Shown in pieces: positions 1 to 64,000 of a stretch of 64,000 nucleotides of DNA. The notes under the pieces are model-generated. The model ran no database searches. It worked only from the letters and a program-made list of their open reading frames with translations, and was not told the DNA's origin. The stretch is from Haloterrigena turkmenica DSM 5511 (GTDB lineage: Archaea; Halobacteriota; Halobacteria; Halobacteriales; Natrialbaceae): NCBI RefSeq assembly GCF_000025325.1, contig NC_013743.1, positions 1,860,001 through 1,924,000 of the forward strand. The letters run 5' to 3'. The number at the start of each line of letters is the position of its first letter. Position 1 is the first letter of the stretch. A program made the position numbers and the translations under genes.

Positions 1-2
1 AG

Positions 3-215
3 GCGATATTCGTCCGCGTTCACCGGCCCTACGGCGATCCCCCCTCGAGTCGGGGGAGCTCCGAACGCACCACCTGCCCGAGCGATGCCGGCGTCGCGAA
101 CGGCTCCGCGGCGAACGAAACGGACGGAAACGGCACTGAGACCGGCGCGGACGGAACCGGAACCGAAAACGAGACGCACGAACCCGACACCTCGAGCACG
201 GAGGGCCAGCGATGA
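3..215 (+). CDS. C-terminal end of an exported or surface protein (partial)
   Basis: An open frame enters from the left edge and ends at the TGA at 213-215. That stop overlaps the ATG of the next gene as ATGA, the usual arrangement of translationally coupled operon genes. About 70 residues are visible. The last 45 are a low-complexity Asn/Thr/Gly/Glu/Asp tail with several N-x-S/T sequons, as in linkers of haloarchaeal secreted or surface proteins. No domain is recognisable, so the product is unknown. The call rests on the open frame, the GC-rich codon use and the overlap. Confidence 0.55.
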   Translation, partial: AIFVRVHRPYGDPPSSRGSSERTTCPSDAGVANGSAANETDGNGTETGADGTGTENETHEPDTSSTEGQR

Positions 216-1573
216 GAGGAGACGGTCGAAGCCATCGCCGGCAATTCCTCGTGGGACTCGCCGCGACCGGCAGCGCCGCGCTCGCCGGCTGTAGCGCTCT
301 CTCGTGGATCGACGACGGCGGGTCGTCGTTCACCGCGGCCGACGCGGCCGACGTGCTCGCCGACGGAACCGAGGCGCCGGAGATCGAGTGGCCGGCGCCG
401 GTGGTTCCGGCGTCGGACGCCATCGACGACGGCCTCGAGCGCGTCGAGACCCTCCTGGCGGACGTTCCAGACCCGCTCGAGGCCGAGACGGTCCCCAACG
501 GCGTCGTTCGGCAGTCGATCGGCGAGCGTCGGGACGAGGCCCGCGACCGCCGCGACGAGGCCGCTGCGGCGACCGGGGACGATCGCTACCGCGCGCTGCG
601 GACGACCCGCGAGGCGCGCGACGCCGCGCGGGCGGCGACGACCACGCTCGACGCCATCGACGCCGAGAACGAAGCGATCATCGCGGACCTGCGCGAGGAG
701 CGTACCGAGACCCGCTCGAGCGTTCGCGATCGGCTCGAGTCGATCGCCTATCGGGGCGACGGCGCCGGGGACGAACTGCTCCGCGCGGCGCTGTTCTACG
801 CGCGCCGGGAATCGGACCTCCGACGTGCGGCGGATCGGCTCGGTCGAAATCGGTGGGAGGTCGACGGGGACGCCACCGTCATCGACATCGGCGACGGTGC
901 CGGTGCGGTCGAGTTCGGGACGGCCACGCGGACCGTCTGGGAACACCTCGCGGAGCGCTTCGACGAGCGAACCGACGAGTCGACGGATCTGACGCCGGTC
1001 TTCGAGGCCGCCCTCGAGGCGTCGACCGAGCGCGTCGAGAGCATCATCATCCCCGACCGATCCGACGAGGACTGGCTCGACGGCATCGTCGACGGGGAAC
1101 TCGACCAGCACACGGAGCAGGTGCTCTGGCGGACGGTGGATCCGGTCTCGAGCGCGGGGGACGGCCTGAACCGGGCCATCGAAGACGGTAACACGGGTAT
1201 CGCACTCTACGAGGCCGTCCGGTTCGAGGTGCTGTACCGGGCCTTCGAACGCATGCGCGGTCGAATCGACGGCGGGACGCTGGCAACCCCCGAATCGGCC
1301 GCGGAGCTCCGCGCGGAGCGAACGGCCGCGATCGAGGCGGCCGACGCAGCCGCCTCGTCGGTGACCGAGCCGTCGATCGGCGCGTACGTCCTCGCAGAGA
1401 CGCTTCGGTCGCTCGAGTGGACCGACGAGAGCGTCCGCCGGGCCGCGGACAACGATCCAGAAGTCGGTGTCTCACTGTTCACCGAGTACGGAGATTACGC
1501 GCGCATCCGGGCCCAACTCGAGGCGCTTCCCAACGCAGTCGAGACCTTCCGGGAGCGACTGCGGTCGGCGTGA
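212..1573 (+). CDS. Tat-exported lipoprotein, function unknown
   Basis: The 453-residue protein starts with a twin-arginine signal (Arg9-Arg10 then QFLVGL) and a lipobox LAGC with Cys27, so it should be folded in the cytoplasm, exported by Tat and lipid-anchored outside the membrane. The mature part is acidic, rich in Ala, Glu and Arg and probably mostly helical, with repeated A/E/R-rich stretches at residues 80-180 and 340-440. I recognise no enzyme motif. The ATG overlaps the stop of the upstream partial gene by 4 bp, so the two are probably one operon and may act together at the cell surface. Confidence 0.8.
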   Translation: MRGDGRSHRRQFLVGLAATGSAALAGCSALSWIDDGGSSFTAADAADVLADGTEAPEIEWPAPVVPASDAIDDGLERVETLLADVPDPLEAETVPNGVVRQSIGERRDEARDRRDEAAAATGDDRYRALRTTREARDAARAATTTLDAIDAENEAIIADLREERTETRSSVRDRLESIAYRGDGAGDELLRAALFYARRESDLRRAADRLGRNRWEVDGDATVIDIGDGAGAVEFGTATRTVWEHLAERFDERTDESTDLTPVFEAALEASTERVESIIIPDRSDEDWLDGIVDGELDQHTEQVLWRTVDPVSSAGDGLNRAIEDGNTGIALYEAVRFEVLYRAFERMRGRIDGGTLATPESAAELRAERTAAIEAADAAASSVTEPSIGAYVLAETLRSLEWTDESVRRAADNDPEVGVSLFTEYGDYARIRAQLEALPNAVETFRERLRSA

Positions 1574-1693
1574 GGGCGGCGCCGTTGCGACGGCAGTGAT
1601 AACTCGCCATCGGGACGGAGACCCGTCCGTCGCTCGAGACACCGATGGGGACCACTTTACTATCCCGGGTTCCAAGGCTCGCACAACGACCAC

Positions 1694-2506
1694 ATGCTGA
1701 CAAAGCGAATCATTCCGTGTATCGACGTGGACTTAGACGAGGACGGGAACCCGGCAGTCTACACCGGCGTCAACTTCGAGGACCTGAAGTACACCGGCGA
1801 TCCGGTGGAGATGGCCAAAGCGTACAACGAGTCCGGCGCCGACGAGTTCGTCTTCCTCGACATCACCGCCTCCGCGGAGGGCCGCGAGACGATGCTCGAC
1901 GTCGTCGAGCGCGTCGCCGACGAGGTCTTCATTCCCCTCACGGTCGGCGGCGGCATCCGCACCACCGACGACATCAAGGAGACGCTGCGGGCCGGCGCCG
2001 ACAAGGTCTCGATCACGACCGGTGCGCTCGAGCGCCCCGAACTGATCAACGAGGGCGCGAAAGCCTTCGGCAACCAGTGTATCGTCATCAGCGTCGACGC
2101 CAGACGGCGCTTCGACGAGGAGGGCGAACACTACGTCGAGATCGACGGCGAGTCCTGCTGGTTCGAGTGCACCAAGAAGGGCGGCCGCGAGGGGACCGGC
2201 ATCGACGTCCTCGAGTGGGCCCAGGAGGCCGAGTCCCGCGGCGCGGGCGAACTGTTCGTCAACTCGATCGACAAGGACGGCACCAAAGACGGCTACGACC
2301 TGCCGCTGACGAAGGCGGTCTGTGACGCCGTCGACACGCCCGTCATCGCCTCCTCGGGCTGTGGCGGCCCCGAGGACATGTACGACGTGTTCACTGAGGC
2401 CGGCGCCGACGCCGGCCTCGCGGCCTCGATCTTCCACTTCGACGAGTACTCGATCGAGGAGACCAAGGAGTATCTGGACGAGCGGGGCGTTCCGGTTCGG
2501 CTCTGA
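1694..2506 (+). CDS. hisF: imidazole glycerol phosphate synthase, cyclase subunit HisF
   Basis: HisF uses ammonia from HisH to turn PRFAR into imidazole glycerol phosphate and AICAR, a step of histidine synthesis. The 270-residue protein has the (beta/alpha)8 barrel signatures: CIDVD with catalytic Asp11, TVGGGIR near residue 83, VISVDARR with Asp135 as second catalytic Asp, and a SSGCGG phosphate loop near the end. Length is slightly above the usual 250-260. A TATA-like ACTTTACTAT lies about 37 bases upstream. No other his gene is in the window. The last 13 codons plus stop are repeated exactly 159 bp downstream. Confidence 0.97.
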
Positions 2507-2513
2507 GCCGCGA
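2467..2513 (+). repeat. 47-bp direct repeat, copy 1 (3' end of hisF)
   Basis: This copy covers the last 13 complete codons and stop of hisF plus a few bases. It is identical base for base to 2626-2672. The copies lie in the same orientation with 112 bp between them. Confidence 0.95.
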
Positions 2514-2521
2514 GCGAACGT

Positions 2522-2563
2522 AACGGCGAACGGCCGTCGGCCGTGAGCCAGTGAGGGAGTGGC
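2522..2563 (+). repeat. dispersed intergenic repeat, short copy
   Basis: AACGGCGAACGGC followed by GCCGTGAGCCAG and GGGAGTGGC is shared with the spacer at 9826-9885. It sits between the two 47-bp repeats. Just after it (2590-2604) GGTGGC-GTA-GCCACC can form a perfect six-pair hairpin. The spacer encodes nothing I recognise. Confidence 0.6.
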
Positions 2564-2625
2564 TTTTTGGTGCAGGTTTTTGTGCGAGTGGTGGCGTAGC
2601 CACCTGAGCGGAAAAAGGTGCCAAC

Positions 2626-2672
2626 GGAGTATCTGGACGAGCGGGGCGTTCCGGTTCGGCTCTGAGCCGCGA
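2626..2672 (+). repeat. 47-bp direct repeat, copy 2 (orphan hisF tail)
   Basis: An exact second copy of the hisF 3' end, including the TGA. The hisF frame upstream of this copy is closed by a TAG in the hairpin at 2590-2604, so this is not a functional second gene. Confidence 0.95.
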
Positions 2673-2717
2673 TTCTCGCACGAGGCGACGCAGGCCGTTC
2701 GTTCCGACTTCCAACAC

Positions 2718-2750
2718 GCTTATATCGACACGGTTGTGCGTTACGACCAG
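2718..2750 (+). promoter_or_regulatory. TATA box and leaderless GTG start
   Basis: CTTATATCG is centred about 27 bases before the GTG at 2750, the spacing expected if transcription starts on the start codon. It supports the GTG start of the zinc-ribbon gene. Confidence 0.6.
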
Positions 2751-3631
2751 TGAAGTGGCGGTGCACGTGGTGTGGGAAACCGCACGCGGAAAACGACCCT
2801 CCCTGTGACAACTGCGGACACAACACCTTCGAGAAGGCGGTCGTCCGCGAGGGCGAGAGCGAAAGCGAGGCCGAGCGAAACGAGTCCGCGAGGGCGGCCT
2901 CGAGCGACCCGGCCGTCGATACCGGCGTGACTCGAACGGAGACGGTCGACACCGGCACCACCTACGTCTGGCGCTGTCAGGACTGCGGTCGCGACCACGT
3001 CAAGTACAACCCGCCATGCTCGCGCTGTGGGAACCACGACCTAGAGAAGATCGAGCAGCGCTATGACGACGTCGACGGCGACCTCGAGACGTCCAGTTGG
3101 CTCGAGGTGGCCAAGCCGTACGCGCCGATTCTGGCGGTCATCGTCGTGGTCGCCGCACTGTTCGCGACCGGCGTCGTCCCGCTGTCGATTATCCCGGGCG
3201 TCGGCGAGCCGTCGCCGCCAGATGCGCCGGGTGAGGGCAGTCAGGCCGCGGGAATCGACCTCGAGGCGACCGAACTTGAGGTTCACGACCGACTCGAGGC
3301 CGAACGCGATAGCGCGCGCTCGTACGACGACGGGCTCGCGGCCTACGCCGAGTACAACAACCGCGCGCACGTGGCGAGCCAGCACGACGGCACGGGATCG
3401 GAGGGAGTCGAGCCCGGCGATTTCGGCGCCGATTGCGGTAGCGCAGGTGCCAGCGGCCAGTTGACGCCCCCGCTATCGATCGACGACTACGACGACGAGG
3501 CCGCCCTCGCCGACGACATCGCCAGCGGACTCGAGACCAGCGACGCGGTCACGGATCCCGACCTCGAGCGCGAGGGACTCGACCTACACGTCCTCGAGGG
3601 GGCGGTCTACGTCCACTACGCGGCCTGCTAG
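2750..3631 (+). CDS. twin zinc-ribbon membrane protein with a degenerate CAP-like C-terminal domain
   Basis: Residues 4-25 and 74-97 each form a treble-clef-like zinc ribbon (CxWC ... CDNC; CQDC ... CSRC). A transmembrane helix follows at about 123-145 (APILAVIVVVAALFATG). The region after it ends in a pattern like haloarchaeal CAP/SCP domains: SYDDGLAAYAEYNNRAHVAS, a mid Cys, and a final LDLHVLEGAVYVHYAAC. The His/Glu set and the HT and GEN motifs of active CAP domains are absent, so any such domain is degenerate. I infer zinc ribbons inside the cell and the C-terminal part outside. The GTG start is supported by the leaderless promoter. The partner is unknown. Confidence 0.75.
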   Translation: MKWRCTWCGKPHAENDPPCDNCGHNTFEKAVVREGESESEAERNESARAASSDPAVDTGVTRTETVDTGTTYVWRCQDCGRDHVKYNPPCSRCGNHDLEKIEQRYDDVDGDLETSSWLEVAKPYAPILAVIVVVAALFATGVVPLSIIPGVGEPSPPDAPGEGSQAAGIDLEATELEVHDRLEAERDSARSYDDGLAAYAEYNNRAHVASQHDGTGSEGVEPGDFGADCGSAGASGQLTPPLSIDDYDDEAALADDIASGLETSDAVTDPDLEREGLDLHVLEGAVYVHYAAC

Positions 3632-3705
3632 ACTCTTTAATAATCCGTTGGAGTTTTGCTGAAGGGAAACGCTACAAGACCTACTCACGCTGGCGACAGG
3701 GGATC

Positions 3706-3736
3706 GCCACGCCCTCTCCAGCCGATTCGTTCGCTC
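3706..3736 (-). repeat. dispersed intergenic repeat, inverted copy
   Basis: Read on the minus strand, this 31-bp stretch starts GAGCGAACGAATCGG and matches 9855-9885 at 28 of 31 positions. It lies between two convergent genes and has no coding potential I can see. Confidence 0.75.
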
Positions 3737-3815
3737 ACTTCGTTCACTCTCCTCGAGAGACGTTTCCGGTGAGAAGACGAGGACTTGAGCCCCCGAGATC
3801 GGGTGTCGAAATCGT

Positions 3816-4100
3816 TCAGGCGGCCGCTTCGAACGCCTCGCGGAAGGAGACGGCCTTCTCGCGGACGTTGACTGCCGCATCCTCGAGGGCCTCGAGCGGA
3901 TCGACGCCGCCCTCGGTCTTGATGGTGAGGATGGGTTCGGTCTGGCCGCCCGACTGTTCTGGGTTGACGTCGTAGGTGGCCGCGCTGACGTTCTCGTGCT
4001 CGAGCAGCGCGCCCTTGAGGACGTTCATGAAGGTGTGATCCTCGCCGGCGATCTCGATCGAGAGTTCGGTGTCGGTGCTCTCGGTGACCCGCAGTTCCAT
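3816..4100 (-). CDS. rpoL: DNA-directed RNA polymerase subunit Rpo11 (RpoL)
   Basis: The 94-residue protein is the archaeal counterpart of eukaryotic RPB11/AC19. It pairs with Rpo3 to form the alpha-like assembly platform of RNA polymerase. Diagnostic features are the central [17 protein letters not shown] (about residues 16-32), the [18 protein letters not shown] strand region and a helical C-terminus. I chose ATG 4100 (MELRVTES) because a longer in-frame reading to 4253 adds 51 Arg/Pro-rich residues unlike the family. The gene is divergent from the rhomboid gene. Confidence 0.95.
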
Positions 4101-4258
4101 GTCCACCGTTCCGGTCGTCGGCCGCTTGTAGCTTTCTGTTCGGGCTCGAGGGTCGGCGATCGGTGGTGGGTGATCGAACGTGCGTGCGTGATCGACACTC
4201 GCGCAACTGCGATAGGACGAACCTAAACCCATATACAGTCGCGGCCGAACCACTGGAT

Positions 4259-6100
4259 ATGCGCTCCCAGGAGGCCCTCCTGACGATCGCGCTGTCGGTC
4301 GTCGTCCCGCTGTTCGTGGTGGCCGCGGTGCTCGCCTCCGTCGCCGTCGTCCGCCGACTCCACGGTCCCGCCCGCCGCTGGGGCGACGTCGCCCGCTCGC
4401 GGCTCGTGATGGGGGTCCCGTGGGGATCGTTGCTTGTGATCGCGCTGGTCTACTGCGTCTACCTGTTCGTCCAGGACGGAATCACCGCGTTCGGGAACCC
4501 GGTAACGCTCCCCTACCGGGCGTATTCGTACTTCTACCCGCTGGGGATGCTGACGGCGTCGTTCTCCCACGCCGGACCGGGCCACCTCATCGGGAACCTC
4601 GCCGGCGCCGCCGTCGTCGCGCCGATCGCGGAGTACGCCTGGGGCCACTACCCCGACGAACGGGGCGAAACGGCGTTCGCGTCGTGGCGGACCGACCCGT
4701 GGATCCGCGCGCTGGTGATCTTTCCCCTGATCGTCGTCGCGATCACGATCGGCTCGAGCCTGTTCGCGCTCGGCCCCGTGATCGGCTTCTCAGGAGTCGT
4801 CTTCGCCTTCGCCGCCTTCGCGCTCGTCCACTATCCGATCGTGACGCTCGTCGGCGTGCTCGGCGTGCAAGGCGCGCTGCTGACGCTCTACCGCGCGCTC
4901 CAGACGCCGATCGGCGTCTACGTCTCCCAGTCCCGCCCCCCGTCGGCGCCCTCGTGGGCGGGCATCGCCATCCAGGGCCACGCGCTGGGGTTCTTCATCG
5001 GGCTCGTCCTCGCGATCGGGCTCCTCCGGCGGCGGGGGCGCCGTCCCGATGCGCTCCGGGTCTGGATCGCGATCCTGCTGTTCGGCTTCGCCCAGGGCCT
5101 GTGGCAGATCTACTGGTTCGGCAGCGCGAACGTCTACTACCTCTTCCAGGGCCCCGGCGTCCTAATCGTCGTCGCCCTCGCGCTCGTGGTGACGGTCGCG
5201 ATAACGGCCTCGGAGCGACCGGTCGTCCCCGCCCGACTCGAGCGCCGCCTCGCTCGATTTGGCGGGTCGGGTTCCGGATCATCAGATGGCCCGACCGTCG
5301 CACGGCCGCTCGAGCTCGCCCGCAGTAGCGATCGGCGGTCGACCTCGTCCCTCGAGCGGATCGGCGAGATCGCGACGGCGGCGGCCGATCGCGGATCGAC
5401 GCGGCTCTCGTCGGTCACGCGGCGCAAGACGGCACTGTTGGCCGTGTTGGCCGTCTTCGCCGTCGTCGCCGGCACGGCGGTCCCGGTCAACCTCTTCGTG
5501 ATCGAGGACGCGACCGTCTCCTCCGAGTCGGCCGTCGAGATCGAGGACTACACGATCCAGTACGCCGAAGAGGTCGAGAACCAGAAGGTCTCGCCGGTCC
5601 AGGTGGGACCGCTCGCGGAGGCCGTCTCGCTCGAGTCCAGCGGGGTGATCGTCGTCAGCGAGGAGCGCCAGCTCTGGGTGGAGGTGGTTCCGGCCAACCG
5701 GCTCGCCTTCACCGGCGAGGCGGAGGTCGTCGTCGGCGGCCCGGGCTGGCGCGAGACCGTCCACGTCGAACGGACCGGCTGGGAGCCGGTCGGCAACGAC
5801 ACCGTCTATCAGGTCGAGATCTGGCCCGACGGTGGCGACCGACGGCTCGCCCACGAGTCGGAGGGCTCGCAGGCGGACGTCCGTATCGACGATCGAAACG
5901 TCACGATCGAGTCCCAGGACGGCGAGTTCGTCCTCGCGGTCGAGTCCCAGGATGGCGAGACCGTCGAGACGACGCCGGTGCCCGCCGCCGGCGAGTCGGA
6001 GACCGCGGGCGGACTCACGCTCGAGCGAGTCGACGACACGATCTACGCGAGCGCCGACGGAACCAGGGTCGCAGTCGCGAGCCGAGAGACGTACAGATAG
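4259..6100 (+). CDS. rhomboid-family intramembrane serine protease with a large C-terminal exodomain
   Basis: Rhomboids cut transmembrane proteins inside the bilayer. The 613-residue protein has the rhomboid core at about 50-340: HLIGN with His109 and Asn113 for the oxyanion, GFSG with nucleophile Ser178, and GHALGFFIG with catalytic His241. After a charged, Ser-rich linker (about 350-400) comes another membrane helix ([20 protein letters not shown]) and then about 190 mostly beta-type residues, probably outside the cell. I chose ATG 4259 because upstream in-frame residues are Arg-rich and contain no membrane segment. Substrate unknown. Confidence 0.9.
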
Positions 6101-6398
6101 GTCCGACGGACCGCGCGGAACAGTCGTTTCTCCCGTCTCCTCGTAGCGCCGACACCGCCCCCGTAAACCGATTCGTACGGACGACAGTCAGTAATACGTT
6201 CACGTTTCGACCGCCGAGCGCCGGGGCTCGAGCGCGTATCGCTCGCGTTCTCGAACAATCAGGTCTCGATAACGGTGCGTTCGTGAAGACGTTCTTGCGG
6301 CGATCACAACGTCCGTTAACGACCGCGTGGCTTCGGGAAGCCGGAGAGAAACAATGACCCGCTGCGTGGTCCGTTCGATCGAGTTGACCTACGGACCG
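6101..6398. other. intergenic region, no gene seen
   Basis: About 300 bp between the rhomboid and ABC ATPase genes. An in-frame extension of the ATPase (to 6354 or 6327) runs into it, but those residues do not look like part of the domain. It should hold the ABC operon promoter; I could not pick one convincing TATA box. Confidence 0.4.
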
Positions 6399-7169
6399 AT
6401 GAGCGACCATGCACTCCGGCGGACGACCCCCCAGGCCGGCCCGACGACCACCGACGAGCGCGAATCGCCGACGGCCGTTCGCCTCGAGGACGTCACCCAC
6501 GAGTACGGCTCGAGCGGCGGCCGCGGTCGCTCGAGCGAGGACCGGACGGTGACGGCGCTTCGAGACGTCACGCTCGAGGTGGGCGCGGGCGAGACCGTCG
6601 GTCTCGAGGGGCCGAGCGGCAGCGGTAAGTCGACGATCCTCCACGCGGTCAGCGGACTGCTGGTGCCGACCGCGGGGCGGATCCAACTGCTCGACACGGC
6701 CGACCTCACGTCGCTTTCGGACCGCGAGCGAACGCGGCTGCGACGCCACCATGTCGGCATCGTCTTCCAGCGCTTTCACCTCTTGCCGTCGCTGTCGGCC
6801 CGCGCGAACGTCGCCCTCCCCCTCGTACAGGCCGGGATCGGCCGATCGACGCGACGCGAGCGGGCCGAGTCGCTGCTCGAGCAGGTGGGCCTCGGCGATC
6901 GGATCGACCACTCCCCGGGCGAACTCAGCGGCGGCGAACGCCAGCGCGTCGCGATCGCCCGGGCGCTCGTGACGGATCCGGACGTGATCGTCGCCGACGA
7001 GCCGACGGGGGAGCTCGACACGGCCACCGGCGCGGACGTGCTCGATCTCCTGACGGACATCGGACGCGACCGGACCGTGCTGGTCGCCTCCCACGACGAC
7101 GCGACGCTGGCCGTCGCCGACCGCGTGGTCACGCTTCGCGACGGGTGGGTGGTCGACGATGGCAGGTGA
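6399..7169 (+). CDS. ABC transporter ATP-binding protein, LolD/MacB type
   Basis: This 256-residue ATPase drives the two permeases that follow. Walker A GPSGSGKST is at 71-79, the Q-loop VFQRFHLLPS at about 122-131, signature LSGGERQ at 176-182, Walker B VIVADEPTGELD from about 196, and the switch His in VASHDD. This pattern fits the LolD/FtsE/MacB group, which uses mechanotransmission rather than classical import. ATG 6399 gives a normal length; ATG 6354 is a less likely alternative. It overlaps the next gene by 11 bp. Confidence 0.92.
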   Translation: MSDHALRRTTPQAGPTTTDERESPTAVRLEDVTHEYGSSGGRGRSSEDRTVTALRDVTLEVGAGETVGLEGPSGSGKSTILHAVSGLLVPTAGRIQLLDTADLTSLSDRERTRLRRHHVGIVFQRFHLLPSLSARANVALPLVQAGIGRSTRRERAESLLEQVGLGDRIDHSPGELSGGERQRVAIARALVTDPDVIVADEPTGELDTATGADVLDLLTDIGRDRTVLVASHDDATLAVADRVVTLRDGWVVDDGR

Positions 7170-8430
7170 CGATCGGTTCGAGACGACCGCGGGCAGTCGC
7201 CGCGCCCGCTGGTGGGGGGTCGTCACCGTCTCGGTCGTCCGCCTCTGGAAGCGCGCGACGGGGACCAAATCGCGGCGGCTCGCGGCGACGACGGCCGCCG
7301 TCGCGCTGACCATCGCTCTCCTGATCGTCGTCACCGGAATCGCGCTGGGGCTCGCCGACGGCGCCACCGTCGATCAGGACGACGCCGACGTCCGCGTCGC
7401 TCCCGCGGAAAGCGACTCCCTCGCGGCGGTCGACGGCGTCGAGAAGTCCCAGCTCGGCGAGGCCAACGCGCGCGCCGAGCGGATCCGGAATGGGGACGGC
7501 GTCGACCACGCCTCGCCGGTGCTCGTCGAACCGGTCGCGCTCGAGTCGCCCGACGGCGAGTCAAAGCGCATCCTGCTCGTCGGCGTCGTTCCCGACGACG
7601 AATCGCGGACCGTCGCCGGGCTCCCCACGGACGAACTCGAGGCCGGCGATCCCCACTACGCCGACGGCTCGTACGACGGCCCGCGTCGGGGCGAGATCGT
7701 GCTCTCGGCGGCCGCGGCCGATCGACTCGAGGCCGAGGCCGGGGACGAACTCACGCCGGGCGGCGAGCAACTGCCCGACGGCGCGGCGCCGTCGTCGACG
7801 GTCGCCGCGGTCGAGACGGCCGGCGACGGCGAGGCGGAGACGCCGGTCGCGCTGATCCACCTGAGCGAACTGCAGACGCTGTCCGGGGCGTCCGACGGCG
7901 AACTGGCCGACCAGGTGCTGGTGTGGGGCGACGGCGCCGCCGCAGAGTCGGCCGCCGCCGACGCCTATCCCGAGGCGACCGTCGAGTCGGTCGACCGAAC
8001 CAACCCCTCCTCGCTGTTCGAGGATGAACTGGCCTTCGCGACGAGCCTGCTCGCGCTGATCGTCGGCGTGGCGATCTGCGCCTCGTTCGTCGCGACGACC
8101 ATGGGGATGACCGTCAACGAGGACCGGCGGACGCTGGCCGTCCTCGAGTCGGTCGGCTTCACGACCCGCAGCCGGCTCGCGATCGTCGCCGTCTCGACGC
8201 TGTTGACGACCGTCTGCGGCGCGCTCGTAGGGGTCGCACTCGGCGCGGGCGGAATCTACACCGTCAACAGGATTGCCACCGCGACCGTCGCGCCCGGTGC
8301 CGTCGCCGAGATCCATCCGCTGTTCGTTCCCTACGCCATCGGCGTCGCGCTCGTTGCGGGGCTGGTGGCCGTCCCCTACCCGCTCGTCGTCGCGGCTCGC
8401 ACGTCCGTCCTGACGGAGGTGGGGCGATGA
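7159..8430 (+). CDS. ABC transporter permease, FtsX/MacB-like (first)
   Basis: The 423-residue protein has the MacB/FtsX layout: one N-terminal membrane helix (about 41-65), an extracellular domain of about 220 residues, then three C-terminal helices (about 290-312, 340-365, 388-412). The cytoplasmic loop MTVNEDRRTLAVLESVGF matches the conserved FtsX motif of an ExxG-type turn after the second helix. It overlaps the ATPase upstream by 11 bp and the second permease by 4 bp. Such systems move lipids, lipoproteins or peptides outward, or transmit force across the membrane; the substrate cannot be read from the sequence. Confidence 0.88.
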   Translation: MAGDDRFETTAGSRRARWWGVVTVSVVRLWKRATGTKSRRLAATTAAVALTIALLIVVTGIALGLADGATVDQDDADVRVAPAESDSLAAVDGVEKSQLGEANARAERIRNGDGVDHASPVLVEPVALESPDGESKRILLVGVVPDDESRTVAGLPTDELEAGDPHYADGSYDGPRRGEIVLSAAAADRLEAEAGDELTPGGEQLPDGAAPSSTVAAVETAGDGEAETPVALIHLSELQTLSGASDGELADQVLVWGDGAAAESAAADAYPEATVESVDRTNPSSLFEDELAFATSLLALIVGVAICASFVATTMGMTVNEDRRTLAVLESVGFTTRSRLAIVAVSTLLTTVCGALVGVALGAGGIYTVNRIATATVAPGAVAEIHPLFVPYAIGVALVAGLVAVPYPLVVAARTSVLTEVGR

Positions 8431-9677
8431 GCCCGCGACTGCGCCGCGCGGCGGTCAGAGCGCGGGCCGTCGTCGGCCTCGCGTTCGCACAGCTTCGCCG
8501 ATCTCCCGGTCGGACCGCGCTGACCGTCCTCGCGGTGACACTGGCCGTGCTGTCGGTGACGCTGCTGGCGAGTCTCGGCGTCGGCGTCGTCGAAACGGGA
8601 GAGAACGGCCTCGAGAACGCCGGCCGGGACATCTGGGTCACGAGCGAATCGATCGATCCCGAATCCAGCGACACGGCGAACCCGATCGTCGGCGCCCACG
8701 GGATGTCGGCCGAGATGACCCAGCGCGACGACGTCAGCTCCGCCTCGCCGATCGCGATGCACGAACTCTACGTCGCGACGGACGACGACGTGGTGCGGAC
8801 GACGGCGGTCGGGGTCCACGAGACCCACGACGGCTTCGGCTTCGAGGCCGGCGGCGGGTTCGAGACCGAGATGAACCACTCGGACGGCAACTACTCCGCC
8901 GCCGACCGACCGAGCGAACCGACGACGGAGGAGATCGTCCTCGACCCCGGAACGGCCGAGTCGCTGGGCGTCTCGGTCGGTGATACGGTCTCCATCGGGA
9001 CCAGCCGTCAGACGGCCCGGGACAACGAGTTCACCGTCGTCGGCATCGCGTCCTACTACTCGCAGTTCCTCGGAACGGACGTCGAGACGGTGCCGCTGAC
9101 CGACCTGCAGGCGGTCGCCGGCACGACCGGCACCGACCGGGCGACGTTCGTCACGGCCAGCGTCGAGGACGGGGCCGACCGCGACGCCGTCGCCGCGGAC
9201 CTGGACGCGGCGTATCCGGGCTACGACGTCCGCACCAGCGACGAGCAGATCGGGTCGATGGTCGAGGAACGGCCGCTCGTCCTCGCCAGCGGCGCGACGC
9301 TGGTCGGGCTCTCGCTGGTCGGCGGCGTCGTCCTGACGGTCAACCTGTTCGCCCTCGTGGCCTACCAGCAGCGGGACGAACTCGCCGCGCTCCGGGCGGT
9401 CGGCCTCTCGAGGTGGGTCCTCGCGGGGACGATCGGCGTCCAGGGGCTGGTCATCGGGCTGATAGGCGGCGTCGTCGGGCTCGCCGCGACGCCGTTGCTC
9501 ACGCGTGGGCTCAACTATCTCACCGAAACGGTCGTCGGCTTCGAGTCGCTCCTGCGGACCCCCCTCGAGGTGTACGCCGTCGGCCTCGCTCTGGCGATCG
9601 TCGTCGGGACCGTCGTCGCGCTCCTGACGGGCTGGCGAGCGGGTCGGTACGCCCGGCTCGAGCACCTCGAGGCCTGA
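8427..9677 (+). CDS. ABC transporter permease, FtsX/MacB-like (second)
   Basis: A second four-helix FtsX-family permease of 416 residues: N-terminal helix at about 26-52, an extracellular domain with FTVVGIASYYSQFLGTDVE in a MacB-like core, then three helices at about 290-315, 335-365 and 385-408. AYQQRDELAALRAVGLSRW is the FtsX cytoplasmic motif. The start codon overlaps the stop of the first permease as ATGA. ATPase plus two different permeases suggests a heterodimeric exporter made from one mRNA. Confidence 0.88.
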   Translation: MSPRLRRAAVRARAVVGLAFAQLRRSPGRTALTVLAVTLAVLSVTLLASLGVGVVETGENGLENAGRDIWVTSESIDPESSDTANPIVGAHGMSAEMTQRDDVSSASPIAMHELYVATDDDVVRTTAVGVHETHDGFGFEAGGGFETEMNHSDGNYSAADRPSEPTTEEIVLDPGTAESLGVSVGDTVSIGTSRQTARDNEFTVVGIASYYSQFLGTDVETVPLTDLQAVAGTTGTDRATFVTASVEDGADRDAVAADLDAAYPGYDVRTSDEQIGSMVEERPLVLASGATLVGLSLVGGVVLTVNLFALVAYQQRDELAALRAVGLSRWVLAGTIGVQGLVIGLIGGVVGLAATPLLTRGLNYLTETVVGFESLLRTPLEVYAVGLALAIVVGTVVALLTGWRAGRYARLEHLEA

Positions 9678-9974
9678 CGACGGTTTCTAGGGTTTCTTTC
9701 TCTCAAGATGTTACAATCGATGTGCGGTGGCGTGCGCTATCGGCTGCTCGAGCGATAGCGAGGGGAGCCGACGAAATCGTACGAGGGATGAGTGAGGGAG
9801 CGGAGCGCGGCGCTTCGCGCCGCGGAACGGCGAACGGCACAGCCGTGAGCCAGCGAGCGAACGAATCGGTTGGGGAGGGAGTGGCCACTCACCGTTGCCA
9901 CGATAGCAGAACGCTTCTTTCTGACCACCCTTCCTCGAGCACACCGCTCAATGATCAGTCTCCCGTTACGTAGC
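9678..9974. repeat. intergenic spacer with dispersed repeat and strong hairpin
   Basis: The spacer between convergent genes carries a perfect 8-bp stem (CGCGGCGC, loop TTC) at 9806-9824, then AACGGCGAACGGC (9826-9838), then the 31-bp repeat element at 9855-9885 shared with 3706-3736. The hairpin may end transcription of the ABC operon. I see no gene. Confidence 0.65.
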
Positions 9975-10634
9975 TCACCACTCGATCCGGAACACTTCCG
10001 CCTCGAGCGTCGCCTCCGCCTCGGTGTGAAAGTCGAACCGCTTCGCGATCGGGAACTCGGCCCGGAACGCGTGGGTCACGTCGGCACCGGCGTCGGCCGC
10101 GTACGACTCGACGAACGCCTGGCTGCCCTCGTTGTGAATCGTATAGGAGACGCGTGCGATCGAGCGGGCGGTCTCGAGGAACTCGCGGTCGGCGTGGCGG
10201 TTCCCGCGCTGGGCGCCGAAGGGCGGGTTCGAGAAGACGGTGACATCGCTATCGAGGTCGCCGGCAGAATCGTCAGAATCCGGTGAGAGAGGAGGTCGAG
10301 TCGCATCGCCGCGAACCCACTCGAGCGGACCGTCGCTGCCCGCCTCGTCGATCCGCGCGGCGTTGGTCCGGGCCAGTGAGAGAGCCTCGGGATCGACGTC
10401 GATCCCGACGACGCCCTCGGCGCCGGCCAGCGAGGCGGCGATCGCGAGCATCCCGGTTCCGGTCCCGAGATCGACGGTCCATCCCTCGAGATCGCCCTGT
10501 ATCCGCGCCTGGTGGGCGATGTGGGCGGCGATCTCCGGCGGCGTGAGATACTGCTCAAGGGCGGGTGACGGATCGGCGAAATCGGCGAGCGCTTCGAGCG
10601 CTCGAGCGAGCGTGCGCCGCGACGGACCGGACAT
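9975..10634 (-). CDS. METTL5-family RNA N6-adenine methyltransferase
   Basis: The 219-residue protein is a Rossmann-fold SAM methyltransferase: motif I DLGTGTG at 55-61, acidic motif II IDVDPEAL at about 78-85, and the N6-adenine motif NPPFG at 136-140. The N-terminal EQYLTPPEIAAHIA (27-40) is typical of the METTL5 group, whose human member methylates an adenine in 18S rRNA. I infer small-subunit rRNA as target. It lies 9 bp after the next-listed gene and is probably cotranscribed with it. Confidence 0.88.
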   Translation of the reverse strand: MSGPSRRTLARALEALADFADPSPALEQYLTPPEIAAHIAHQARIQGDLEGWTVDLGTGTGMLAIAASLAGAEGVVGIDVDPEALSLARTNAARIDEAGSDGPLEWVRGDATRPPLSPDSDDSAGDLDSDVTVFSNPPFGAQRGNRHADREFLETARSIARVSYTIHNEGSQAFVESYAADAGADVTHAFRAEFPIAKRFDFHTEAEATLEAEVFRIEW

Positions 10635-10643
10635 GCCGACGCG

Positions 10644-11045
10644 TTAGGCGTCGATCGTAATAGGCCCCTCGAGTTCGAGCGCGAGCCCCTCGCGTTCGGC
10701 CCGTTCGGCACACGCCGCGAGCGCGGGGCGGACCTTCGCCGGATCGGCGACGTCGTCGATGCGAACCGTTACGCTCCCGACGCCGAGGAACGAGCCCGCA
10801 CGCACGTAGCCGCGCACGCGTTCGATCTCGTCCTGGGTGGCCAGCGAGCAGTCCTCGTCGAAACAGGCGTCGACGGAGAGGCGGGCCGGGACCAGTCCCT
10901 CGTCGGTCAGTTCGCGTTTCAGATCGCGGAGGTACTCCGGCGCCGTCGAGTCCAGCGTCTCGGCCTCGAGCGTGACGGGGGTGGCGTCTGCGGGTCGACA
11001 GCGGTCGATCGTCGATTCGAGTTCGGGAGTCGATGACGTACTCAT
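10644..11045 (-). CDS. conserved small haloarchaeal protein, unknown function
   Basis: The 133-residue acidic protein starts at ATG 11045; a longer reading to 11105 adds 20 residues that cross the promoter. The middle contains VDACFDEDCSLATQDEIERVRGYVRAGSFLG, with a Cys pair spaced CxxxxC, and the end forms a short alpha/beta pattern (VTVRIDDVADPAKVRPALAA). No catalytic motif is recognised. It is immediately upstream of the METTL5-like gene, suggesting an operon and perhaps a link to RNA modification, which is inference only. Confidence 0.75.
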   Translation of the reverse strand: MSTSSTPELESTIDRCRPADATPVTLEAETLDSTAPEYLRDLKRELTDEGLVPARLSVDACFDEDCSLATQDEIERVRGYVRAGSFLGVGSVTVRIDDVADPAKVRPALAACAERAEREGLALELEGPITIDA

Positions 11046-11068
11046 TGCGATCGGATACACTAGTTGCA

Positions 11069-11084
11069 TACAAAAACCTTTGTA
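11069..11084. promoter_or_regulatory. operator-like palindrome over the promoter
   Basis: TACAAA-AACC-TTTGTA is a six-base inverted repeat with a 4-base spacer, 24-39 bases upstream of the ATG at 11045. It overlaps the position where a TATA box is expected for a leaderless transcript. Confidence 0.4.
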
Positions 11085-11193
11085 AATGTTCAGTAGTAAT
11101 ACCACGTGAATTGACTCGGCGACGAGCCGGCGCTTCCGACGGTCGAAATATACTTTTTCGTGATAGTTTCGAATAGAGTTAAGGAGAGTCCGT

Positions 11194-11376
11194 GTGAGTG
11201 AGTCGGATATGAACTGTCCACGGTGTCAGGGCTCGCTCGAGGAACTCTCGTTGGGCGACGTCTCGACGACCATGTGTCCCCACTGTGGATTCGCGGACAT
11301 CCCTGTCGAGCACATCCGGGACGGGGAGGAGCCGGAATCCTGGCGCGACGCGTTCAACCGGTTCTACGAGCGCTGA
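11194..11376 (+). CDS. small zinc-ribbon protein
   Basis: The 60-residue protein has two CxxC knuckles (CPRC at about 8-11, CPHC at about 28-31), which should bind one zinc ion, then a charged helix SWRDAFNRFYER. Such short ribbons are common in haloarchaea and usually of unknown function. The GTG start at 11194 is chosen because AAGGAG lies at the right distance upstream as a Shine-Dalgarno site; ATG 11209 would also keep the domain. Divergent from the preceding gene. Confidence 0.8.
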   Translation: MSESDMNCPRCQGSLEELSLGDVSTTMCPHCGFADIPVEHIRDGEEPESWRDAFNRFYER

Positions 11377-11482
11377 ACGTCAGTGGGGGCCGTCGAACTC
11401 GAACGCGAACTCGAACCGAGTGCGTCGATACGACAGGCTGAACGGTGAGAATCAGACGGAAAGAAACGGTAACGAGGGCGAC

Positions 11483-12511
11483 TTACTCGGCTTCGGCTTC
11501 CGCTTCGACGTCCTCGTCGGCCTCGTGGTCGACGTCTTCGTCGGATCGGGCGGCGACGAGGCCACCGCGTGCGACGCTGTAGAGGGGTTCGTTTGCGTGC
11601 GTGACGCCGCTGATCGAGAACGGAATGTTCGCGTCCTGCAAGTGGTCACGGAACAGCGCCTCGAAGCCGCTGGGGCTCGAGGTGCCGCCGGTGACGACGA
11701 CGGGGACGTCCAGTCCTTCCTCGACGTCCTCCTCGTCGACTTCCTTGACGATGTTCTCGATGACGTAGTCGAGCAGGTTCTCGTAGTAGATCGAGAGCGC
11801 GCCCTCGACGCCGCCGACATCGGTCGTGAAGTCGAGTTCGAAGTCGTCCTCCTTGATGGAGGTGACTTTGTCGACGGGCGTACCCGTCGCGCGGGCGGCC
11901 TGCTCGTCGACCCAGTCGCCACCGCGGGCGACGGAGAACTTCATGACGGGCACCGCGTAGTAGGCCAGACAAACGTTCGTCATGCCGGCCCCGAAGCTGA
12001 TACCCAGCCCGGTGAAGTTGTTGTCCGCGAGTTCGCTGTAGATGACGGACATCCCTTCGTTGATCGGTTCAGAGTCGTATCCCATGTCGTCGAGGAACGA
12101 CTCGATCGTTTTCTGGTGGTACAGCGTCGAGAGATCCGAGTCGATCGGATCCGCCGGAGAGGAGAAGTAGAGCTTCTCGTCCGGATACGCGGGCTCGCCG
12201 ACGACCTGCTCGATGATGAGCTTCATCATCGGGATCGCGCTTTTCTCGTCGTTCGAGAGGATCCCGTGTTTCATCGGTCGGCGGGTCTCCTTGTTGAAAA
12301 TGTTCGCGAAGTTGAGTGCGTCGTCACCGACGACGTACACCTTGTCGTCCTTTCGGATGTGGAGAACTTCACTTCGCGAGAGCATCTGCTCGGCCATATC
12401 CGAGTACTCGATTTCTACGAAGGAGTTACGCTGCTGCACGAATACCGTGTCGTTCCCATCCTGCTGTGCTGACAGGATGTTCATCGTTCCAACGTCTAGG
12501 CCTTTCGCCAT
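11483..12511 (-). CDS. salactin-like actin homologue
   Basis: The 342-residue protein has the actin/Hsp70/sugar-kinase ATPase fold: phosphate-1 loop GLDVGTMN (4-11), phosphate-2 loop [12 protein letters not shown] (about residue 170), and adenosine motif [17 protein letters not shown] near 275. It lacks MreB or ParM hallmarks and fits salactin, the dynamically unstable actin described from Halobacterium salinarum. The last 20 residues are an acidic tail. A leaderless promoter lies upstream. It is 98 bp downstream of the CdpA-like gene on the same strand. Salactin identity is from memory of the family, not a search. Confidence 0.75.
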
Positions 12512-12531
12512 AGTTGGCCAAGGTGGCCCAC

Positions 12532-12545
12532 GGATTATAAATCTA
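12532..12545 (-). promoter_or_regulatory. TATA box of the salactin-like gene
   Basis: On the minus strand TTTATAAT is centred 27 bases before the ATG at 12511, which predicts a leaderless transcript separate from any read-through out of the upstream gene. Confidence 0.65.
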
Positions 12546-12609
12546 TGTGAATTGCTTACAGATCAAACTACGTGGCAATAAGGATATTTTAACAGTGGGT
12601 AGCGAAGGA

Positions 12610-13509
12610 TTACTCCCGACCCAGTAGCTGACGTAACCGGCCGAACAGGCCGGACAGCGGTGACCCGTCGTCGTCGGCCGTCGCCATCTCCTCGGCCCGC
12701 TGCTGCTCGCGGAGTTCCTTCAGTTTCGCCGTCTGATCGTCGACCGTCGATTGCGAGGTCGTTTTCTTCGTCTCGCCGCCTTTCAGCCCCTTGAGTCCGG
12801 CGACCTGCGCGTCGACGCCGGTCGAACGGGTCGTCTTCGTCCCGGCGTCGGCGTCGATCGAGACCTCGTCCAACTCATCCTCGGAGAAGCTCAGACGCTT
12901 GTGTTCGGTCTTCTGGACGCCGCCCCAGGAGAGTTCGACGTCCTCCATCGCCTCGTCGATGTCGCCCCGAACGTCGGCGTCGGTGAGTTCGTCTTCCTCG
13001 TCCCCGTCGTCGGTCTCGACGGCCTGGACGCGCTGGGCCATATCGAGATAGTGGGCGATCAGCGCCGCACCGGTCGACGCTGTCAGTCCGGCGAGACCGA
13101 TCGCGTAGATCGCGACGATCTGTGCCGTGTAGTCCGCTCCATAGCCGTTCCAGTCGTCGGGGTAGGCGTACAGGAAGCCGCCAACGGCCACGAGCGTGAC
13201 GACCACGCCCGCCACCGACGTGTACAGGACCCGGCGCTCGGATGGCAACAGGACCACGATCCCGAGCATGAGAAGCGGGAGTGCGATCATGACGATACCA
13301 TACGCGGGTTCGGCCCACGTTATGTGGGCCGCGCTACGGGCCTCGAACGTACTGCTCCACAGGAAGAGCAACAGCGCGATGCTCGCCAGGCCGATGCCGC
13401 CGAGGAACAGACCGAAGCCGACGTAAACGTCGGTCCGATCCTCCGGCTCGCCGATGTACCGACGGTAGAGGTCGAAGAAAAATCCGTCTGGAGACTGTTC
13501 CGCTGACAT
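12610..13509 (-). CDS. four-helix membrane protein with disordered cytoplasmic tail, CdpA-like
   Basis: The 299-residue protein has four predicted membrane helices (about 28-50, 68-88, 95-115, 128-152) followed by about 145 hydrophilic, acidic, probably disordered residues, ending in a short Leu/Arg-rich helix (LSGLFGRLRQLLGRE). This architecture matches CdpA of Haloferax, a membrane protein reported to link FtsZ to the membrane during division. The conserved tail motif WGGVQKTEHKRLSFSEDELDE (about 190-210) would be a candidate partner-binding site. Identification rests on architecture and recollection; the safe call is a haloarchaeal membrane protein of the DUF7139 kind. Confidence 0.65.
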   Translation of the reverse strand: MSAEQSPDGFFFDLYRRYIGEPEDRTDVYVGFGLFLGGIGLASIALLLFLWSSTFEARSAAHITWAEPAYGIVMIALPLLMLGIVVLLPSERRVLYTSVAGVVVTLVAVGGFLYAYPDDWNGYGADYTAQIVAIYAIGLAGLTASTGAALIAHYLDMAQRVQAVETDDGDEEDELTDADVRGDIDEAMEDVELSWGGVQKTEHKRLSFSEDELDEVSIDADAGTKTTRSTGVDAQVAGLKGLKGGETKKTTSQSTVDDQTAKLKELREQQRAEEMATADDDGSPLSGLFGRLRQLLGRE

Positions 13510-13744
13510 TAGCTCCCCGTTTACACTCCAGTACTATGACTGTTGGGTCGCGAAACCAATCCGTTTTGGCAGGGTTCTGAGGTTACATCGAAGCCACCAA
13601 CCGCGGCCAATTTTTCCCTTTCGCGCGCCCGCACAGGAACGCGCAAACACTCTCAGTATCGCCGACAGCGGACCCCGCACGGAGCCGTCCAACGACGGGT
13701 CGAAAAGCGCGGCCGTTTTACGTCCGTGGCCGCTAGGACTGCTA

Positions 13745-14794
13745 ATGAGTCAGGAGTCGGAGTACACCGAGGGGGACCTCCGGAACACCGGAATGCAGCT
13801 CAAACACGACCGCGAGTGGGACTACGAACTCGAGCAGATCGTCGAAGCCATCGAGGAGCGAGACGCGAAGAAGGTCGGCCTGCAGTTCCCGGAGGGACTG
13901 AAACGGCGCGGCCCGGCCGTCGCCGACGACCTCCGCGAACTGTCCGACGACGACGTGACGTTCATGCTCTCGGGTCAGCCCTGTTACGGCGCCTGTGATC
14001 TCGACACCTATCTGATGAAGCGCACCGACGTGTTCGTCCACTTCGGCCACTCGCCGATGAAGAACACGGACAAGGTGATCTACGTGCCGCTGTTCTCGAA
14101 CGTCGAGGTCACGCCGATCATGGAGGAGGCCCTCGACACCTTAGAGCCGCCCGAAGAGACCGAGGACGTCGGCCTCGTGACGACCGCCCAGCACATGAAC
14201 CGCTACGAGGAGATGAGCGAGTTCCTCGAGGAGCGAGGCTACGACGTTCACAGCCGTCGCGGCGACGAGCGGCTGACCCACGAGGGGCAGGTGCTCGGCT
14301 GCAACTACGCGAGTGCGGACGTGCCCGCCGATCAGGTCCTCTACGTCGGCGGCGGCAAGTTCCATCCCCTCGGACTGGCGATGGAATATCCCGACAAACA
14401 CGTCGTCATCGCCGACCCCGTCAACAACGTCGTCACCGTCGCCGACACGGAGAAGTTCATGAAACAGCGGTACGGCGCGGTCCACCGCGCGATGGACGCC
14501 GAGAAGTGGGGCGTCATCTTCTGTACCAAGATCGGGCAGGGTCGCTGGGAGCAGGCGCAGGAGATCCTCGCGGACAACGACGACGCCTACCTCATCACGA
14601 TGGACGAGGTGACGCCGGACCGCCTGCGCAACTTCGACATGGACGCGTTCGTCAACACCGGCTGTCCGCGGATCACGACCGACGACGGCCCGCAGTTCCA
14701 CAAGCCGATGCTCACGCCCGGCGAGTACGAGATCGCCGTCGGCAACAAGTCCCTCGAGGACCTCTCCTTCGACACGTTCCACGGAACCTGGTAG
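13745..14794 (+). CDS. dph2: 2-(3-amino-3-carboxypropyl)histidine synthase (diphthamide synthesis) Dph2
   Basis: Archaeal Dph2 is a homodimeric 4Fe-4S enzyme that cleaves SAM to a 3-amino-3-carboxypropyl radical and transfers it to a histidine of elongation factor aEF2, the first diphthamide step. The 349-residue protein has the three spaced cluster cysteines expected: Cys84 in CYGACD (Cys80 is nearby), Cys186 in LGCNYAS and Cys307 in NTGCPRI. GLQFPEGLKRRG and KIGQGRWEQA are family motifs. A TATA-like TTTTACG lies about 30 bases upstream. Confidence 0.96.
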   Translation: MSQESEYTEGDLRNTGMQLKHDREWDYELEQIVEAIEERDAKKVGLQFPEGLKRRGPAVADDLRELSDDDVTFMLSGQPCYGACDLDTYLMKRTDVFVHFGHSPMKNTDKVIYVPLFSNVEVTPIMEEALDTLEPPEETEDVGLVTTAQHMNRYEEMSEFLEERGYDVHSRRGDERLTHEGQVLGCNYASADVPADQVLYVGGGKFHPLGLAMEYPDKHVVIADPVNNVVTVADTEKFMKQRYGAVHRAMDAEKWGVIFCTKIGQGRWEQAQEILADNDDAYLITMDEVTPDRLRNFDMDAFVNTGCPRITTDDGPQFHKPMLTPGEYEIAVGNKSLEDLSFDTFHGTW

Positions 14795-15127
14795 CGGCCC
14801 GGCCGCCGTCGCGACGAGTTCGATCGGAGCGTTCCCGCCGTTGTCGCAATCATTCCTCTCATCTCGATACTCGACGGTATCCAACTCGACAGACGGGTAC
14901 CTGAGGCTGATAGTAATCGGCCATCTATACCACGAGCGCGACCGTCACGAGCGCTTGAACTCCATCGTCGAATGTACTATTATATATACAATACCGAAAT
15001 TCGGTTCTACTATTTTCGGGAATTTAGAGGTATAATGAAGATATTCAGGAAAAGGATGGTAATCTGGCACTGATTCCAAAGTGGTTTGGAGCAGTTCTTT
15101 AGCCCCCTTAGCACAGACCAGTAGTTG
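14795..15127. promoter_or_regulatory. AT-rich regulatory region with a 13-bp palindrome
   Basis: A 333-bp spacer with no convincing gene. It holds ATTATATATACA (about 14978-14989), the palindrome ACCGAA-A-TTCGGT at 14993-15005, and a TTCTTTAG box centred about 27 bases before the ATG at 15128. The last fits a leaderless promoter of the regulator gene; the earlier box and palindrome may be an upstream promoter or operator. Confidence 0.45.
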
Positions 15128-16369
15128 ATGAGTAATCTTGGTGTTAGCGGACGACCGATGTCTCGAGACGAGGTTTTCGATGCGCTCGCCGACGGAACCC
15201 GGCGCGAAGCCCTCCGTATCGTTCACGAGCGATCGCCGGGCGGCGTCGCGAAAACGGACCTTGCCTACGAGCTCGCGGCGGTAACCGATGATAAACCGCT
15301 CGCAGCGGTCACCGAGGACGACCACCGGCGCGCGCGCCTCGACTGCACCCACCGCATCCTGCCCGCCCTGCTCGGGGCCGACATCCTCGTCGAGACGGAC
15401 GACGGCCGACTCGTCACGGCCGACCGTCCGCTGTTCGACGACGCCGAACTCGCGGCCCTCCTCGAGCTCGAAACGACCGATTACGCGGGCGATCTCGACG
15501 GGCTGTTCGCCGCACTTTCGGACTCGCGACGCCGGACGATCCTCACCGTGCTGGCCAACCAGTATCACCCGATCTCGGCCGAGACGCTCGCTCGAGACGT
15601 CGCGGCCCGCGAGGACGGGACGGCCGAGCGAGCGGTGTCCCGGGAGCGCGTCGACGAGGTTCGACTCTCGCTGCACCATCTCCACCTGCCGCTGCTGCGC
15701 GACGCCGGGCTGATCGGCTACGACGGCGAGAGCGAGACCGTCTCCTACGAAGGCCACCCCGATCTCCGCGTCGAGTGGCTCGAGACCGACGCCGACGGCG
15801 CGGACGAGACTGCGGTCGACCCCGGAGCCGACAGCGAGAACGAACGATCGGCGACCGACGAGTCAGCGGCCGACTCGAGCGACAAGGGCGTTCGCACGCT
15901 GGAAGGCCGCGAGCGGATCGTCGCGACCGGCCAGTCGCTGTGCGAGCGGGCCGACGACGAGCTGTTCATGATGTTCACGACGACGGGCCTGCTCGAGGAG
16001 GGCTGTATCCGCCGGATCGAGGATGCGCTCGACCGCGGCGTCGACGTCTACGTCGGCTCGCCCGACCCGCGCGTGCGCGAACTCGTCCGCGAGCGGGTGC
16101 CGGAGGCGACCCTCTGGGAATCCCAACTCGACTGGCTCGACCTGCCGGCGAACGGCGAGTCGGTCGGCCGGCTCGTGTTCGCCGATCGCGAGGCGGTGAT
16201 GCTCGGAACCCTCGGGACGCCGGCCGGCGACAACGAGTACGACGAGACGGCGATCCTCGGCGAGGGGCCGGGGAACGGGCTCGTCGTGCTCATGCGACAG
16301 CTGCTGGGTTCGCGACTCGACAGTCGGGACGCGATCGACGAGACCGTCGAGTTCGAGATTTCGCTGTAG
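15128..16369 (+). CDS. transcription regulator with two N-terminal winged-helix units and a TrmB-like C-terminal domain
   Basis: The 413-residue protein has two related HTH-type segments: VFDALADGTRREALRIVHER at about 16-35 and LFAALSDSRRRTILTVLANQ at about 126-145, each followed by a wing. They resemble the haloarchaeal DUF7344 type. A Ser/Asp/Glu-rich linker (about 220-255) joins to a C-terminal domain (about 260-410) with FMMFTTTGLLEEGCIRRIEDALDRGVDV, like the phospholipase-D-fold sensor half of TrmB-type regulators, without paired HKD motifs. The second DNA-binding unit suggests an internal duplication. Regulated genes are unknown. Confidence 0.8.
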   Translation: MSNLGVSGRPMSRDEVFDALADGTRREALRIVHERSPGGVAKTDLAYELAAVTDDKPLAAVTEDDHRRARLDCTHRILPALLGADILVETDDGRLVTADRPLFDDAELAALLELETTDYAGDLDGLFAALSDSRRRTILTVLANQYHPISAETLARDVAAREDGTAERAVSRERVDEVRLSLHHLHLPLLRDAGLIGYDGESETVSYEGHPDLRVEWLETDADGADETAVDPGADSENERSATDESAADSSDKGVRTLEGRERIVATGQSLCERADDELFMMFTTTGLLEEGCIRRIEDALDRGVDVYVGSPDPRVRELVRERVPEATLWESQLDWLDLPANGESVGRLVFADREAVMLGTLGTPAGDNEYDETAILGEGPGNGLVVLMRQLLGSRLDSRDAIDETVEFEISL

Positions 16370-16571
16370 CAGCGGTCCGATCCGTCGACGGTACCCTCGA
16401 GGCGGTCGATACCGCTGCACAGGGCCCTGAAAGCCCGCATCGATCGTCCCGTCTCGATCGCGACACCACCGATTACTCTTCGTTTCCGGCTCCCACTCCC
16501 CGGTAGACTCGAGTCCCTTCGCGTCCGTCGAGACAATAACACTTACCCAGTCGGTCCTCCCACCCTGGCAC

Positions 16572-17402
16572 ATGGTTCAAAGTGATTGGGGAGACTGGCT
16601 CGTCCGCGACATCGAAGACGCCTCGCCCGATAGCGTCGGGATCTGGTATCTCGGCTGCAACGGCTTCGTCCTCAAGGGACGGGAGGGAACGACCGTCTAC
16701 ATCGATCCGTACCTCGGGCTGGGCACGCCGCCGCGGACGATCCGGATGATCCCCGTGCCGTTCGACCCCGAAGACGTCACGGAGGCCGACGCCGTGCTCG
16801 CGACGCACGAACACTCCGATCACGTCCACGGCGAGAGTCAGGCGCCGATCCTCGAGTCGACGGATGCGCCGTTCTACGCCCCCGACGACAGCCTCGCGGT
16901 CGCCCGCGAGGAGAACTGGACCGACGAGTGGGAGCTCGACGACGACCAGTTCGTCGACGTGAGCGAGGGCGAGACGATCGAAATCGGCGAGTTCACGGTC
17001 CACGTGGAAACGGCGCACGACCCCGACTCGACCCAGCCGGTCAGCTACGTCTTCGAACACGAGACCGGGACGATATTCCACGGTGGTGATACGAAGCCGA
17101 GCGATGAGTTCGATCGACTCGGCGAGGAGTACGACATCGACCTCGGTATCCTCGCCTTCGGCACCGTCGGAATGATCCCCGACAAGGAGACCGGCGAGCC
17201 GAAGCGGACGCGCTGGTACAACGACGAGAACCAGATCATCGAGGCCGCCGAGTCGCTCGAGTTCGAGCGACTCCTGCCGAGCCACTGGGATATGTGGAAG
17301 CGACTCACGACCGATCCGACGGTCCTCCACCACCACGCCAAGAGCTTCGACCATCCACAGGAATTGGCGATCGTCGAGATCGGCGATCGGATCGATCTCT
17401 AG
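16572..17402 (+). CDS. MBL-fold metal-dependent hydrolase, UlaG-like
   Basis: A 276-residue metallo-beta-lactamase-fold protein with the metal motif THEHSDHVHG (His79, His81, Asp83, His84), a third ligand His in ETAHDPDS and the bridging Asp in FHGGDTKPSD. The fold and GIWYLGCNGFVLK start are like UlaG, the L-ascorbate-6-phosphate lactonase of enteric bacteria, but haloarchaea have no known ascorbate pathway, so the substrate is open. It stands alone on the plus strand. Confidence 0.88.
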   Translation: MVQSDWGDWLVRDIEDASPDSVGIWYLGCNGFVLKGREGTTVYIDPYLGLGTPPRTIRMIPVPFDPEDVTEADAVLATHEHSDHVHGESQAPILESTDAPFYAPDDSLAVAREENWTDEWELDDDQFVDVSEGETIEIGEFTVHVETAHDPDSTQPVSYVFEHETGTIFHGGDTKPSDEFDRLGEEYDIDLGILAFGTVGMIPDKETGEPKRTRWYNDENQIIEAAESLEFERLLPSHWDMWKRLTTDPTVLHHHAKSFDHPQELAIVEIGDRIDL

Positions 17403-17486
17403 ACCGTCGTCGCCGGCCACGGAGTTCGTGAACAGATCTGATACTGTCCGTATCATTTATAGTAATGCTGTGGTAACGTTGGCCTC

Positions 17487-19274
17487 ATGAGTAGCACCGC
17501 CGACACGGACGACGAAGTCGAAGTCAGCGCCGACGGATTGTCCGTTCGGAAGACATTTGCGGCGGACGAGTTTCCCGTCCCTGCAATCCGGTTCGAGATC
17601 GAATCGGATCGCGAGGATCAGGTCGAATTTCGTCTTTCCGAGGAGATCCCGGAATCGTTCCCGATGGACAAGGTCGGGTTCCACCCCGAGTATCACAGCG
17701 ACGACTGGACCGCGTTCCAGGACAACCACGTCGAGTTCACCGGCAGTCTCGAGGCGAACGAACAGCTCGTGACGGTCTACGGTATCCGAATCGAAGACGA
17801 GAGCGAGGCCACCGAGTTCCTGACGAAGCCGGAACTCGTCGAGGTCAGCTCCGACGCCGAGAGCGACACCGAGGCCGAGGAGGTCGACGACGACGTCATC
17901 GGTAACATCGTCTCCGACGACCGGAATCAACCGGTCAAGGACATGATCGCCGGCGACTCGGAGTCGGTACCCGGACTCGAGGAAGCGGACGACGACGCGG
18001 ACGCTGCGGCCGACGATACCGAGGACGAGGGCGACGATGCTGACGACGTCGAGGACGAGACCCTCGAGGGCGACTCCGTCGACGACTCGTCCGGCCTCGA
18101 TCTGAACCTCGACGACGTCGACCCCGAACCCGACGACTCGGTCGTCGACGAGCACGACGCCGAGGATGCGCCGGACATCGATCTCGGCTTCGAAGAAGAG
18201 GAGATTCCCGGCCCCGAGGACTCGGCCGCGGATACTGACGAGGAGACCGAGGAGCCGGACACGGAAGTCGAACTCGATCTCGGAGCCGACGAGACGGACG
18301 AGACCGATGAGGAAACCGTGGCGGACGAGGACGACGTCGACGGCGCGGCCGATGAGACGGACGAACCCGAGATCGAACTCGATCTCGAGGCCGCTGCGGC
18401 CAGCGCCGAGACGGACGACGCCGATGCGGCGGGGGTCGACCTCGGAACCGCCGAGCCGGACGACGAAGCCGCCGAGCCGGACGTGACCGACGACGAGGGC
18501 GAGGAAACGACCGAACCGACTACCGGCGAGAGCGACGAGGACACACCCGAGATGGAGGCGGACGAAACCGACGACGGGGCGACTTCGCTCGAGGACGACG
18601 AGGCGGAAGCGAGCGAACCTGACGCCGAGCCGGCCCCCGCCCCAACGTCGACGGCGGATGCCGACAACGCGGAACCTGAGCCCGCGACCGTCGAGGGATC
18701 GATCGGCGCACGTCTCGCGGCCGAGATTCGCGAGGACGAACTCGAGGACGACGATCTGGCGGCCCTTCGCTCCGCGCTCGACCTCGAACCGTCGGGGCCG
18801 GAGATCGCGAAGGTCGACCACCTCCAGTCGCGCGTCGAGGAGGTCCTGGCCTACACCGACGCCCTGGAAGCCTTCCTCGAGGAGAACGGCACCGGCGAGC
18901 AGCTCATCGAGGAGCTCCAGTCGGATCTCGCGGCGCTCGAAGACGAGTTCGACGCGATGGGGACTCGAGTCGAGGACACCGAGGAACGGCTCGACGACGT
19001 CTCTGAGGACGTTACCGCCGTCGAAGCGGACGTCGAAGAAGTCGCGGACGACGTCTCGGCCGTCGAGGGCGACGTCGACGAACTCTCGACCGACGTAACC
19101 GACCTGGAGACGGACATCGAGACGGTCGAAGCGGACGTCGAGGACGTTTCGGACGATCTCGACGATCTCGAGGGCGAGGTCGACGACCTCGAGGAGGACA
19201 TCGAGGACGTCCGCGCCGACGTCACGGACATTCAGGACTGGCGCGACCAGCTCGGTTCGATGTTCTCGGAGTAA
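17487..19274 (+). CDS. very acidic three-part protein with C-terminal coiled coil
   Basis: The 595-residue protein has three zones. Residues 1-120 form a compact, probably beta-rich domain (VRKTFAADEFPVPAIRFEI, MDKVGFHPEYHSDDWTAF). Residues about 125-405 are disordered and dominated by Asp/Glu/Thr/Ala. Residues about 430-580 form a long coiled coil with regular V/L heptads (DVEEVADDVSAVEGDVDEL and similar). It has no signal peptide or membrane helix, so it is probably a cytoplasmic scaffold. The ATG at 17487 follows a GC-poor spacer. The gene 64 bp downstream is in the same direction but has its own promoter. I do not recognise the family. Confidence 0.8.
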   Translation: MSSTADTDDEVEVSADGLSVRKTFAADEFPVPAIRFEIESDREDQVEFRLSEEIPESFPMDKVGFHPEYHSDDWTAFQDNHVEFTGSLEANEQLVTVYGIRIEDESEATEFLTKPELVEVSSDAESDTEAEEVDDDVIGNIVSDDRNQPVKDMIAGDSESVPGLEEADDDADAAADDTEDEGDDADDVEDETLEGDSVDDSSGLDLNLDDVDPEPDDSVVDEHDAEDAPDIDLGFEEEEIPGPEDSAADTDEETEEPDTEVELDLGADETDETDEETVADEDDVDGAADETDEPEIELDLEAAAASAETDDADAAGVDLGTAEPDDEAAEPDVTDDEGEETTEPTTGESDEDTPEMEADETDDGATSLEDDEAEASEPDAEPAPAPTSTADADNAEPEPATVEGSIGARLAAEIREDELEDDDLAALRSALDLEPSGPEIAKVDHLQSRVEEVLAYTDALEAFLEENGTGEQLIEELQSDLAALEDEFDAMGTRVEDTEERLDDVSEDVTAVEADVEEVADDVSAVEGDVDELSTDVTDLETDIETVEADVEDVSDDLDDLEGEVDDLEEDIEDVRADVTDIQDWRDQLGSMFSE

Positions 19275-19338
19275 CGGGCTCGTCACCGTTCTGCTGGAAA
19301 CGCAACTCGTTTATCCGTCGGCGGTCGAGAACGGAGCG

Positions 19339-20274
19339 ATGGGCGAGACGATCCCGATCGCAGTGCCACGGAAAGGACGACCCCTCGAGTCGGTGCTGGA
19401 CCGACTCGCGCGTCGACTCGACGTCCCGGAGCTCGCGGACGACATCACGTCGACGCTCCGCCACGAGAAGGCGGTCACGAAGGGAACGGTCGATTCTGAA
19501 CCCGACGCCGAAGAACACGTCTACCATCGTCTCGCCGACTACAGCGCCGTCGACGATCCCACCGAACCGGAGTACACCCTGTTGCGCGACGACCGCGCCG
19601 GGAAACCCCGCCGGATCGTCTTCGACAGCGTCACGATCCCGCTCGAGGGCGTCGACGGCGTCCCCGACGACGCGGCGGTCCAGTTGATCGGCCGCGAGGA
19701 ACCGTTTCGAGCGCTGCGGACCCACGAGTTCGCGCTCGGGTTCGACAGCGCCGACCTCATTCTCGAGGAGGTCGTCGAACTCCGGCCGGAGCCGCTGGAT
19801 CGGATCGCCGATATCAACGCTCGGATCGACCCCGCGGACACGGACGTCCGCGTTGTCACCGGTCTCGGCGACACCGTCTACCACACGCTGATGGCCACGC
19901 CCGACGTCGCCCCGTCGGGCAACTCGCTCGACCGGTCGTTCCTCGAGTCCTACGAGGGACCGCTGTGTATCGAACCGCGGTACGAACGGCTCGTCCAGGC
20001 CGTCCTCGGCACCCGAACCCTCGATGGCGTCGGCTTCGAGTATCCCGCGGAGGGCCGCGAAGAGGAGGCCGCGATCGCCGACACCGGACTCGGGGTCTAT
20101 CTGACCGTGACGGGGTCGACGGCACGGGAGCACGGCCTCCTGCTGGGCGAGCAACTGTTCCCCAGCGAGACCGTCCTGCTCGAGACGGGGCCCGAAGTGA
20201 CCGACACCGCAGCGGCCGTTCGGGCGCTGCTGAACGGAGCCGACCTCGAGACGGAACTCGCGGTCGAGACCTGA
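19339..20274 (+). CDS. conserved haloarchaeal protein with a weakly HisG-like N-terminus
   Basis: The 311-residue protein begins IPIAVPRKGRPLESVLDRLAR, reminiscent of the nucleotide-binding start of ATP phosphoribosyltransferase HisG, and LGFDSADLILEEVVEL resembles its second half-domain. The PRPP-binding motif that HisG has near its end is not evident (the window has GVYLTVTGSTAREHGLLLGE, partly similar). So it may be a non-catalytic relative. TTTATCC is centred about 27 bases before ATG 19339, which gives a leaderless start independent of the upstream acidic gene. Confidence 0.75.
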   Translation: MGETIPIAVPRKGRPLESVLDRLARRLDVPELADDITSTLRHEKAVTKGTVDSEPDAEEHVYHRLADYSAVDDPTEPEYTLLRDDRAGKPRRIVFDSVTIPLEGVDGVPDDAAVQLIGREEPFRALRTHEFALGFDSADLILEEVVELRPEPLDRIADINARIDPADTDVRVVTGLGDTVYHTLMATPDVAPSGNSLDRSFLESYEGPLCIEPRYERLVQAVLGTRTLDGVGFEYPAEGREEEAAIADTGLGVYLTVTGSTAREHGLLLGEQLFPSETVLLETGPEVTDTAAAVRALLNGADLETELAVET

Positions 20275-20556
20275 CTCGAGGTCAGTTCTCGAAACGGACG
20301 ACCGCGTACAGCCGTCTCGCGTGCGGTTTTCCGACTGGAGGGATCGAACGGTTCGGTCGCGATCAGTACCAATTGGATATAGCCACATACAATTTATGAG
20401 ACTGGTTTCGGACGTTACGAACAACTACTCGAGTAGTGATAGTTCATCATTACCTCGAGCGGCGTGACGAAATTCGCCAGTAGCAGCCGTCAGCGGGCCA
20501 GCGACACGATAGCTAACCTCCGCCGTGAGACGGTCGAACTCAGAATATGATCCGCC
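20275..20556. other. spacer between convergent genes with a 14-bp palindrome
   Basis: No gene is seen. ACTACTCGAGTAGT at 20424-20437 is a perfect palindrome, and ATTGGATATA at 20372-20381 is an AT-rich box. Either could matter to the recombinase gene that ends here. Confidence 0.4.
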
Positions 20557-21594
20557 TCAGGGCGTCACGGAATAGATGTGCTCGAGGTAGGTCTCCCGGA
20601 CGCGGTCGCCCCAGTTGTGGGTGTAGGTGTCGATCACGTCGCTGGCGACGTCGCCCCGGAGGTACTGGACGATCCCGCGGTCGCCCGTCCGATCGCGGAG
20701 GTGGGTCGTGAAGAAGTGCCGGAAGTAGTGGGGCGTCACGTTCTCCGCGGCGCCGCCGCCGGTGCGGTACCAGCCGCGGTCTCTCGCGTACCCTTCGACC
20801 ACGTGATGGACGATATCCGGCGTGAGTCGCTCGCCCCAGCTGTCGGCGGTACCGACGAACAGCGGCCCCGTCGCAGGGGCTGACGGCGCGCTCGAGGGCG
20901 TCTCCGGACGGACGGCGAGCCATCGAAGCAACGCCTCCTTCAACTCCTCGTCGATCGGGACGACGGTCTCGCGTTTCCGTTTGTTCGATGCTGTCCGCCG
21001 CTCGCCGCCGGATTCGCGTCCGTAGGTGTGCTCGGTCGCGATAAACAGCGAATCCGGGCGGCCGGCGATGTGGGCCCGCGGCTGCCAGCTCTGGGCCTCG
21101 TGGTCGATGTGGAGGTCGATCAGGTCCAGATTGCAGAGTTCGCCGGCCCTGATCCCGGTCTTCAGCAGCATCGTCACGATAGCCCGATGCAGCGGGTGAC
21201 GAATCTCCCCGACGAACGACCGCATCTCGGGCAGTGTCACGTCGCGTCGAGTCGGGTTCGACTCGATCGACTCGTTCATCTCCTCTAGGACGACGGTCAT
21301 CGGGTTCTCGTCGGTGTGTCCGACCCGCTCGAGGTAGCTGTAGAACCGGTTGAGATACGAGGCGTACGTCGCGACGGTGCTTTCGGAATGGGTAGCACGA
21401 AGTTCGTGCACCCAGGCCATGCAGTCCCGGTAGCTCGCCTCCGGTGGGGTCTTCTCGAATCGAGCGGCGAGGAACTCTTCGTAGTCCGAGAGGACCCGTT
21501 CGTAGGCCGCTGCGGTCCGTTCGTTCCGGCCGTGGTGCTCGATGTCCTGTAGGAAGTATTCGACCGTGTTTGGCTCCTGACGGCCCTCACTCAT
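20557..21594 (-). CDS. tyrosine recombinase (XerC/D-like integrase)
   Basis: The 345-residue enzyme has an N-terminal core-binding domain (about 10-110, SAM-like, STVATYASYLNRFYSYLERVG) and a catalytic domain with the full tyrosine recombinase set: Arg149 in TGIRAGEL, Lys near 206-208, His289-x-x-Arg292 in TPHYFRHF, His326 in TYTHNWGD and nucleophile Tyr336. It should be active. It overlaps the upstream DNA-binding gene by 8 bp, so the two are cotranscribed. It could resolve chromosome dimers or be left from an integrated element; the gene-poor flank fits the latter. Confidence 0.93.
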   Translation of the reverse strand: MSEGRQEPNTVEYFLQDIEHHGRNERTAAAYERVLSDYEEFLAARFEKTPPEASYRDCMAWVHELRATHSESTVATYASYLNRFYSYLERVGHTDENPMTVVLEEMNESIESNPTRRDVTLPEMRSFVGEIRHPLHRAIVTMLLKTGIRAGELCNLDLIDLHIDHEAQSWQPRAHIAGRPDSLFIATEHTYGRESGGERRTASNKRKRETVVPIDEELKEALLRWLAVRPETPSSAPSAPATGPLFVGTADSWGERLTPDIVHHVVEGYARDRGWYRTGGGAAENVTPHYFRHFFTTHLRDRTGDRGIVQYLRGDVASDVIDTYTHNWGDRVRETYLEHIYSVTP

Positions 21595-21976
21595 CGTCGG
21601 TCACCACGTAGCCGCCGTCGCGACCGCTGTAACGGATCCTGTTCTCGTCCTGTAGCCGCTGGAGTTCCGCGTCGAGGTCGGCCTCGACGTCGTCGATCAA
21701 GGCGTCGACGAGGTCGTCCCAGTCGAGAACGCCGCGACGCTGGAGCACCTCGAGAATCCGATCCGCGAAGTCGTCGCCACCGGCGGCGCCGGCGTCGGAG
21801 CCACCCTGCTCGGTCGTCCCGTCCGTCGGTATCTCGTAAGACGTGCGTCCCGCCTGCACCATCGTCCGGACGAACTCGCTTTGACTCATCTCGAGTTCCT
21901 CGGCCTGGGCTTCCCAGATCTCTTTCTGGTATCGCGGCACGTAGGTCTTGACGGCGACTCGTTCGTCGTCGGCCAT
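21587..21976 (-). CDS. small DNA-binding partner of the recombinase (DUF5805-like)
   Basis: The 129-residue protein starts with VAVKTYVPRYQKEIWEAQAEELEMSQSEFVRTMV, a ribbon-helix-helix-like segment with a basic beta strand. After a Gly/Ala-rich linker (about 52-68) it ends in a winged-helix-like region (RILEVLQRRGVLDWDDLVDAL ... RIRYSGRDGGYVVTD). Two DNA-binding units suggest an accessory factor or autoregulator for the recombinase whose start it overlaps. Operator-like repeats lie just upstream. Confidence 0.8.
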   Translation of the reverse strand: MADDERVAVKTYVPRYQKEIWEAQAEELEMSQSEFVRTMVQAGRTSYEIPTDGTTEQGGSDAGAAGGDDFADRILEVLQRRGVLDWDDLVDALIDDVEADLDAELQRLQDENRIRYSGRDGGYVVTDDE

Positions 21977-21997
21977 ACGGGGTGGCTCTCAGCGGAG

Positions 21998-22094
21998 CCA
22001 TATCAATCTATCCCACATTCACAAATAAGGGCATTTATTTGTACTCGAGGGACCTCGTCAACGGCCATCCAATAGTATTATTTGTGCGAATGTG
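21998..22094 (-). promoter_or_regulatory. promoter and nested inverted repeats upstream of the recombinase operon
   Basis: A TATA-like ATTGATATG (minus strand, about 21999-22007) is 27 bases before ATG 21976. Upstream, ACAAATAA-GGGCAT-TTATTTGT forms a perfect 8-bp-arm palindrome at 22021-22042, and CACATTCACAAATAA at 22014-22028 is matched in inverted form by TTATTTGTGCGAATGTG at 22078-22094. ACAAATAA thus occurs three times. The layout suggests binding sites for the first protein of the operon. Confidence 0.6.
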
Positions 22095-24374
22095 CCTCCA
22101 AAATCCCCCATCGTAGTCCCACTCTCGGGAATAAAGAAATGGTCCGAATGAGGTGCCGAGGAGCAGAGAGAAAGACAAGATAGAAGAGCAACATGAACGA
22201 GTGGCTCGTATCGAGAGGTTCGACGAACTGGTTCGAATCGGAGTTCGTTTGATTCAGCTCTAGACTAGAACCGGCAAAACTTGAACGGCATTCTCCTGGG
22301 TTAGACCCTTGGGGTTATGACTCGAAAACAGGGTTCCAGAATGATTTTCTTCCACTGAATAATAATTGGGTTTTTAATATGATAGCAGAGTGTGAGTGAG
22401 TAACGCGATATGTCATCATCGGATGGATGGCTACCGGATCGGTGACGGTCACGCAACTACCGCCGATCCCTGGTCGGACTCGACTCGAGGCATCGGTTGG
22501 ACCGAGTGAGAAGACACGATCAGGTCTCCTTGTCACGGCGTCCCGTGTCTCCGCGAACGGGGACTGAGAGGAAACGAACGGAACTCGTGACGGGGCAGTA
22601 CTACTCGAGTCCGAGAGACGGTGCTCAATTTCACTCGAGGCCACCCGTTCCGAAACAACCGAATGAGGTCGTCGGTGGTTCTCGGTCGCGACCGGTCCCC
22701 GTGATTGGAGGAGAGACTCACGTCGAACGGCGAATGGTGAGTCCCCAACTGTGCAACGTCCGCGTACCGGATAGTCCCGTTCGTGTCTCCCGCGGAATGT
22801 GGAATCGCTGGGCGGCTCCCAGAAGTCGGTATTCGGCCGCCGCCGCTGTCGCATTCGACGTGAGAATTGGATTTGATGGCTGCCTGGTGTCTCGAGAAAA
22901 CGGACTCAGCGGCAGCTCAGGGTGAATGCACGGGGCGGGTGGAACCGTGAACCGTCGGCAGGGTGAGCGGCGTGAGCAGAACTGACCTGAGACGGTGGGA
23001 CCACTTTACTGGGTACGGGACCATCCCGAATCACGTGACGATTGCTCGTAGATCCAACCGAATCTCGCCGGCTCACGGGCGGGTTGTGTCGGTTGATCGA
23101 TAAACGGGGTCGCTGTCAATCCCGACACCAACAGGTCGCCTGATTGATCTAGACTGTTCGAGAGGAGTCAGCGTGGCTCTCCGCTCAGACCGGTATTGAA
23201 ACGAGGGGTCCGTTGTCGACCCTGCCCCGCTGTCCGCTCACGAGCGCTATACGCTCGTTCGCCTGCTCTCGAGGTCGTCGTTGCCGAACTCTTCGAGCAT
23301 CCGGGAGCGCGGCCGTCAATTCCGTTCTGGTTGCGCTCGGAAATCGCGGCGCGACGTTCGAGCCTAGCGGGATCGAAGAATTGGGATGGCAGCGAGTTAT
23401 CTGTAGCCCGTATTCTTCGCGGCCACCAGACACCGTCCGGCGGCAGCTAGAAATTTCCGCACTGTTACTTGTGTCGTCAGCGTGATTTTCGTAGCCGCAG
23501 TTCACGTACTCGAGGCCTCATATCGTGGCTATCGGACGGCGTGAACCTGCGGTGTGAACCGCTGCACGCGTTCTCGAGATCTGCTTGCTCGACTGCGATA
23601 TCGTGTTCGGTTGCCCGTGCTCAGCTATCTCGAGCCCACCAGTCGAACGCCTACTCGTCCCCCGTGACGCTAATGCGTTCACGAACAGCAACCGGCCCGT
23701 CGGACAGGGAACGGTGCTCGCGAAACTCGAGGAGCGACTGCGATCGACGAACTGAATCCTCCGACAGCAACAAACTTCGAACCCGTACGCGAATGGACGG
23801 ACAACGATTCGCAGTCGATCTCGAGTCGGTCGAGCGATCGCGATCGAATTGGTGTCGCTGAAGCGGTTGTGGGATTCGATGAATGGTACTTGTGATATGG
23901 TATCTCATCCCCTAGTCTGGTCGAAGGACGACGAATAAATTCTATAGCGCTATATCGAATGTCCAGGAGACGCCTACCGAACACGGCCGGCGATACAACC
24001 CGTCTCGAGGGTAGCAACGGCTACAGCCGGTTTCGACCGTCCTCGTTGACTCGATGGAACCGCTGGATTGCACCCGCCATATCCGGGAAATTCGTCTCTC
24101 TGCTCGAGTCAGGCATCGAACTCCGGAACAGGCTCGTCGATCCATCCGACGACGAAACTCGAGGCCCGATCGGACGATCGCTGGGTCGAGTCGAGGAGCG
24201 ATCCCGATCTCGAGGCCATACTACCGTCACTGACGAAATCAACGACAAAATCGAGGGGTCCGCGAGTCGACCGTCGCATGAACACACGTGACACGCCCGG
24301 TGGCGCACACGAAACACGAGTCGCAGCCGGTTTCCAGTCAGAAAACGAGAGTGGACCGAGTTCGCCGCTCGGTC
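22095..24374. other. gene-poor region of about 2.3 kb
   Basis: Every open frame here is short, contradicted by another frame, and rich in Ser/Arg rather than the Asp/Glu typical of this genome. I recognise no domain, transposase remnant, tRNA or repeat array. Base use looks less GC-rich than neighbouring genes. A hairpin CGAACT ... AGTTCG is at about 22222-22245. It borders the recombinase operon and may be decayed mobile DNA. Confidence 0.5.
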
Positions 24375-24611
24375 TTAGTGCGTCGTCGTCGTTCGGACGT
24401 CGTTGACGCGATACAGGTCGTCCGTGAGTCCCTCACCGTCGCAGTCCTCGTTCGGACACTCGTAGTGCCATCCGTCCTGCGTGGCGTCGCCCTCCCGGAA
24501 TCGCTCGCCACATACCTGACAGAGGAGCTGTCCCTTTCGACACGTATCGCGGTGAAGTTCGAGGGCGAGTTCGGTCTGGAACGACTGGTTGCAGTTGCGA
24601 CAGGTGTGCAT
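24375..24611 (-). CDS. small zinc-finger protein
   Basis: The 78-residue protein has a C2H2-type finger (CRNCNQSFQTELALELHRDTC, about 4-24) and a second Cys4 unit (CQVCGERF ... CPNEDCDGEG, about 31-59). Haloarchaea carry many such one- or two-finger proteins, some affecting biofilm or motility; the role here is unknown. An A-rich TATA-like box lies about 43 bases upstream on the minus strand. It is divergent from the CBS membrane protein gene. Confidence 0.82.
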   Translation of the reverse strand: MHTCRNCNQSFQTELALELHRDTCRKGQLLCQVCGERFREGDATQDGWHYECPNEDCDGEGLTDDLYRVNDVRTTTTH

Positions 24612-24910
24612 ATTTCGTCAGACGCGAGCATTCGCCAAAACTGCTTGGGTTTTTTATTCCGCCAGATAGCGGCCTGATACGGCTTCGATACCCCGATTTG
24701 CCGGCAAATGATCGGGAAAAAAGACAGACCGAACGGGGTGATTACTCGGTCTCGAGTATTCCGTCGGTTGGTAGATCGACCGAACAGTGTTCCCTGTGAA
24801 CGCGGCCACTGGAATGGTGTCACATCACTGGTAGTACGGTCGATAGTTCTGATTTCGCTCGGCCATAATTTCCCCGAGCGATTTGTGTGCGGAGAGTCAA
24901 AGCCGAAGTA
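24612..24910. other. divergent promoter region, no gene seen
   Basis: About 300 bp between the minus-strand zinc-finger gene and the plus-strand CNNM gene. A run AATAAAAAA (minus strand, near 24654) and CATAATTTC (plus strand, near 24868) are the likely promoter elements of the two genes. Confidence 0.4.
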
Positions 24911-25987
24911 ATGAACTCGCTCGTCATCGGTGGGCGGCTGTTCGCAGGCGTCTTGCTCATTCTGGCGAACGCCTTCTTCGTCGCCATCGAGTTCGCGCTG
25001 ACCCGTGCGCGACAGTTCACGGAGGAGGAGTTCGTCGACGGCAACCCCAAACTGGAGCGGGCGTGGGCGATGACCGACGACCTCGAGCTCTACCTGACGA
25101 CGTGTCAGGTGGGGATTACGGCCTCGAGTATCGCCGTCGGGATCGTGGCGGAACCGGCGCTGGCGGCCATCTTCGAGCCGCTGTTCGAGAACACGGTACT
25201 GGCCACGGTCGGAAGCGGCGCGATCCTCGCGTTCCTCATCATCAACCTCGTCCACCTAACCCACGGCGAACAGACGCCGACGTATCTGGGCGTCGAACGC
25301 TCGCGGCTGGTCTGCCGGTACGGTGCCACGCCGTTGTACTGGTTCTACCGGATCATTTCGCCGGTCATCACCCTCGGCGACGGGGTCGCGAAACTGACGC
25401 TCAAGCTGTTCGGGATCGAGATGACCGGCGCGTGGCTCGAGACCGAGGAGGACGTCATCGAGTCACGAGCGGACCTCCGGAATCGGCTGGGTTCGATCCT
25501 CGAGAAGGGCGACCTCTCGGACGAGCGCCGCGAGGAGGTGATGAACGCCTTCCAGATCGGCGAACAGTCCGTCAGCGAACTGATGGTACCGCCCGAGGAA
25601 ATCGTCGCACTGTCGACCGAAGACGATACCGAAGAAAACTTCCGGAAGATGGAGGAGCGACCGCAGACGCGGTATCCGTTGGTCGGCGAGGAGCTGACTG
25701 ACTTCCGCGGGATCGTCTACACGCCGGTTTTCGTCAGACACCGCGAGGAGTTGGCCGAGGGCGATATCGACTTCACCGAGCTAGCGGCGCCACCGATGAC
25801 GCTCTCACCCGACGCGGACGTCAGCGACGCGGTCGACCAGTTTCAGGCCGAGAATCAAGAACTGGCGCTGGTGATCGAAGACGGTGAGGTCGTCGGGCTG
25901 GTGACCGTGACCGACCTGCTCGAGGCAGTGATGGGCGATATCGAGGACCCGCTCGACGAGGGGCGAATCGATCCGATCGACCGCTGA
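24911..25987 (+). CDS. CNNM/HlyC-family membrane protein with CBS domains
   Basis: The 358-residue protein has the DUF21/CNNM membrane domain at about 1-190 (LLILANAFFVAIEFALTRAR, CQVGITASSIAVGIVAEPAL, LTHGEQTPTYLGVERS), then a CBS pair at about 205-345 (VSELMVPPEEIVAL; ALVIEDGEVVGLVTVTDLLEAV). Family members are linked to Mg2+ and Co2+ export or to other cation handling. The C-terminal CorC_HlyC domain common in bacteria is absent. ATG 24911 is chosen because the membrane helix begins right after it. Confidence 0.9.
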   Translation: MNSLVIGGRLFAGVLLILANAFFVAIEFALTRARQFTEEEFVDGNPKLERAWAMTDDLELYLTTCQVGITASSIAVGIVAEPALAAIFEPLFENTVLATVGSGAILAFLIINLVHLTHGEQTPTYLGVERSRLVCRYGATPLYWFYRIISPVITLGDGVAKLTLKLFGIEMTGAWLETEEDVIESRADLRNRLGSILEKGDLSDERREEVMNAFQIGEQSVSELMVPPEEIVALSTEDDTEENFRKMEERPQTRYPLVGEELTDFRGIVYTPVFVRHREELAEGDIDFTELAAPPMTLSPDADVSDAVDQFQAENQELALVIEDGEVVGLVTVTDLLEAVMGDIEDPLDEGRIDPIDR

Positions 25988-26057
25988 TCGTCGCGGGCGA
26001 CCGGAATGAGAGGGTGCACACTCGTCAGCGAAACGGAGAACGGACAGATCAGTCGTT

Positions 26058-27467
26058 TCAGTCGTCCTGTCCGAGGATACCGCGCTCGGTCATCTTTCGG
26101 GGGTCGAGGACCTCGTCGGCCTCGTCTTCGTCTAAGTAGCCCTTCTCGAGGACGACCTCCCGAACCGTTTTGTCCTCCTTAAGCGCGGTCTTAGCGACCT
26201 CGCTGGCCTTGTCGTAGCCGATGTGGACGTTCAGCGAGGTGGCCATCGCCATCGACTCCTCGACGCGCTCGGCGCAGTACTCCTCGTTGGCCTCGAGTTC
26301 GGCGACGAAGCGCTCAGCGAACACCTGGCTGGCGTTCGAGATGAGCTCGGCCGACTTGAGGAAGTTGTGGGCCAAGACGGGCTTGTAGAGGTTCAGATCG
26401 ATCTGGCCCTCGGCGGCGCCGGCGGAGACGGCGGCGTCGTTGCCGACGACCTGCTTGTGGACCTGGTTGACGGCCTCGGCGACGACCGGGTTGATCTTGC
26501 CGGGCATGATCGAGGAGCCGGGCTGGTTCTCGGGCTGTTCGATCTCACCGAGGCCGTTGCGCGGCCCTGAAGCGAGCAGGCGCAGGTCGTTGGCGATCTT
26601 GTTCAGCGAACCCGCGACCACGCGCAGGGCACCGTGGGCCTCGGACATCGCGTCGTGGGCGGCCTGGGCCTCGAAGTGGTTGTCGGCCTCGCGGAACTGG
26701 ACGCCGGTCTCTTTCGTGATGTACTCGGCGGCGCGGCCGGGGAACTCCTCGTGGGTGTTGAGTCCCGTCCCTGTCGCGGTGCCGCCAAGCGCGAGCTCCG
26801 CGAGGTGTTCGCGTACTTTGTCTACGCGCGCGAGGCCCTTCTCGACCTGCGTGCGGTAGCCGGAGAACTCCTGGCCGAGCGTGACCGGCGTCGCGTCCTG
26901 GAGGTGCGTGCGGCCGGTCTTGACGACGTCGTCGAACTCCTCTTCTTTCTCCTCGAGTGCCTCGCGGAGAGTATCGAGGGCGGGAATGACGTCCTTCTCG
27001 ACGGCCTCGAGGGAGGCGACGTGCATCGCGGTCGGGATGACGTCGTTGGAGGACTGGCCGTAGTTGACGTGGTCGTTGGGGTGGACGACGCGGTCGCCGA
27101 TTTCGCTGCCCATGATCTCGGCGGCGCGGTTGGCGATGACCTCGTTGGCGTTCATATTCGAGGAGGTGCCGGAGCCGGTCTGGAAGACGTCGACCGGGAA
27201 CTGGTCGTCGTGCTCGCCGGCGATGACCTCGTCGGCGGCCTCGACGATTGCCTCGGCGACGTCGTCGTCGACCAGACCGAGGTCGCGGTTGGCCTGCGCG
27301 GCGGCCTTCTTGACGACGCCGAGTCCCCGGATGAACCGACGGCTGAACGAGATCCCCGAGATGGGGAAGTTCTGAATGGCCCGCTGGGTCTGGGCGCCCC
27401 AGTAGGCATCCGCGGGGACTTGCATCTCGCCGAGACTGTCGCGTTCGACTCTGTAGTCCTCACTCAT
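26058..27467 (-). CDS. fumC: fumarate hydratase class II
   Basis: FumC interconverts fumarate and malate in the citric acid cycle. The 469-residue protein has the family signature GSSIMPGKIN around residue 315, the catalytic loop Ser within it, GSGTSSNMNANEV near 100, NDHVNYGQSSND near 130 and TGRTHLQDATP near 180. Length matches class II enzymes, which are tetrameric and lack an iron-sulfur cluster. ATG 27467 (MSEDYRVE) is preferred over a start 36 bases upstream because a TTTTAC box sits 26 bases before it, as for a leaderless mRNA. Confidence 0.96.
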   Translation of the reverse strand: MSEDYRVERDSLGEMQVPADAYWGAQTQRAIQNFPISGISFSRRFIRGLGVVKKAAAQANRDLGLVDDDVAEAIVEAADEVIAGEHDDQFPVDVFQTGSGTSSNMNANEVIANRAAEIMGSEIGDRVVHPNDHVNYGQSSNDVIPTAMHVASLEAVEKDVIPALDTLREALEEKEEEFDDVVKTGRTHLQDATPVTLGQEFSGYRTQVEKGLARVDKVREHLAELALGGTATGTGLNTHEEFPGRAAEYITKETGVQFREADNHFEAQAAHDAMSEAHGALRVVAGSLNKIANDLRLLASGPRNGLGEIEQPENQPGSSIMPGKINPVVAEAVNQVHKQVVGNDAAVSAGAAEGQIDLNLYKPVLAHNFLKSAELISNASQVFAERFVAELEANEEYCAERVEESMAMATSLNVHIGYDKASEVAKTALKEDKTVREVVLEKGYLDEDEADEVLDPRKMTERGILGQDD

Positions 27468-27664
27468 GTGCGGAGGATTGACGGGCGGGTGCGTAAAATC
27501 CACCGGTCTGATCCGGGGTGCGTCGTGACCGTATTACCGTGTGGCATCGCGGCGTTTCTGGTGGAAGCGGCACCGTTCCCCCTGTTCAGTGGATTCACTC
27601 AGAATGTAATTAATTATGGAAACTATTAAGTGGTACTCGGGCTATTAATTGTGTGTGATTCAGA

Positions 27665-28933
27665 GTGTCCGATGGTAACAAGATACCACGAAGGACGATG
27701 CTTAAGGGTGCAGGGATAGCAGGGACGGCGAGTCTCGCGGCTCTCGCGGGCTGTACCGGCGGTGGCGGCAGTACGCTCGAGGTCCTCCACGGATGGACCG
27801 GCGGCGACGGCGCCGAGGCCGCCGACGCGCTCTTCTCGGCGTTCGAAGAGGAGCACTCGGACGTCGACTACAACGAGAAGCCGATCGGTGGCGGTGGGAA
27901 CACGACGCTCGACCAGACGGTCGCCAACCGCCTCCAGGGCGGCGACCCGCCGAGTTCGTTCGCCGGCTGGCCGGGTGCGAACTTAGAGCAGTACGAGGAC
28001 GCCGTCGGCGACATCGAGTCGGAGGTCTGGGACGAGGCTGGCCTGAAGGACGCCCACGTCCAGGAAGCGGTCGAACTCTGCCGGCACAACGACGGCTTCT
28101 CGGCGGTCCCGCTCGGCTCCCACCGCCTGAACGACCTCTTTTACAACGTCGAGGTCGTCGAGAGCGCCGGCGTCGATCCGAGCTCGATCGACAGCGCCGA
28201 CGCGCTGATCGACGCGCTGGACGCCGTGGAGTCGGAGACCGACGCGACGCCGTTCGCGTTCTCGCTCGCGCCGTGGTGTATCCTCCAGACGTGGGCGCAG
28301 ACGATGCTCGGCGAACACGGCTACGAGGCCTACATGAACTTCATCGAGGGCAACGGCGACGAGAGCGCCGTCCGCGACACCTTCGAGAAGCTCGAGCAAC
28401 TCCTCGGCTACATTAACAACGACGCAGCCTCCGTCGACTTCACCGAGGTCAATCAGGACATCATGAGCGGCGACGCCGCGTTCATCCACCAGGGCAACTG
28501 GGCCGCCGGCGCGTACATCTCGGGCGACCAGGATATCGAGTACGGCACCGACTGGGACGCGATCCGATACCCCGGGACGGAGGACTACTACACCCTCCAC
28601 ATCGACTCGTTCATCTACCCGAGCGACAATCCGACGCCCGACGACACCGCGACTTGGCTGCAGTTCGTCGGCTCCGAGACGGCACAGGTCGCGTTCAACC
28701 AGTACAAGGGGTCGATCCCGACGCGGACGGAGGTGTCCACCGACGAGTTCAACGCCTATCTCACGGACACGATCGAGGACTTCGATAACGCCTCGGAGAA
28801 GCCGCCAACGCTCGCACACGGACTCGCCGTGGATCCGAGCACACAGGCCGACCTCGAGGACGTCCTCAACAACAGCTTCGCGGACCCCTACGACGTCGAC
28901 GGTGCGACGAGCGGGTTCATGGACGCCGTCTAA
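27665..28933 (+). CDS. extracellular solute-binding lipoprotein of a sugar ABC importer
   Basis: The 422-residue protein has a Tat signal (PRRTMLKGAG, Arg9-Arg10) and lipobox LAGC with Cys30, so it is exported folded and anchored outside. The mature part is a family-1 (MalE/UgpB-like) binding protein with repeated Trp/Tyr patches (VLHGWTGGDG, FAGWPGANLEQYED, HQGNWAAGAYISGDQD) for carbohydrate stacking. GTG 27665 is the only start that keeps the Tat motif. It heads an operon with two permeases and an ATPase; glucose or a disaccharide is a plausible substrate, not shown by the sequence. Confidence 0.92.
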   Translation: MSDGNKIPRRTMLKGAGIAGTASLAALAGCTGGGGSTLEVLHGWTGGDGAEAADALFSAFEEEHSDVDYNEKPIGGGGNTTLDQTVANRLQGGDPPSSFAGWPGANLEQYEDAVGDIESEVWDEAGLKDAHVQEAVELCRHNDGFSAVPLGSHRLNDLFYNVEVVESAGVDPSSIDSADALIDALDAVESETDATPFAFSLAPWCILQTWAQTMLGEHGYEAYMNFIEGNGDESAVRDTFEKLEQLLGYINNDAASVDFTEVNQDIMSGDAAFIHQGNWAAGAYISGDQDIEYGTDWDAIRYPGTEDYYTLHIDSFIYPSDNPTPDDTATWLQFVGSETAQVAFNQYKGSIPTRTEVSTDEFNAYLTDTIEDFDNASEKPPTLAHGLAVDPSTQADLEDVLNNSFADPYDVDGATSGFMDAV

Positions 28934-28947
28934 TCCGTTCCATAAAC

Positions 28948-29937
28948 ATGAAACGTTTTTTAGCATTACTGCGTAGCGTCCGGCGTAAACGAGACGAGGG
29001 CGACGAGCACCGCGTCAGGACGGACGGAGGGACCGCCGAGGAGCGCTCGACGCTCCGACGCTGGCTCGACAGCGACATCGTGCAGTCGTCGCCGTTCTGG
29101 CTGCCACCGTTCCTGTTGATGGGCTTTTTCGTCTACGCCGCGATCGGCTGGAACCTCCTGCTCTCACTGACGGAGTACTCCGGATTCGGAGATCCCGATT
29201 ACAGCAACCTCGGTCTGCACAACTACCGGGCGATGCTGGACGATCCGGGGATGTGGGCGGCGACGCGAAACACGTTCGTCCTCCTCATCGGATTCACGGT
29301 CGTCTGTCTGATCGTCGGCCTCCTGCTGGCGCTGCTGCTCGACCGTGAGATCCGGTTCAGCAGGTCGTTTCGGACGATCTATCTCCTCCCGTTCGCCCTC
29401 TCGTTCATCGTCACGGCCCAGTTCTGGCGATGGATGTACAACGTGAACAACGGTATCGTCAACCAATTCATCGGGCTCTTCGGCCTCGGGCCATACAACT
29501 GGCTGGGGAGTCCCCGTCTCGTGTTGGGGGCGGTGATCTTCGCGCTCGTCTGGCAGTTCAGCGGGTACACGATGATCATCTACCTCGCCGCGCTCCGGTC
29601 GATCCCGAACGACCAGTACGAGGCCGCGCGAGTCGACGGAGCGAACACGCTTCGGATGTATTGGCGCGTGATTATTCCGCAGTTACGGCCGGCGACGGTC
29701 AGCGCGTCCGTCGTGTTAGTGCTGTTCGCGCTGAAGGCCTTCGACTTCCTGTACGCGACCTTCGACGGCTACCGACCCCGTCGTGGGGCCGACATCCTGG
29801 CGACCAAGATGGTCCGCGAGTCGTTCGGTCGATCCGAGTGGGCGTACGGGTCGTCGATCGCGATCATGTTGTTCGTAGTGTCGCTGGCAGTCATCGCGCC
29901 GTACCTGTACAATCAGTATAAGCGAGGGAATCTATGA
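28948..29937 (+). CDS. sugar ABC transporter permease, MalF/UgpA type
   Basis: A 329-residue permease with six membrane helices (first at about 50-72) and an unusually charged 40-residue N-terminal cytoplasmic tail. The EAA loop that docks to the ATPase is at about 227-250 (EAARVDGANTLRMYWRVIIP). It follows the binding protein by 14 bp and overlaps the next permease by 4 bp. Confidence 0.92.
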   Translation: MKRFLALLRSVRRKRDEGDEHRVRTDGGTAEERSTLRRWLDSDIVQSSPFWLPPFLLMGFFVYAAIGWNLLLSLTEYSGFGDPDYSNLGLHNYRAMLDDPGMWAATRNTFVLLIGFTVVCLIVGLLLALLLDREIRFSRSFRTIYLLPFALSFIVTAQFWRWMYNVNNGIVNQFIGLFGLGPYNWLGSPRLVLGAVIFALVWQFSGYTMIIYLAALRSIPNDQYEAARVDGANTLRMYWRVIIPQLRPATVSASVVLVLFALKAFDFLYATFDGYRPRRGADILATKMVRESFGRSEWAYGSSIAIMLFVVSLAVIAPYLYNQYKRGNL

Positions 29938-30863
29938 GCGAGAAAACAGTTACCACCGAACAGGCGGCGTCGACGGAACACGAGACCGGCGGGATTTCGA
30001 TCGGCCACGTCGGACTGTACGCGACGCTGATCGGTCTCGTCGGGTTCTACCTGCTCCCGATCGAGTCCGGACTCGTGACGTCGATCAAAACGCCGACCGC
30101 ACTCCAGGAGACCTTCCCGTTCCTGCCGCCCCTCTCCGCGAGCGGGGTTACGGTCGAGAAGTGGCAGGTCGCGTTCGAGTACCTCGCGCCCGGGATGGTC
30201 AACAGCGTGCTGTTCACTATTCCGTCGACGATCCTGTGTGCGATCCTCGGCAGCATGGCCGCCTACGGACTGACGCTCGTCAATTGGCGCGGTCAGATCG
30301 CCGTGCTGGCGCTGTTCATCGCGGGCATCTTCGTCCCGTACCAGGCGGTGATCGTCCCGCTCTTCCAGTTCTGGAGTCAGTACATGCAACTGAGTGCACG
30401 GCTCTCGTTCCTGTGGGGCCTCCCGCTGCTCGAGCGACACCACGCGACGATCCTCGAACTGATCATCACGCACACGGCATACGGGGTTCCGATCGTGACG
30501 CTGCTGTTCCGATCGCAGTACAAGACGATGTCCGGGGAGATGATCGAAGCCGCGAGACTCGATGGCGCGTCGGTCTGGCGGGTCTACCGACGGATCGTCC
30601 TGCCGCTGTCGATACCGATGTTCGCGGTCGTGTTCATCTTCCAGTTCACCCAGATCTGGAACGAGTTCCTGTTCTCGCTGACGATCATCGGGAGCGTCAA
30701 CAATCCGGCCGCGTCCGCGACCCTCATCCTGTCCGGACTCGGCCAGTCGCTCGAAGGAACCGACTACCCGCTCCGAATGGCGGGCGCGTTCATCACGGCA
30801 CTGCCGACGCTGCTCGTCTACGTGCTGTTCGCCGACAAGTTCGCGGAGGGGGTACAGACATGA
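29934..30863 (+). CDS. sugar ABC transporter permease, MalG/UgpE type
   Basis: The 309-residue partner permease has six membrane helices and an EAA loop EAARLDGASVWRVYRRIVLP at about 204-223. IWNEFLFSLTII is typical of the MalG group. The start ATG overlaps the stop of the first permease as ATGA, so equal synthesis of the two is likely. Its own stop overlaps the ATG of a 13-codon micro-ORF. Confidence 0.92.
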   Translation: MSEKTVTTEQAASTEHETGGISIGHVGLYATLIGLVGFYLLPIESGLVTSIKTPTALQETFPFLPPLSASGVTVEKWQVAFEYLAPGMVNSVLFTIPSTILCAILGSMAAYGLTLVNWRGQIAVLALFIAGIFVPYQAVIVPLFQFWSQYMQLSARLSFLWGLPLLERHHATILELIITHTAYGVPIVTLLFRSQYKTMSGEMIEAARLDGASVWRVYRRIVLPLSIPMFAVVFIFQFTQIWNEFLFSLTIIGSVNNPAASATLILSGLGQSLEGTDYPLRMAGAFITALPTLLVYVLFADKFAEGVQT

Positions 30864-30901
30864 TCGACCGACGACTACTGGTACGAAACCGGAGGATCTG
30901 A
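30860..30901 (+). CDS. 13-codon coupling micro-ORF (tentative)
   Basis: ATG at 30860 overlaps the permease stop as ATGA; the frame ends with TGA at 30899-30901, two bases before the ATPase ATG. It encodes MIDRRLLVRNRRI, which is basic, unlike the acidic proteome. GGAGG lies inside it at 30891-30895 and may be the ribosome site for the ATPase gene. It could simply keep ribosomes moving across the gap; a stable peptide is not implied. Confidence 0.35.
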   Translation: MIDRRLLVRNRRI

Positions 30902-30903
30902 CG

Positions 30904-32076
30904 ATGGCAGAAACCCAACTCGACGACGTACGAAAAGTATTCACAGAAGACGACGGCAACGAGATCGTCGCCGTCGACGACGTATCGATCGACATCGAGG
31001 ACGGGGAGTTCCTCGTCCTCGTCGGCCCCTCGGGCTGTGGCAAGTCGACGACGCTGCGGATGATCGCGGGACTCGAGACGATCACGGACGGCGAGATCCG
31101 CCTCGACGACCGGGTGATCAACGACCTGCCGGCGAAAGAACGGAACATCGCGATGGTGTTCCAGTCCTACGCGCTGTACCCGCACATGACTGTGCGGGAG
31201 AACATGGCGTTCGGACTCGAGGAGTCCACCGACCTCTCGGACGACGAGATCGCCACCCGAGTCGAAGAGACCGCCGAGATGATGGGCATCGATCCCCTGC
31301 TGGACCGGAAACCCGAGGAGCTCTCGGGCGGCCAGCAACAGCGGGTCGCGCTCGGCCGCGCGATTGTCCGTGAGCCGGCCGTGTTCCTGATGGACGAGCC
31401 CCTCTCGAACCTCGACGCCAAGCTCCGCGCGCAGATGCGGACCGAGCTCCAGCAGCTCCAGGAGCAACTCGAGACGACGACGGTCTACGTCACGCACGAC
31501 CAGACGGAGGCGATGACGATGGGCGACCGGATCGCCATCCTCAACGACGGCGAACTCCAGCAGGTCGGCACGCCCCTCGAGTGCTATCACGAACCCGCGA
31601 ACGCGTTCGTGGCGGACTTCATCGGCGAACCGGCGATGAACTTCTTCGACGTCACGCGCCGCGACTCGGACGGCGACGGAGCCGTCCTCGTCGGCGAGAC
31701 CCTCGAGTACGCCGTCTCGAACGACATCGCGACGGCGATCGGCGATCGGAACGAGCTCGTCCTCGGCGTGCGGCCGGAGGATATCGACATCGAACACAGC
31801 GAGGGTGAGCCCCGGCGCGCGGACGGCCACACCGTCCCCGCGACGGTCACCGTCGTCGAACCGACCGGCGACGAGAACATCGTCTACCTCGATCTCGGCG
31901 AGGATCGAAGCGAGACGGCCATCGTGACGATCGACGGGATGAGCCGGATCGAGGCCGGCGACCGCGTGGTCGCGCACATTCCCGAGGACGCGATTCACGT
32001 CTTCGACGGGAAAACCAACGAGGCGCTCCACAACCGCCGCGTCGAGAGCAGCGAGCCTCGAGCGCCGAACATCTGA
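30904..32076 (+). CDS. sugar ABC transporter ATP-binding protein, MalK/UgpC type
   Basis: The 390-residue ATPase has Walker A GPSGCGKST (41-49), Q-loop VFQSYALYPHM (about 86-96), signature LSGGQQQR (140-147), Walker B VFLMDEPLSNLD (about 158-169) and switch His in VTHDQTEA. The C-terminal OB-like/TOBE region (about 240-380, ELVLGVRPEDIDI) marks the MalK/MsmK group, which can be shared among sugar importers. GGAGG about 9-13 bases upstream is a ribosome-binding site. Confidence 0.94.
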   Translation: MAETQLDDVRKVFTEDDGNEIVAVDDVSIDIEDGEFLVLVGPSGCGKSTTLRMIAGLETITDGEIRLDDRVINDLPAKERNIAMVFQSYALYPHMTVRENMAFGLEESTDLSDDEIATRVEETAEMMGIDPLLDRKPEELSGGQQQRVALGRAIVREPAVFLMDEPLSNLDAKLRAQMRTELQQLQEQLETTTVYVTHDQTEAMTMGDRIAILNDGELQQVGTPLECYHEPANAFVADFIGEPAMNFFDVTRRDSDGDGAVLVGETLEYAVSNDIATAIGDRNELVLGVRPEDIDIEHSEGEPRRADGHTVPATVTVVEPTGDENIVYLDLGEDRSETAIVTIDGMSRIEAGDRVVAHIPEDAIHVFDGKTNEALHNRRVESSEPRAPNI

Positions 32077-32175
32077 TCGACGACGACCGACCCACCGGTT
32101 CTCGAGACTGGTGACAGCGGCTCCTTCTCTCGAGGCGGTTCGACGTTCGATCGGCCGTTCCTATCCGATCCGATT

Positions 32176-32883
32176 CTATCTCGGCCGGCCGCCCGACACT
32201 CGAGCGTAGCCGACGCCGACGGCGCGGGCGCCTGCGACGACGGCGTAGGCGGCGGCCCCCGCGGCGAGCAACCCCACCACGTCGCCGCGACGGACGGCCG
32301 TGACGACGAGCCACGCCGCGAACACGACGAACGAAAACCCGACGGTCCACCGCAGGAAGTACGTCGGATCGGTCAACGCGGGCAGTACCGTCTCGCTTTC
32401 GACGGCCGCACGCAGCCGGCCGGTCGAGACGCTCGCCGCCACGGCGGCCGGATACGCGTACGCACACGCGGCGAAGAAGAAGATCGCGATCGTCGAGGAG
32501 ACGAGCGAGAACAGTCCCAGTCCGGCGCCGTTCTCGCTCGCGAGCGCTTCCGGCGTCTCGATCAGCGACCGCGTCAGCAGGGCGATCGCCGGGACGAGGA
32601 CGACGACCGACAGGGCGAGCGCCTCGAGACCGGGGCGGACGACCGCCCGCACAGACGGCAACGGGCGTCGGTCGTCGGAGCCAAGGATGACGGCCGTCGT
32701 TCCGAAGAGGACGACGGCGCCGAGGAGCGCGACGGCCGCGGGGACGAGCGCGACGATCGACGGCGCGACCGCGACCGCGTACCGCACCCCGACCGCGAGC
32801 GCGACGACGCTGACACCGCACCTGAGCAGCGCCGCTCGTCCGAGCTCGTCGCTGACCGGGTACCGAAGCGCATCGCGAATCAT
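32176..32883 (-). CDS. DUF4013-like polytopic membrane protein
   Basis: The 235-residue protein starts MIRDALRYPVSDELGRAALL, the amphipathic lead of DUF4013 proteins, and then has about six membrane helices (about 24-44, 47-67, 86-108, 125-150, 176-200, 203-223). No catalytic residues stand out; the family role is unknown. It is convergent with the sugar operon and lies about 150 bp after the PH-domain cluster on the same strand, so it might share that transcript. Confidence 0.82.
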   Translation of the reverse strand: MIRDALRYPVSDELGRAALLRCGVSVVALAVGVRYAVAVAPSIVALVPAAVALLGAVVLFGTTAVILGSDDRRPLPSVRAVVRPGLEALALSVVVLVPAIALLTRSLIETPEALASENGAGLGLFSLVSSTIAIFFFAACAYAYPAAVAASVSTGRLRAAVESETVLPALTDPTYFLRWTVGFSFVVFAAWLVVTAVRRGDVVGLLAAGAAAYAVVAGARAVGVGYARVSGGRPR

Positions 32884-33034
32884 GTCCGTCCCCGATGGCG
32901 CTCCTCGGTCGGTCGATCGGTGCGATCTGAAGCCATACTCGGCGAGTCGAACGGTCGGGGCAAAAACGTCGTGGTCCCTCGCGGCACCGCGGCGGCGCCG
33001 GACGCCGGCTCGGGTTCGGTGTCGGCGCGGCGGC

Positions 33035-34678
33035 TCACGGTCGGTCGCCGGGATCCACCGGGAGCCCGACGTCGTCTCCGGCCCGCTCTCGCAAGGCCGT
33101 CTGCAGTCGCTCGCCGCAGGTTTCGTGGAGCGTCCGCGCCGTCTCGAGATCGATATCGTCGACCGTCGGTTCCGACCAGGAGAACGTCTGGGAACTGGCC
33201 GTATCGACGACCAGCGACGCGAGGCCGAGGCGACGCTGGAAGACCGATCGCCGCGTCGAGACCGTCTGGACGCGGTAGTAGGGGATCACGGTCGTCCGGC
33301 GCCGCCAGAATCCGCGCCGAATCACGATGTGATCGTCGTCGACGTGGTAGCCGATGTTGACGTATTTGAGGTGTGCCGCGGGCGGTACCGCCGCGACGAC
33401 GACCGCGGCGAGATACCAGCGCTCGAGGCCCGTCACTCGACTGGCCCCGAAGGCGAGGGCGACGACGCCGACGGCCAGCAGCGAATAGCGCACGAGGTAC
33501 CGACGCCGGGCCAGCGGCGACGCGCCGCGAAAGTCGGGGCGGTCGGCGCCGGTCAGCGCCGTCGCGAAGCGATAAATCCGGGAGCGGGCGGCCATCGGAA
33601 CGGCCGACTGATTTCCGCTGGTGCTCTCGGGCCCGTAGCCGGCGGTCTCGATCCAGAGACCAGCGTAGCCGACCAGCCGCTGGAGCGGGTTGTCGGTGAT
33701 CGTCACCGACTGGATCTTGTCGGTCGGGATCGACCCGCTGTAGCGCTGGAGCAGGCCGCGTTCGTAGAGCAGGTCGTTCCCCTGCCGGCCGAGTCGGAAC
33801 CCGTAGTAGTTCACGATCGTGTAGAGCGCGCTGGCGACGTACGTGGCGACGAACCACTGCAGCGCGGCGACCGCAGCCAGGACGAGGAGCGCGTCGACCG
33901 TGGCGCCGTCGATCGATCCGGGGCCGCCGACCGCCCGGGCGGTCTCGAAGACGAAGTCCGGAACGAAGCCCGCGCCCGAATCGGCGTCGGTCAACAGGGT
34001 CACCAGCAGAATCGGGAAGACCGCGGCGCCCCACCGGAACGCCGTCGCGGCGTAGACCAGCAGTTCGCCGACCTCGAGTTCGAACAGGAGCGTCGTCGAC
34101 CGGTCGCCTCGAGCGGCGCCACTATCGCTTCGGGGCGCTGCGACGTCTGCGTTCGCAGTCTCAGAGGCCGAATCGGTCGCCGCGGCTCCCTCGGCCGCGC
34201 CGCTCGCGTCGTCGACCGCGGCCGTCCGCCGGCGGATTTCGGAGCGGATGCGGTCGGCCTCGTCGTCGCTCACGAATCGCAACGTCGCCTCGGTGCTGCC
34301 GCCGCCGGCGGTCTCGACGGAGACGACGGCGAGGCCGAGCAGGCGCTGGACGATCCCCTGCGAGACGTCGACGTTCTGGACGCGGCGGTAGGGGATCTCG
34401 CGGGCGCGCTGGGAGAACACGCCCGACGTGACGTCGAACGTGTCGGCGGTGAGCGCGTACGTAAAGCGATAGTAGTACGCGAGGCCGTAGCCGGCACCGA
34501 CGACGAAGCCGAGCGGAACGGCGACGAACATGAGGTCGACGGCGAAGTCGACATCGACGCCGAGGACCGTCGGGACGATTCCCGTGAGAAACACGGGGAT
34601 CGAGAGTCCCGTGACGCCTCGCTGGAGGGCCATCATCGCCCCGCTGAGCGGGTGGAGACGGTTCGTCTCAGACGCCAT
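33035..34678 (-). CDS. membrane protein with three bacterial PH (bPH_2) domains, YdbT-like, copy A
   Basis: The 547-residue protein alternates membrane helices with three bPH_2 repeats: about 70-145 (FDVTSGVFSQRAREIPYRRV), about 290-365 (LLYERGLLQRYSGSIPTDKI) and about 445-525 (IVIRRGFWRRRTTVIPYYRV). Each repeat has the pattern of a turn, basic strand and IPxxRV. This is the layout of Bacillus YdbT, whose role is not well defined but is linked to the envelope. It overlaps the smaller PH gene upstream by 11 bp. Its paralogue is 35180-36919. Confidence 0.9.
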   Translation of the reverse strand: MASETNRLHPLSGAMMALQRGVTGLSIPVFLTGIVPTVLGVDVDFAVDLMFVAVPLGFVVGAGYGLAYYYRFTYALTADTFDVTSGVFSQRAREIPYRRVQNVDVSQGIVQRLLGLAVVSVETAGGGSTEATLRFVSDDEADRIRSEIRRRTAAVDDASGAAEGAAATDSASETANADVAAPRSDSGAARGDRSTTLLFELEVGELLVYAATAFRWGAAVFPILLVTLLTDADSGAGFVPDFVFETARAVGGPGSIDGATVDALLVLAAVAALQWFVATYVASALYTIVNYYGFRLGRQGNDLLYERGLLQRYSGSIPTDKIQSVTITDNPLQRLVGYAGLWIETAGYGPESTSGNQSAVPMAARSRIYRFATALTGADRPDFRGASPLARRRYLVRYSLLAVGVVALAFGASRVTGLERWYLAAVVVAAVPPAAHLKYVNIGYHVDDDHIVIRRGFWRRRTTVIPYYRVQTVSTRRSVFQRRLGLASLVVDTASSQTFSWSEPTVDDIDLETARTLHETCGERLQTALRERAGDDVGLPVDPGDRP

Positions 34679-35129
34679 CGTCGGCCTCGCTTTCGACGGC
34701 CAGTTTCCGAAGCGTGTCCTGCAGGTCTCGGGCCCGATCGGGGGTCAGTCCCGGAATGCGGACGTCCGCGTTCCGGGAGCCCGCCGTGTAGACGACCACG
34801 CTCGAGAGCCCGAGGGCGCGCTCGATCGGCCCGAACTGCGTGTCGACGTGCTGGACGCGAACGAATGGCACCGAGGTCTCGACGAAGGTGAGGACCCCCC
34901 GTTCCAGGTAGAGCGCGTCGGACTGGACGTCGTACTGCCAGACTCGATAGAGCCGGACGGCGTAGGCGATCCCGAGGCCGAGACCGAGGAGCACGACGGC
35001 GCCGATAGCGACGAGCGGAACGTCGGTTATCCACCGGTCCGCGGCGGCGAGCGCGACGCCGAGGGCGATCGCCCCGATCGCTCCCTTCGCGATCCAGAAC
35101 AGTCTGATGCGGGGATGGAGGGCTTCCAT
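34668..35129 (-). CDS. small bPH_2 membrane protein, YdbS-like, copy A
   Basis: The 153-residue protein has two N-terminal helices (about 13-33, 39-58) and one PH-like domain (about 65-150) with LYLERGVLTFVETSVPFVRVQHVDTQFG and GSRNADVRIPGLTPDRA. It pairs with the YdbT-like gene it overlaps, as in the Bacillus ydbS-ydbT operon; the two probably form one membrane complex. Its paralogue is 36925-37386. Confidence 0.9.
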   Translation of the reverse strand: MEALHPRIRLFWIAKGAIGAIALGVALAAADRWITDVPLVAIGAVVLLGLGLGIAYAVRLYRVWQYDVQSDALYLERGVLTFVETSVPFVRVQHVDTQFGPIERALGLSSVVVYTAGSRNADVRIPGLTPDRARDLQDTLRKLAVESEADDGV

Positions 35130-35179
35130 ACGAGAAAAATGTTATCGTGGTTAGATAAATTCTCGGGAATCGACGCGAG

Positions 35180-36919
35180 TCAGGTGAAGTCAACGGTGAG
35201 TCCGGGACCGCCGTCGTCGGCCCGAGCGCGCTCGCGAAGGGCCGTCTGCAGGCGTTTTCGACCGGTGCCGTGGACGTCTCGCGCGTCCTCGAGATTGACG
35301 TCGTAGATCGTCGGCGACGCCCGGGAGAAACTGCGCGAGCTCGCGGTGTCGACGACCAGCGACGCGAGTCCGAGGCGACGCTGGAAGATCGATCGCCGGG
35401 TCGAGACCGTCTGGATGCGGTAGTAGGGGATCACGGTCGTCCGTTGCTTCCAGAACCCGCGGCGGACGACGAGGTGATCCTCGCCGACGTAGTAGCCCAG
35501 GTGGACGTACTTCAGGTAGGCCGCGGGCGGGACTGCGACGAAGACGACGGCGGCGACGTACCAGCGTTCGAGGACCGTTACCCGCGTGACGGCGAACGCG
35601 GCCGCGACGACGACCGTTGCGACGATGGCGTACCGGACGAGATACCGTCGGAGCGCCGTCGTCGGTGGGCTCCGAAAGCGCGGCGATTCGACGCCGGTAA
35701 GCGTCTCGGTGAATCGGTGGACGCGACCCCGTTCCGCCAGGGGCACGGCGGACTGGCTGCCACCGCTGTCGCTGTCGGGGCCGTAGCCGGCCGTCTCGAC
35801 CCACAGCCCGGCGTAGCCGAGCAGCCGTTGGAGGGGGTTGGCACTCACCGTCACCGACTGGACCTTCTCGACGGGAATCGACCCGCTGTAGCGCTGGAGC
35901 AGCCCGCGCTCGTAGACGAAGTCTCCGCCGGCCCGACCGAGCCGGAAGTCGTAGTAGGCGGCGAACGTGTAGACGACGCTCAGCACGTACGCGGTCACGA
36001 CGCCGTTGACGACCGACACGACCGTGAGGATGCCGTAACTGGTCGGCGATCCCTCGCCCAGATTCGCGGGACCGCCGAACGGCCGCGCGGCGCTCACGAG
36101 CAGGCTGATAGCGAGGTCGGTCGCGAAGAAGAACAGCCCCAGGAGGGCCGCGGCGGCGGCGGGACGGAACGACGTAAACGAGTAGAGCAGGAGTTCCCGC
36201 GCCTCGAGTGCGAACAGGTGCTGTCGACGCGGTCCCCGCGAGTCGGGTCCGGCGACGCGATCGCGACTGTCCGAGACCGGTCCCGAGTCGCTCGTTGTCG
36301 TACCGTCCGTCGAGTCGGGTTCCGCCGCTGATTCCCCGGCGTCGGGTACCGGTTCGTCAAGGTCGGTCGTGGCGTTCGTCCGCTCGGTCTCGGTGTCGCT
36401 CGAGGCCTCGTCGATCGTCCGTTCGTCGGTCGTCGCCGACGCGTCGCGCCGCCCGCGCTCGTGCCGGCGATCCCTCACATCGGCTGTCCGCGTTCGGATC
36501 TGGTGTTGCAGTCGGGTGGCTTCCGATTCGCTGACGAAGTTCAGCGCCGCCTCGGTGCTGCCGCCGCCGGCGGTCTCGATCGAGACGACGGCGAGGCCCA
36601 GCAGTCGCTGGACCACTCCCTGCCGGACGTCGACGTTCTGGATGCGTTCGTACGGGATTTCGCGCGATCGGCGAGCGAACACGCCCGACGAGACGTCGAA
36701 CGTGTCCGGAGTGATGCCGTACTCGAACCGGTAGAAGTAGGCGATCCCGTAGGCCGCGCCGGCGACGAGTCCCACCGGTGCGGCGATCGGAACCCAGGCC
36801 GAATCGATGGGACCGAAGATCCCGCCGAGGACGAGCGTGAGGATCGTCGCGGCCGACAGCCAGAGGAACCCGTACTGGAGGGCGTAGGCGGCCGCGCTGA
36901 GTGGGTGCAGACGGTTCAT
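35180..36919 (-). CDS. membrane protein with three bPH_2 domains, YdbT-like, copy B
   Basis: The 579-residue paralogue of copy A keeps all three PH repeats (FDVSSGVFARRSREIPYERI; FVYERGLLQRYSGSIPVEKV; LVVRRGFWKQRTTVIPYYRI) and the inter-repeat helices. The main difference is a longer, Asp/Thr/Ser-rich linker at about 155-225 between the first and second PH repeats. It lies 5 bp after the small PH gene of copy B. Confidence 0.9.
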   Translation of the reverse strand: MNRLHPLSAAAYALQYGFLWLSAATILTLVLGGIFGPIDSAWVPIAAPVGLVAGAAYGIAYFYRFEYGITPDTFDVSSGVFARRSREIPYERIQNVDVRQGVVQRLLGLAVVSIETAGGGSTEAALNFVSESEATRLQHQIRTRTADVRDRRHERGRRDASATTDERTIDEASSDTETERTNATTDLDEPVPDAGESAAEPDSTDGTTTSDSGPVSDSRDRVAGPDSRGPRRQHLFALEARELLLYSFTSFRPAAAAALLGLFFFATDLAISLLVSAARPFGGPANLGEGSPTSYGILTVVSVVNGVVTAYVLSVVYTFAAYYDFRLGRAGGDFVYERGLLQRYSGSIPVEKVQSVTVSANPLQRLLGYAGLWVETAGYGPDSDSGGSQSAVPLAERGRVHRFTETLTGVESPRFRSPPTTALRRYLVRYAIVATVVVAAAFAVTRVTVLERWYVAAVVFVAVPPAAYLKYVHLGYYVGEDHLVVRRGFWKQRTTVIPYYRIQTVSTRRSIFQRRLGLASLVVDTASSRSFSRASPTIYDVNLEDARDVHGTGRKRLQTALRERARADDGGPGLTVDFT

Positions 36920-36924
36920 CGCGA

Positions 36925-37386
36925 TCAGACGGCGTCGGTGGCGTCGCTCTCGGTGGCCAGTTGACGGAGCGTGTCCTGAATCTTCTCGGCTCGATCCGGC
37001 GTCAACCCGGGGATGCGGACGTCAGCGTTCCGCGAGCCCGCCGTGTAGACGATCACGCTCGAGAGGCCGAAGACGCGTTCGACCGGGCCGAACTGCGTGT
37101 CGACGTGCTGGACGCGGACGAACGGGACCGCGGTTTCGACGAACGTGACCACGCCCCGCTCTAAATAGAGCGCGTCCGATTCGATCTCGAACCGCCAGAC
37201 GCCGTAGCGCCGGACGGCGTAGGCGACGCCGAGGACGAAACCGAACGCGACGACGCCGCCGAGGGCGGCCGTCGGAACGTCGACGAGCCACCGGTCGACG
37301 GCCGCGAGTCCGACGCCGAGAGCGATCGCCGCGAGCGCCCCCTGTGTGATCCAGAGCAGTCGGACGCGGGGGTGAAGCGATTCCAT
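36925..37386 (-). CDS. small bPH_2 membrane protein, YdbS-like, copy B
   Basis: The 153-residue protein is the same length as copy A and nearly collinear with it (MESLHPRVRLLWITQGALAA start; LYLERGVVTFVETAVPFVRV; GSRNADVRIPGLTPDRA). It is the first gene of the four-gene PH cluster on the minus strand, so the promoter for the cluster should lie upstream near 37390-37430. Confidence 0.9.
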   Translation of the reverse strand: MESLHPRVRLLWITQGALAAIALGVGLAAVDRWLVDVPTAALGGVVAFGFVLGVAYAVRRYGVWRFEIESDALYLERGVVTFVETAVPFVRVQHVDTQFGPVERVFGLSSVIVYTAGSRNADVRIPGLTPDRAEKIQDTLRQLATESDATDAV

Positions 37387-37482
37387 ACGGGTATCTTTCA
37401 GGAATGGCGGATAAAACTGGGGTTCGGCCGTTCGGCGTCGCGGCCGACGGTCAGGGGATCGCCAGCCATGGCAACCCGTCGG

Positions 37483-37737
37483 TTAGCCCTCGTACTCCTC
37501 GTATTCCTCGGGCGTGTAGGTCGACAGCTCGAGGGCGTGGATGTCGGTCGTCATGTGGCCATCGAGGGCGTCGTAGACCTGCTGGTGTTGCTGGACCAGC
37601 GGCAGCCCCTCGAACGCGGGCGAGACGACCGTCGCCGCGAGGTGGTCGTCGTCGTGTTCGTCTCGCGCGTGCGTGACCTCCGCCTCAGCGTCCTCGAGGT
37701 TCGATTCGATGAGTTCCTCGACGTCTGCCAGTTGCAT
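37483..37737 (-). CDS. BolA/IbaG family protein
   Basis: The 84-residue protein has the BolA fold: start LADVEELIESNLEDAEAEV, the loop DDDHLAATVVSPAFEGLPLVQQHQQVYDAL in which the conserved His of BolA-Grx cluster binding may lie, and a final HALELSTYTPEEYEEYEG. BolA proteins partner with monothiol glutaredoxins in iron-sulfur trafficking. I chose ATG 37737 because the longer reading adds 81 unrelated basic residues, and a T-rich box lies 28 bases before it. Confidence 0.88.
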   Translation of the reverse strand: MQLADVEELIESNLEDAEAEVTHARDEHDDDHLAATVVSPAFEGLPLVQQHQQVYDALDGHMTTDIHALELSTYTPEEYEEYEG

Positions 37738-37868
37738 GGTCGAAACGACGGGCGCTCGAGGCAAAAACACGGCGGTCCCGATACGTCCGAGCGAGCGTCC
37801 CGACGACCGAGTAGTCCGGGAGCGAGCGAGCCGACGATCGGACGACCCGCGATCGGCGAACGGCGTCG

Positions 37869-37901
37869 TATTTATTGTGTCGGCCGCCCCGATGGGCGGT
37901 A
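37869..37901 (+). promoter_or_regulatory. TATA box deciding the start at 37901
   Basis: TATTTATTG is centred 27 bases before ATG 37901, so the transcript should begin on that codon. A second ATG nine bases earlier (37892) would lie upstream of the predicted transcript start. Confidence 0.6.
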
Positions 37902-38395
37902 TGTCACTGGCCGCCGAGACCCGACGCACGGCCGAGGAGCATCCGTTTCTCGTGACGGCGCTGCGCGCGGGAATCGTCAACTACACCGCTGCCGCTCGGT
38001 TCCTCGAGGTGGACGGCGAGACCGACGCGATCGCGACGGCGCTGCGCCGCTACGCCGAGGAGTTGTCGGCTTACGAAACGGACTCACGCGACGTTCGCGT
38101 GCGCATGGAAAGCGGAATCGGGTCCGTCGTCGGCGACGCAGAGGCGGAGGCGCTGCTCACCGTCGGCGGAGCGGCCTTCGGTCCCGAGGGCGGCGATCAT
38201 ACGGCGATCATCGCGGCCGGGGCCGTCGACGCGGCCGCGCTCGCCGCAGTCCTCCAGCGGTTGTCGCTCGAGGAGATCGCACCGATCGCGGCCGGCGTCG
38301 GCGAAGGGACGTTGCTGGTCGTCGTCGATCGGCTAGCGGGAGCGAACGCGTTGCGGGCCGTCGAGGACGCGCTCGCGGCCGTGCCGACCGAATAG
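37901..38395 (+). CDS. conserved haloarchaeal protein of unknown function
   Basis: The 164-residue acidic protein has an N-terminal helix pair (AETRRTAEEHPFLVTALRAGIVNYTAAARFL) and two alpha/beta halves (VVGDAEAEALLTVGGAAF and GEGTLLVVVDRLAGANALRAVEDAL) that look like ACT- or aspartokinase-type regulatory folds. The N-terminal part resembles a small DNA-binding helix bundle. I do not recognise a named family with confidence. Confidence 0.75.
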   Translation: MSLAAETRRTAEEHPFLVTALRAGIVNYTAAARFLEVDGETDAIATALRRYAEELSAYETDSRDVRVRMESGIGSVVGDAEAEALLTVGGAAFGPEGGDHTAIIAAGAVDAAALAAVLQRLSLEEIAPIAAGVGEGTLLVVVDRLAGANALRAVEDALAAVPTE

Positions 38396-38452
38396 CTGCT
38401 CGCGTTGCCGTACATATATTTACAGGAGGACGTTGGCTATCGTGGTTGCTGG

Positions 38453-38578
38453 ATGACTTCTCGCACCACGGCGACGCGCACGAACCGAGTACCGACCCGA
38501 TCACTGGTTCGACGGGCCGAGCGAAACGGCGGCGCGGGGGCCCTCACTCGACGACCAGGCGGGTGTGATGGCGGATGA
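38453..38578 (+). CDS. basic 41-residue upstream ORF (tentative)
   Basis: A frame from ATG 38453 runs 41 codons to a TGA that overlaps the patatin ATG as ATGA. A TATA-like CATATATTT (38413-38421) and an AGGAGG run (38423-38428) lie upstream, though AGGAGG is too far from this ATG for ordinary use. The product is Arg-rich with no recognised domain. It may be a coupling leader or chance. Confidence 0.25.
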   Translation: MTSRTTATRTNRVPTRSLVRRAERNGGAGALTRRPGGCDGG

Positions 38579-39603
38579 GCGACGAAAACGCCGACGCGAG
38601 TCGGCCGGACGCGACGCCCGAATCGACGGCGGACTCGAACGGGCCGCGACGGATCGCGATCGCCTGTCAGGGCGGCGGGAGCCACACCGCATTCGGGGCA
38701 GGTGTGCTCCGCGAGCTCCTCGCGAACTGGACGGCGGGCGAGGAACGGTTCGAACTGGTCGGTATCAGCGGCACCTCCGGCGGTGCCGTCAACGCGCTGG
38801 GCGTCTGGTACGGGCTGCTCACCGGCGGCCCGTCGACGGCGGTCGAGATCCTCGACGGGATCTGGAGCGATCTCGCGGCGAGCGACGCGTTCGATCGACT
38901 CCTCAACGACTGGGTCCGGATCTATACCCGTCTCGACAGTATGGGCGTCGGGCTGCCGAGCGTGAGTCCGTACCGCCTCCCCTACGACGACGCGGCACAG
39001 CGACGACTGGCCGAGATCCTCGAGCGGTACGTCGACTTCGACGCGATTCCCGAACTCAGCGGCGCCAAGCGAACGGAGCTCGTCGTCGGCGCCGTCAACC
39101 TCGAGCGCGGCGACTTCGAGACGTTCACCAATGAGGACGTCACCGCGTCCGCGGTGCTCGCTTCTGCGGCGCTGCCGACGTTTTTCGAAGCCGTCGAGAT
39201 CGACGGACAGCACTACTGGGACGGGCTCTTCTCACAGAATCCGCCGGTGCACGACCTGATGTCGGTCCCCGGCGATCGGACACCCGACGAGCTCTGGGTC
39301 GTCCAGATCAACCCCCAGCGACGGTCGGAGACGCCGACGACGCTCACGGAGATCGCCGACCGGCGCAACGAACTCGGCGGAAACATCTCGCTGAATCAGG
39401 AGCTTCGGTTCATCGAACGGATCAACGAGTGGATCGAGGCGGGCCACTTCGACCATCCCGACTACACGGTGACGACGATCCACCGGATCGAACTCACGGG
39501 GTATCACCACGCGACCAAACTCGATCGCGATCCCGATTTCCTCGAGGAACTGATGTCGCGGGGAGAGCGGCAGGCCGCGGCGTTCCTCGCCGATCGGACC
39601 TAA
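38575..39603 (+). CDS. patatin-like phospholipase
   Basis: Patatins hydrolyse acyl esters with a Ser-Asp dyad. The 342-residue protein has the oxyanion glycine loop CQGGGSHTAFGAGVL at about 29-43, the nucleophile elbow GISGTSGGAVNAL (Ser in GTSGG, near residue 68) and the Asp motif YWDGLFSQNPPV near residue 218. The N-terminal 20 residues are acidic and disordered. Archaeal membrane lipids are ethers, so its natural substrate is unclear; fatty-acid esters or storage polyesters are possible. Confidence 0.92.
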   Translation: MSDENADASRPDATPESTADSNGPRRIAIACQGGGSHTAFGAGVLRELLANWTAGEERFELVGISGTSGGAVNALGVWYGLLTGGPSTAVEILDGIWSDLAASDAFDRLLNDWVRIYTRLDSMGVGLPSVSPYRLPYDDAAQRRLAEILERYVDFDAIPELSGAKRTELVVGAVNLERGDFETFTNEDVTASAVLASAALPTFFEAVEIDGQHYWDGLFSQNPPVHDLMSVPGDRTPDELWVVQINPQRRSETPTTLTEIADRRNELGGNISLNQELRFIERINEWIEAGHFDHPDYTVTTIHRIELTGYHHATKLDRDPDFLEELMSRGERQAAAFLADRT

Positions 39604-39672
39604 GCTCGCCACCGTCGATCGCCGACGCGTGCGCCCGGGGTTTCGGCCGTCACGCTCCCGAAGGAGGTCAAA

Positions 39673-39706
39673 CGCTTTAACTACCGGCCGCGGGAAGTGT
39701 CGCTAA
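39673..39706 (+). promoter_or_regulatory. TATA box deciding the cysS start
   Basis: CTTTAACTA is centred about 27 bases before ATG 39706, fitting a leaderless mRNA. An in-frame GTG nine bases earlier is less likely. Confidence 0.6.
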
Positions 39707-41202
39707 TGACCCTGCACGTGACGAACACGTTGACGGGCGAGAAGGAGCCGTTCGAGCCACGGGATCCCGAGAGCGTCCTGCTGTACTACTGTGGCCTGAC
39801 GGTCTCCGACCCGCCCCACCTGGGCCACGCGCGGTCGTGGGTCCACGTCGACGTCATGCACCGCTGGCTCGAGTACATAGGCTACGACGTGCGTCACGTC
39901 GAGAACTTCACCGACATCAACGAGAAGATCGTCGCCCGTGTCGGCGAGGACGACCTGGGCGAGGACGAACTCCACGTCGCCGAGACCTACATCGAACGCA
40001 CCCTCGCGGACATGCGCTCGCTGAACCTCCTGCGGGCCGAGGTCTACCCCCGCGTCTCCGAGCACGTCCCCGAGATCATCGACCTCGTCGAGACCTTGGT
40101 CGAAGAGGGCTACGCCTACGAGTCCAACGGCTCGGTCTACTTCGACGTGACGAGCTTCGAGGAGTACGGCAAGCTCTCGAACCAGGAACTCGACGAGATC
40201 GAGTCCCAGGGCGACCCGGACGAGCGCTCGGAGAAGCGCCACCCTGCGGACTTCGCGCTCTGGAAGGCCGGCGGCGTCGACGAGAGCGCGATCGAGGAAC
40301 ACCGCCACGAGGGCGCGGCGCCGGCCGAGGAGGCCTGCGAGACGTCCCAGACGTGGGAGTCGCCGTGGGGCGAGGGCCGACCCGGCTGGCACATCGAGTG
40401 CTCGGCGATGAGCATGACCCACTTAGACGAGACCTTGGACATCCACGTCGGAGGACGGGACCTCGTCTTCCCCCACCACGAGAACGAGGTCGCCCAGTCC
40501 GAGGCCGCCACGGGCCAGGCGTTCGCGAACTACTGGCTCCACTGCGAACTGTTCCAGATGGACGACGAGAAGATGTCCTCGAGTCTGGGCAACTTCGTGA
40601 CCGTCGACGACGCGGTCGACCAGTGGGGGACGAACGTCCTGCGGACGTTCCTGACCGCGGGCTCGTACAACAGCAAACAGCTCTACTCCGACGAGACGAT
40701 CGCCGAGGCCGAAGAACGCTGGGATCGCCTCGAGCGCGCCTACGAGGCCGCAGTCGAGGCGGTCGACTCCCCCGATGCGCGAACGAAAGTCGAGGACGCG
40801 TCGTTCCGCGACGAGATCGAGACCGCCCGGGAGTCGTTCGTCGCGGCGATGAACGACGACTTCAACACGCGCGAGGCCCAGTCCGCGCTGCTGTCGGTCG
40901 CGACGGCGATCAATGCTCACCTCGAGGACCGCGCGGAGTACGATTACCGCGGGCTTCGGGACGCCGTCGACGTCCTCGAGGAGCTCGGCGCCGTGCTCGG
41001 CCTCTCCTTCGCCGGCGAGACGACCGGGACGGCCGACCTCGCGGGCGACGTCGTCGACCTCGTCCTCGAGGTCCGCGAGCGCGAACGCGAGGCGGGCAAC
41101 TACGAGCGCGCCGACGACCTGCGCGACGAACTGCAGGCGCTGGGAATCGAGGTCCAGGACACCGACGACGGCGCGACCTATCGGCTGCCCTCCGGCGAGT
41201 AG
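39706..41202 (+). CDS. cysS: cysteinyl-tRNA synthetase
   Basis: CysRS charges tRNA-Cys. The 498-residue class I synthetase has HLGH at 38-41 (HIGH box), KMSSS at 289-293 (KMSKS loop), and the zinc ligands expected of the family: Cys29, a Cys in WHIECSAMS, and His/Glu in FPHHENEVAQSEA. The C-terminal helical anticodon-binding domain ends with ERADDLRDELQALGIEVQDT. Complete and of normal length. Confidence 0.97.
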   Translation: MTLHVTNTLTGEKEPFEPRDPESVLLYYCGLTVSDPPHLGHARSWVHVDVMHRWLEYIGYDVRHVENFTDINEKIVARVGEDDLGEDELHVAETYIERTLADMRSLNLLRAEVYPRVSEHVPEIIDLVETLVEEGYAYESNGSVYFDVTSFEEYGKLSNQELDEIESQGDPDERSEKRHPADFALWKAGGVDESAIEEHRHEGAAPAEEACETSQTWESPWGEGRPGWHIECSAMSMTHLDETLDIHVGGRDLVFPHHENEVAQSEAATGQAFANYWLHCELFQMDDEKMSSSLGNFVTVDDAVDQWGTNVLRTFLTAGSYNSKQLYSDETIAEAEERWDRLERAYEAAVEAVDSPDARTKVEDASFRDEIETARESFVAAMNDDFNTREAQSALLSVATAINAHLEDRAEYDYRGLRDAVDVLEELGAVLGLSFAGETTGTADLAGDVVDLVLEVREREREAGNYERADDLRDELQALGIEVQDTDDGATYRLPSGE

Positions 41203-41317
41203 CGGTCGGCCGACGGTCCGCGAACCGTCGATTCCGACGCCGGCGTCCGTCTCTCCGTTCCACGACGTGACGAAGACCACGAAATTTATACTTCAGAATA
41301 CGGTCGACCAGAATAGT

Positions 41318-42019
41318 ATGAATCGACGACGTTTCCTCGCCGCGGCTGCAGCCGGTGCCGTCGGCGCATCGGCGGGCTGTCTCAGCGATCTCATCGACGA
41401 CGCCACGACGTTCGAGGCGTCGCCGATCCGCGTCAGCGAGGACGCGGCCGGCGAGGCCGGCTACGAGTACAAGGGAACCGAAGAGCTCGTCGAAGAGCGG
41501 GAGTTCGCCGGCGAGTCGGTCGAAGTCACGAACTACATCACCGAGTACACGCGGACCATCGACTTCCCGCTGGACGCGCTCGGCGACGACCCGGAGGCCG
41601 GCGTCTTCGCGCTCGTCTCGACGCCGCAGGTCTCCGTCGCCGGCGAGGAGTTCAACCCCGTCGGGGAGATGTCCAAGGCCGAGCTCGTCGAATACCTGCA
41701 GGGACAGTACGAGGGCCTCGAGGTCGGCGATAACGTCGGCGGCCGGGCCATCACCAAAGACGAGATCGACGGCCTCGACGCGGCGGTGCGGTTCGACACG
41801 TGGGAGGGGACGGCGACGCTGCAGGGCGAAACCGAGGTCGACGTCTACGTCGACGTCGCCCGGGCCGAACACGGCGGCGACCACGTGGTCGTCGTCGCCG
41901 TCTATCCCGACGACGAGAACGTCCCGATGGAGTCCGAACAGGACCGCGCCGATACCATGACCGCCGGAATCCAGCACGGCGACGACGTGGACGTCGATCT
42001 CAAGGACAGCGACGAGTAA
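41318..42019 (+). CDS. DUF6517-type lipoprotein
   Basis: The 233-residue protein has a Tat-like start (MNRRRFLAAAAAG) and lipobox SAGC with Cys21, so it is a membrane-anchored exoprotein. The body matches the haloarchaeal DUF6517 pattern: EYTRTIDFPLDALGDDPEAGVFALVSTPQVSVAGEEFNPVGEM, then QYEGLEVGDNVGG and a final VVVVAVYPDDE. Function unknown. AATTTATACTT lies about 31 bases before ATG 41318. Confidence 0.85.
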   Translation: MNRRRFLAAAAAGAVGASAGCLSDLIDDATTFEASPIRVSEDAAGEAGYEYKGTEELVEEREFAGESVEVTNYITEYTRTIDFPLDALGDDPEAGVFALVSTPQVSVAGEEFNPVGEMSKAELVEYLQGQYEGLEVGDNVGGRAITKDEIDGLDAAVRFDTWEGTATLQGETEVDVYVDVARAEHGGDHVVVVAVYPDDENVPMESEQDRADTMTAGIQHGDDVDVDLKDSDE

Positions 42020-42123
42020 CTCGAGCGGACCCCGATCGTACTCGGTCCGAGCCGGTGTAATTCAGCGCGATTCGTTTTCCCGCAGACTAGCATTCTCGAG
42101 GCCGGAGCGGCCGCCAGCCGCGA

Positions 42124-43212
42124 TCAGAGGCCGAGCGCCGTCGCCAGCGAGAGCCCGCTCGCGAGCGCGCCGATCAGGTAGCCGGCGATCGCACCGCCGT
42201 TGAGCAGCGGCAGTCCCGCGTGGGGTCGCCCCTTGAGAACCATGTGCATGAGAACGAGTAGGCCGGCGATCGTTCCGAGCAGCGCGCCCAGCGCCGGGAC
42301 GTTCAACGTGATCACGGGGACGTCGATCGTCCCGACCTCGAGGAAGTACGCCGCGCTCGCGACGAGGACGGTCGGGATGACGGCGTCGCCGAGTCCGATG
42401 AAGAGTGCGTCGCGCTCGAGAGCGCCGTCCCCGTCGGCCGCCGGGTCGGCGTCGGTCTCGTCCGCCGCCGACGCGTCGTCGGGACGCGACCCGCCGTCGG
42501 TGCTCGAGGCGGTGGCTGGACTCGAATCGCCGGCGCCGCTCGAATCGCCGGTGTCGCTTCCAGCGTCGGCCTCTTCGTGGCCGTCGACGACGCCCTCGGT
42601 GCTCTCGGGGTCGAGGTAGGAAAACGAGAGCGTCGTCGGGACGACGAGGACGACGGGGATCTTGAGGGCCATCACGCCCTCCGCGAGGTCGAGCATGTGC
42701 TCGGTGCCGTAGACGCTGATCGCGTCGTAGACCGCGAGGACGGAGAGCAACAGCAGTGCGGGAAGGAGCCCGAAGCTGATGCCGAACAGCGCGGCCGCAC
42801 CGGCGCCCATCACGACGCCCGTGATGTCGATGACGTACCACTCGGGATACAGCAGGAGGGCGCCGCCGACGGCCACGGCGGCGGCCGCGGCGACGGCGTT
42901 AACCGAGCCCACCGTGATGACGGACGGGACGAGTTCGGCGAAGACGTACCACGAGATCATTACGCTGACGCCGATGATCATGGCCTTGATGAGCCACTCG
43001 ACGTCGTACTTGATGGTGACGAGCATGAGCGCGGTCGCGACGAGAATGATGCCGAAGTAGACGAGACTGTTGGTCGGATCGTCGGGATTCTCGACGGACT
43101 GGTGGCCACCCTCGTAGAAGGGCTGGACCAGCGCCAGCGCGCCGAGTTGGACGCTCAAAAAGAGCGCGACCGTCAGTCCGACGGCGAGGAGGACTCGCGT
43201 CCGATCGTTCAT
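42124..43212 (-). CDS. presenilin/signal-peptide-peptidase-like aspartyl protease (A22)
   Basis: The 362-residue intramembrane protease has nine likely membrane helices. The catalytic aspartates are Asp163 in VYDAISVYG and Asp276 in GLGDAVIP. The third family element is PHAGLPLLNGGAIAGYL, in place of PAL. A hydrophilic Ser/Asp-rich loop at about 203-268 separates the catalytic helices, as in PSH of Methanoculleus. Substrates are probably remnant signal peptides or membrane helices. Together with the rhomboid at 4259-6100 it is the second intramembrane protease in the window. Confidence 0.93.
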   Translation of the reverse strand: MNDRTRVLLAVGLTVALFLSVQLGALALVQPFYEGGHQSVENPDDPTNSLVYFGIILVATALMLVTIKYDVEWLIKAMIIGVSVMISWYVFAELVPSVITVGSVNAVAAAAAVAVGGALLLYPEWYVIDITGVVMGAGAAALFGISFGLLPALLLLSVLAVYDAISVYGTEHMLDLAEGVMALKIPVVLVVPTTLSFSYLDPESTEGVVDGHEEADAGSDTGDSSGAGDSSPATASSTDGGSRPDDASAADETDADPAADGDGALERDALFIGLGDAVIPTVLVASAAYFLEVGTIDVPVITLNVPALGALLGTIAGLLVLMHMVLKGRPHAGLPLLNGGAIAGYLIGALASGLSLATALGL

Positions 43213-43300
43213 AGCCCGCGGTTCGCACCCGCCTCCTATGGGTGTTTTCCTCTCCCCTCGAGTCGGTTCGAAGAATCGCCGACGCGAGGCTGAGACGACG

Positions 43301-43561
43301 CTACCGCGCGTACAGCGTCGATCCGACCAGCGATGGCAGATGGACGTCGTCGTCCGGCGTCACCGCGAGATACGGGCGGTCGACCGGGCCGAAGACGTCG
43401 ACGACGCGACCGACCGACTCGAGCGAGTCGTCGAGGACCGACGTCCCGATCTCGTCGCGGAACCGGTCGCCGGAGTCGCCGTTCGATCCGTCGTCGGTGT
43501 CCTCCGCCCGCAGGACGGCCAGTCCCTGTGCGGTGCGGACGACGGAGCCGATCCGACGCAC
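43301..43561 (-). CDS. gar1: H/ACA ribonucleoprotein protein Gar1
   Basis: Archaeal Gar1 binds Cbf5 in H/ACA RNPs that make pseudouridine in rRNA. The 86-residue protein has the family beta barrel: MRRIGSVVRTAQGLAVLRAE, then IGTSVLDDSLESVGRVVDVFGPVDRPYLAVTP and a final STLYAR. The GTG start at 43561 is chosen because it is one base after the srp19 stop and gives the expected length and first strand; the longer in-frame reading is srp19 in another frame. Cotranscribed with srp19. Confidence 0.93.
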   Translation of the reverse strand: MRRIGSVVRTAQGLAVLRAEDTDDGSNGDSGDRFRDEIGTSVLDDSLESVGRVVDVFGPVDRPYLAVTPDDDVHLPSLVGSTLYAR

Positions 43562-43562
43562 G

Positions 43563-43844
43563 TCAGTCCCGCATCGCGACGACGTACGCCGCGACGGCCT
43601 GAACGAGGTCGTTTTTCGTCGAGTCGTCGGCGCCGCGGACGACGACGCGACCGCGATCGGCCCAGTGCTCTCGAGAGTAGGCCTTGTCTCGCTCGATCGT
43701 GGCGTCGTAGCCGATCTGCTGAACGGCTTTCGCGATTTCGTCGACCGTCGGTTCGTCGACCGCGAGGTCCTGGGAGACGCGCCGCCCCTCCGAGCGGGTG
43801 CGGTTCGCGTCGAGATAGGCGGGCCAGATGACGTTTTCGACCAT
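43563..43844 (-). CDS. srp19: signal recognition particle 19 kDa protein SRP19
   Basis: SRP19 binds 7S RNA and prepares it for SRP54. The 93-residue protein has the family start [23 protein letters not shown], with the Trp-Pro-x-Tyr-Leu pattern, and [27 protein letters not shown] in the second half. ATG 43844 is preferred; a longer reading adds 13 residues. The gar1 start is one base downstream. Confidence 0.94.
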
Positions 43845-43919
43845 ACGCTCATCTCGGCGGTCCGACGGGTAAATGCTTTTCAAAACGGGGCGCCGGGGAC
43901 GGCGATTGCGGTTCGGCGG

Positions 43920-45002
43920 CTATCGACGGCGCGCGAGGGCGCCGACGGCGGCGAGCGCCGCGGCGACAGCGACGGGTGCCCCGAAGCCGGGGATCGTCTC
44001 CTCGCTCTCCTCACCGTCGGCGCTCGTCTCGTCCTCCTCTTCCGCTTCTGCCGCCTGTTCTTCGGCGGCCTGTGCGAGGCTCTCGACGATCTCGACGATC
44101 ATCGGTCCGGGCTGGCTCATGAAGTTGTCGTTGACCGCGACGGTGTTCCCGTTCTGATAGGCCGCCGTCGACTCGACGGCGTCGGGAACGGGCGGTTCGT
44201 CCTGGTAGTCCGGGTAGACGATCAGATCCGGATCCGCGTCGACGACCGACTCGGGGTCGATCTCGCCCCAACCCTCGACGCCGGCCTCCTCGGCGATGTT
44301 CTCGAGTCCGGCGGCCTCCAGCACGTCGTGGTTGAACGTTCCCGGGCCGGCCGTGGTTCCGTCGTCGCCCATCGCGTAGTACGCGGTCGGCGCCTCGTCG
44401 ACGTCCGGCTCGATAGCGTCGAGGCGCTCCTTCATGTCCTCGATCGTGTCGTTCGCACCCTCGCACTCGCCCGCGAGCTGTCCGGTCACGGCGACGTTGT
44501 CGTAGACGTCGTCGATCGACGTCGCCTGGTCGACGACGTAGACGGTCAGGCCCGCTTCGTCGCGGAGCTGCTCGATCAGCCCCTCCTGGTACAGCGCCGT
44601 GTTGGCCGCGATCACCACGTCCGGCTCGAGGTCGATTACCTGCTCGGAATCGACGCTCGACCCGTCGTCTTGGCTGATATCGGTCGCGTGGTCTTCGACT
44701 TCGAGATAGTCCGTGTACTGGCTGATCGGCATCCCGACGACCTTCGCTTCGGCGCCGATCGCGTAGGTCGTCTGGGCGTCGCTCGGCTGTAACGCGACGA
44801 TCTCTTCGGGCGGTTCGTCTATCGTGACCGTTTCGCCGGTCGCATCAGTGAGCTCGAGCGGGTACTCGCACTCCAGGTCAGCGTCCTGTTGTGCCGACGC
44901 ACCGTCGGTGCCGACGGCGGCGCCGCTTCCGGCAGCTACGGCCGGAGCGAACGCTGCAGTAGCAACGAGCAGCACGACGAAAACGGATAATACAGTTCGC
45001 AT
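43920..45002 (-). CDS. btuF: vitamin B12-type ABC importer binding protein BtuF with PGF-CTERM anchor
   Basis: The 360-residue protein has a Sec signal (about 1-24), a periplasmic-binding domain of the BtuF/FhuD class (VTIDEPPEEIVALQPSDAQTTYAIGAEAKVVGMP, IDLEPDVVIAANTALYQ, DPDLIVYPDYQ), an acidic linker and the C-terminal anchor IPGFGAPVAVAAALAAVGALARRR, a PGF-CTERM signal handled by archaeosortase A, so it is surface-attached by lipid. It is divergent from btuCD and shares its promoter region with it. Cobalamin is the likely ligand by comparison with Halobacterium BtuCDF; heme or siderophore cannot be ruled out. Confidence 0.9.
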   Translation of the reverse strand: MRTVLSVFVVLLVATAAFAPAVAAGSGAAVGTDGASAQQDADLECEYPLELTDATGETVTIDEPPEEIVALQPSDAQTTYAIGAEAKVVGMPISQYTDYLEVEDHATDISQDDGSSVDSEQVIDLEPDVVIAANTALYQEGLIEQLRDEAGLTVYVVDQATSIDDVYDNVAVTGQLAGECEGANDTIEDMKERLDAIEPDVDEAPTAYYAMGDDGTTAGPGTFNHDVLEAAGLENIAEEAGVEGWGEIDPESVVDADPDLIVYPDYQDEPPVPDAVESTAAYQNGNTVAVNDNFMSQPGPMIVEIVESLAQAAEEQAAEAEEEDETSADGEESEETIPGFGAPVAVAAALAAVGALARRR

Positions 45003-45027
45003 ACCTCGAGTTCTAGGGGTACTTCAA

Positions 45028-45057
45028 CAAATATTTGCCTAAACCAACCGTGGTTGG
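45028..45057. promoter_or_regulatory. shared palindromic TATA box and 14-bp dyad between btuF and btuCD
   Basis: CAAATATTTG (45028-45037) is a perfect palindrome. Its centre is 30 bases from the btuF ATG on one side and 30 from the btuC ATG on the other, so it can serve as TATA box in both directions. CCAACC-GT-GGTTGG at 45044-45057 is a perfect dyad between the TATA box and the btuC start, a good place for a repressor. Confidence 0.6.
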
Positions 45058-45061
45058 ATCC

Positions 45062-46192
45062 ATGTACCAGCGAGGCCGCGTCGTCGCGTGGTCGACCGGC
45101 TTGATCGCGCTACTGGCGGCCGTCGTCGTCGCCAGCGCCGCGCTCGGCTCGGTCCGGATCGAGCCGGCGACGGTCGCGATGGCCGTCCTCAACGCGATCG
45201 CCGTTCCCGTCGGCCTCACGGTCGAGAGCGCGACGATCCCGGGAATCGGCGTCGGGGTTCCGGTCCCCGGCCTCGAGTACGCGCCGCTCTTCTCGTTCGA
45301 CGTGCAGTCCTCCCACCAGATCATCGTCGAAGACATTCGGCTGCCTCGAATCGCCCTCGCGGCGACGGTCGGGTTTTCCCTGGCGGCCGCGGGAACGGTG
45401 ATGCAGGGCTTTTTCAGAAATCCGCTGGCCGATCCGTCGATTATCGGCGTCTCGTCGGGGGCCGCGGCGGGCGCGGTCGCGGCGATCGCGTTCCCGGCGC
45501 TGGTCCCGTTCGGGAGTCTCCATCTCTCGGCGTTCGTCGGCGCGCTGGGAACGGCGTTTCTCGTCTACGCGATCGCGACCGAGGGCGGCCGGACGCCGGT
45601 CGCGACGCTCCTGTTGGCCGGCGTCGCCGTCCAGGCGTTTCTCGGCGCGATGATCTCGTACATGCTCGTCCACAGCGGCGACGACCTCCGCCAGGCCGTC
45701 ATCTGGATGATGGGCCACCTCAGCAACAGCACGTGGGGCGACGTGAAATTCGCGCTCCCGGTGACGGTCGTCGGGGTCACAATTTTGCTGGCCTACGCTC
45801 GGGACCTGAACGTCCTCCTGCTGGGCGAGGAGGACGCTCACCACCTCGGCGTCGACGTCGAGCGGACCAAACTCCTCCTGCTCGCGCTCGCGAGTCTCGT
45901 TACCGCTGCGGGCGTCGCCGTCGCCGGCGTCATCGGCTTCGTCGGCCTCGTCGTGCCCCACGTCATGCGGCTGCTCGTCGGTCCCGACCACCGGGTTCTG
46001 TTGCCCACCAGCGCCCTCGCCGGCGCGTCGTTTCTGGTCGCGACCGATACGATCGCGCGACTCGGGACGCTGCCGCTGCCCGTCGGCCCCGCGATCGACA
46101 CGCCGATCGTTCCCGTGGGCATTATCACGGCCGCGCTCGGCGCGCCCTTCTTCCTGTTCCTGCTGACCCGTCGGGAGGTGCATTCGGTGTGA
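45062..46192 (+). CDS. btuC: vitamin B12-type ABC importer permease BtuC
   Basis: The 376-residue permease belongs to the FecCD/BtuC family with ten expected helices. Family motifs are [42 protein letters not shown] (about 97-138), [11 protein letters not shown] (about 218-228) and [18 protein letters not shown] (about 297-314). ATG 45062 is chosen because the TATA centre lies about 30 bases before it; an in-frame extension of 9 residues would start at the TATA box itself. The stop overlaps the btuD GTG as GTGA. Confidence 0.94.
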
Positions 46193-47661
46193 GCCTCTTC
46201 GGGGACGAGCATCGGACCAGCGATGACGGACGGCGAAACGACAACGACGGGCAGCGAACCGACGACGTCGACAGCGAGTCGCCCCTCGAGCCAGCGTCGA
46301 TCGCCGTCGAGGACGTCTCGCTTTCGTTCGGCGACCTCTCGGTGCTCGAGGATGTCTCCCTGACCGTCGACCCCGGCGAGTTCGTCGGCTTCGTCGGTCC
46401 CAACGGTGCCGGGAAGACGACGCTCCTGCGGGCGATCAGCGGCGCGCTCGAGGTCAATTCGGGAACGGTCACCGTCGACGGCGTCGACGTCCACGACGTC
46501 CCTTCGAAGCGCTCGAGTCAGTTGATCTCGGTGGTGCCACAGGACACGACGCTGTCGTTTTCCTTTCCCGTGCGCGACGTCGTCGAGATGGGGCGCCATC
46601 CCCACCGCTCGCGGTTCTCGGGGCCGACGCGCGAGGATCGAGCGGCGGTCGAACGGGCCCTCGAGCGCACGCGGACCGTCGAGCTCGCGGACCGACCGAT
46701 CGACGAGGTCAGCGGGGGCCAGCGCCAGCGCGTCGTACTCGCGCGGGCCATCGCGCAGGCGACGCCGGTCATGCTGCTCGACGAGCCGACGGCCAGCCTC
46801 GACGTCAACCACCAGCTCGAGACCCTCGAGCTGGTCCGCGAGCTGGTCGCGGAGGGCCGGACCGTCTGCGCAGCGATCCACGACCTCGAGCTGGCCGCGC
46901 GCTACTGCGACCGGCTGGTGATGCTCGCCGACGGCGAGGTCTATCGGAACGGACCGCCGGCAGACGTCCTGACCGGCGAGTCGCTTTCCGACGTCTTCGA
47001 CGCGACGGCGGCGGTCACGCGGAATCCGATCACGGGGACGGAGACGGTGACGGCGTTCCCGAACGACGCCGGAGTCGAGGTCCGCAGCGAGGACGGAACC
47101 GACCGTCGCATTCGCGTCCACGTCCTCGGAACCGGACAGGCCGCCGCGGGCGTCGTCGCTCGACTCGCGACGGCGGGAGAGCGGTTCGACGTTTCCGTCG
47201 GCCCCGTCACGAGCGGCGATACGGCGGCCGAAACCGCCCGTTCGCTCGAGATCGATCGGCTCGAGGTGGCGCCGTTCGAGTCGCTCTCGCCGGCCGACCT
47301 GACGGCGTTCGAGGACCGCGTTCGGAACGCCGACGCGACGGTCGTGACCGAGAGCGTGGTCGACTCCGATGGCGCGGGGACGCGGCGGCTCCTCGAGTCG
47401 GTCGAGACGATGGCCGACGCGGTCGTCATCGCGACGCGGGCGGAAGACGACACGTCTCGAGGGGGACCGACCGCGTCTCCGGAACGGGAGCGAGGGGTCG
47501 TGGCGACCCCGGAGACGGTCCTCGAGGCGATCCGGAACGCGCTCGAAAGCGACCGGAACTCGGCGCGCTCGGTCGTCGATTTCGACTCGTCGGAGACCGG
47601 CTCGAGTTCGTCGGACGGCGACTCGGGTTCGGGCGTGTCGGCCGAGTCCTCGAACGACTGA
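46189..47661 (+). CDS. btuD: vitamin B12-type ABC importer ATPase BtuD with C-terminal extension
   Basis: The 490-residue protein starts at GTG 46189, overlapping the btuC stop by 4 bp. The first 38 residues are acidic and disordered. The ATPase domain spans about 38-290: Walker [10 protein letters not shown] (70-78), signature VSGGQRQR near 167, Walker [13 protein letters not shown] and switch His in IHDLELA. An added domain of about 150 residues (about 300-450; [29 protein letters not shown]) looks alpha/beta, followed by a Ser/Asp-rich tail. The extension is absent from bacterial BtuD and may be regulatory. Confidence 0.92.
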
Positions 47662-47697
47662 ACCGGTCGGTGACGCCGACCGCGACGACGCCGACGC

Positions 47698-48813
47698 CTA
47701 CTGACGCTGCACGTATTTCCCGATCGATCGAACGCTCGGGAGGTGGGAGCCGCCGATCTCGATCGCACCGACGCGATGTGCCCCGATATAGACGACCAAG
47801 GCCCCGAAGAAGGTCGCCGGAGTCAACACGAAGTGCCACAGGAGCGTGGTTTGAATCTCGTATCCCATTCCCTCGAGCACGTCGGCCGTCGTCTCGAGCG
47901 CGAACAGAACGGCGGGATGCGCGACGTAAACGCCGACGGCGTACTTCCCCCACGCGGGGAGCGGCGTCCGCGCGCCGAGCGTCGGACGTGACAGGAGAAA
48001 CAGGAACAGCGAGAGCGTGACCAACGCCGTCGCGATCGTGTAACTCGACGTGTAGACGCCGTGACCCAACGTCTCGTCCGCCAAGACGTATCCCAGAACG
48101 TATCGTTCGCCGACGTGGAGCGCGCCGAAGAGGACGGTCGCGCCGAGAAAGAGCGCGCTTCGATCGGAACTCGGTCGCCACTCGCTCGAGTGGAGCGCGT
48201 ACCCGAGGCTGGTGTAAAAGAATCCGAAGAACAGCGCGTCTCTGATTTCGAACGGAACGTTCGCGAACATCGTGTAACTCGAACCGAGGAGGCCGACGAC
48301 GTGGAAGCCGAGCGAAATCGGAATCAGGTATCTCGTGGCGCCGAAGACGACGAACGAACAGATGATCGCGAGCGAGAAGAGCAGCGCTGGAAGAAACCAG
48401 AGGATCTCACTCACCGAATTGCCGTAGTACAGGAGCGCGAGCGGCGAGACGAACTCGGTCAGTTTGAGTACAGCGGTGCTCGCGATGTCTCGATTCTCGA
48501 TACCGGCGCGGACGACCGTTCCCGCGAGGAACACCGGCGCAGAGAGCAAGAGCCCGAACACGTAGATCGACGAGATCGTCGCCGCTCGCTTGGCGAAATA
48601 GCTGACCGGATCCCGGCGAGCGATCTTGCGGGCGAAAAAGTATCCGGACGTCACGAAAAAGAACGGAACCGCGAATCGCGCCGAGGAATCTATAACGAAG
48701 TTGAGAATATTGCCGTACGCGCCGACTCCTCTGAATGGGTCTGTGTGTATTGTGACAATAAACGCCATCGCGACGATGCGCATTGCGTCTATACTGTAGA
48801 TGCGCTCGGACAT
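47698..48813 (-). CDS. membrane acyltransferase, acyltransferase-3 family
   Basis: The 371-residue protein has about ten membrane helices. The start RIYSIDAMRIVAMAFIVTIHTDPFRG holds the catalytic His of the family near residue 22, and FFFVTSGYFFARK is the second family motif. Such enzymes O-acylate sugars of glycans or lipids. ATG 48813 is favoured by a TATA box (ATATATC, minus strand, about 48836) 24-27 bases upstream. Compared with its neighbours the protein is less acidic and more aromatic, and its codons are a little AT-richer, which could mean recent acquisition. It is convergent with btuD. Confidence 0.87.
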   Translation of the reverse strand: MSERIYSIDAMRIVAMAFIVTIHTDPFRGVGAYGNILNFVIDSSARFAVPFFFVTSGYFFARKIARRDPVSYFAKRAATISSIYVFGLLLSAPVFLAGTVVRAGIENRDIASTAVLKLTEFVSPLALLYYGNSVSEILWFLPALLFSLAIICSFVVFGATRYLIPISLGFHVVGLLGSSYTMFANVPFEIRDALFFGFFYTSLGYALHSSEWRPSSDRSALFLGATVLFGALHVGERYVLGYVLADETLGHGVYTSSYTIATALVTLSLFLFLLSRPTLGARTPLPAWGKYAVGVYVAHPAVLFALETTADVLEGMGYEIQTTLLWHFVLTPATFFGALVVYIGAHRVGAIEIGGSHLPSVRSIGKYVQRQ

Positions 48814-49277
48814 TGTCCGGGCAGATTTCGTTCTGATATATTGCTTTTGGGCCTCAATTACGAGATTTTCAGACCAGCAAACAGATGTGGTGGGACGCAC
48901 CCCACCTATTACCTAACTCACTTGACTGGATTTCGGTGGAAAGCCGCCCCGTTCGATACCGCTGCCGATACTTCCCATTACGTAATCCGATTATGACATA
49001 ATTTTCTGACGGAAGACCGGGCGACCGTCGAGTCGCAGTCGGACCGAGCGCGATCGCGGAAGATACCGATCGATCCCGCCGCCGACCGAGAGTATCGCTG
49101 TCGACCGAGAACACTCGAAACGCGCACGCGCTCGAGCGGAAATCGCGGCCGTTTCGCCGAGCTAGAGATAGTTTACCACAGTTTCGCGCACAAATCGCAC
49201 GCTAACCGGAAACAGAACGTCGTTTCTCGAGAGACGGGTGCGTGGCTTTTTTTCCGGCCGCCGGATCTCGCGACCCA
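48814..49277. other. intergenic region of about 460 bp, no gene seen
   Basis: It separates the acyltransferase and cupredoxin genes, which are divergent. It contains ATTACGTAAT (48977-48986), a 10-bp palindrome, and AT-rich patches near 48835 and 48990-49005. The open frames are short and not haloarchaeal in composition. Confidence 0.45.
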
Positions 49278-49829
49278 ATGAGGGACCACGATCCGACCCG
49301 ACGGACGGCGCTGCGGCTCATCGGTGCGACGGCCGCCGCGAGCGGACTGGCGACTGCGGCGACTGCCCAAGAGAACGAGAGTAACGAGAGCGACGCGGAC
49401 GCTCCCGGGGGCATGGGTGACGACGCCGACCAGAAACCGATCATCCTCGCCGGCCGGAGCGAGTACTGGTACGGCATCGCACCCGAGGAGATCGAAGGCG
49501 AGGAGAACCCGACGCTGGACCTCGCGGAGGGGACGGAGTACGAATTGGTCTGGATAAACGTCGACGGCGCCGAACACGAACTGATCATCGAGACCGAGGG
49601 CGGCGAGGAACTCGAGGAGTCCGACTCCTCGGAGGAAGCGGGCGAGGCGGTGTCGATGACGTTCGAAGCGAGCGAGGACGCCGCGGAGTACTACTGCGAG
49701 TACCATCCCGAGGCGATGCGCGGCGACGTCGAACTGGGCGAGGGGTTCGACTTAGCGTCCCACGAACACGAGGGGCACGGTCACGGAATGGAGGGCAACG
49801 AGTCGGCGGCCGAGAACTCGAGCGAGTGA
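49278..49829 (+). CDS. exported cupredoxin (halocyanin-like) with His-rich tail
   Basis: The 183-residue protein has a Tat-type signal (Arg8-Arg9, hydrophobic to about Ala30), an acidic spacer, then a blue-copper domain. The type-1 copper ligands can be placed: His100 in GAEHELI, Cys140, His143 and Met147 in CEYHPEAM. The tail SHEHEGHGHGME at 161-172 could bind extra metal. No lipobox or anchor is seen, so it may be free or loosely bound outside the cell. It likely carries electrons or binds copper. A T-rich box lies 28 bases before ATG 49278. Confidence 0.88.
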   Translation: MRDHDPTRRTALRLIGATAAASGLATAATAQENESNESDADAPGGMGDDADQKPIILAGRSEYWYGIAPEEIEGEENPTLDLAEGTEYELVWINVDGAEHELIIETEGGEELEESDSSEEAGEAVSMTFEASEDAAEYYCEYHPEAMRGDVELGEGFDLASHEHEGHGHGMEGNESAAENSSE

Positions 49830-49923
49830 TCGAACGGGCGGAGTCGCGGTCGCCACTCGTTCGGCGTGATCTCCCTCGAGTGTCGAGTGCGGGCGTTCCA
49901 GCGGGGTCCTCGAGCGACTGCGC

Positions 49924-50070
49924 TCAGTGCCCGAGGACTCGGAGGATGATGCCGATCACGATCCCCGAGATCCCGACGACGATGCCGACGCCGGGGATGA
50001 CGGGGATCGGGATGAGACCGATACCGAGGACGATCGCGAGCACGATGACGATCGTGGAGAGTCTGACCAT
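49924..50070 (-). CDS. 48-residue hydrophobic membrane protein
   Basis: A short frame starting MVRLSTIVIVLAIVLGIGLI and ending in IGIILRVLGH. It is almost wholly hydrophobic, with two short helices separated by a PIPVIPGVG turn, so a hairpin in the membrane is expected. Similar small two-helix proteins occur widely in haloarchaea. It sits between the cupredoxin and a 270-residue hypothetical gene on the minus strand. Confidence 0.6.
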   Translation of the reverse strand: MVRLSTIVIVLAIVLGIGLIPIPVIPGVGIVVGISGIVIGIILRVLGH

Positions 50071-50133
50071 ACTCGAGTGAGCGGACAGCGGGGCGTAGCC
50101 GTTGGGCTTGCTCGTGCGACGGCAACGCGGCGA

Positions 50134-50946
50134 TCAGCCGACGATCTCCCCCTCGAGACGGAGCGATCGTTCCGTCCGCCTCGCCTCCGGCCCCGCTTCG
50201 ACGAGCGTCGGCACGTCGACCGGTTCCGAGAAGCGATCCGAATCGGGCTCGACGCGCTCGAGTATCGCGGAGAACACCGATCCGCGACGACCGCCCGCCG
50301 AGACGATGCCGCCGTACTTGCGCTCTTCGAACGTCGTTTCGTCGGGGTCGGGGAACTCCTTGCGGATGATTTCAGCGGTTTCCCTGAGATACGTCGCTGC
50401 TCGCCGCTGGGAGTAGCGGCTCTCCTCGTAGTAGGTCTCGGCGTAGTCGTCGGGCAGTTCGTCCGACGAGTGCTCCGGTGACTCGTAGCGGATCGACTTC
50501 GGCGTGGTGTACCCGCCGGCGAATCGGATGTTCGTCGTGAAGCTGTCGGGGTAGCGGAGGATAAGCGGCGAGAACAGCATGTCCGTCACGGTCGTTCGCT
50601 GCTGGATGCGCCAGAGCCCCTCGACGTAGTACGCGGCGAGTTCCCCGAGTCGATCGTCGCGCTCGCCGCGGTGGTGGGCCATGGCGACCTCGCGGTAGTC
50701 GTCGCCGACGATCCGGCGGAGCCGCCGCTCGAAGCTCTCGGCGACGCGCTCGAGTTCCGCCTCGTAGGCGTCCAGCAGCGGGACGTCGGGGTCGGCGAGC
50801 AGGTCCGCCTTCCGCTCGCGGGCCGCCGCGACGGTCATCATGTTCTCGTGGAACACCCGCTCGGCCTCGAGGTTCGGCAGCGGCGTTCTGACCGCGCGCT
50901 GATGGAGAACTCTCGTGTCCCCGTTGAATCGGTCCCGTTGCCCCAT
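50134..50946 (-). CDS. conserved haloarchaeal protein of unknown function
   Basis: A protein of about 270 residues, start taken at ATG 50946 (MGQRDRFNG; ATG 50955 is equally possible). The N-terminal half is helical and charged (ENMMTVAAARERKADLLADPDVPLLDAYEAELERVAESFERRLRRI). The middle has HHRGERDDRLGELAAYYVEGLWRI and the end is hydrophilic. There is no signal peptide or membrane helix, hence cytoplasmic. Not recognised. Confidence 0.7.
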   Translation of the reverse strand: MGQRDRFNGDTRVLHQRAVRTPLPNLEAERVFHENMMTVAAARERKADLLADPDVPLLDAYEAELERVAESFERRLRRIVGDDYREVAMAHHRGERDDRLGELAAYYVEGLWRIQQRTTVTDMLFSPLILRYPDSFTTNIRFAGGYTTPKSIRYESPEHSSDELPDDYAETYYEESRYSQRRAATYLRETAEIIRKEFPDPDETTFEERKYGGIVSAGGRRGSVFSAILERVEPDSDRFSEPVDVPTLVEAGPEARRTERSLRLEGEIVG

Positions 50947-51181
50947 GATAGGCAAGCGTACGTCGGAACGCGCTAATGAATGTACCGCTCCCTACTTCGC
51001 TCGTTCCGCAGACCCGCTCGTTGAGGAAGGTGCTGCGTCAACTCGAAGAAACACACGAACCCGTGCAGAGGCCTCGAGTCGATCGGCACACGGGAGTCTC
51101 CGACGAGGGACGAAACGGGACCACCGTCGGTCCGACCGTAACTGGACGGTTTTTTACCGTTCCGCCTCCGAGTGGCCGTCA

Positions 51182-53050
51182 ATGAGCGAGTACGATTACG
51201 ACGAGCTCGGACTCGTCGCCGGGCTGGAGATCCACCAGCAACTCGACACGGCGACGAAGCTGTTCTGCCAGTGTCCGACCGAGCTCCGCGAGCCGGAGGA
51301 ATCGACGCGCAGCTTCACGCGCTACCTCCATCCGACGCGGAGCGAACTGGGCGAGATCGACCAGGCCGCCTTAGAGGAGAGCAAGGTCGACCGCGAGTTC
51401 GAGTATCTCGCGTACGACACGACCTGTCTCGTCGAGGAGGACGACGAACCACCCCACGAGTTGGACGCGGAGGCCCTCGAGACGGCCCTCGAGATCGCCC
51501 AGCTGATGGACATGAAACCGGTCGATCAGGCCCACGTCATGCGCAAAATCGTCGTCGACGGCTCGAACACGACGGGGTTCCAGCGCTCGACGCTGATCGC
51601 CACCGAGGGCGCGATCGAGACCAGCGAGGGCGCGGTTGGAATCGAGGACATGCTGCTCGAGGAAGAGAGCGCCCAGCGCGTCGAAGAGACCGAGGACGGG
51701 GTGCGCTACAGCCTCGATCGGCTGGGGATTCCGCTGGTCGAGATCGGCACGAGTCCGGACATCTCGACGCCCGAACAGGCCCTCGAGGCCGCCGAGCGCA
51801 TCGGAATGCTGCTTCGCTCGACGGGAAAGGTCAAGCGCGGACTCGGGACGATCCGCCAGGACGTCAACGTCTCCATCGAGGAGGGCGCCCGCGTCGAGAT
51901 CAAGGGCGTCCAGAGTCTCGACGACATCGACGACATCGTCCGCAACGAGGTCGCCCGACAGGCCGAACTCGTCGACATCGCCGAAGAACTCACCGAGCGC
52001 GAGGCCTCCGTGGGCGAGGTCCAGGACGTGACGGACGTATTCGAGGACACCGAGAGCGGCGTTATTTCGGGGGCGCTGAACTCGGGCGGCTCCGTCACCG
52101 CAGTGCCGCTCTACGGCTTCGACGGCATCGTCGGCCGCGAGATCGCGCCCGACCGCCGTCTGGGAACCGAACTCTCCGATCACGCCAAGCGCCACGGCGC
52201 GGGCGGGATCTTCCACACCGACGAGTTGCCCGCCTACGGCGTGACGGAAGACGAGGTCGACAACCTGCGGGACGCGGTTGGTGCCGGTCCCGAGGACGCC
52301 GTCGCCATCGTCGCCGCCGACACCGACGTGGCGGAGGCGGCCATCGACGCCGCCGCCGAGCGCGCCGCGACCGCCCTCGAGGGCGTCCCCGAGGAGACCC
52401 GCGACGCGAACGACGACGGGACGACCCGCTACCTCCGTCCGCTCCCGGGCGCGGCGCGGATGTATCCCGAGACGGACGTTCCGCCGGTCGAGCCGGATCC
52501 GAGCGAGGTGCCCGAGCCCGAACTGCTGACCGAGAAGGTCGAACGCTACCAGGACGAGTACGGCCTCGGCGAGGGGCTGGCCGAGCAGGTCGCCTACGGC
52601 GAGTACATGCCGCTGTTCGAGGACGTCGTCGCCGACGGCATCGATCCGACGCTCGCGGCGTCGACGCTCGAGTCGACGCTGACCGAACTTCGGCGGGACG
52701 ATGTCCCCGTCGAGAACCTCGAGCGGGAGCACCTCGAGGGCGTGTTCGAGATGGCCGAGAGCGGCGACCTCCCCAACGAGGGCGTGCCGGACCTGCTGAC
52801 CGCGCTGGCCGAGGAGCCGAACCGAACGGCCGAGGAGGCAGCCGAAGAAGCCGGCCTCGGCGGCGCCGACGAGGAAGAGGTCCGCGACGCCGTCGTCGAC
52901 GTCGTTGAACGTAACGAAGCGCAGGTCGAAGAAGAAGGAATGCAGGCGTTCTCGGGCCTCATGGGCGAGTGCATGGGCGCGCTGCGCGGGAAGGCCGACG
53001 GCGACCTCGTGAGCGAACTGCTCCGCGAGGAGATCCAGAAGCGCGCGTAG
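51182..53050 (+). CDS. gatE: glutamyl-tRNA(Gln) amidotransferase subunit E
   Basis: GatE with GatD converts Glu-tRNA-Gln to Gln-tRNA-Gln in archaea, which lack glutaminyl-tRNA synthetase. The 622-residue protein starts DELGLVAGLEIHQQLDTATKLFCQCP, typical of the GatB/E family. The AspRS-like insertion that separates GatE from GatB is present in the middle (about 290-400). A C-terminal YqeY-like helical tail ends with FSGLMGECMGALRGKADGDLVSELLREEI. TTTTTACC centred 28 bases before ATG 51182 supports a leaderless start. Confidence 0.96.
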   Translation: MSEYDYDELGLVAGLEIHQQLDTATKLFCQCPTELREPEESTRSFTRYLHPTRSELGEIDQAALEESKVDREFEYLAYDTTCLVEEDDEPPHELDAEALETALEIAQLMDMKPVDQAHVMRKIVVDGSNTTGFQRSTLIATEGAIETSEGAVGIEDMLLEEESAQRVEETEDGVRYSLDRLGIPLVEIGTSPDISTPEQALEAAERIGMLLRSTGKVKRGLGTIRQDVNVSIEEGARVEIKGVQSLDDIDDIVRNEVARQAELVDIAEELTEREASVGEVQDVTDVFEDTESGVISGALNSGGSVTAVPLYGFDGIVGREIAPDRRLGTELSDHAKRHGAGGIFHTDELPAYGVTEDEVDNLRDAVGAGPEDAVAIVAADTDVAEAAIDAAAERAATALEGVPEETRDANDDGTTRYLRPLPGAARMYPETDVPPVEPDPSEVPEPELLTEKVERYQDEYGLGEGLAEQVAYGEYMPLFEDVVADGIDPTLAASTLESTLTELRRDDVPVENLEREHLEGVFEMAESGDLPNEGVPDLLTALAEEPNRTAEEAAEEAGLGGADEEEVRDAVVDVVERNEAQVEEEGMQAFSGLMGECMGALRGKADGDLVSELLREEIQKRA

Positions 53051-53111
53051 GAACCACGCCTCGAGTCCGTCTCAATTCGGGTTCCGTACTTCGGCCGGGT
53101 CCAGTCGATTC

Positions 53112-53600
53112 TCACTCGTCGGTTAGCTCCTCGAGCAGCGTCTCCAACTCGTAGCTCTGGAGCGCGTCCCGTTCCTCGATCGCCGAGATGACGAACGTCG
53201 AGTCGGTCCGCTCGACGCCCTGGATCTGCTCGAACTCGGCGATCAATCGCTCGACCATCTCGCTGCCGCTCAACCGCGCGACGACGATGAAGTCCGTCTC
53301 GCCCATCGTGAAGTAGACGTTCGTGACGCCCTCGACGGTCAGCAGTCGGTCCGCGAACTCCTCGTACGACCCCTGATAGTCGGCGTGAACCTCGACTAAG
53401 ACGGTGACGCCGAGTCCGAGTTCCTCGAGATCGATCTCGTAGCGATCGTTCTCGATGATCCCTTCTTCTCGGAGATTGTTGAGCCGGTAGTGGATCGTCG
53501 AGACCGGGATCCCGGTCGCCTCGTGGAGCCGCTCCGGGCTCCCCGTCTCGAGTTCGGCAATCGCCTTCAGCAGGCGCACGTCCCGTTCGTCGATGGCCAT
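53112..53600 (-). CDS. Lrp/AsnC family transcription regulator
   Basis: The 162-residue protein has an N-terminal winged helix (DVRLLKAIAELETGSPERLHEATGIPVSTIHYRLNNLREEGII, about 6-48) and a RAM ligand-binding domain (about 60-140, VTVLVEVHADYQGSYEEFADRL ... VYFTMGETDFIVVARL). Lrp proteins respond to amino acids. It is divergent from the EamA exporter, which is a likely target. The spacer has inverted repeats. Confidence 0.92.
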   Translation of the reverse strand: MAIDERDVRLLKAIAELETGSPERLHEATGIPVSTIHYRLNNLREEGIIENDRYEIDLEELGLGVTVLVEVHADYQGSYEEFADRLLTVEGVTNVYFTMGETDFIVVARLSGSEMVERLIAEFEQIQGVERTDSTFVISAIEERDALQSYELETLLEELTDE

Positions 53601-53780
53601 GGATCGGCGTTCGGTAGCCAGCGAAATGTGTCTTGTGACCGATGTAATTAGAGATATCTACAAGAGAGTGACTGGATATAGGCAGTCATTCGGAATACAT
53701 CCATATGTGTGGTTTCCCATTCAGAGAAATCGGCTCGCTTGTAGAAGGGTCTAAATATAGCGACGATTTCCGAAGCGGAT
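53601..53780. promoter_or_regulatory. divergent control region of lrp and the EamA gene
   Basis: It holds AGATATCT (53652-53659), TGACT ... AGTCA inverted arms at 53669-53688 around GGATATAGGC, and CTAAATATAG centred about 25 bases before the EamA ATG at 53781. The arms may be Lrp-type operator half-sites. Confidence 0.5.
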
Positions 53781-54734
53781 ATGAAACTGTTCGATTCAGT
53801 GCCGAACGGGTACCGCGAAGCGGTGCTCTTTTCGATGCTCGCGCTCTGCTGGGGAACGTCGTTCGTGGCGATCGAGATCGGACTCGAGCACGTGCCGCCG
53901 CTGCTGTTCGCCGGGCTCCGCTACGCGGTTGCCGGCGTGATCGTCTTCGGATACGCGGCCGTCGTGACCGATCGCACGCGGCCGCGAGGTCGGGCGGAGT
54001 GGCTGGCGGTGACCGTGGCCGGCGTCTTCGTCATCGCGCTCTATCACGGACTGCTGTACCTCGGCGAACTGTACGTCTCGGGCGCGGTCGCGGCGACGCT
54101 CGTCAGTACGGCCCCAATCCTCACGGCGGCGTTTGCCGGCGTCGTCCTTCCGGAGGAACGGCTCTCGCTCGGCGGCGTCGTCGGCTTCGTCCTCGGACTG
54201 GTTGGCGTCATCGCCGTGGTCCAGCCGTCGCCCGGGTCGCTCGGCGACGACGTCACCGTCGGGGCCGCCCTGGTGTTCGCCTCGGCCGTCGCGTTCGCCC
54301 TCGGCAGCGTGTTCGTGCGACCGATCGACTCGGAGCTCCCGCTCGAGACGCTTCAGGCCTGGGCGATGCTCGTCGGCGGCGCGGTGCTGTTGGGCTGGGC
54401 GGCCCTGCGGGGCGAATCGGTCGCGGCGATCGATCCCACCCTGTCGGCGCTGGTCTCCTACGGCTACCTGACGGTCGTCTCCGGCGTGTTCGCGTTCCTC
54501 TGTTACTTCGAACTGCTCGATCGAAGCGGGGCGACGCAGGTCAGTCTGGTCAGCTACGCGGAACCGGTCGTCGCGATGGGCGTCAGCTGGGTCGCCCTCG
54601 GCTACGTCGTCGACTCGGTGATGCTCCTCGGGTTAGCGACGATCCTCGCGGGCTTCGGCATCGTCAAGCGCGGCGCGCTCCGGACGCTGTTGCGGTCGGC
54701 GCTCGAAACGCGCTCGACCGCGGCCTCGAAGTAG
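53781..54734 (+). CDS. EamA/DMT-family exporter
   Basis: The 317-residue protein has ten membrane helices in two EamA repeats (FSMLALCWGTSFVAIEIGLEHVPPLLFAGLRY; LVFASAVAFALGSVFVRP; SYLTVVSGVFAFLCYFELLDRSGATQVSLVSYAEPVVA region). DMT members such as YdeD/RhtA export amino acids or other metabolites. The adjacent divergent Lrp regulator suggests an amino acid. The promoter fits a leaderless mRNA. Confidence 0.92.
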   Translation: MKLFDSVPNGYREAVLFSMLALCWGTSFVAIEIGLEHVPPLLFAGLRYAVAGVIVFGYAAVVTDRTRPRGRAEWLAVTVAGVFVIALYHGLLYLGELYVSGAVAATLVSTAPILTAAFAGVVLPEERLSLGGVVGFVLGLVGVIAVVQPSPGSLGDDVTVGAALVFASAVAFALGSVFVRPIDSELPLETLQAWAMLVGGAVLLGWAALRGESVAAIDPTLSALVSYGYLTVVSGVFAFLCYFELLDRSGATQVSLVSYAEPVVAMGVSWVALGYVVDSVMLLGLATILAGFGIVKRGALRTLLRSALETRSTAASK

Positions 54735-54892
54735 GGGTGTCCCGCCGGCGAAAGAGGGGAAAATACCGTCCGGTTCCGATTCTCGTCGAATTTCGACCGA
54801 GACGAACAGTCTCGCTGGATGGCTAGTGTCGGATATCTGCGGCGTCGATAATCTTTATCAGGACACACGTTGGTCGAACGAACACTGAATCA

Positions 54893-55567
54893 ATGACGCC
54901 AGACACACAACCAACCGAGATCACGGCCGTTTGCCACGTTCGAGCGCCGCTGCTGCTCGAGCCGGTCGACAGGCAGGTCGAGACCCTCCGCGCCTGCGAG
55001 TCCGAAGGCGCAGTCGACGATCTACTCCTGCGCAGTTGGCCCAAGGAGGTCACGCTGACCGACGAGACGCCCTATCAGGAAGCCCTCGAGAGCGTCGAGC
55101 GATTCGAGGGGTGGGCGGACCGCCGAGGCGTGAGCATTCGACCGCCGTTCCGAGAGCGCACCGCGACCAACCAGATCAGCGGCGAGACGACCGACGTGCT
55201 GATCATGCCGATGCTCTGTCTCGAGCTCTACGCGGACGACGAACTGGTCGGCGTGTTCCCCCACACCGACGAGAACGCCGACGAGACGTACACGACCGAC
55301 GAGGCTATCGCCGCGCTCCGAACCGGGGAGCTACCCACGCCGCTCGGCGGCGAGCCAGAAGAAACAACGGAGTCGACGCCCGCGGATGCGGGGGCAGGGG
55401 CCGACGACTGTCCGGACTGCGGCGCCGCGCTGGTCGACGGCCAGGGGCTGTTCGCCTGCCCCGAGTGCGGTTGGCTCGGAACCGTCAGCGAGACGGGTCA
55501 ACTGGTCGCCAAGGAGGAAGCGCCTCGGGTGACCGAACGCGAGACCGCGACTGCCGACTCCCAGTAA
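54893..55567 (+). CDS. conserved haloarchaeal protein with C-terminal zinc ribbon
   Basis: The 224-residue protein has an N-terminal alpha/beta domain of about 145 residues (ITAVCHVRAPLLLEPVDRQVETL, then VLIMPMLCLELYADDELVGVFPH) and, after a Thr/Glu linker, a zinc ribbon CPDC ... CPEC at about 171-190. The family is common in haloarchaea but I know no function. ATCTTTATC lies about 37 bases upstream. Confidence 0.75.
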   Translation: MTPDTQPTEITAVCHVRAPLLLEPVDRQVETLRACESEGAVDDLLLRSWPKEVTLTDETPYQEALESVERFEGWADRRGVSIRPPFRERTATNQISGETTDVLIMPMLCLELYADDELVGVFPHTDENADETYTTDEAIAALRTGELPTPLGGEPEETTESTPADAGAGADDCPDCGAALVDGQGLFACPECGWLGTVSETGQLVAKEEAPRVTERETATADSQ

Positions 55568-55653
55568 GACGTTCGGCTCGGCGGTCCGAGGGATTCGGCG
55601 TCCGAATCCTGTTTCTCGAGTCGGGGCGGTCGCCTCGCTGGTCGCGTCCGACG

Positions 55654-56733
55654 TCAGAGATCGCCGTCGTACTCGGCGTTGATCGACGCCACCGGTCCGT
55701 CTCGCACCACATCGACGGTGTCGGCCTCGGTTCCGAGCGACGACTCGAGGCGGTCGACGTCGACGCGATCCTCGGCCGCGTACGTGACGATGGCCCCGGC
55801 GCGAGCGCCGTTGTCGTCCGCGAGGGCGAGGTGCTGGTGGGCACCGTTTGCGCCCTCGAACGGGCCGTACTCGGACTCGAGGGTATCGGTTCCGTCGTCC
55901 GACTGATCGGTTCCGAGCCACGTCGCGTCGAACTCCTCGGCGTCGGTGTAGATCCCCGTCGTGATGCCGCCGTTGTGACCGGCCCGGAGCAACCACTCGA
56001 ACTCATCGTCGGTGGCGTGTTTCGGCTCCCGCCGTCCGACCGCGGTCTCGAGCGTTCGTCGAACCGCGGCGGTCGGATCGAACTCCGAACCCCCCGCGTT
56101 CGGGTTGGGGAAGGCGAACACCGCGTCCGTGACGCCGACGACCCCGCCGGTCTCCTCGTGAACGTAGATCGTGTAGCCATCGTCGGCCACCTGCGTTGCG
56201 TATCCGTCCTCCTCGAGCGTCGCCTCGAGGCCGTCGCGATCGTATTCGCCATCGATCGCGTAGATGCCGTTCGCGTACACGAGCGTACTCTCTCCGGCCG
56301 GCGTTTCGTCGTGCGTACTGTACGCGTTCGCTGCGGGCGAGTCCCTGAGCCGCGTCAGACCGTCGAAACACAACAGGGCGATGACGACGGGGTTGACGAC
56401 GAGCGGATCCGTCGGATTCTCCCCCGATTGGACGTCTTTCTCCTCGAGAAGCGTCACCATCGTCTCGATGTCGATAGCCCCGTAGAAGTATTCGGACCGG
56501 CCGAGGTCGGGAAGCAGCGACGCGTACGACGGGAGCGCTCCGGCTTCGATAGTTCCCTCGTACTCAGTGGTCTCGCCGGGATCGGCGGGTTCGTCCGCGC
56601 CGTCGTCGGGCGTTTGATTGGTCGGATCGTCTGCAGTACCGTCGGACTCGTCAGACGAGGTCGAGCAGCCGGCCAACGCCGTCATCCCCATTCCCGTGAG
56701 ATACAGTGTCTGCCGTCGATTGATCTCGGTCAT
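55654..56733 (-). CDS. Tat lipoprotein, function unknown
   Basis: The 359-residue protein has NRRQTLYLTG, a twin-Arg signal with Arg6-Arg7, and lipobox LAGC with Cys23, then an acidic Asp/Thr/Glu linker. The mature part alternates alpha/beta elements (ESTLVYANGIYAIDGEYDRDGLEATLEEDGYATQ; VTDAVFAFPNPNAGGS). No enzyme motif is seen. Anchored outside the membrane. Neighbours give no clue. Confidence 0.8.
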   Translation of the reverse strand: MTEINRRQTLYLTGMGMTALAGCSTSSDESDGTADDPTNQTPDDGADEPADPGETTEYEGTIEAGALPSYASLLPDLGRSEYFYGAIDIETMVTLLEEKDVQSGENPTDPLVVNPVVIALLCFDGLTRLRDSPAANAYSTHDETPAGESTLVYANGIYAIDGEYDRDGLEATLEEDGYATQVADDGYTIYVHEETGGVVGVTDAVFAFPNPNAGGSEFDPTAAVRRTLETAVGRREPKHATDDEFEWLLRAGHNGGITTGIYTDAEEFDATWLGTDQSDDGTDTLESEYGPFEGANGAHQHLALADDNGARAGAIVTYAAEDRVDVDRLESSLGTEADTVDVVRDGPVASINAEYDGDL

Positions 56734-56887
56734 TTACTCGTATTGGCCACTACCCCGATATCACTGTGGTGGCCACGTGACGGCGGAGGAAAACGACTGC
56801 AGGGCGATCACGGGTGCTCTCGAAGGCGAGTTGCGTCGCGACGCGTTCCGAATTCGCGGTCGGCTCGAGACCGGTGCTCGCGCTCGG

Positions 56888-57655
56888 TCAGTTCTCGGCG
56901 GGTCGTTCGGTCGCTCGGCGGAGGATGCCGAGCAGCGTGTTCGCCTCGCGTTCGGTCAGATCCGCCCGGCCGAACACGCGCCGGAGCATCCGCATCGTCT
57001 TGTCGCGTTTCTCCTCGGGATGGTTGATCTCGGCGAGTAAGTCCGCCCACTGGTCGTAGAGGCGATCGACCGTCGGTTCGGGAGCCCGGACGCGTTCGAC
57101 GTCCGGCAGTTGAGTCTCGTCGTCGGCGAGGGTCAGCGAGCGCAGTTCGTACAGCGTGATCGTCGCGGCCTGGCCCAGGTTGAGAACGGGGTACTCGTCG
57201 CTGGCCGGGATCGAACAGATCTCGTCGATGCGGGCGAGTTCCTCGTTGGTCAGCCCGACGCGTTCGCGCCCGAAGACCAGCGCCGTCGGCGCCTCGACGG
57301 TCGGGAGTCGCTCTGCGAGGTCGGCGGGCGTCGAGAACGGGAACCGGACGTGGCTGCGGTCGTCCTCATTGGTGACCGCCGTACAGCCGATGGTGTGGTA
57401 CTCCGTGACGAGCCGGTCGAACGAGATTTCCGTCGCGTTCGGAAGCACGTCCTCGCGGGCGTGGCCCGCGAACCCGTAGGCCTCGCCGTCGGGATCGAGT
57501 TCCGGCGGATCGACCAGCAGGAGGTCCTCGAATCCGAAGTTCTTCATCGCTCGAGCGATGGTACCGACGTTGCCCGGGAACTGGGCGTCGACGACGGCGA
57601 CCGCTGGCGGGGTCCGATCGGACGGCGGCTCGGTCGCGGACGGCTCGGGAGTCAT
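56888..57655 (-). CDS. SPOUT-family tRNA 2'-O-methyltransferase, TrmJ-like
   Basis: The 255-residue protein has a SpoU-type knot domain: VAVVDAQFPGNVGTIARAMKNFGF at about 20-43 with the Asn-x-Gly-x-x-x-Arg motif, TALVFGRERVGLTNEEL (motif 2) and IPASDEYPVLNLGQAATITLYEL (motif 3). The C-terminal helical extension (about 190-250) is typical of TrmJ, which methylates position 32 of tRNAs. ATG 57655 (MTPEPSA) is chosen; a longer reading of 24 basic residues is unlikely. Its upstream side borders the origin region. Confidence 0.9.
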   Translation of the reverse strand: MTPEPSATEPPSDRTPPAVAVVDAQFPGNVGTIARAMKNFGFEDLLLVDPPELDPDGEAYGFAGHAREDVLPNATEISFDRLVTEYHTIGCTAVTNEDDRSHVRFPFSTPADLAERLPTVEAPTALVFGRERVGLTNEELARIDEICSIPASDEYPVLNLGQAATITLYELRSLTLADDETQLPDVERVRAPEPTVDRLYDQWADLLAEINHPEEKRDKTMRMLRRVFGRADLTEREANTLLGILRRATERPAEN

Positions 57656-57896
57656 CGTTCGATGGAGGATATCGACTCGAGGAGCCGTGTATCCGTTTCG
57701 GTTCCGTCCGTTCGCAGACGTCGGCATGGAAGTCTATCGCTCGAGGCGACAGACCGAGAGGGCGGCGACTCGAGAGACGTGTCGGTCATACCTCGACTAT
57801 CTGCTGCGGTGGCAAAAGGGACGCGTTCGGGAGTCTGGGAGTTCCGTTCGGAACGGTGTTAGAACCGACTCGGAAGGAGCACACTGACGGCTACCT

Positions 57897-57985
57897 TGAC
57901 CCTATTTTGTCTATCACTCTTTATCGACCTACTTTGTCCACTCTACTTTGTCTACTACTCTACTTTATCTACCCTACTTTAGTTC
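57897..57985. repeat. degenerate tandem repeats in T-rich tract (probable unwinding element)
   Basis: About five copies of a CTACTTTGTC-like unit follow one another (near 57899, 57928, 57942, 57959 and 57973), with pyrimidines on the plus strand. AT content is far above the surroundings. Position between ORB-like boxes and the trmJ gene fits a DNA unwinding element. Confidence 0.65.
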
Positions 57986-58010
57986 TAGACTAGCTAGAAC
58001 TAGATCTAGA
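57982..58010. other. CTAG cluster and palindrome within the origin
   Basis: GTTCTAG-ACTAG-CTAGAAC at 57982-58000 is an inverted repeat with 7-bp arms. Five CTAG sites start at 57985, 57990, 57994, 58000 and 58006. Another is at 58205 beside the first ORB. CTAG is scarce in haloarchaeal DNA, including elsewhere in this window. Confidence 0.7.
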
Positions 58011-58169
58011 TGCGGTCGAAGCCGATTCATCGATCTGTTTGATCCGTGTTTCTGGGAGTCAGTTGGTTCTCTGGAGTCGGTTGGATCCCTGTTTCCCGAC
58101 GTTGTGGTTTCTCTGTGCAGTTCTGGACTGATACGTCCTCGAGCGATCGGGTATCGGCCGAGTTGTTGA

Positions 58170-58200
58170 GGGGACACACACCCCCATCGCGTTTGTAACG
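58170..58200 (-). repeat. origin recognition box A
   Basis: A 31-bp element; read on the minus strand it starts CGTTACAAACGCGA and continues with a GGGGGTGTGTGT run. It is the inverted partner of box B, differing at one base. Confidence 0.8.
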
Positions 58201-58230
58201 CCGTCTAGGTGTGGGGGTCTCTTCGTGGAA

Positions 58231-58254
58231 CACACCAGTGTCGCGGATGTAAAT
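58231..58254 (-). repeat. origin recognition box D (degenerate)
   Basis: Minus strand ATTTACATCCGCGAC followed by ACTGGTGTG. It matches the core of box C (TTACATCCGCGAC) without the full G-string. Same orientation as box A. Confidence 0.55.
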
Positions 58255-58322
58255 TTGGGGAATCAGTGGCCCGAATCTCGTCGAAATCCGGAATAATTCT
58301 GCATCCCCCTCCCCACCTTCCC

Positions 58323-58353
58323 CGTTACAAACGCGACGGGGGTGTGTGTCCCC
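58323..58353 (+). repeat. origin recognition box B
   Basis: A 31-bp element starting CGTTACAAACGCGACGGGGG, identical to the inverse of box A at 30 of 31 positions. Boxes A and B face each other 122 bp apart. Confidence 0.8.
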
Positions 58354-58496
58354 TCCGTGTCAGACGGACGTCTCACATGGGGCAAAATGACCCGCTATCC
58401 GGGCTCTCGGACGGGTTCTTCTCACTTCCGTGATGTCTCCGCTCGGTTTTCCCGACTTCGACGGCGAATCGAAGTTCGGCGGCTGACCAATGTCAG

Positions 58497-58524
58497 CGTT
58501 ACATCCGCGACGGGGGTGTCGGTG
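58497..58524 (+). repeat. origin recognition box C
   Basis: CGTTACATCCGCGACGGGGG followed by TGTCGGTG. It matches box B except for two core bases and the 3' end. Same orientation as box B. Confidence 0.75.
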
Positions 58525-58630
58525 TTTGACACGCTCGAGTCACCGTCGTGGTTAGAAGCGCGAGGCCGCCGTTTCCTGTCAGAACGATCTATGTGGGCAC
58601 AGACGGCTGCCTTACGGCTGTTCCGCCGCC

Positions 58631-58647
58631 ATTTACATCCGCGAGCG
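58631..58647 (+). repeat. origin recognition box E (degenerate)
   Basis: ATTTACATCCGCGAGCG matches the inverse of box D over 14 bases but lacks a G-string. It lies just before the TATA-like CCTTTATTT of orc1, so Orc1 bound here could repress its own gene. Confidence 0.5.
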
Positions 58648-58695
58648 ATCTCCATACCTTTATTTCAATCCAGCGGGAAGGCACGGGGTACCGCA

Positions 58696-59937
58696 ATGTC
58701 CGCAGACGACGATCGAGACCCGCTCTTTCGGTACGACGATCCGGTCTTCGCCGACGAGCGCCTGCTCGAGATTACGCACCTGCCCGGTCCGGATCGGATC
58801 GTCGGGCGCGACGAGCAGATGCAACGGGTTGCGGACGCCCTGAACCCGGCTATTTTCGGGAGCGAACCCAACCACCTGTTCATCTTCGGCAAGACCGGCA
58901 CCGGCAAATCACTCATTTCCCGTTCGATCACCCAGCGGGTGATTTCCGAAGCACAGCGCGACGACATCACCGTCAAGTACGCCTTCATCGACTGTGGCGA
59001 GCAAAACACCGAGGCGTCGATCGTGAAGACGATCGCTCAGATCGTCAACGAGCCCGATCGGAGCGGCATCTCCGTCCCTGATCGCGGCCTCGGCACCGGT
59101 GACTACTACAAGCGACTCTGGCAGGCGATCGATCACTGCACCGACGTCACCATCGTCATCCTAGACGAGATCGATATGCTCGAGGACGACGAAGTCCTCC
59201 GGAAACTCTCTCGCGCGGGGGAAAACCGGCGGATCTCGGACTCGAGTATCGGTATCATCGGCATCTCCAACAAGATCGACTTTCCCGACCACCTCTCGGA
59301 ACGCGTCAAATCCAGTCTCTCCCGCGACGAACTCGTCTTCTCGCCGTACGACGCCAACCAGCTGGTCGAAATCTTGGAGAAACGTCGCGACGCCTTCCAC
59401 GACGGCGTGCTCTCGGACGACGTCATTCCCCTCACGGCGGCGCTGGCGGCCCAGGAACACGGCGACGCACGCAAGGCGATCGACATCCTCCGCAACGCCG
59501 GTCGCATCGCGAAGAAACAGAACGCGACGCGGGTCACTGCCGATCACGTCCGCGACGCCAAGGAGAAGACCGAGGCCGATCGCTTCAACGAACTCATCGA
59601 GGGCTCGCCCCAGCAGGCCAAGGCGATCCTCTACTCGCTGACGCTGCTGACCGAGAACAGCACGGAAAAGGAGTTCCCGACGAAGATCATCTACAACCAG
59701 TACAAGGAGGTCGCGCGGCAACTCGACTTCGACGTGCTCTCCGAGCGGCGCGTCCAGGAGATCCTCCAGGAGCAGAACTTCCTCAACGTCATCCAGTCCG
59801 AACGCGAGGGTCGCGGACGCGGCCGCGGCGCCCACGCCAAACACCGACTGCTCGAGAACCCCTCGATCGTCAAGAAGGTACTCCTGCGGGACTCGCGGCT
59901 GGCCGTCCTCGAGGACGACGGGGGCGAGGCCACGTAG
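58696..59937 (+). CDS. orc1: origin recognition protein Orc1/Cdc6
   Basis: The 413-residue AAA+ ATPase binds ORBs and loads the MCM helicase. Walker A GKTGTGKS is at 65-72, Walker B VILDEID at 154-160, sensor-1 Asn in IGISNKIDF near 187 and the sensor-2 Arg in HGDARKAIDILRNAG. A C-terminal winged helix (about 320-405, EFPTKIIYNQYKEVARQLDFDVLSERRVQEIL) contacts DNA. ATG 58696 is chosen because upstream in-frame residues lie across ORBs and the promoter. CCTTTATTT is centred about 35 bases upstream, giving a short leader. Confidence 0.96.
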   Translation: MSADDDRDPLFRYDDPVFADERLLEITHLPGPDRIVGRDEQMQRVADALNPAIFGSEPNHLFIFGKTGTGKSLISRSITQRVISEAQRDDITVKYAFIDCGEQNTEASIVKTIAQIVNEPDRSGISVPDRGLGTGDYYKRLWQAIDHCTDVTIVILDEIDMLEDDEVLRKLSRAGENRRISDSSIGIIGISNKIDFPDHLSERVKSSLSRDELVFSPYDANQLVEILEKRRDAFHDGVLSDDVIPLTAALAAQEHGDARKAIDILRNAGRIAKKQNATRVTADHVRDAKEKTEADRFNELIEGSPQQAKAILYSLTLLTENSTEKEFPTKIIYNQYKEVARQLDFDVLSERRVQEILQEQNFLNVIQSEREGRGRGRGAHAKHRLLENPSIVKKVLLRDSRLAVLEDDGGEAT

Positions 59938-60043
59938 TCGTCTCGCGGAGAACGCAAAGTCAGATGCGTGGTGAATACCGCAGCCGGATGCTTTGGGATG
60001 CCGGAACCGGGGCTCATTTCAGTCTCTGCTTCTCAGGTCGGAT

Positions 60044-61237
60044 ATGCACAACGTCGACGCTGCGGGGCTGGGGATCGGTGACGACTACCCGCCCCGCATT
60101 ATGGGCGTGTTGAACGTCAGCGAGGAGTCCCCCTACGACCCGAGCGTCTATGACGACCCCGGCGAGGCGGCCCGATACGTCGACGAGGAACTCATCGGTG
60201 ACGGCGCCGACATCGTCGATATCGGCCTCGAGTCGGCGAACAAACGGTTCGACGTGCTCTCCGCCGACGAGGAACTCGAGCGCCTCCATATCGCTCTGGA
60301 GACGATCGAGAGCGTCTCCGGGGACGCCGTCTTCTCGATCGAGACCCGCTACGCCGAGGTGGCCGACGCGGCCCTCTCGAAGGGGTTCGACATGGTCAAC
60401 GACATCGCCGGCTTCGCGGACCCGGAGATGCCGGTCGTCTGCGAGGAGTACGACGCCGCCGTCGCGAAGATGGCCAGTCCGCCGAACCTCGAGCGGCCGG
60501 GGGCCGTAGAGGAAACCGACTGGGCCGCGCGCAAGTCGGTGGACTGGGCCGAGCGGGCCGACTACGTCGATCAGGTCTACGAGGCCCTCAAGCAGAACGG
60601 CCTGACCGACAAGACGATCGTCGACCCCGCCTTCGGCGGCTGGAGCGAGGCCCAGACCCTCGAGAACGACCGCGAGACCTTCCGTCGACTGCGCGAGTTC
60701 CGCGCGCTCGACCGGCCGATGCTAGTCTCGATCAACCGGAAGAACTTCCTCGGTGAGGTCGCCGGTCGCGAGACCGACGAGCGGCTCCCGGTCAGCCTCG
60801 CGGCCACGTCGATGGCCGTCGAGCGCGGCGCGCACGTGATCCGGACCCACGACGTCGCCGAGACGCGGGACGCGGCCCTGATCGGCGACGCGTTCACCGA
60901 GCGCTCGCGGACCGTCGACGACGACCTCTCGGTGACCCGACTCGACGTCCACTCGAGTCGGGAACTGCGAACGTACCTCGACGAACGCGGCGTCGATCCC
61001 ACCGTCGCCGACGACTGGTACGCGCTCGCGATCGAGGTCGAGGGACTCCGGAGCGAGGATCGGGACCGTATTCGGTCGATCGTCGACGACGCCGACGCGT
61101 CCGTGTATCGTGGTACCAATAATCAGATATTGATTGTCGGCTCGGTAACCGGAATTTCCGCCGTCAAAACGCGTCTCCGCGACGAACGGGGAGATCTGTC
61201 TTCGGTCGGGGAGTCGCTCGCGCAAATGCTTGAGTAA
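60044..61237 (+). CDS. folP: dihydropteroate synthase
   Basis: DHPS joins 6-hydroxymethyl-dihydropterin diphosphate to p-aminobenzoate in folate synthesis. The 397-residue protein has the TIM-barrel markers: IMGVLNVSEESPYDP at about 22-36 (first signature), GADIVDIGLESA near 65, MVNDIAGFAD near 123, VDPAFGGWS near 192 and ERGAHVIRTHDVAETRDA near 265. It is about 110 residues longer than bacterial DHPS; the extra C-terminal part (about 290-397) looks alpha/beta and ends in a helix. ATG 60044 keeps the usual N-terminus. Confidence 0.9.
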   Translation: MHNVDAAGLGIGDDYPPRIMGVLNVSEESPYDPSVYDDPGEAARYVDEELIGDGADIVDIGLESANKRFDVLSADEELERLHIALETIESVSGDAVFSIETRYAEVADAALSKGFDMVNDIAGFADPEMPVVCEEYDAAVAKMASPPNLERPGAVEETDWAARKSVDWAERADYVDQVYEALKQNGLTDKTIVDPAFGGWSEAQTLENDRETFRRLREFRALDRPMLVSINRKNFLGEVAGRETDERLPVSLAATSMAVERGAHVIRTHDVAETRDAALIGDAFTERSRTVDDDLSVTRLDVHSSRELRTYLDERGVDPTVADDWYALAIEVEGLRSEDRDRIRSIVDDADASVYRGTNNQILIVGSVTGISAVKTRLRDERGDLSSVGESLAQMLE

Positions 61238-61242
61238 GAGAA

Positions 61243-61346
61243 AGCTTATACCGGAGGCTTCAAAAAGAGGGAGTGGACGCCGGGCGGCCTCCCGGGTAGG
61301 GGTACTTTGGAGGCGACTCCCGGCCCACAACACGGAATTATTGTGG
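61243..61346 (+). ncRNA. candidate structured RNA or 5' leader (weak)
   Basis: A TATA-like GCTTATACC (61244-61252) lies 27 bases before a sequence that can fold as GCCGGG with CCCGGC around an inner GCCTCC with GGAGGC stem, followed by a second hairpin CCACAA ... TTGTGG. The first hairpin is followed by ACA. It could be a small RNA or the leader of the MptE-like gene. Nothing in it matches a family I know. Confidence 0.25.
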
Positions 61347-61444
61347 CCTTACGTCGACCAGTGACGACTCGACTGGGCCGACGGTTCTCGTACCGGCCAG
61401 CGACGAGTCCGAACACGGATAGGACTCCGGCCGTCAGTACGACC

Positions 61445-62143
61445 ATGGAGTTCGACGAGTGGGAGCCCGTCTACGAGGCGATCTGTCGCGATTTCGGCTA
61501 CGATCGAACCGACGACGAACGAGCCCGCGACGTCCTGGCCTCGCTGACCGACGACTTCGATCTCGACCGCCTCTCGAGCCTTCGAGACGCCACGGTAGCG
61601 GTCACCGGCGCCGGCCCGTCACTCGAGTCGGAGTCGGCCCTCGAGCGGGCGCGGGCGGCCGACGCCGTCGTCGCGGCTTCGACGGCGGTCGATACGCTGG
61701 CGGCGAACGGGATCGACACCGACTGCATGGTGACGGATCTGGACAAGAACCCCGAGACCGTCCGCCGGTTGACCGACGCGGGGACGCCGGTCGCGATCCA
61801 CGCCCACGGTGATAACGTGCCCCTCGTTCGGGACGTCGTCCCCGACTGCGCGAGCGAGTTCGTCCTCCCGACGACGCAGGCCGCGCCGCACGGGCCGGTC
61901 CGAAACGTCGGCGGGTTCACCGACGGCGATCGGGCGGCCTTCCTCGCCGACCACCTCGGCGCCGCGGAACTCGTCTTCGTCGGCTGGGACCTCGAGGACC
62001 CCGCCGTCGCCCCGCCCAAAGCGCGCAAACTCGAGTGGGCCGAGCGACTGCTCTACTGGCTCGAGTCGCGGCGTGCCGAGCGTTTCCCGGTGCTGGACGG
62101 CCGGCGGGACGCGATCGACACGAGTGCCCTCCCCCTCGAGTGA
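61445..62143 (+). CDS. 6-hydroxymethylpterin diphosphokinase, archaeal MptE type
   Basis: MptE-type enzymes make 6-hydroxymethyl-dihydropterin diphosphate, the substrate of DHPS encoded just upstream. The 232-residue protein has the family motifs VAVTGAGPSLESE at about 50-62, ADAVVAASTAVDTLAANGIDTDCMVTDLDKNPE near 75-107, IHAHGDN near 118 and VGGFTDGDRAAFLADHLGAAELVFVGWD near 156-183. It starts about 210 bp after folP on the same strand; the putative leader promoter lies between. Confidence 0.88.
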   Translation: MEFDEWEPVYEAICRDFGYDRTDDERARDVLASLTDDFDLDRLSSLRDATVAVTGAGPSLESESALERARAADAVVAASTAVDTLAANGIDTDCMVTDLDKNPETVRRLTDAGTPVAIHAHGDNVPLVRDVVPDCASEFVLPTTQAAPHGPVRNVGGFTDGDRAAFLADHLGAAELVFVGWDLEDPAVAPPKARKLEWAERLLYWLESRRAERFPVLDGRRDAIDTSALPLE

Positions 62144-62173
62144 CGGCTCGTTCGACGCGGTCGACCGCGTTCG

Positions 62174-62386
62174 TCACTCGATTCGGTACCGCGCGACGCC
62201 GTCGCAGCCACAGGTCGGACAGGACACGCCCTCTAACTCGCGGGTCGTCCCGCAGCGCCGACACTCCTCGATGACCCTTTGTCCGTCATCGCGCCCGAAA
62301 ACGGTCTCGAGTACGATTCGCAGTCCCGTCGATGCCGACTCCCAATTCGGTCTCCCCTGACCTCGCATACCCATCGCTCCCATCAT
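62174..62386 (-). CDS. small protein with C-terminal zinc ribbon
   Basis: The 70-residue protein ends in CRRC ... CPTCGCDG (about 42-61), a zinc ribbon. The N-terminus MMGAMGMRGQGRPNWE is Gly/Met-rich; the start could also be the Met at residue 5 or 7. The function is unknown. It is convergent with the MptE-like gene, 30 bp apart. Confidence 0.65.
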   Translation of the reverse strand: MMGAMGMRGQGRPNWESASTGLRIVLETVFGRDDGQRVIEECRRCGTTRELEGVSCPTCGCDGVARYRIE

Positions 62387-62653
62387 ATCCGATTTCGTTA
62401 TGGTCCTGTTACCGTGAATAACACGAATATTGATAGAAGTGTGGACCCAATACCCACGCTATCCGTTACGTAATGCGGCGCTTACCCCGTCGTACACCGC
62501 CGAACGACGCCGATTCCTTTCGGTTTCGATTCGGTACGACGTTCCCCTCTCTCGAGTCGCCGATGTTCTCGGCTGCGTGTCACTGCGAGACGGCGCGAAC
62601 CTATCGGAACGACGGTAATAACGGTTAAGACGAATAGGTCGCCATCGTAGTAC

Positions 62654-63091
62654 GTGGATCCCCGACTCATCGTCACGGTCCCGGTACTGACGTACTACGT
62701 CATTGTAGGGTTGTTCGCCCTCGCCCAGTCGACGGTGGGCGCGACGTTTACGCAGGGCCAGCCCGCTTTTCTGCTGGTCGTCGGCGTCGTCGGCCCCCTG
62801 GTCGCGCTCGGACTGATATGGCTGCGAAACTACATCTACGGAGCGCCGTTGCTCGTGGGCGCGTTGTTGCCGACCGCGTGGTTCGTCTGCTACTTCTTCT
62901 TCGTCCACGACAACCCGGCGAACGTGTTCGCAGTCGGCGGCGACGGATCGACGGCGTATCTGGCGGCGACGTTCGGAATCGTCGCCACGTCGCTGATCGC
63001 CGCGGGCGTCAGTTGCTGGCTCTGGTATCAGGTGAGCCCGCAGTTCCGGACCGCGGTCGATCGGTTCATTCGTCCCGAGGCCGCCGAGTAG
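62654..63091 (+). CDS. four-helix membrane protein, unknown function
   Basis: The 145-residue protein has four membrane helices (about 5-27, 38-57, 63-84, 103-126) and short loops; the C-terminus is charged. The GTG start is supported by TTAAGAC about 27 bases upstream. I do not recognise the family. Confidence 0.75.
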   Translation: MDPRLIVTVPVLTYYVIVGLFALAQSTVGATFTQGQPAFLLVVGVVGPLVALGLIWLRNYIYGAPLLVGALLPTAWFVCYFFFVHDNPANVFAVGGDGSTAYLAATFGIVATSLIAAGVSCWLWYQVSPQFRTAVDRFIRPEAAE

Positions 63092-63262
63092 TCGGCCGGC
63101 ATCGCTCCGACGATGTCTCTCCGGACTCGAATTTCGTCAGACGCTCCTCGACGGCCGATTTCAGAACGGCGAAATACCGTCGTTTGATGGCTTCTAAAGG
63201 TGCTTTGTCACGTGGGTTTGAGAGCCGCTACGCTTATCGGGCCGTTCGATGTAGCGACGGCT

Positions 63263-63565
63263 ATGTCCGCTTCGTCCGACCCGTCGTCCGATGCGGTGGC
63301 ACCCAGCCAGGCCGTCATCGAGGCGATCGCCGCCCACGAAGGCGTCGACGTTACCGACGTCGAACCGCCGGCGTACGAGCCGCTGTACACGGTGGTCAAC
63401 CCCGAAGCGTTAGATCGACTGTTTCAGCCCGCTGCCGGTTCGACGACCGCCCGAGTCGTCCTCGAGTACGAGGGGTACGAGATCACGGTCTTCAGCGACG
63501 GGCGCGTCGACGTGAGCGACCGATCGGTCGCCGACGGCTCCATCGAGTTCTCGCTGGAAGACTAG
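63263..63565 (+). CDS. HalOD1 output-domain protein
   Basis: The 100-residue protein has the haloarchaeal output domain HalOD1: SQAVIEAIAAHEGVDVTDVEPPAYEPLYTVVNPEALDRLF, then VVLEYEGYEITVFSDGRVDV. The domain occurs alone or fused to signalling proteins and its ligand is unknown. ATG 63263 (MSASSDPS) is chosen because CGCTTATCG is centred 27 bases upstream. Confidence 0.85.
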   Translation: MSASSDPSSDAVAPSQAVIEAIAAHEGVDVTDVEPPAYEPLYTVVNPEALDRLFQPAAGSTTARVVLEYEGYEITVFSDGRVDVSDRSVADGSIEFSLED

Positions 63566-63595
63566 GCACGCACTCGAGACTCGGGGACCGCCCTC

Positions 63596-64000
63596 CTAGT
63601 CGGCCCAGTAGGCCTCGCCCGGCTCGGTCTCGAAGATCGCTCGCTCGAGCAGGTCGACAGCCTTCTCTAAGCCCTCCCGGGAACTGGTCAGCGAGTCCTC
63701 GTGCTCGATCGAGAGGGCGCCGTCGTAGCCGACCATCCGCAGCGTCGAGACGATGTCCTTCCAGTGGCCCTCGCCGTGGCCGTAGCCGACCGAGCGGAAG
63801 AGCCACGAGCGGTTCGGCTCGTCGTCGTAAGCCGTCGTGTCCAACACGCCCTTCTCGCGAGCCTGCGCGTCGTAGATCTTGGTGTCCTTGGCGTGGACGT
63901 GGTGGATCGCGTCCCGCTCGCCCAGATAGCGGATCGCGTCGGTGATCGTGATCCCCTGCCAGTAGAGGTGCGATGGATCGAAGTTCGCGCCGATACGCTC
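63596..64000 (-). CDS. sugar phosphate isomerase/epimerase (C-terminal part)
   Basis: The gene runs off the right edge; 134 C-terminal residues are visible. They form the second half of an AP-endonuclease-2-fold TIM barrel: GANFDPSHLYWQGITITDAIRYLG, then HHVHAKDTKIYDAQ with metal-binding His/Glu-type residues, GYGHGEGHWKDIVSTLRMVGYDGALSIEHED with Glu and His near the end. This fits IolE/xylose-isomerase-like enzymes that act on sugars or inositol; the exact substrate is unclear. Confidence 0.9.
   Translation of the reverse strand, partial: ERIGANFDPSHLYWQGITITDAIRYLGERDAIHHVHAKDTKIYDAQAREKGVLDTTAYDDEPNRSWLFRSVGYGHGEGHWKDIVSTLRMVGYDGALSIEHEDSLTSSREGLEKAVDLLERAIFETEPGEAYWAD

Follow-up and report, generated by a model that had tools for sequence, protein, structure and literature searches.

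Clusters of CTAG sites upstream of orc1/cdc6 genes, together with a conserved orphan CTAG methyltransferase, were described in Haloarchaea by Blow et al. 2016 (PMC4752239, Fig. 6D; the main text gives the motif as CATG, the figure legend as CTAG), and both the association and its interpretation in terms of replication control are already published there. CTAG is methylated in most haloarchaea, with a function that is still called unknown (PMC6606915), and in Natrinema pallidum NMX15-1 the modification is m4C (PMC12160562). H. volcanii without CTAG methylation has no growth defect, and the same methylase study reports a higher CTAG density around oriC2 (PMC5867850). SeqA binds efficiently in vitro only where GATC sites are spaced by whole 10.4-bp turns, and the GATC sites of E. 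coli oriC are themselves not so phased (PMC5145175).

We analysed a 64,000-nucleotide stretch of Haloterrigena turkmenica DSM 5511 DNA (the window) in which a dense CTAG cluster lies upstream of an orc1/cdc6 gene. What we add to the published association is the coincidence of the cluster with the predicted least stable DNA of the origin, the spacing rules of CTAG at oriC1, and the insufficiency of the enzyme in Haloferacaceae. In the papers covered, few of them subscription papers, we found no earlier description of the base-level anatomy, of a phased oriC1 array, or of the Haloferacaceae exception.

Anatomy of the orc1-adjacent origin

The region is bounded on the left by a TrmJ/YjtD-family RNA methyltransferase gene (56888..57655, minus strand; TIGR00050 176 bits against a cut-off of 167; Pfam SpoU_methylase), which is divergent from orc1, and on the right by the orc1/cdc6 initiator gene itself (58696..59937, plus strand, 413 aa; TIGR02928 412 bits; Pfam Cdc6_lid and Cdc6_C). 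The encoded Orc is mostly 90-99% identical to its counterparts in Natrialbaceae, and 65-75% in Halorussus, Halogranum and their relatives. Between the CTAG cluster and orc1, whose start is about 690 bp from the cluster, stand an inverted ORB box with a G-string (GGGGACACACACCCCCATCGCGTTTGTAAC, 58170..58199, minus strand; identity 0.74-0.81 over 41 relatives), a second inverted ORB-like box (AACACACCAGTGTCGCGGATGTAAA, 58229..58253, minus strand; identity 0.81), and two direct ORB boxes with G-strings (GTTACAAACGCGACGGGGGTGTGTGTCCCC, 58324..58353, plus strand, identity up to 0.93; and GTTACATCCGCGACGGGGGTGTCG, 58498..58521, plus strand, identity 0.85). In relatives where the 58170-58199 box is found, it lies 96-350 bp (median 181) to the right of the cluster. 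The sequence-only reading had called this place an origin, and the G-string ORB boxes beside an orc1/cdc6 gene agree: judged by its sequence, it is an orc1/cdc6-adjacent haloarchaeal origin, intergenic and with both inverted and direct boxes. It differs from the universal haloarchaeal oriC1, which sits at the chromosome junction, with its Orc at the contig start followed by signal-peptidase-like and DNA polymerase D small-subunit-like genes (identified by eye).

The cluster consists of five CTAG sites in 25 bp (57985..58009, unstranded; starts at 57985, 57990, 57994, 58000 and 58006), and a lone sixth site lies between two ORB boxes (58205..58208, unstranded), as first proposed. The sixth is shared with the nearest relative (locus L016) and is not generally retained among relatives. 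CTAG had also been said to be rare in the window, and it is: the total is 30 against 91.5 expected from dinucleotide shuffles, an avoidance of about 3-fold, and the rate with the cluster left out is 0.39 per kb. When the AT-rich arm around the cluster (57890-58020) was shuffled locally with its dinucleotides preserved, none of 10,000 shuffles reproduced five sites in 25 bp. These shuffles already give 1.8 CTAG on average (P = 0.007 for five or more), so composition accounts for part of the site count. An inverted repeat, TAGTTCTAG-ACTAG-CTAGAACTA (57980..58002, unstranded; arms 57980-57988 and 57994-58002), is present as proposed, with 9-bp rather than 7-bp arms around a 5-bp loop, and is built of CTAG palindromes. 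A specific cruciform here was considered and rejected, since the repeat follows from CTAG being palindromic itself and its sequence is unconserved in relatives.

Abutting the cluster on the left is an arm rich in both AT and pyrimidines and built of imperfect 14-bp repeats (ACCCTACTTTATCT-like and CTACTTTGTC-like, 5.8 copies by TRF; 57899..57981, plus strand), which belongs to the predicted unwinding element. Pyrimidines make up 75% of the 40 bp on that side of the cluster, and over 46 loci the pyrimidine fraction is 0.59 in the left flank versus 0.47 in the right (P = 2e-4). In L016 the left flank of the cluster differs from the 14-bp repeat arm of the window. By predicted nearest-neighbour stability, no 60-bp segment of the 1.1 kb upstream of orc1 in the window is less stable than the one at the cluster; among the 46 loci that have a cluster, this stability minimum and the cluster coincide in 41, and in all 46 the cluster falls within the top 5% of least stable DNA. 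The methylase target sites of the window origin thus sit in its predicted unwinding element.

CTAG clusters in relatives and across the genome

Comparison of orthologous origins, where loss of the cluster in close relatives would have told against the sequence-only reading, showed that it is kept: the Natrialbaceae loci with an orthologous orc1 number 49, of which 45 have at least 3 CTAG in 60 bp and 41 have four or more, while the 3-in-60 criterion finds none in 139 control 1.5-kb segments taken from the same loci. The loci without a cluster are L041, L051, L054 and L058, two of which are metagenome assemblies. Alignment identity to the window is 0.14-0.27 across the cluster, which is background level, versus 0.7-0.9 at the ORB boxes. 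In position bins counted independently of cluster location, CTAG density peaks at 22-31 per kb between -800 and -650 versus 0-2 at most positions beyond -950, and none of seven other palindromes with one of each base, nor TTAA, ATAT or TATA, has a comparable peak at -800 to -650. Because the bases of the cluster cannot be aligned and the CTAG peak is kept, it is the density of CTAG that is conserved and not a fixed sequence.

We searched the 5.44-Mb genome for triple-CTAG patterns with at most 12 bp between sites, and found nine independent places, versus 922 matches for a reversed control motif. Five of the nine precede orc1/cdc6 paralogues at a distance of about 1 kb or less: the window cluster, C1:1211044, C4:97020, C6:70103, and one at the chromosome end (C1:3888408), which on a circular contig would be upstream of the universal orc1. 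The remaining orc1 genes, among eighteen orc1/cdc6 matches across all contigs (two being parts of one gene), have no triple-CTAG cluster. In the ranking of these clusters the window holds the tightest triple, and an equally dense cluster outside an origin occurs once: eight CTAG in about 90 bp (G000:C1:1269153-1269242), upstream of a DUF1616 gene and with no orc1 nearby, so that dense CTAG clusters are not exclusive to origins. This cluster is kept in five members of the genus, weaker in a sixth, and absent from other genera. Another non-origin cluster adjoins a TnpB-like transposon gene (by eye).

The universal oriC1 and the CTAG methyltransferase

The universal oriC1, whose initiator differs from that of the window, also carries CTAG clusters, defined as at least 4 CTAG within 100 bp in the region that precedes the universal Orc. 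In a first sample these were present in 7 of 10 Natrialbaceae, 18 of 21 members of family f3, 3 of 9 of f2 and 3 of 6 of f8; in a second sample, taken after the phasing described below had been noticed in the first, they were present in 21 of 26 Natrialbaceae and 11 of 14 f3 (28/36 and 29/35 for both samples). The oriC1 Orc1/Cdc6 (G000:C1:150-2008) has an acidic insertion of about 170 residues inside its ATPase domain relative to the window Orc.

In Natrialbaceae the oriC1 sites recur across about 20 genera at positions 0, 31, 41, 63, 83 and 132, the first five being near 0, 3, 4, 6 and 8 turns of 10.4 bp and the sixth off-phase. The CTAG columns are better conserved than the spacers (1.24 versus 0.72 bits; pairwise identity 0.71 versus 0.49). 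These arrays share ancestry, and other families were therefore tested separately with genus averaging; over periods of 8-14 bp the strongest signal fell at 10.25 bp (maximum z 4.4, P = 0.003). The AAA and TTT controls of this test are invalid, because runs that overlap violate its jitter null. The oriC1 sites have a longer, CTAGTAA-like context, and a conserved core, CTAGTGCTACGGA...TGTTTCT...TAAA, adjoins them. Beside the fifth CTAG stands a core element, about T[AG]CGG[AG]T[AT]TGGTT, 13-15 bp, TAATAAA.., which is conserved across families; it is present in Haloferacaceae too, there without CTAG. At the window-type origin 5 bp is the commonest spacing, with no sign of 10.5-bp phasing; oriC1-type phasing was accordingly rejected for the window, where sites are packed about 5 bp apart. 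That CTAG is common to both origins, despite their unlike initiators and site spacings, favours the tetranucleotide as the selected unit.

The sequence-only reading supposed an orphan CTAG methylase, and the genome has a good candidate. A PF01555 protein (G000:C1:2196488-2197597) has TSPPY preceding DPFWGTGTTT, the beta-class motif order. A plasmid search matched it to the pFZ1 methyltransferase, with 50% identity over 330 residues; the gene of that enzyme adjoins an MjaI-family endonuclease gene, and we take the enzyme to be M.MthZI. M.MthZI, from the same species as pFZ1, is a characterised m4C CTAG enzyme (PMC5867850). A search of phages for homologues of the annotated CTAG methylase gave distant matches only. 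An MjaI-type endonuclease had no match in the genome, a weak negative that agrees with the enzyme being an orphan.

The methylase gene is present in all 50 sampled relatives of the window origin, which makes its presence or absence uninformative about the window-type cluster, and, class-wide, in 343 of 391 genomes. Among the 20 of 48 enzyme-lacking genomes that were listed, all belong to family f4, which we take from its make-up to be Haloferacaceae; with none of those listed outside f4, neither cluster nor enzyme can be separated from ancestry. For Haloferacaceae the window Orc as query drew mostly paralogues of about 50% identity, and the universal oriC1 Orc was used instead. An oriC1 cluster is found in 1 of 51 enzyme carriers of this family and in 0 of 17 genomes lacking the enzyme. 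CTAG per 1.2 kb is 2.10 in carriers versus 0.94 (P = 0.018, uncorrected for ancestry), and in a Halorubrum-like genus of the family (g31) enzyme presence makes no difference to CTAG. The methylase alone is thus insufficient for a cluster, since Haloferacaceae carriers mostly lack one, and the published enzyme correlation is at least partly a family effect.

Interpretation and relation to known systems

Conservation of the cluster and presence of the methylase suggest a methylation mark that helps control the start of DNA copying. We propose, with somewhat less than even confidence, that the cluster is a selected origin component which marks the unwinding element, and that hemimethylation of the sites marked by the orphan enzyme makes the origin refractory after initiation. 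The m4C methyltransferase of the genome probably methylates the cluster in strain DSM 5511; a round of initiation would leave all cluster sites hemimethylated at once, and the origin would then be refractory until they are remethylated, either through a putative protein reading hemimethylated CTAG or through methylation-dependent initiator assembly or melting. As m4C is reported to affect duplex pairing little (PMC4477647), a reader, or an influence on how the initiator assembles, would be likelier than melting alone. An EVE-domain reader was considered and set aside, as the paper searched gave no tie to haloarchaeal origins. The earlier suggestion of a methylation-sensitive origin is therefore upheld in so far as the cluster is CTAG-specific, conserved and recurrent and the methylase is present, and is weakened by the Haloferacaceae carriers that mostly have no cluster and by the dense cluster that lies far from any orc1 gene. 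The H. volcanii deletion is probably a weak test of an origin role, because the oriC1 regions of other members of its family are mostly without a cluster. A broader proposal, which we think rather unlikely, is that an m4C code controls origins outside Haloferacaceae through CTAG arrays in the unwinding element, which at oriC1 would share one helical face at 3, 4, 6 and 8 turns, and through a putative SeqA-like reader, with loss of the arrays in Haloferacaceae explaining the H. volcanii null result.

CTAG could instead form the core motif bound by a sequence-specific origin protein, an initiator accessory factor or a nucleoid protein, that acts whatever the methylation state, which we regard as a doubtful but credible alternative. 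The fixed Natrialbaceae spacing at oriC1, the CTAGTAA-like context, the adjoining conserved core and the phasing near 10.25 bp outside Natrialbaceae would all suit such a protein, and a CTAG-binding regulator would also suit the genus-conserved cluster upstream of the DUF1616 gene. However, the window origin has neither helical phasing nor a fixed array, its packing at about 5 bp bars simultaneous occupancy of all sites by protein, and the unit common to both origins is CTAG, exactly the methylase target. It is improbable, in our judgement, that the cluster is merely easily melted DNA in which CTAG arises from unstable TA steps and a lack of coding constraint; the cluster does coincide with the least stable DNA, and the dinucleotide composition of the arm yields some CTAG unaided, but TTAA, ATAT and TATA are not comparably enriched there, and CTAG is otherwise avoided. 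Moreover, the oriC1 upstream regions of methylase-lacking Haloferacaceae are ATAT/TATA-enriched and almost free of CTAG, so an unstable element does not require this tetranucleotide.

Control of orc1 or trmJ transcription, rather than of replication itself, is a still less probable role: the cluster lies within a divergent promoter region, and CTAG is over-represented upstream of Haloferax lucertense genes (PMC11001535), but the distance to the orc1 start, the intervening ORB boxes, and the similar clusters upstream of several unrelated orc1 paralogues all argue otherwise. We consider it very improbable that the cluster is neutral and reflects a relaxed avoidance of CTAG in non-coding DNA or the activity of insertion sequences there. 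Some insertion sequences target CTAG (cited in PMC6471742), and one non-origin cluster is next to the TnpB-like gene, but neither would readily account for retention in nearly all orthologous loci and none of the controls, nor for conserved oriC1 spacing.

The window origin and the phased oriC1 array are concrete DNA on which a timing of archaeal replication by CTAG methylation can be tested, and the best published evidence to the contrary comes from the deletion in H. volcanii, whose family is mostly without the oriC1 cluster. Plasmid tools have been built on the chromosomal origins of Natrinema (PMC5350488). Natrinema pallidum DSM 3751, a different strain from the NMX15-1 in which m4C was found, has the cluster.

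The oriC1 of Haloarcula hispanica likewise has an AT-rich region with inverted G-string ORB boxes on its flanks and adjoins cdc6; in the passages covered, the mutated sites were G-rich elements and CTAG goes unmentioned (PMC3936714). E. coli oriC, with GATC, Dam and SeqA, is similar in having a cluster of palindromic methylase targets within the origin and an orphan methylase, hemimethylation being a prediction in the haloarchaeal case; it differs in motif and in using m6A where haloarchaeal CTAG carries m4C. We know of no SeqA-like reader for CTAG. The Natrialbaceae oriC1 array suits SeqA-type phasing better than E. coli oriC does, a likeness of analogy and not of membership. The system of Blow et al. 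2016 shares with ours the motif, the gene neighbourhood, the orphan methyltransferase and the interpretation as replication control; it was defined by motif density over 50 kb and correlation with the enzyme, whereas here the comparison is carried to the base-level anatomy of the origin.
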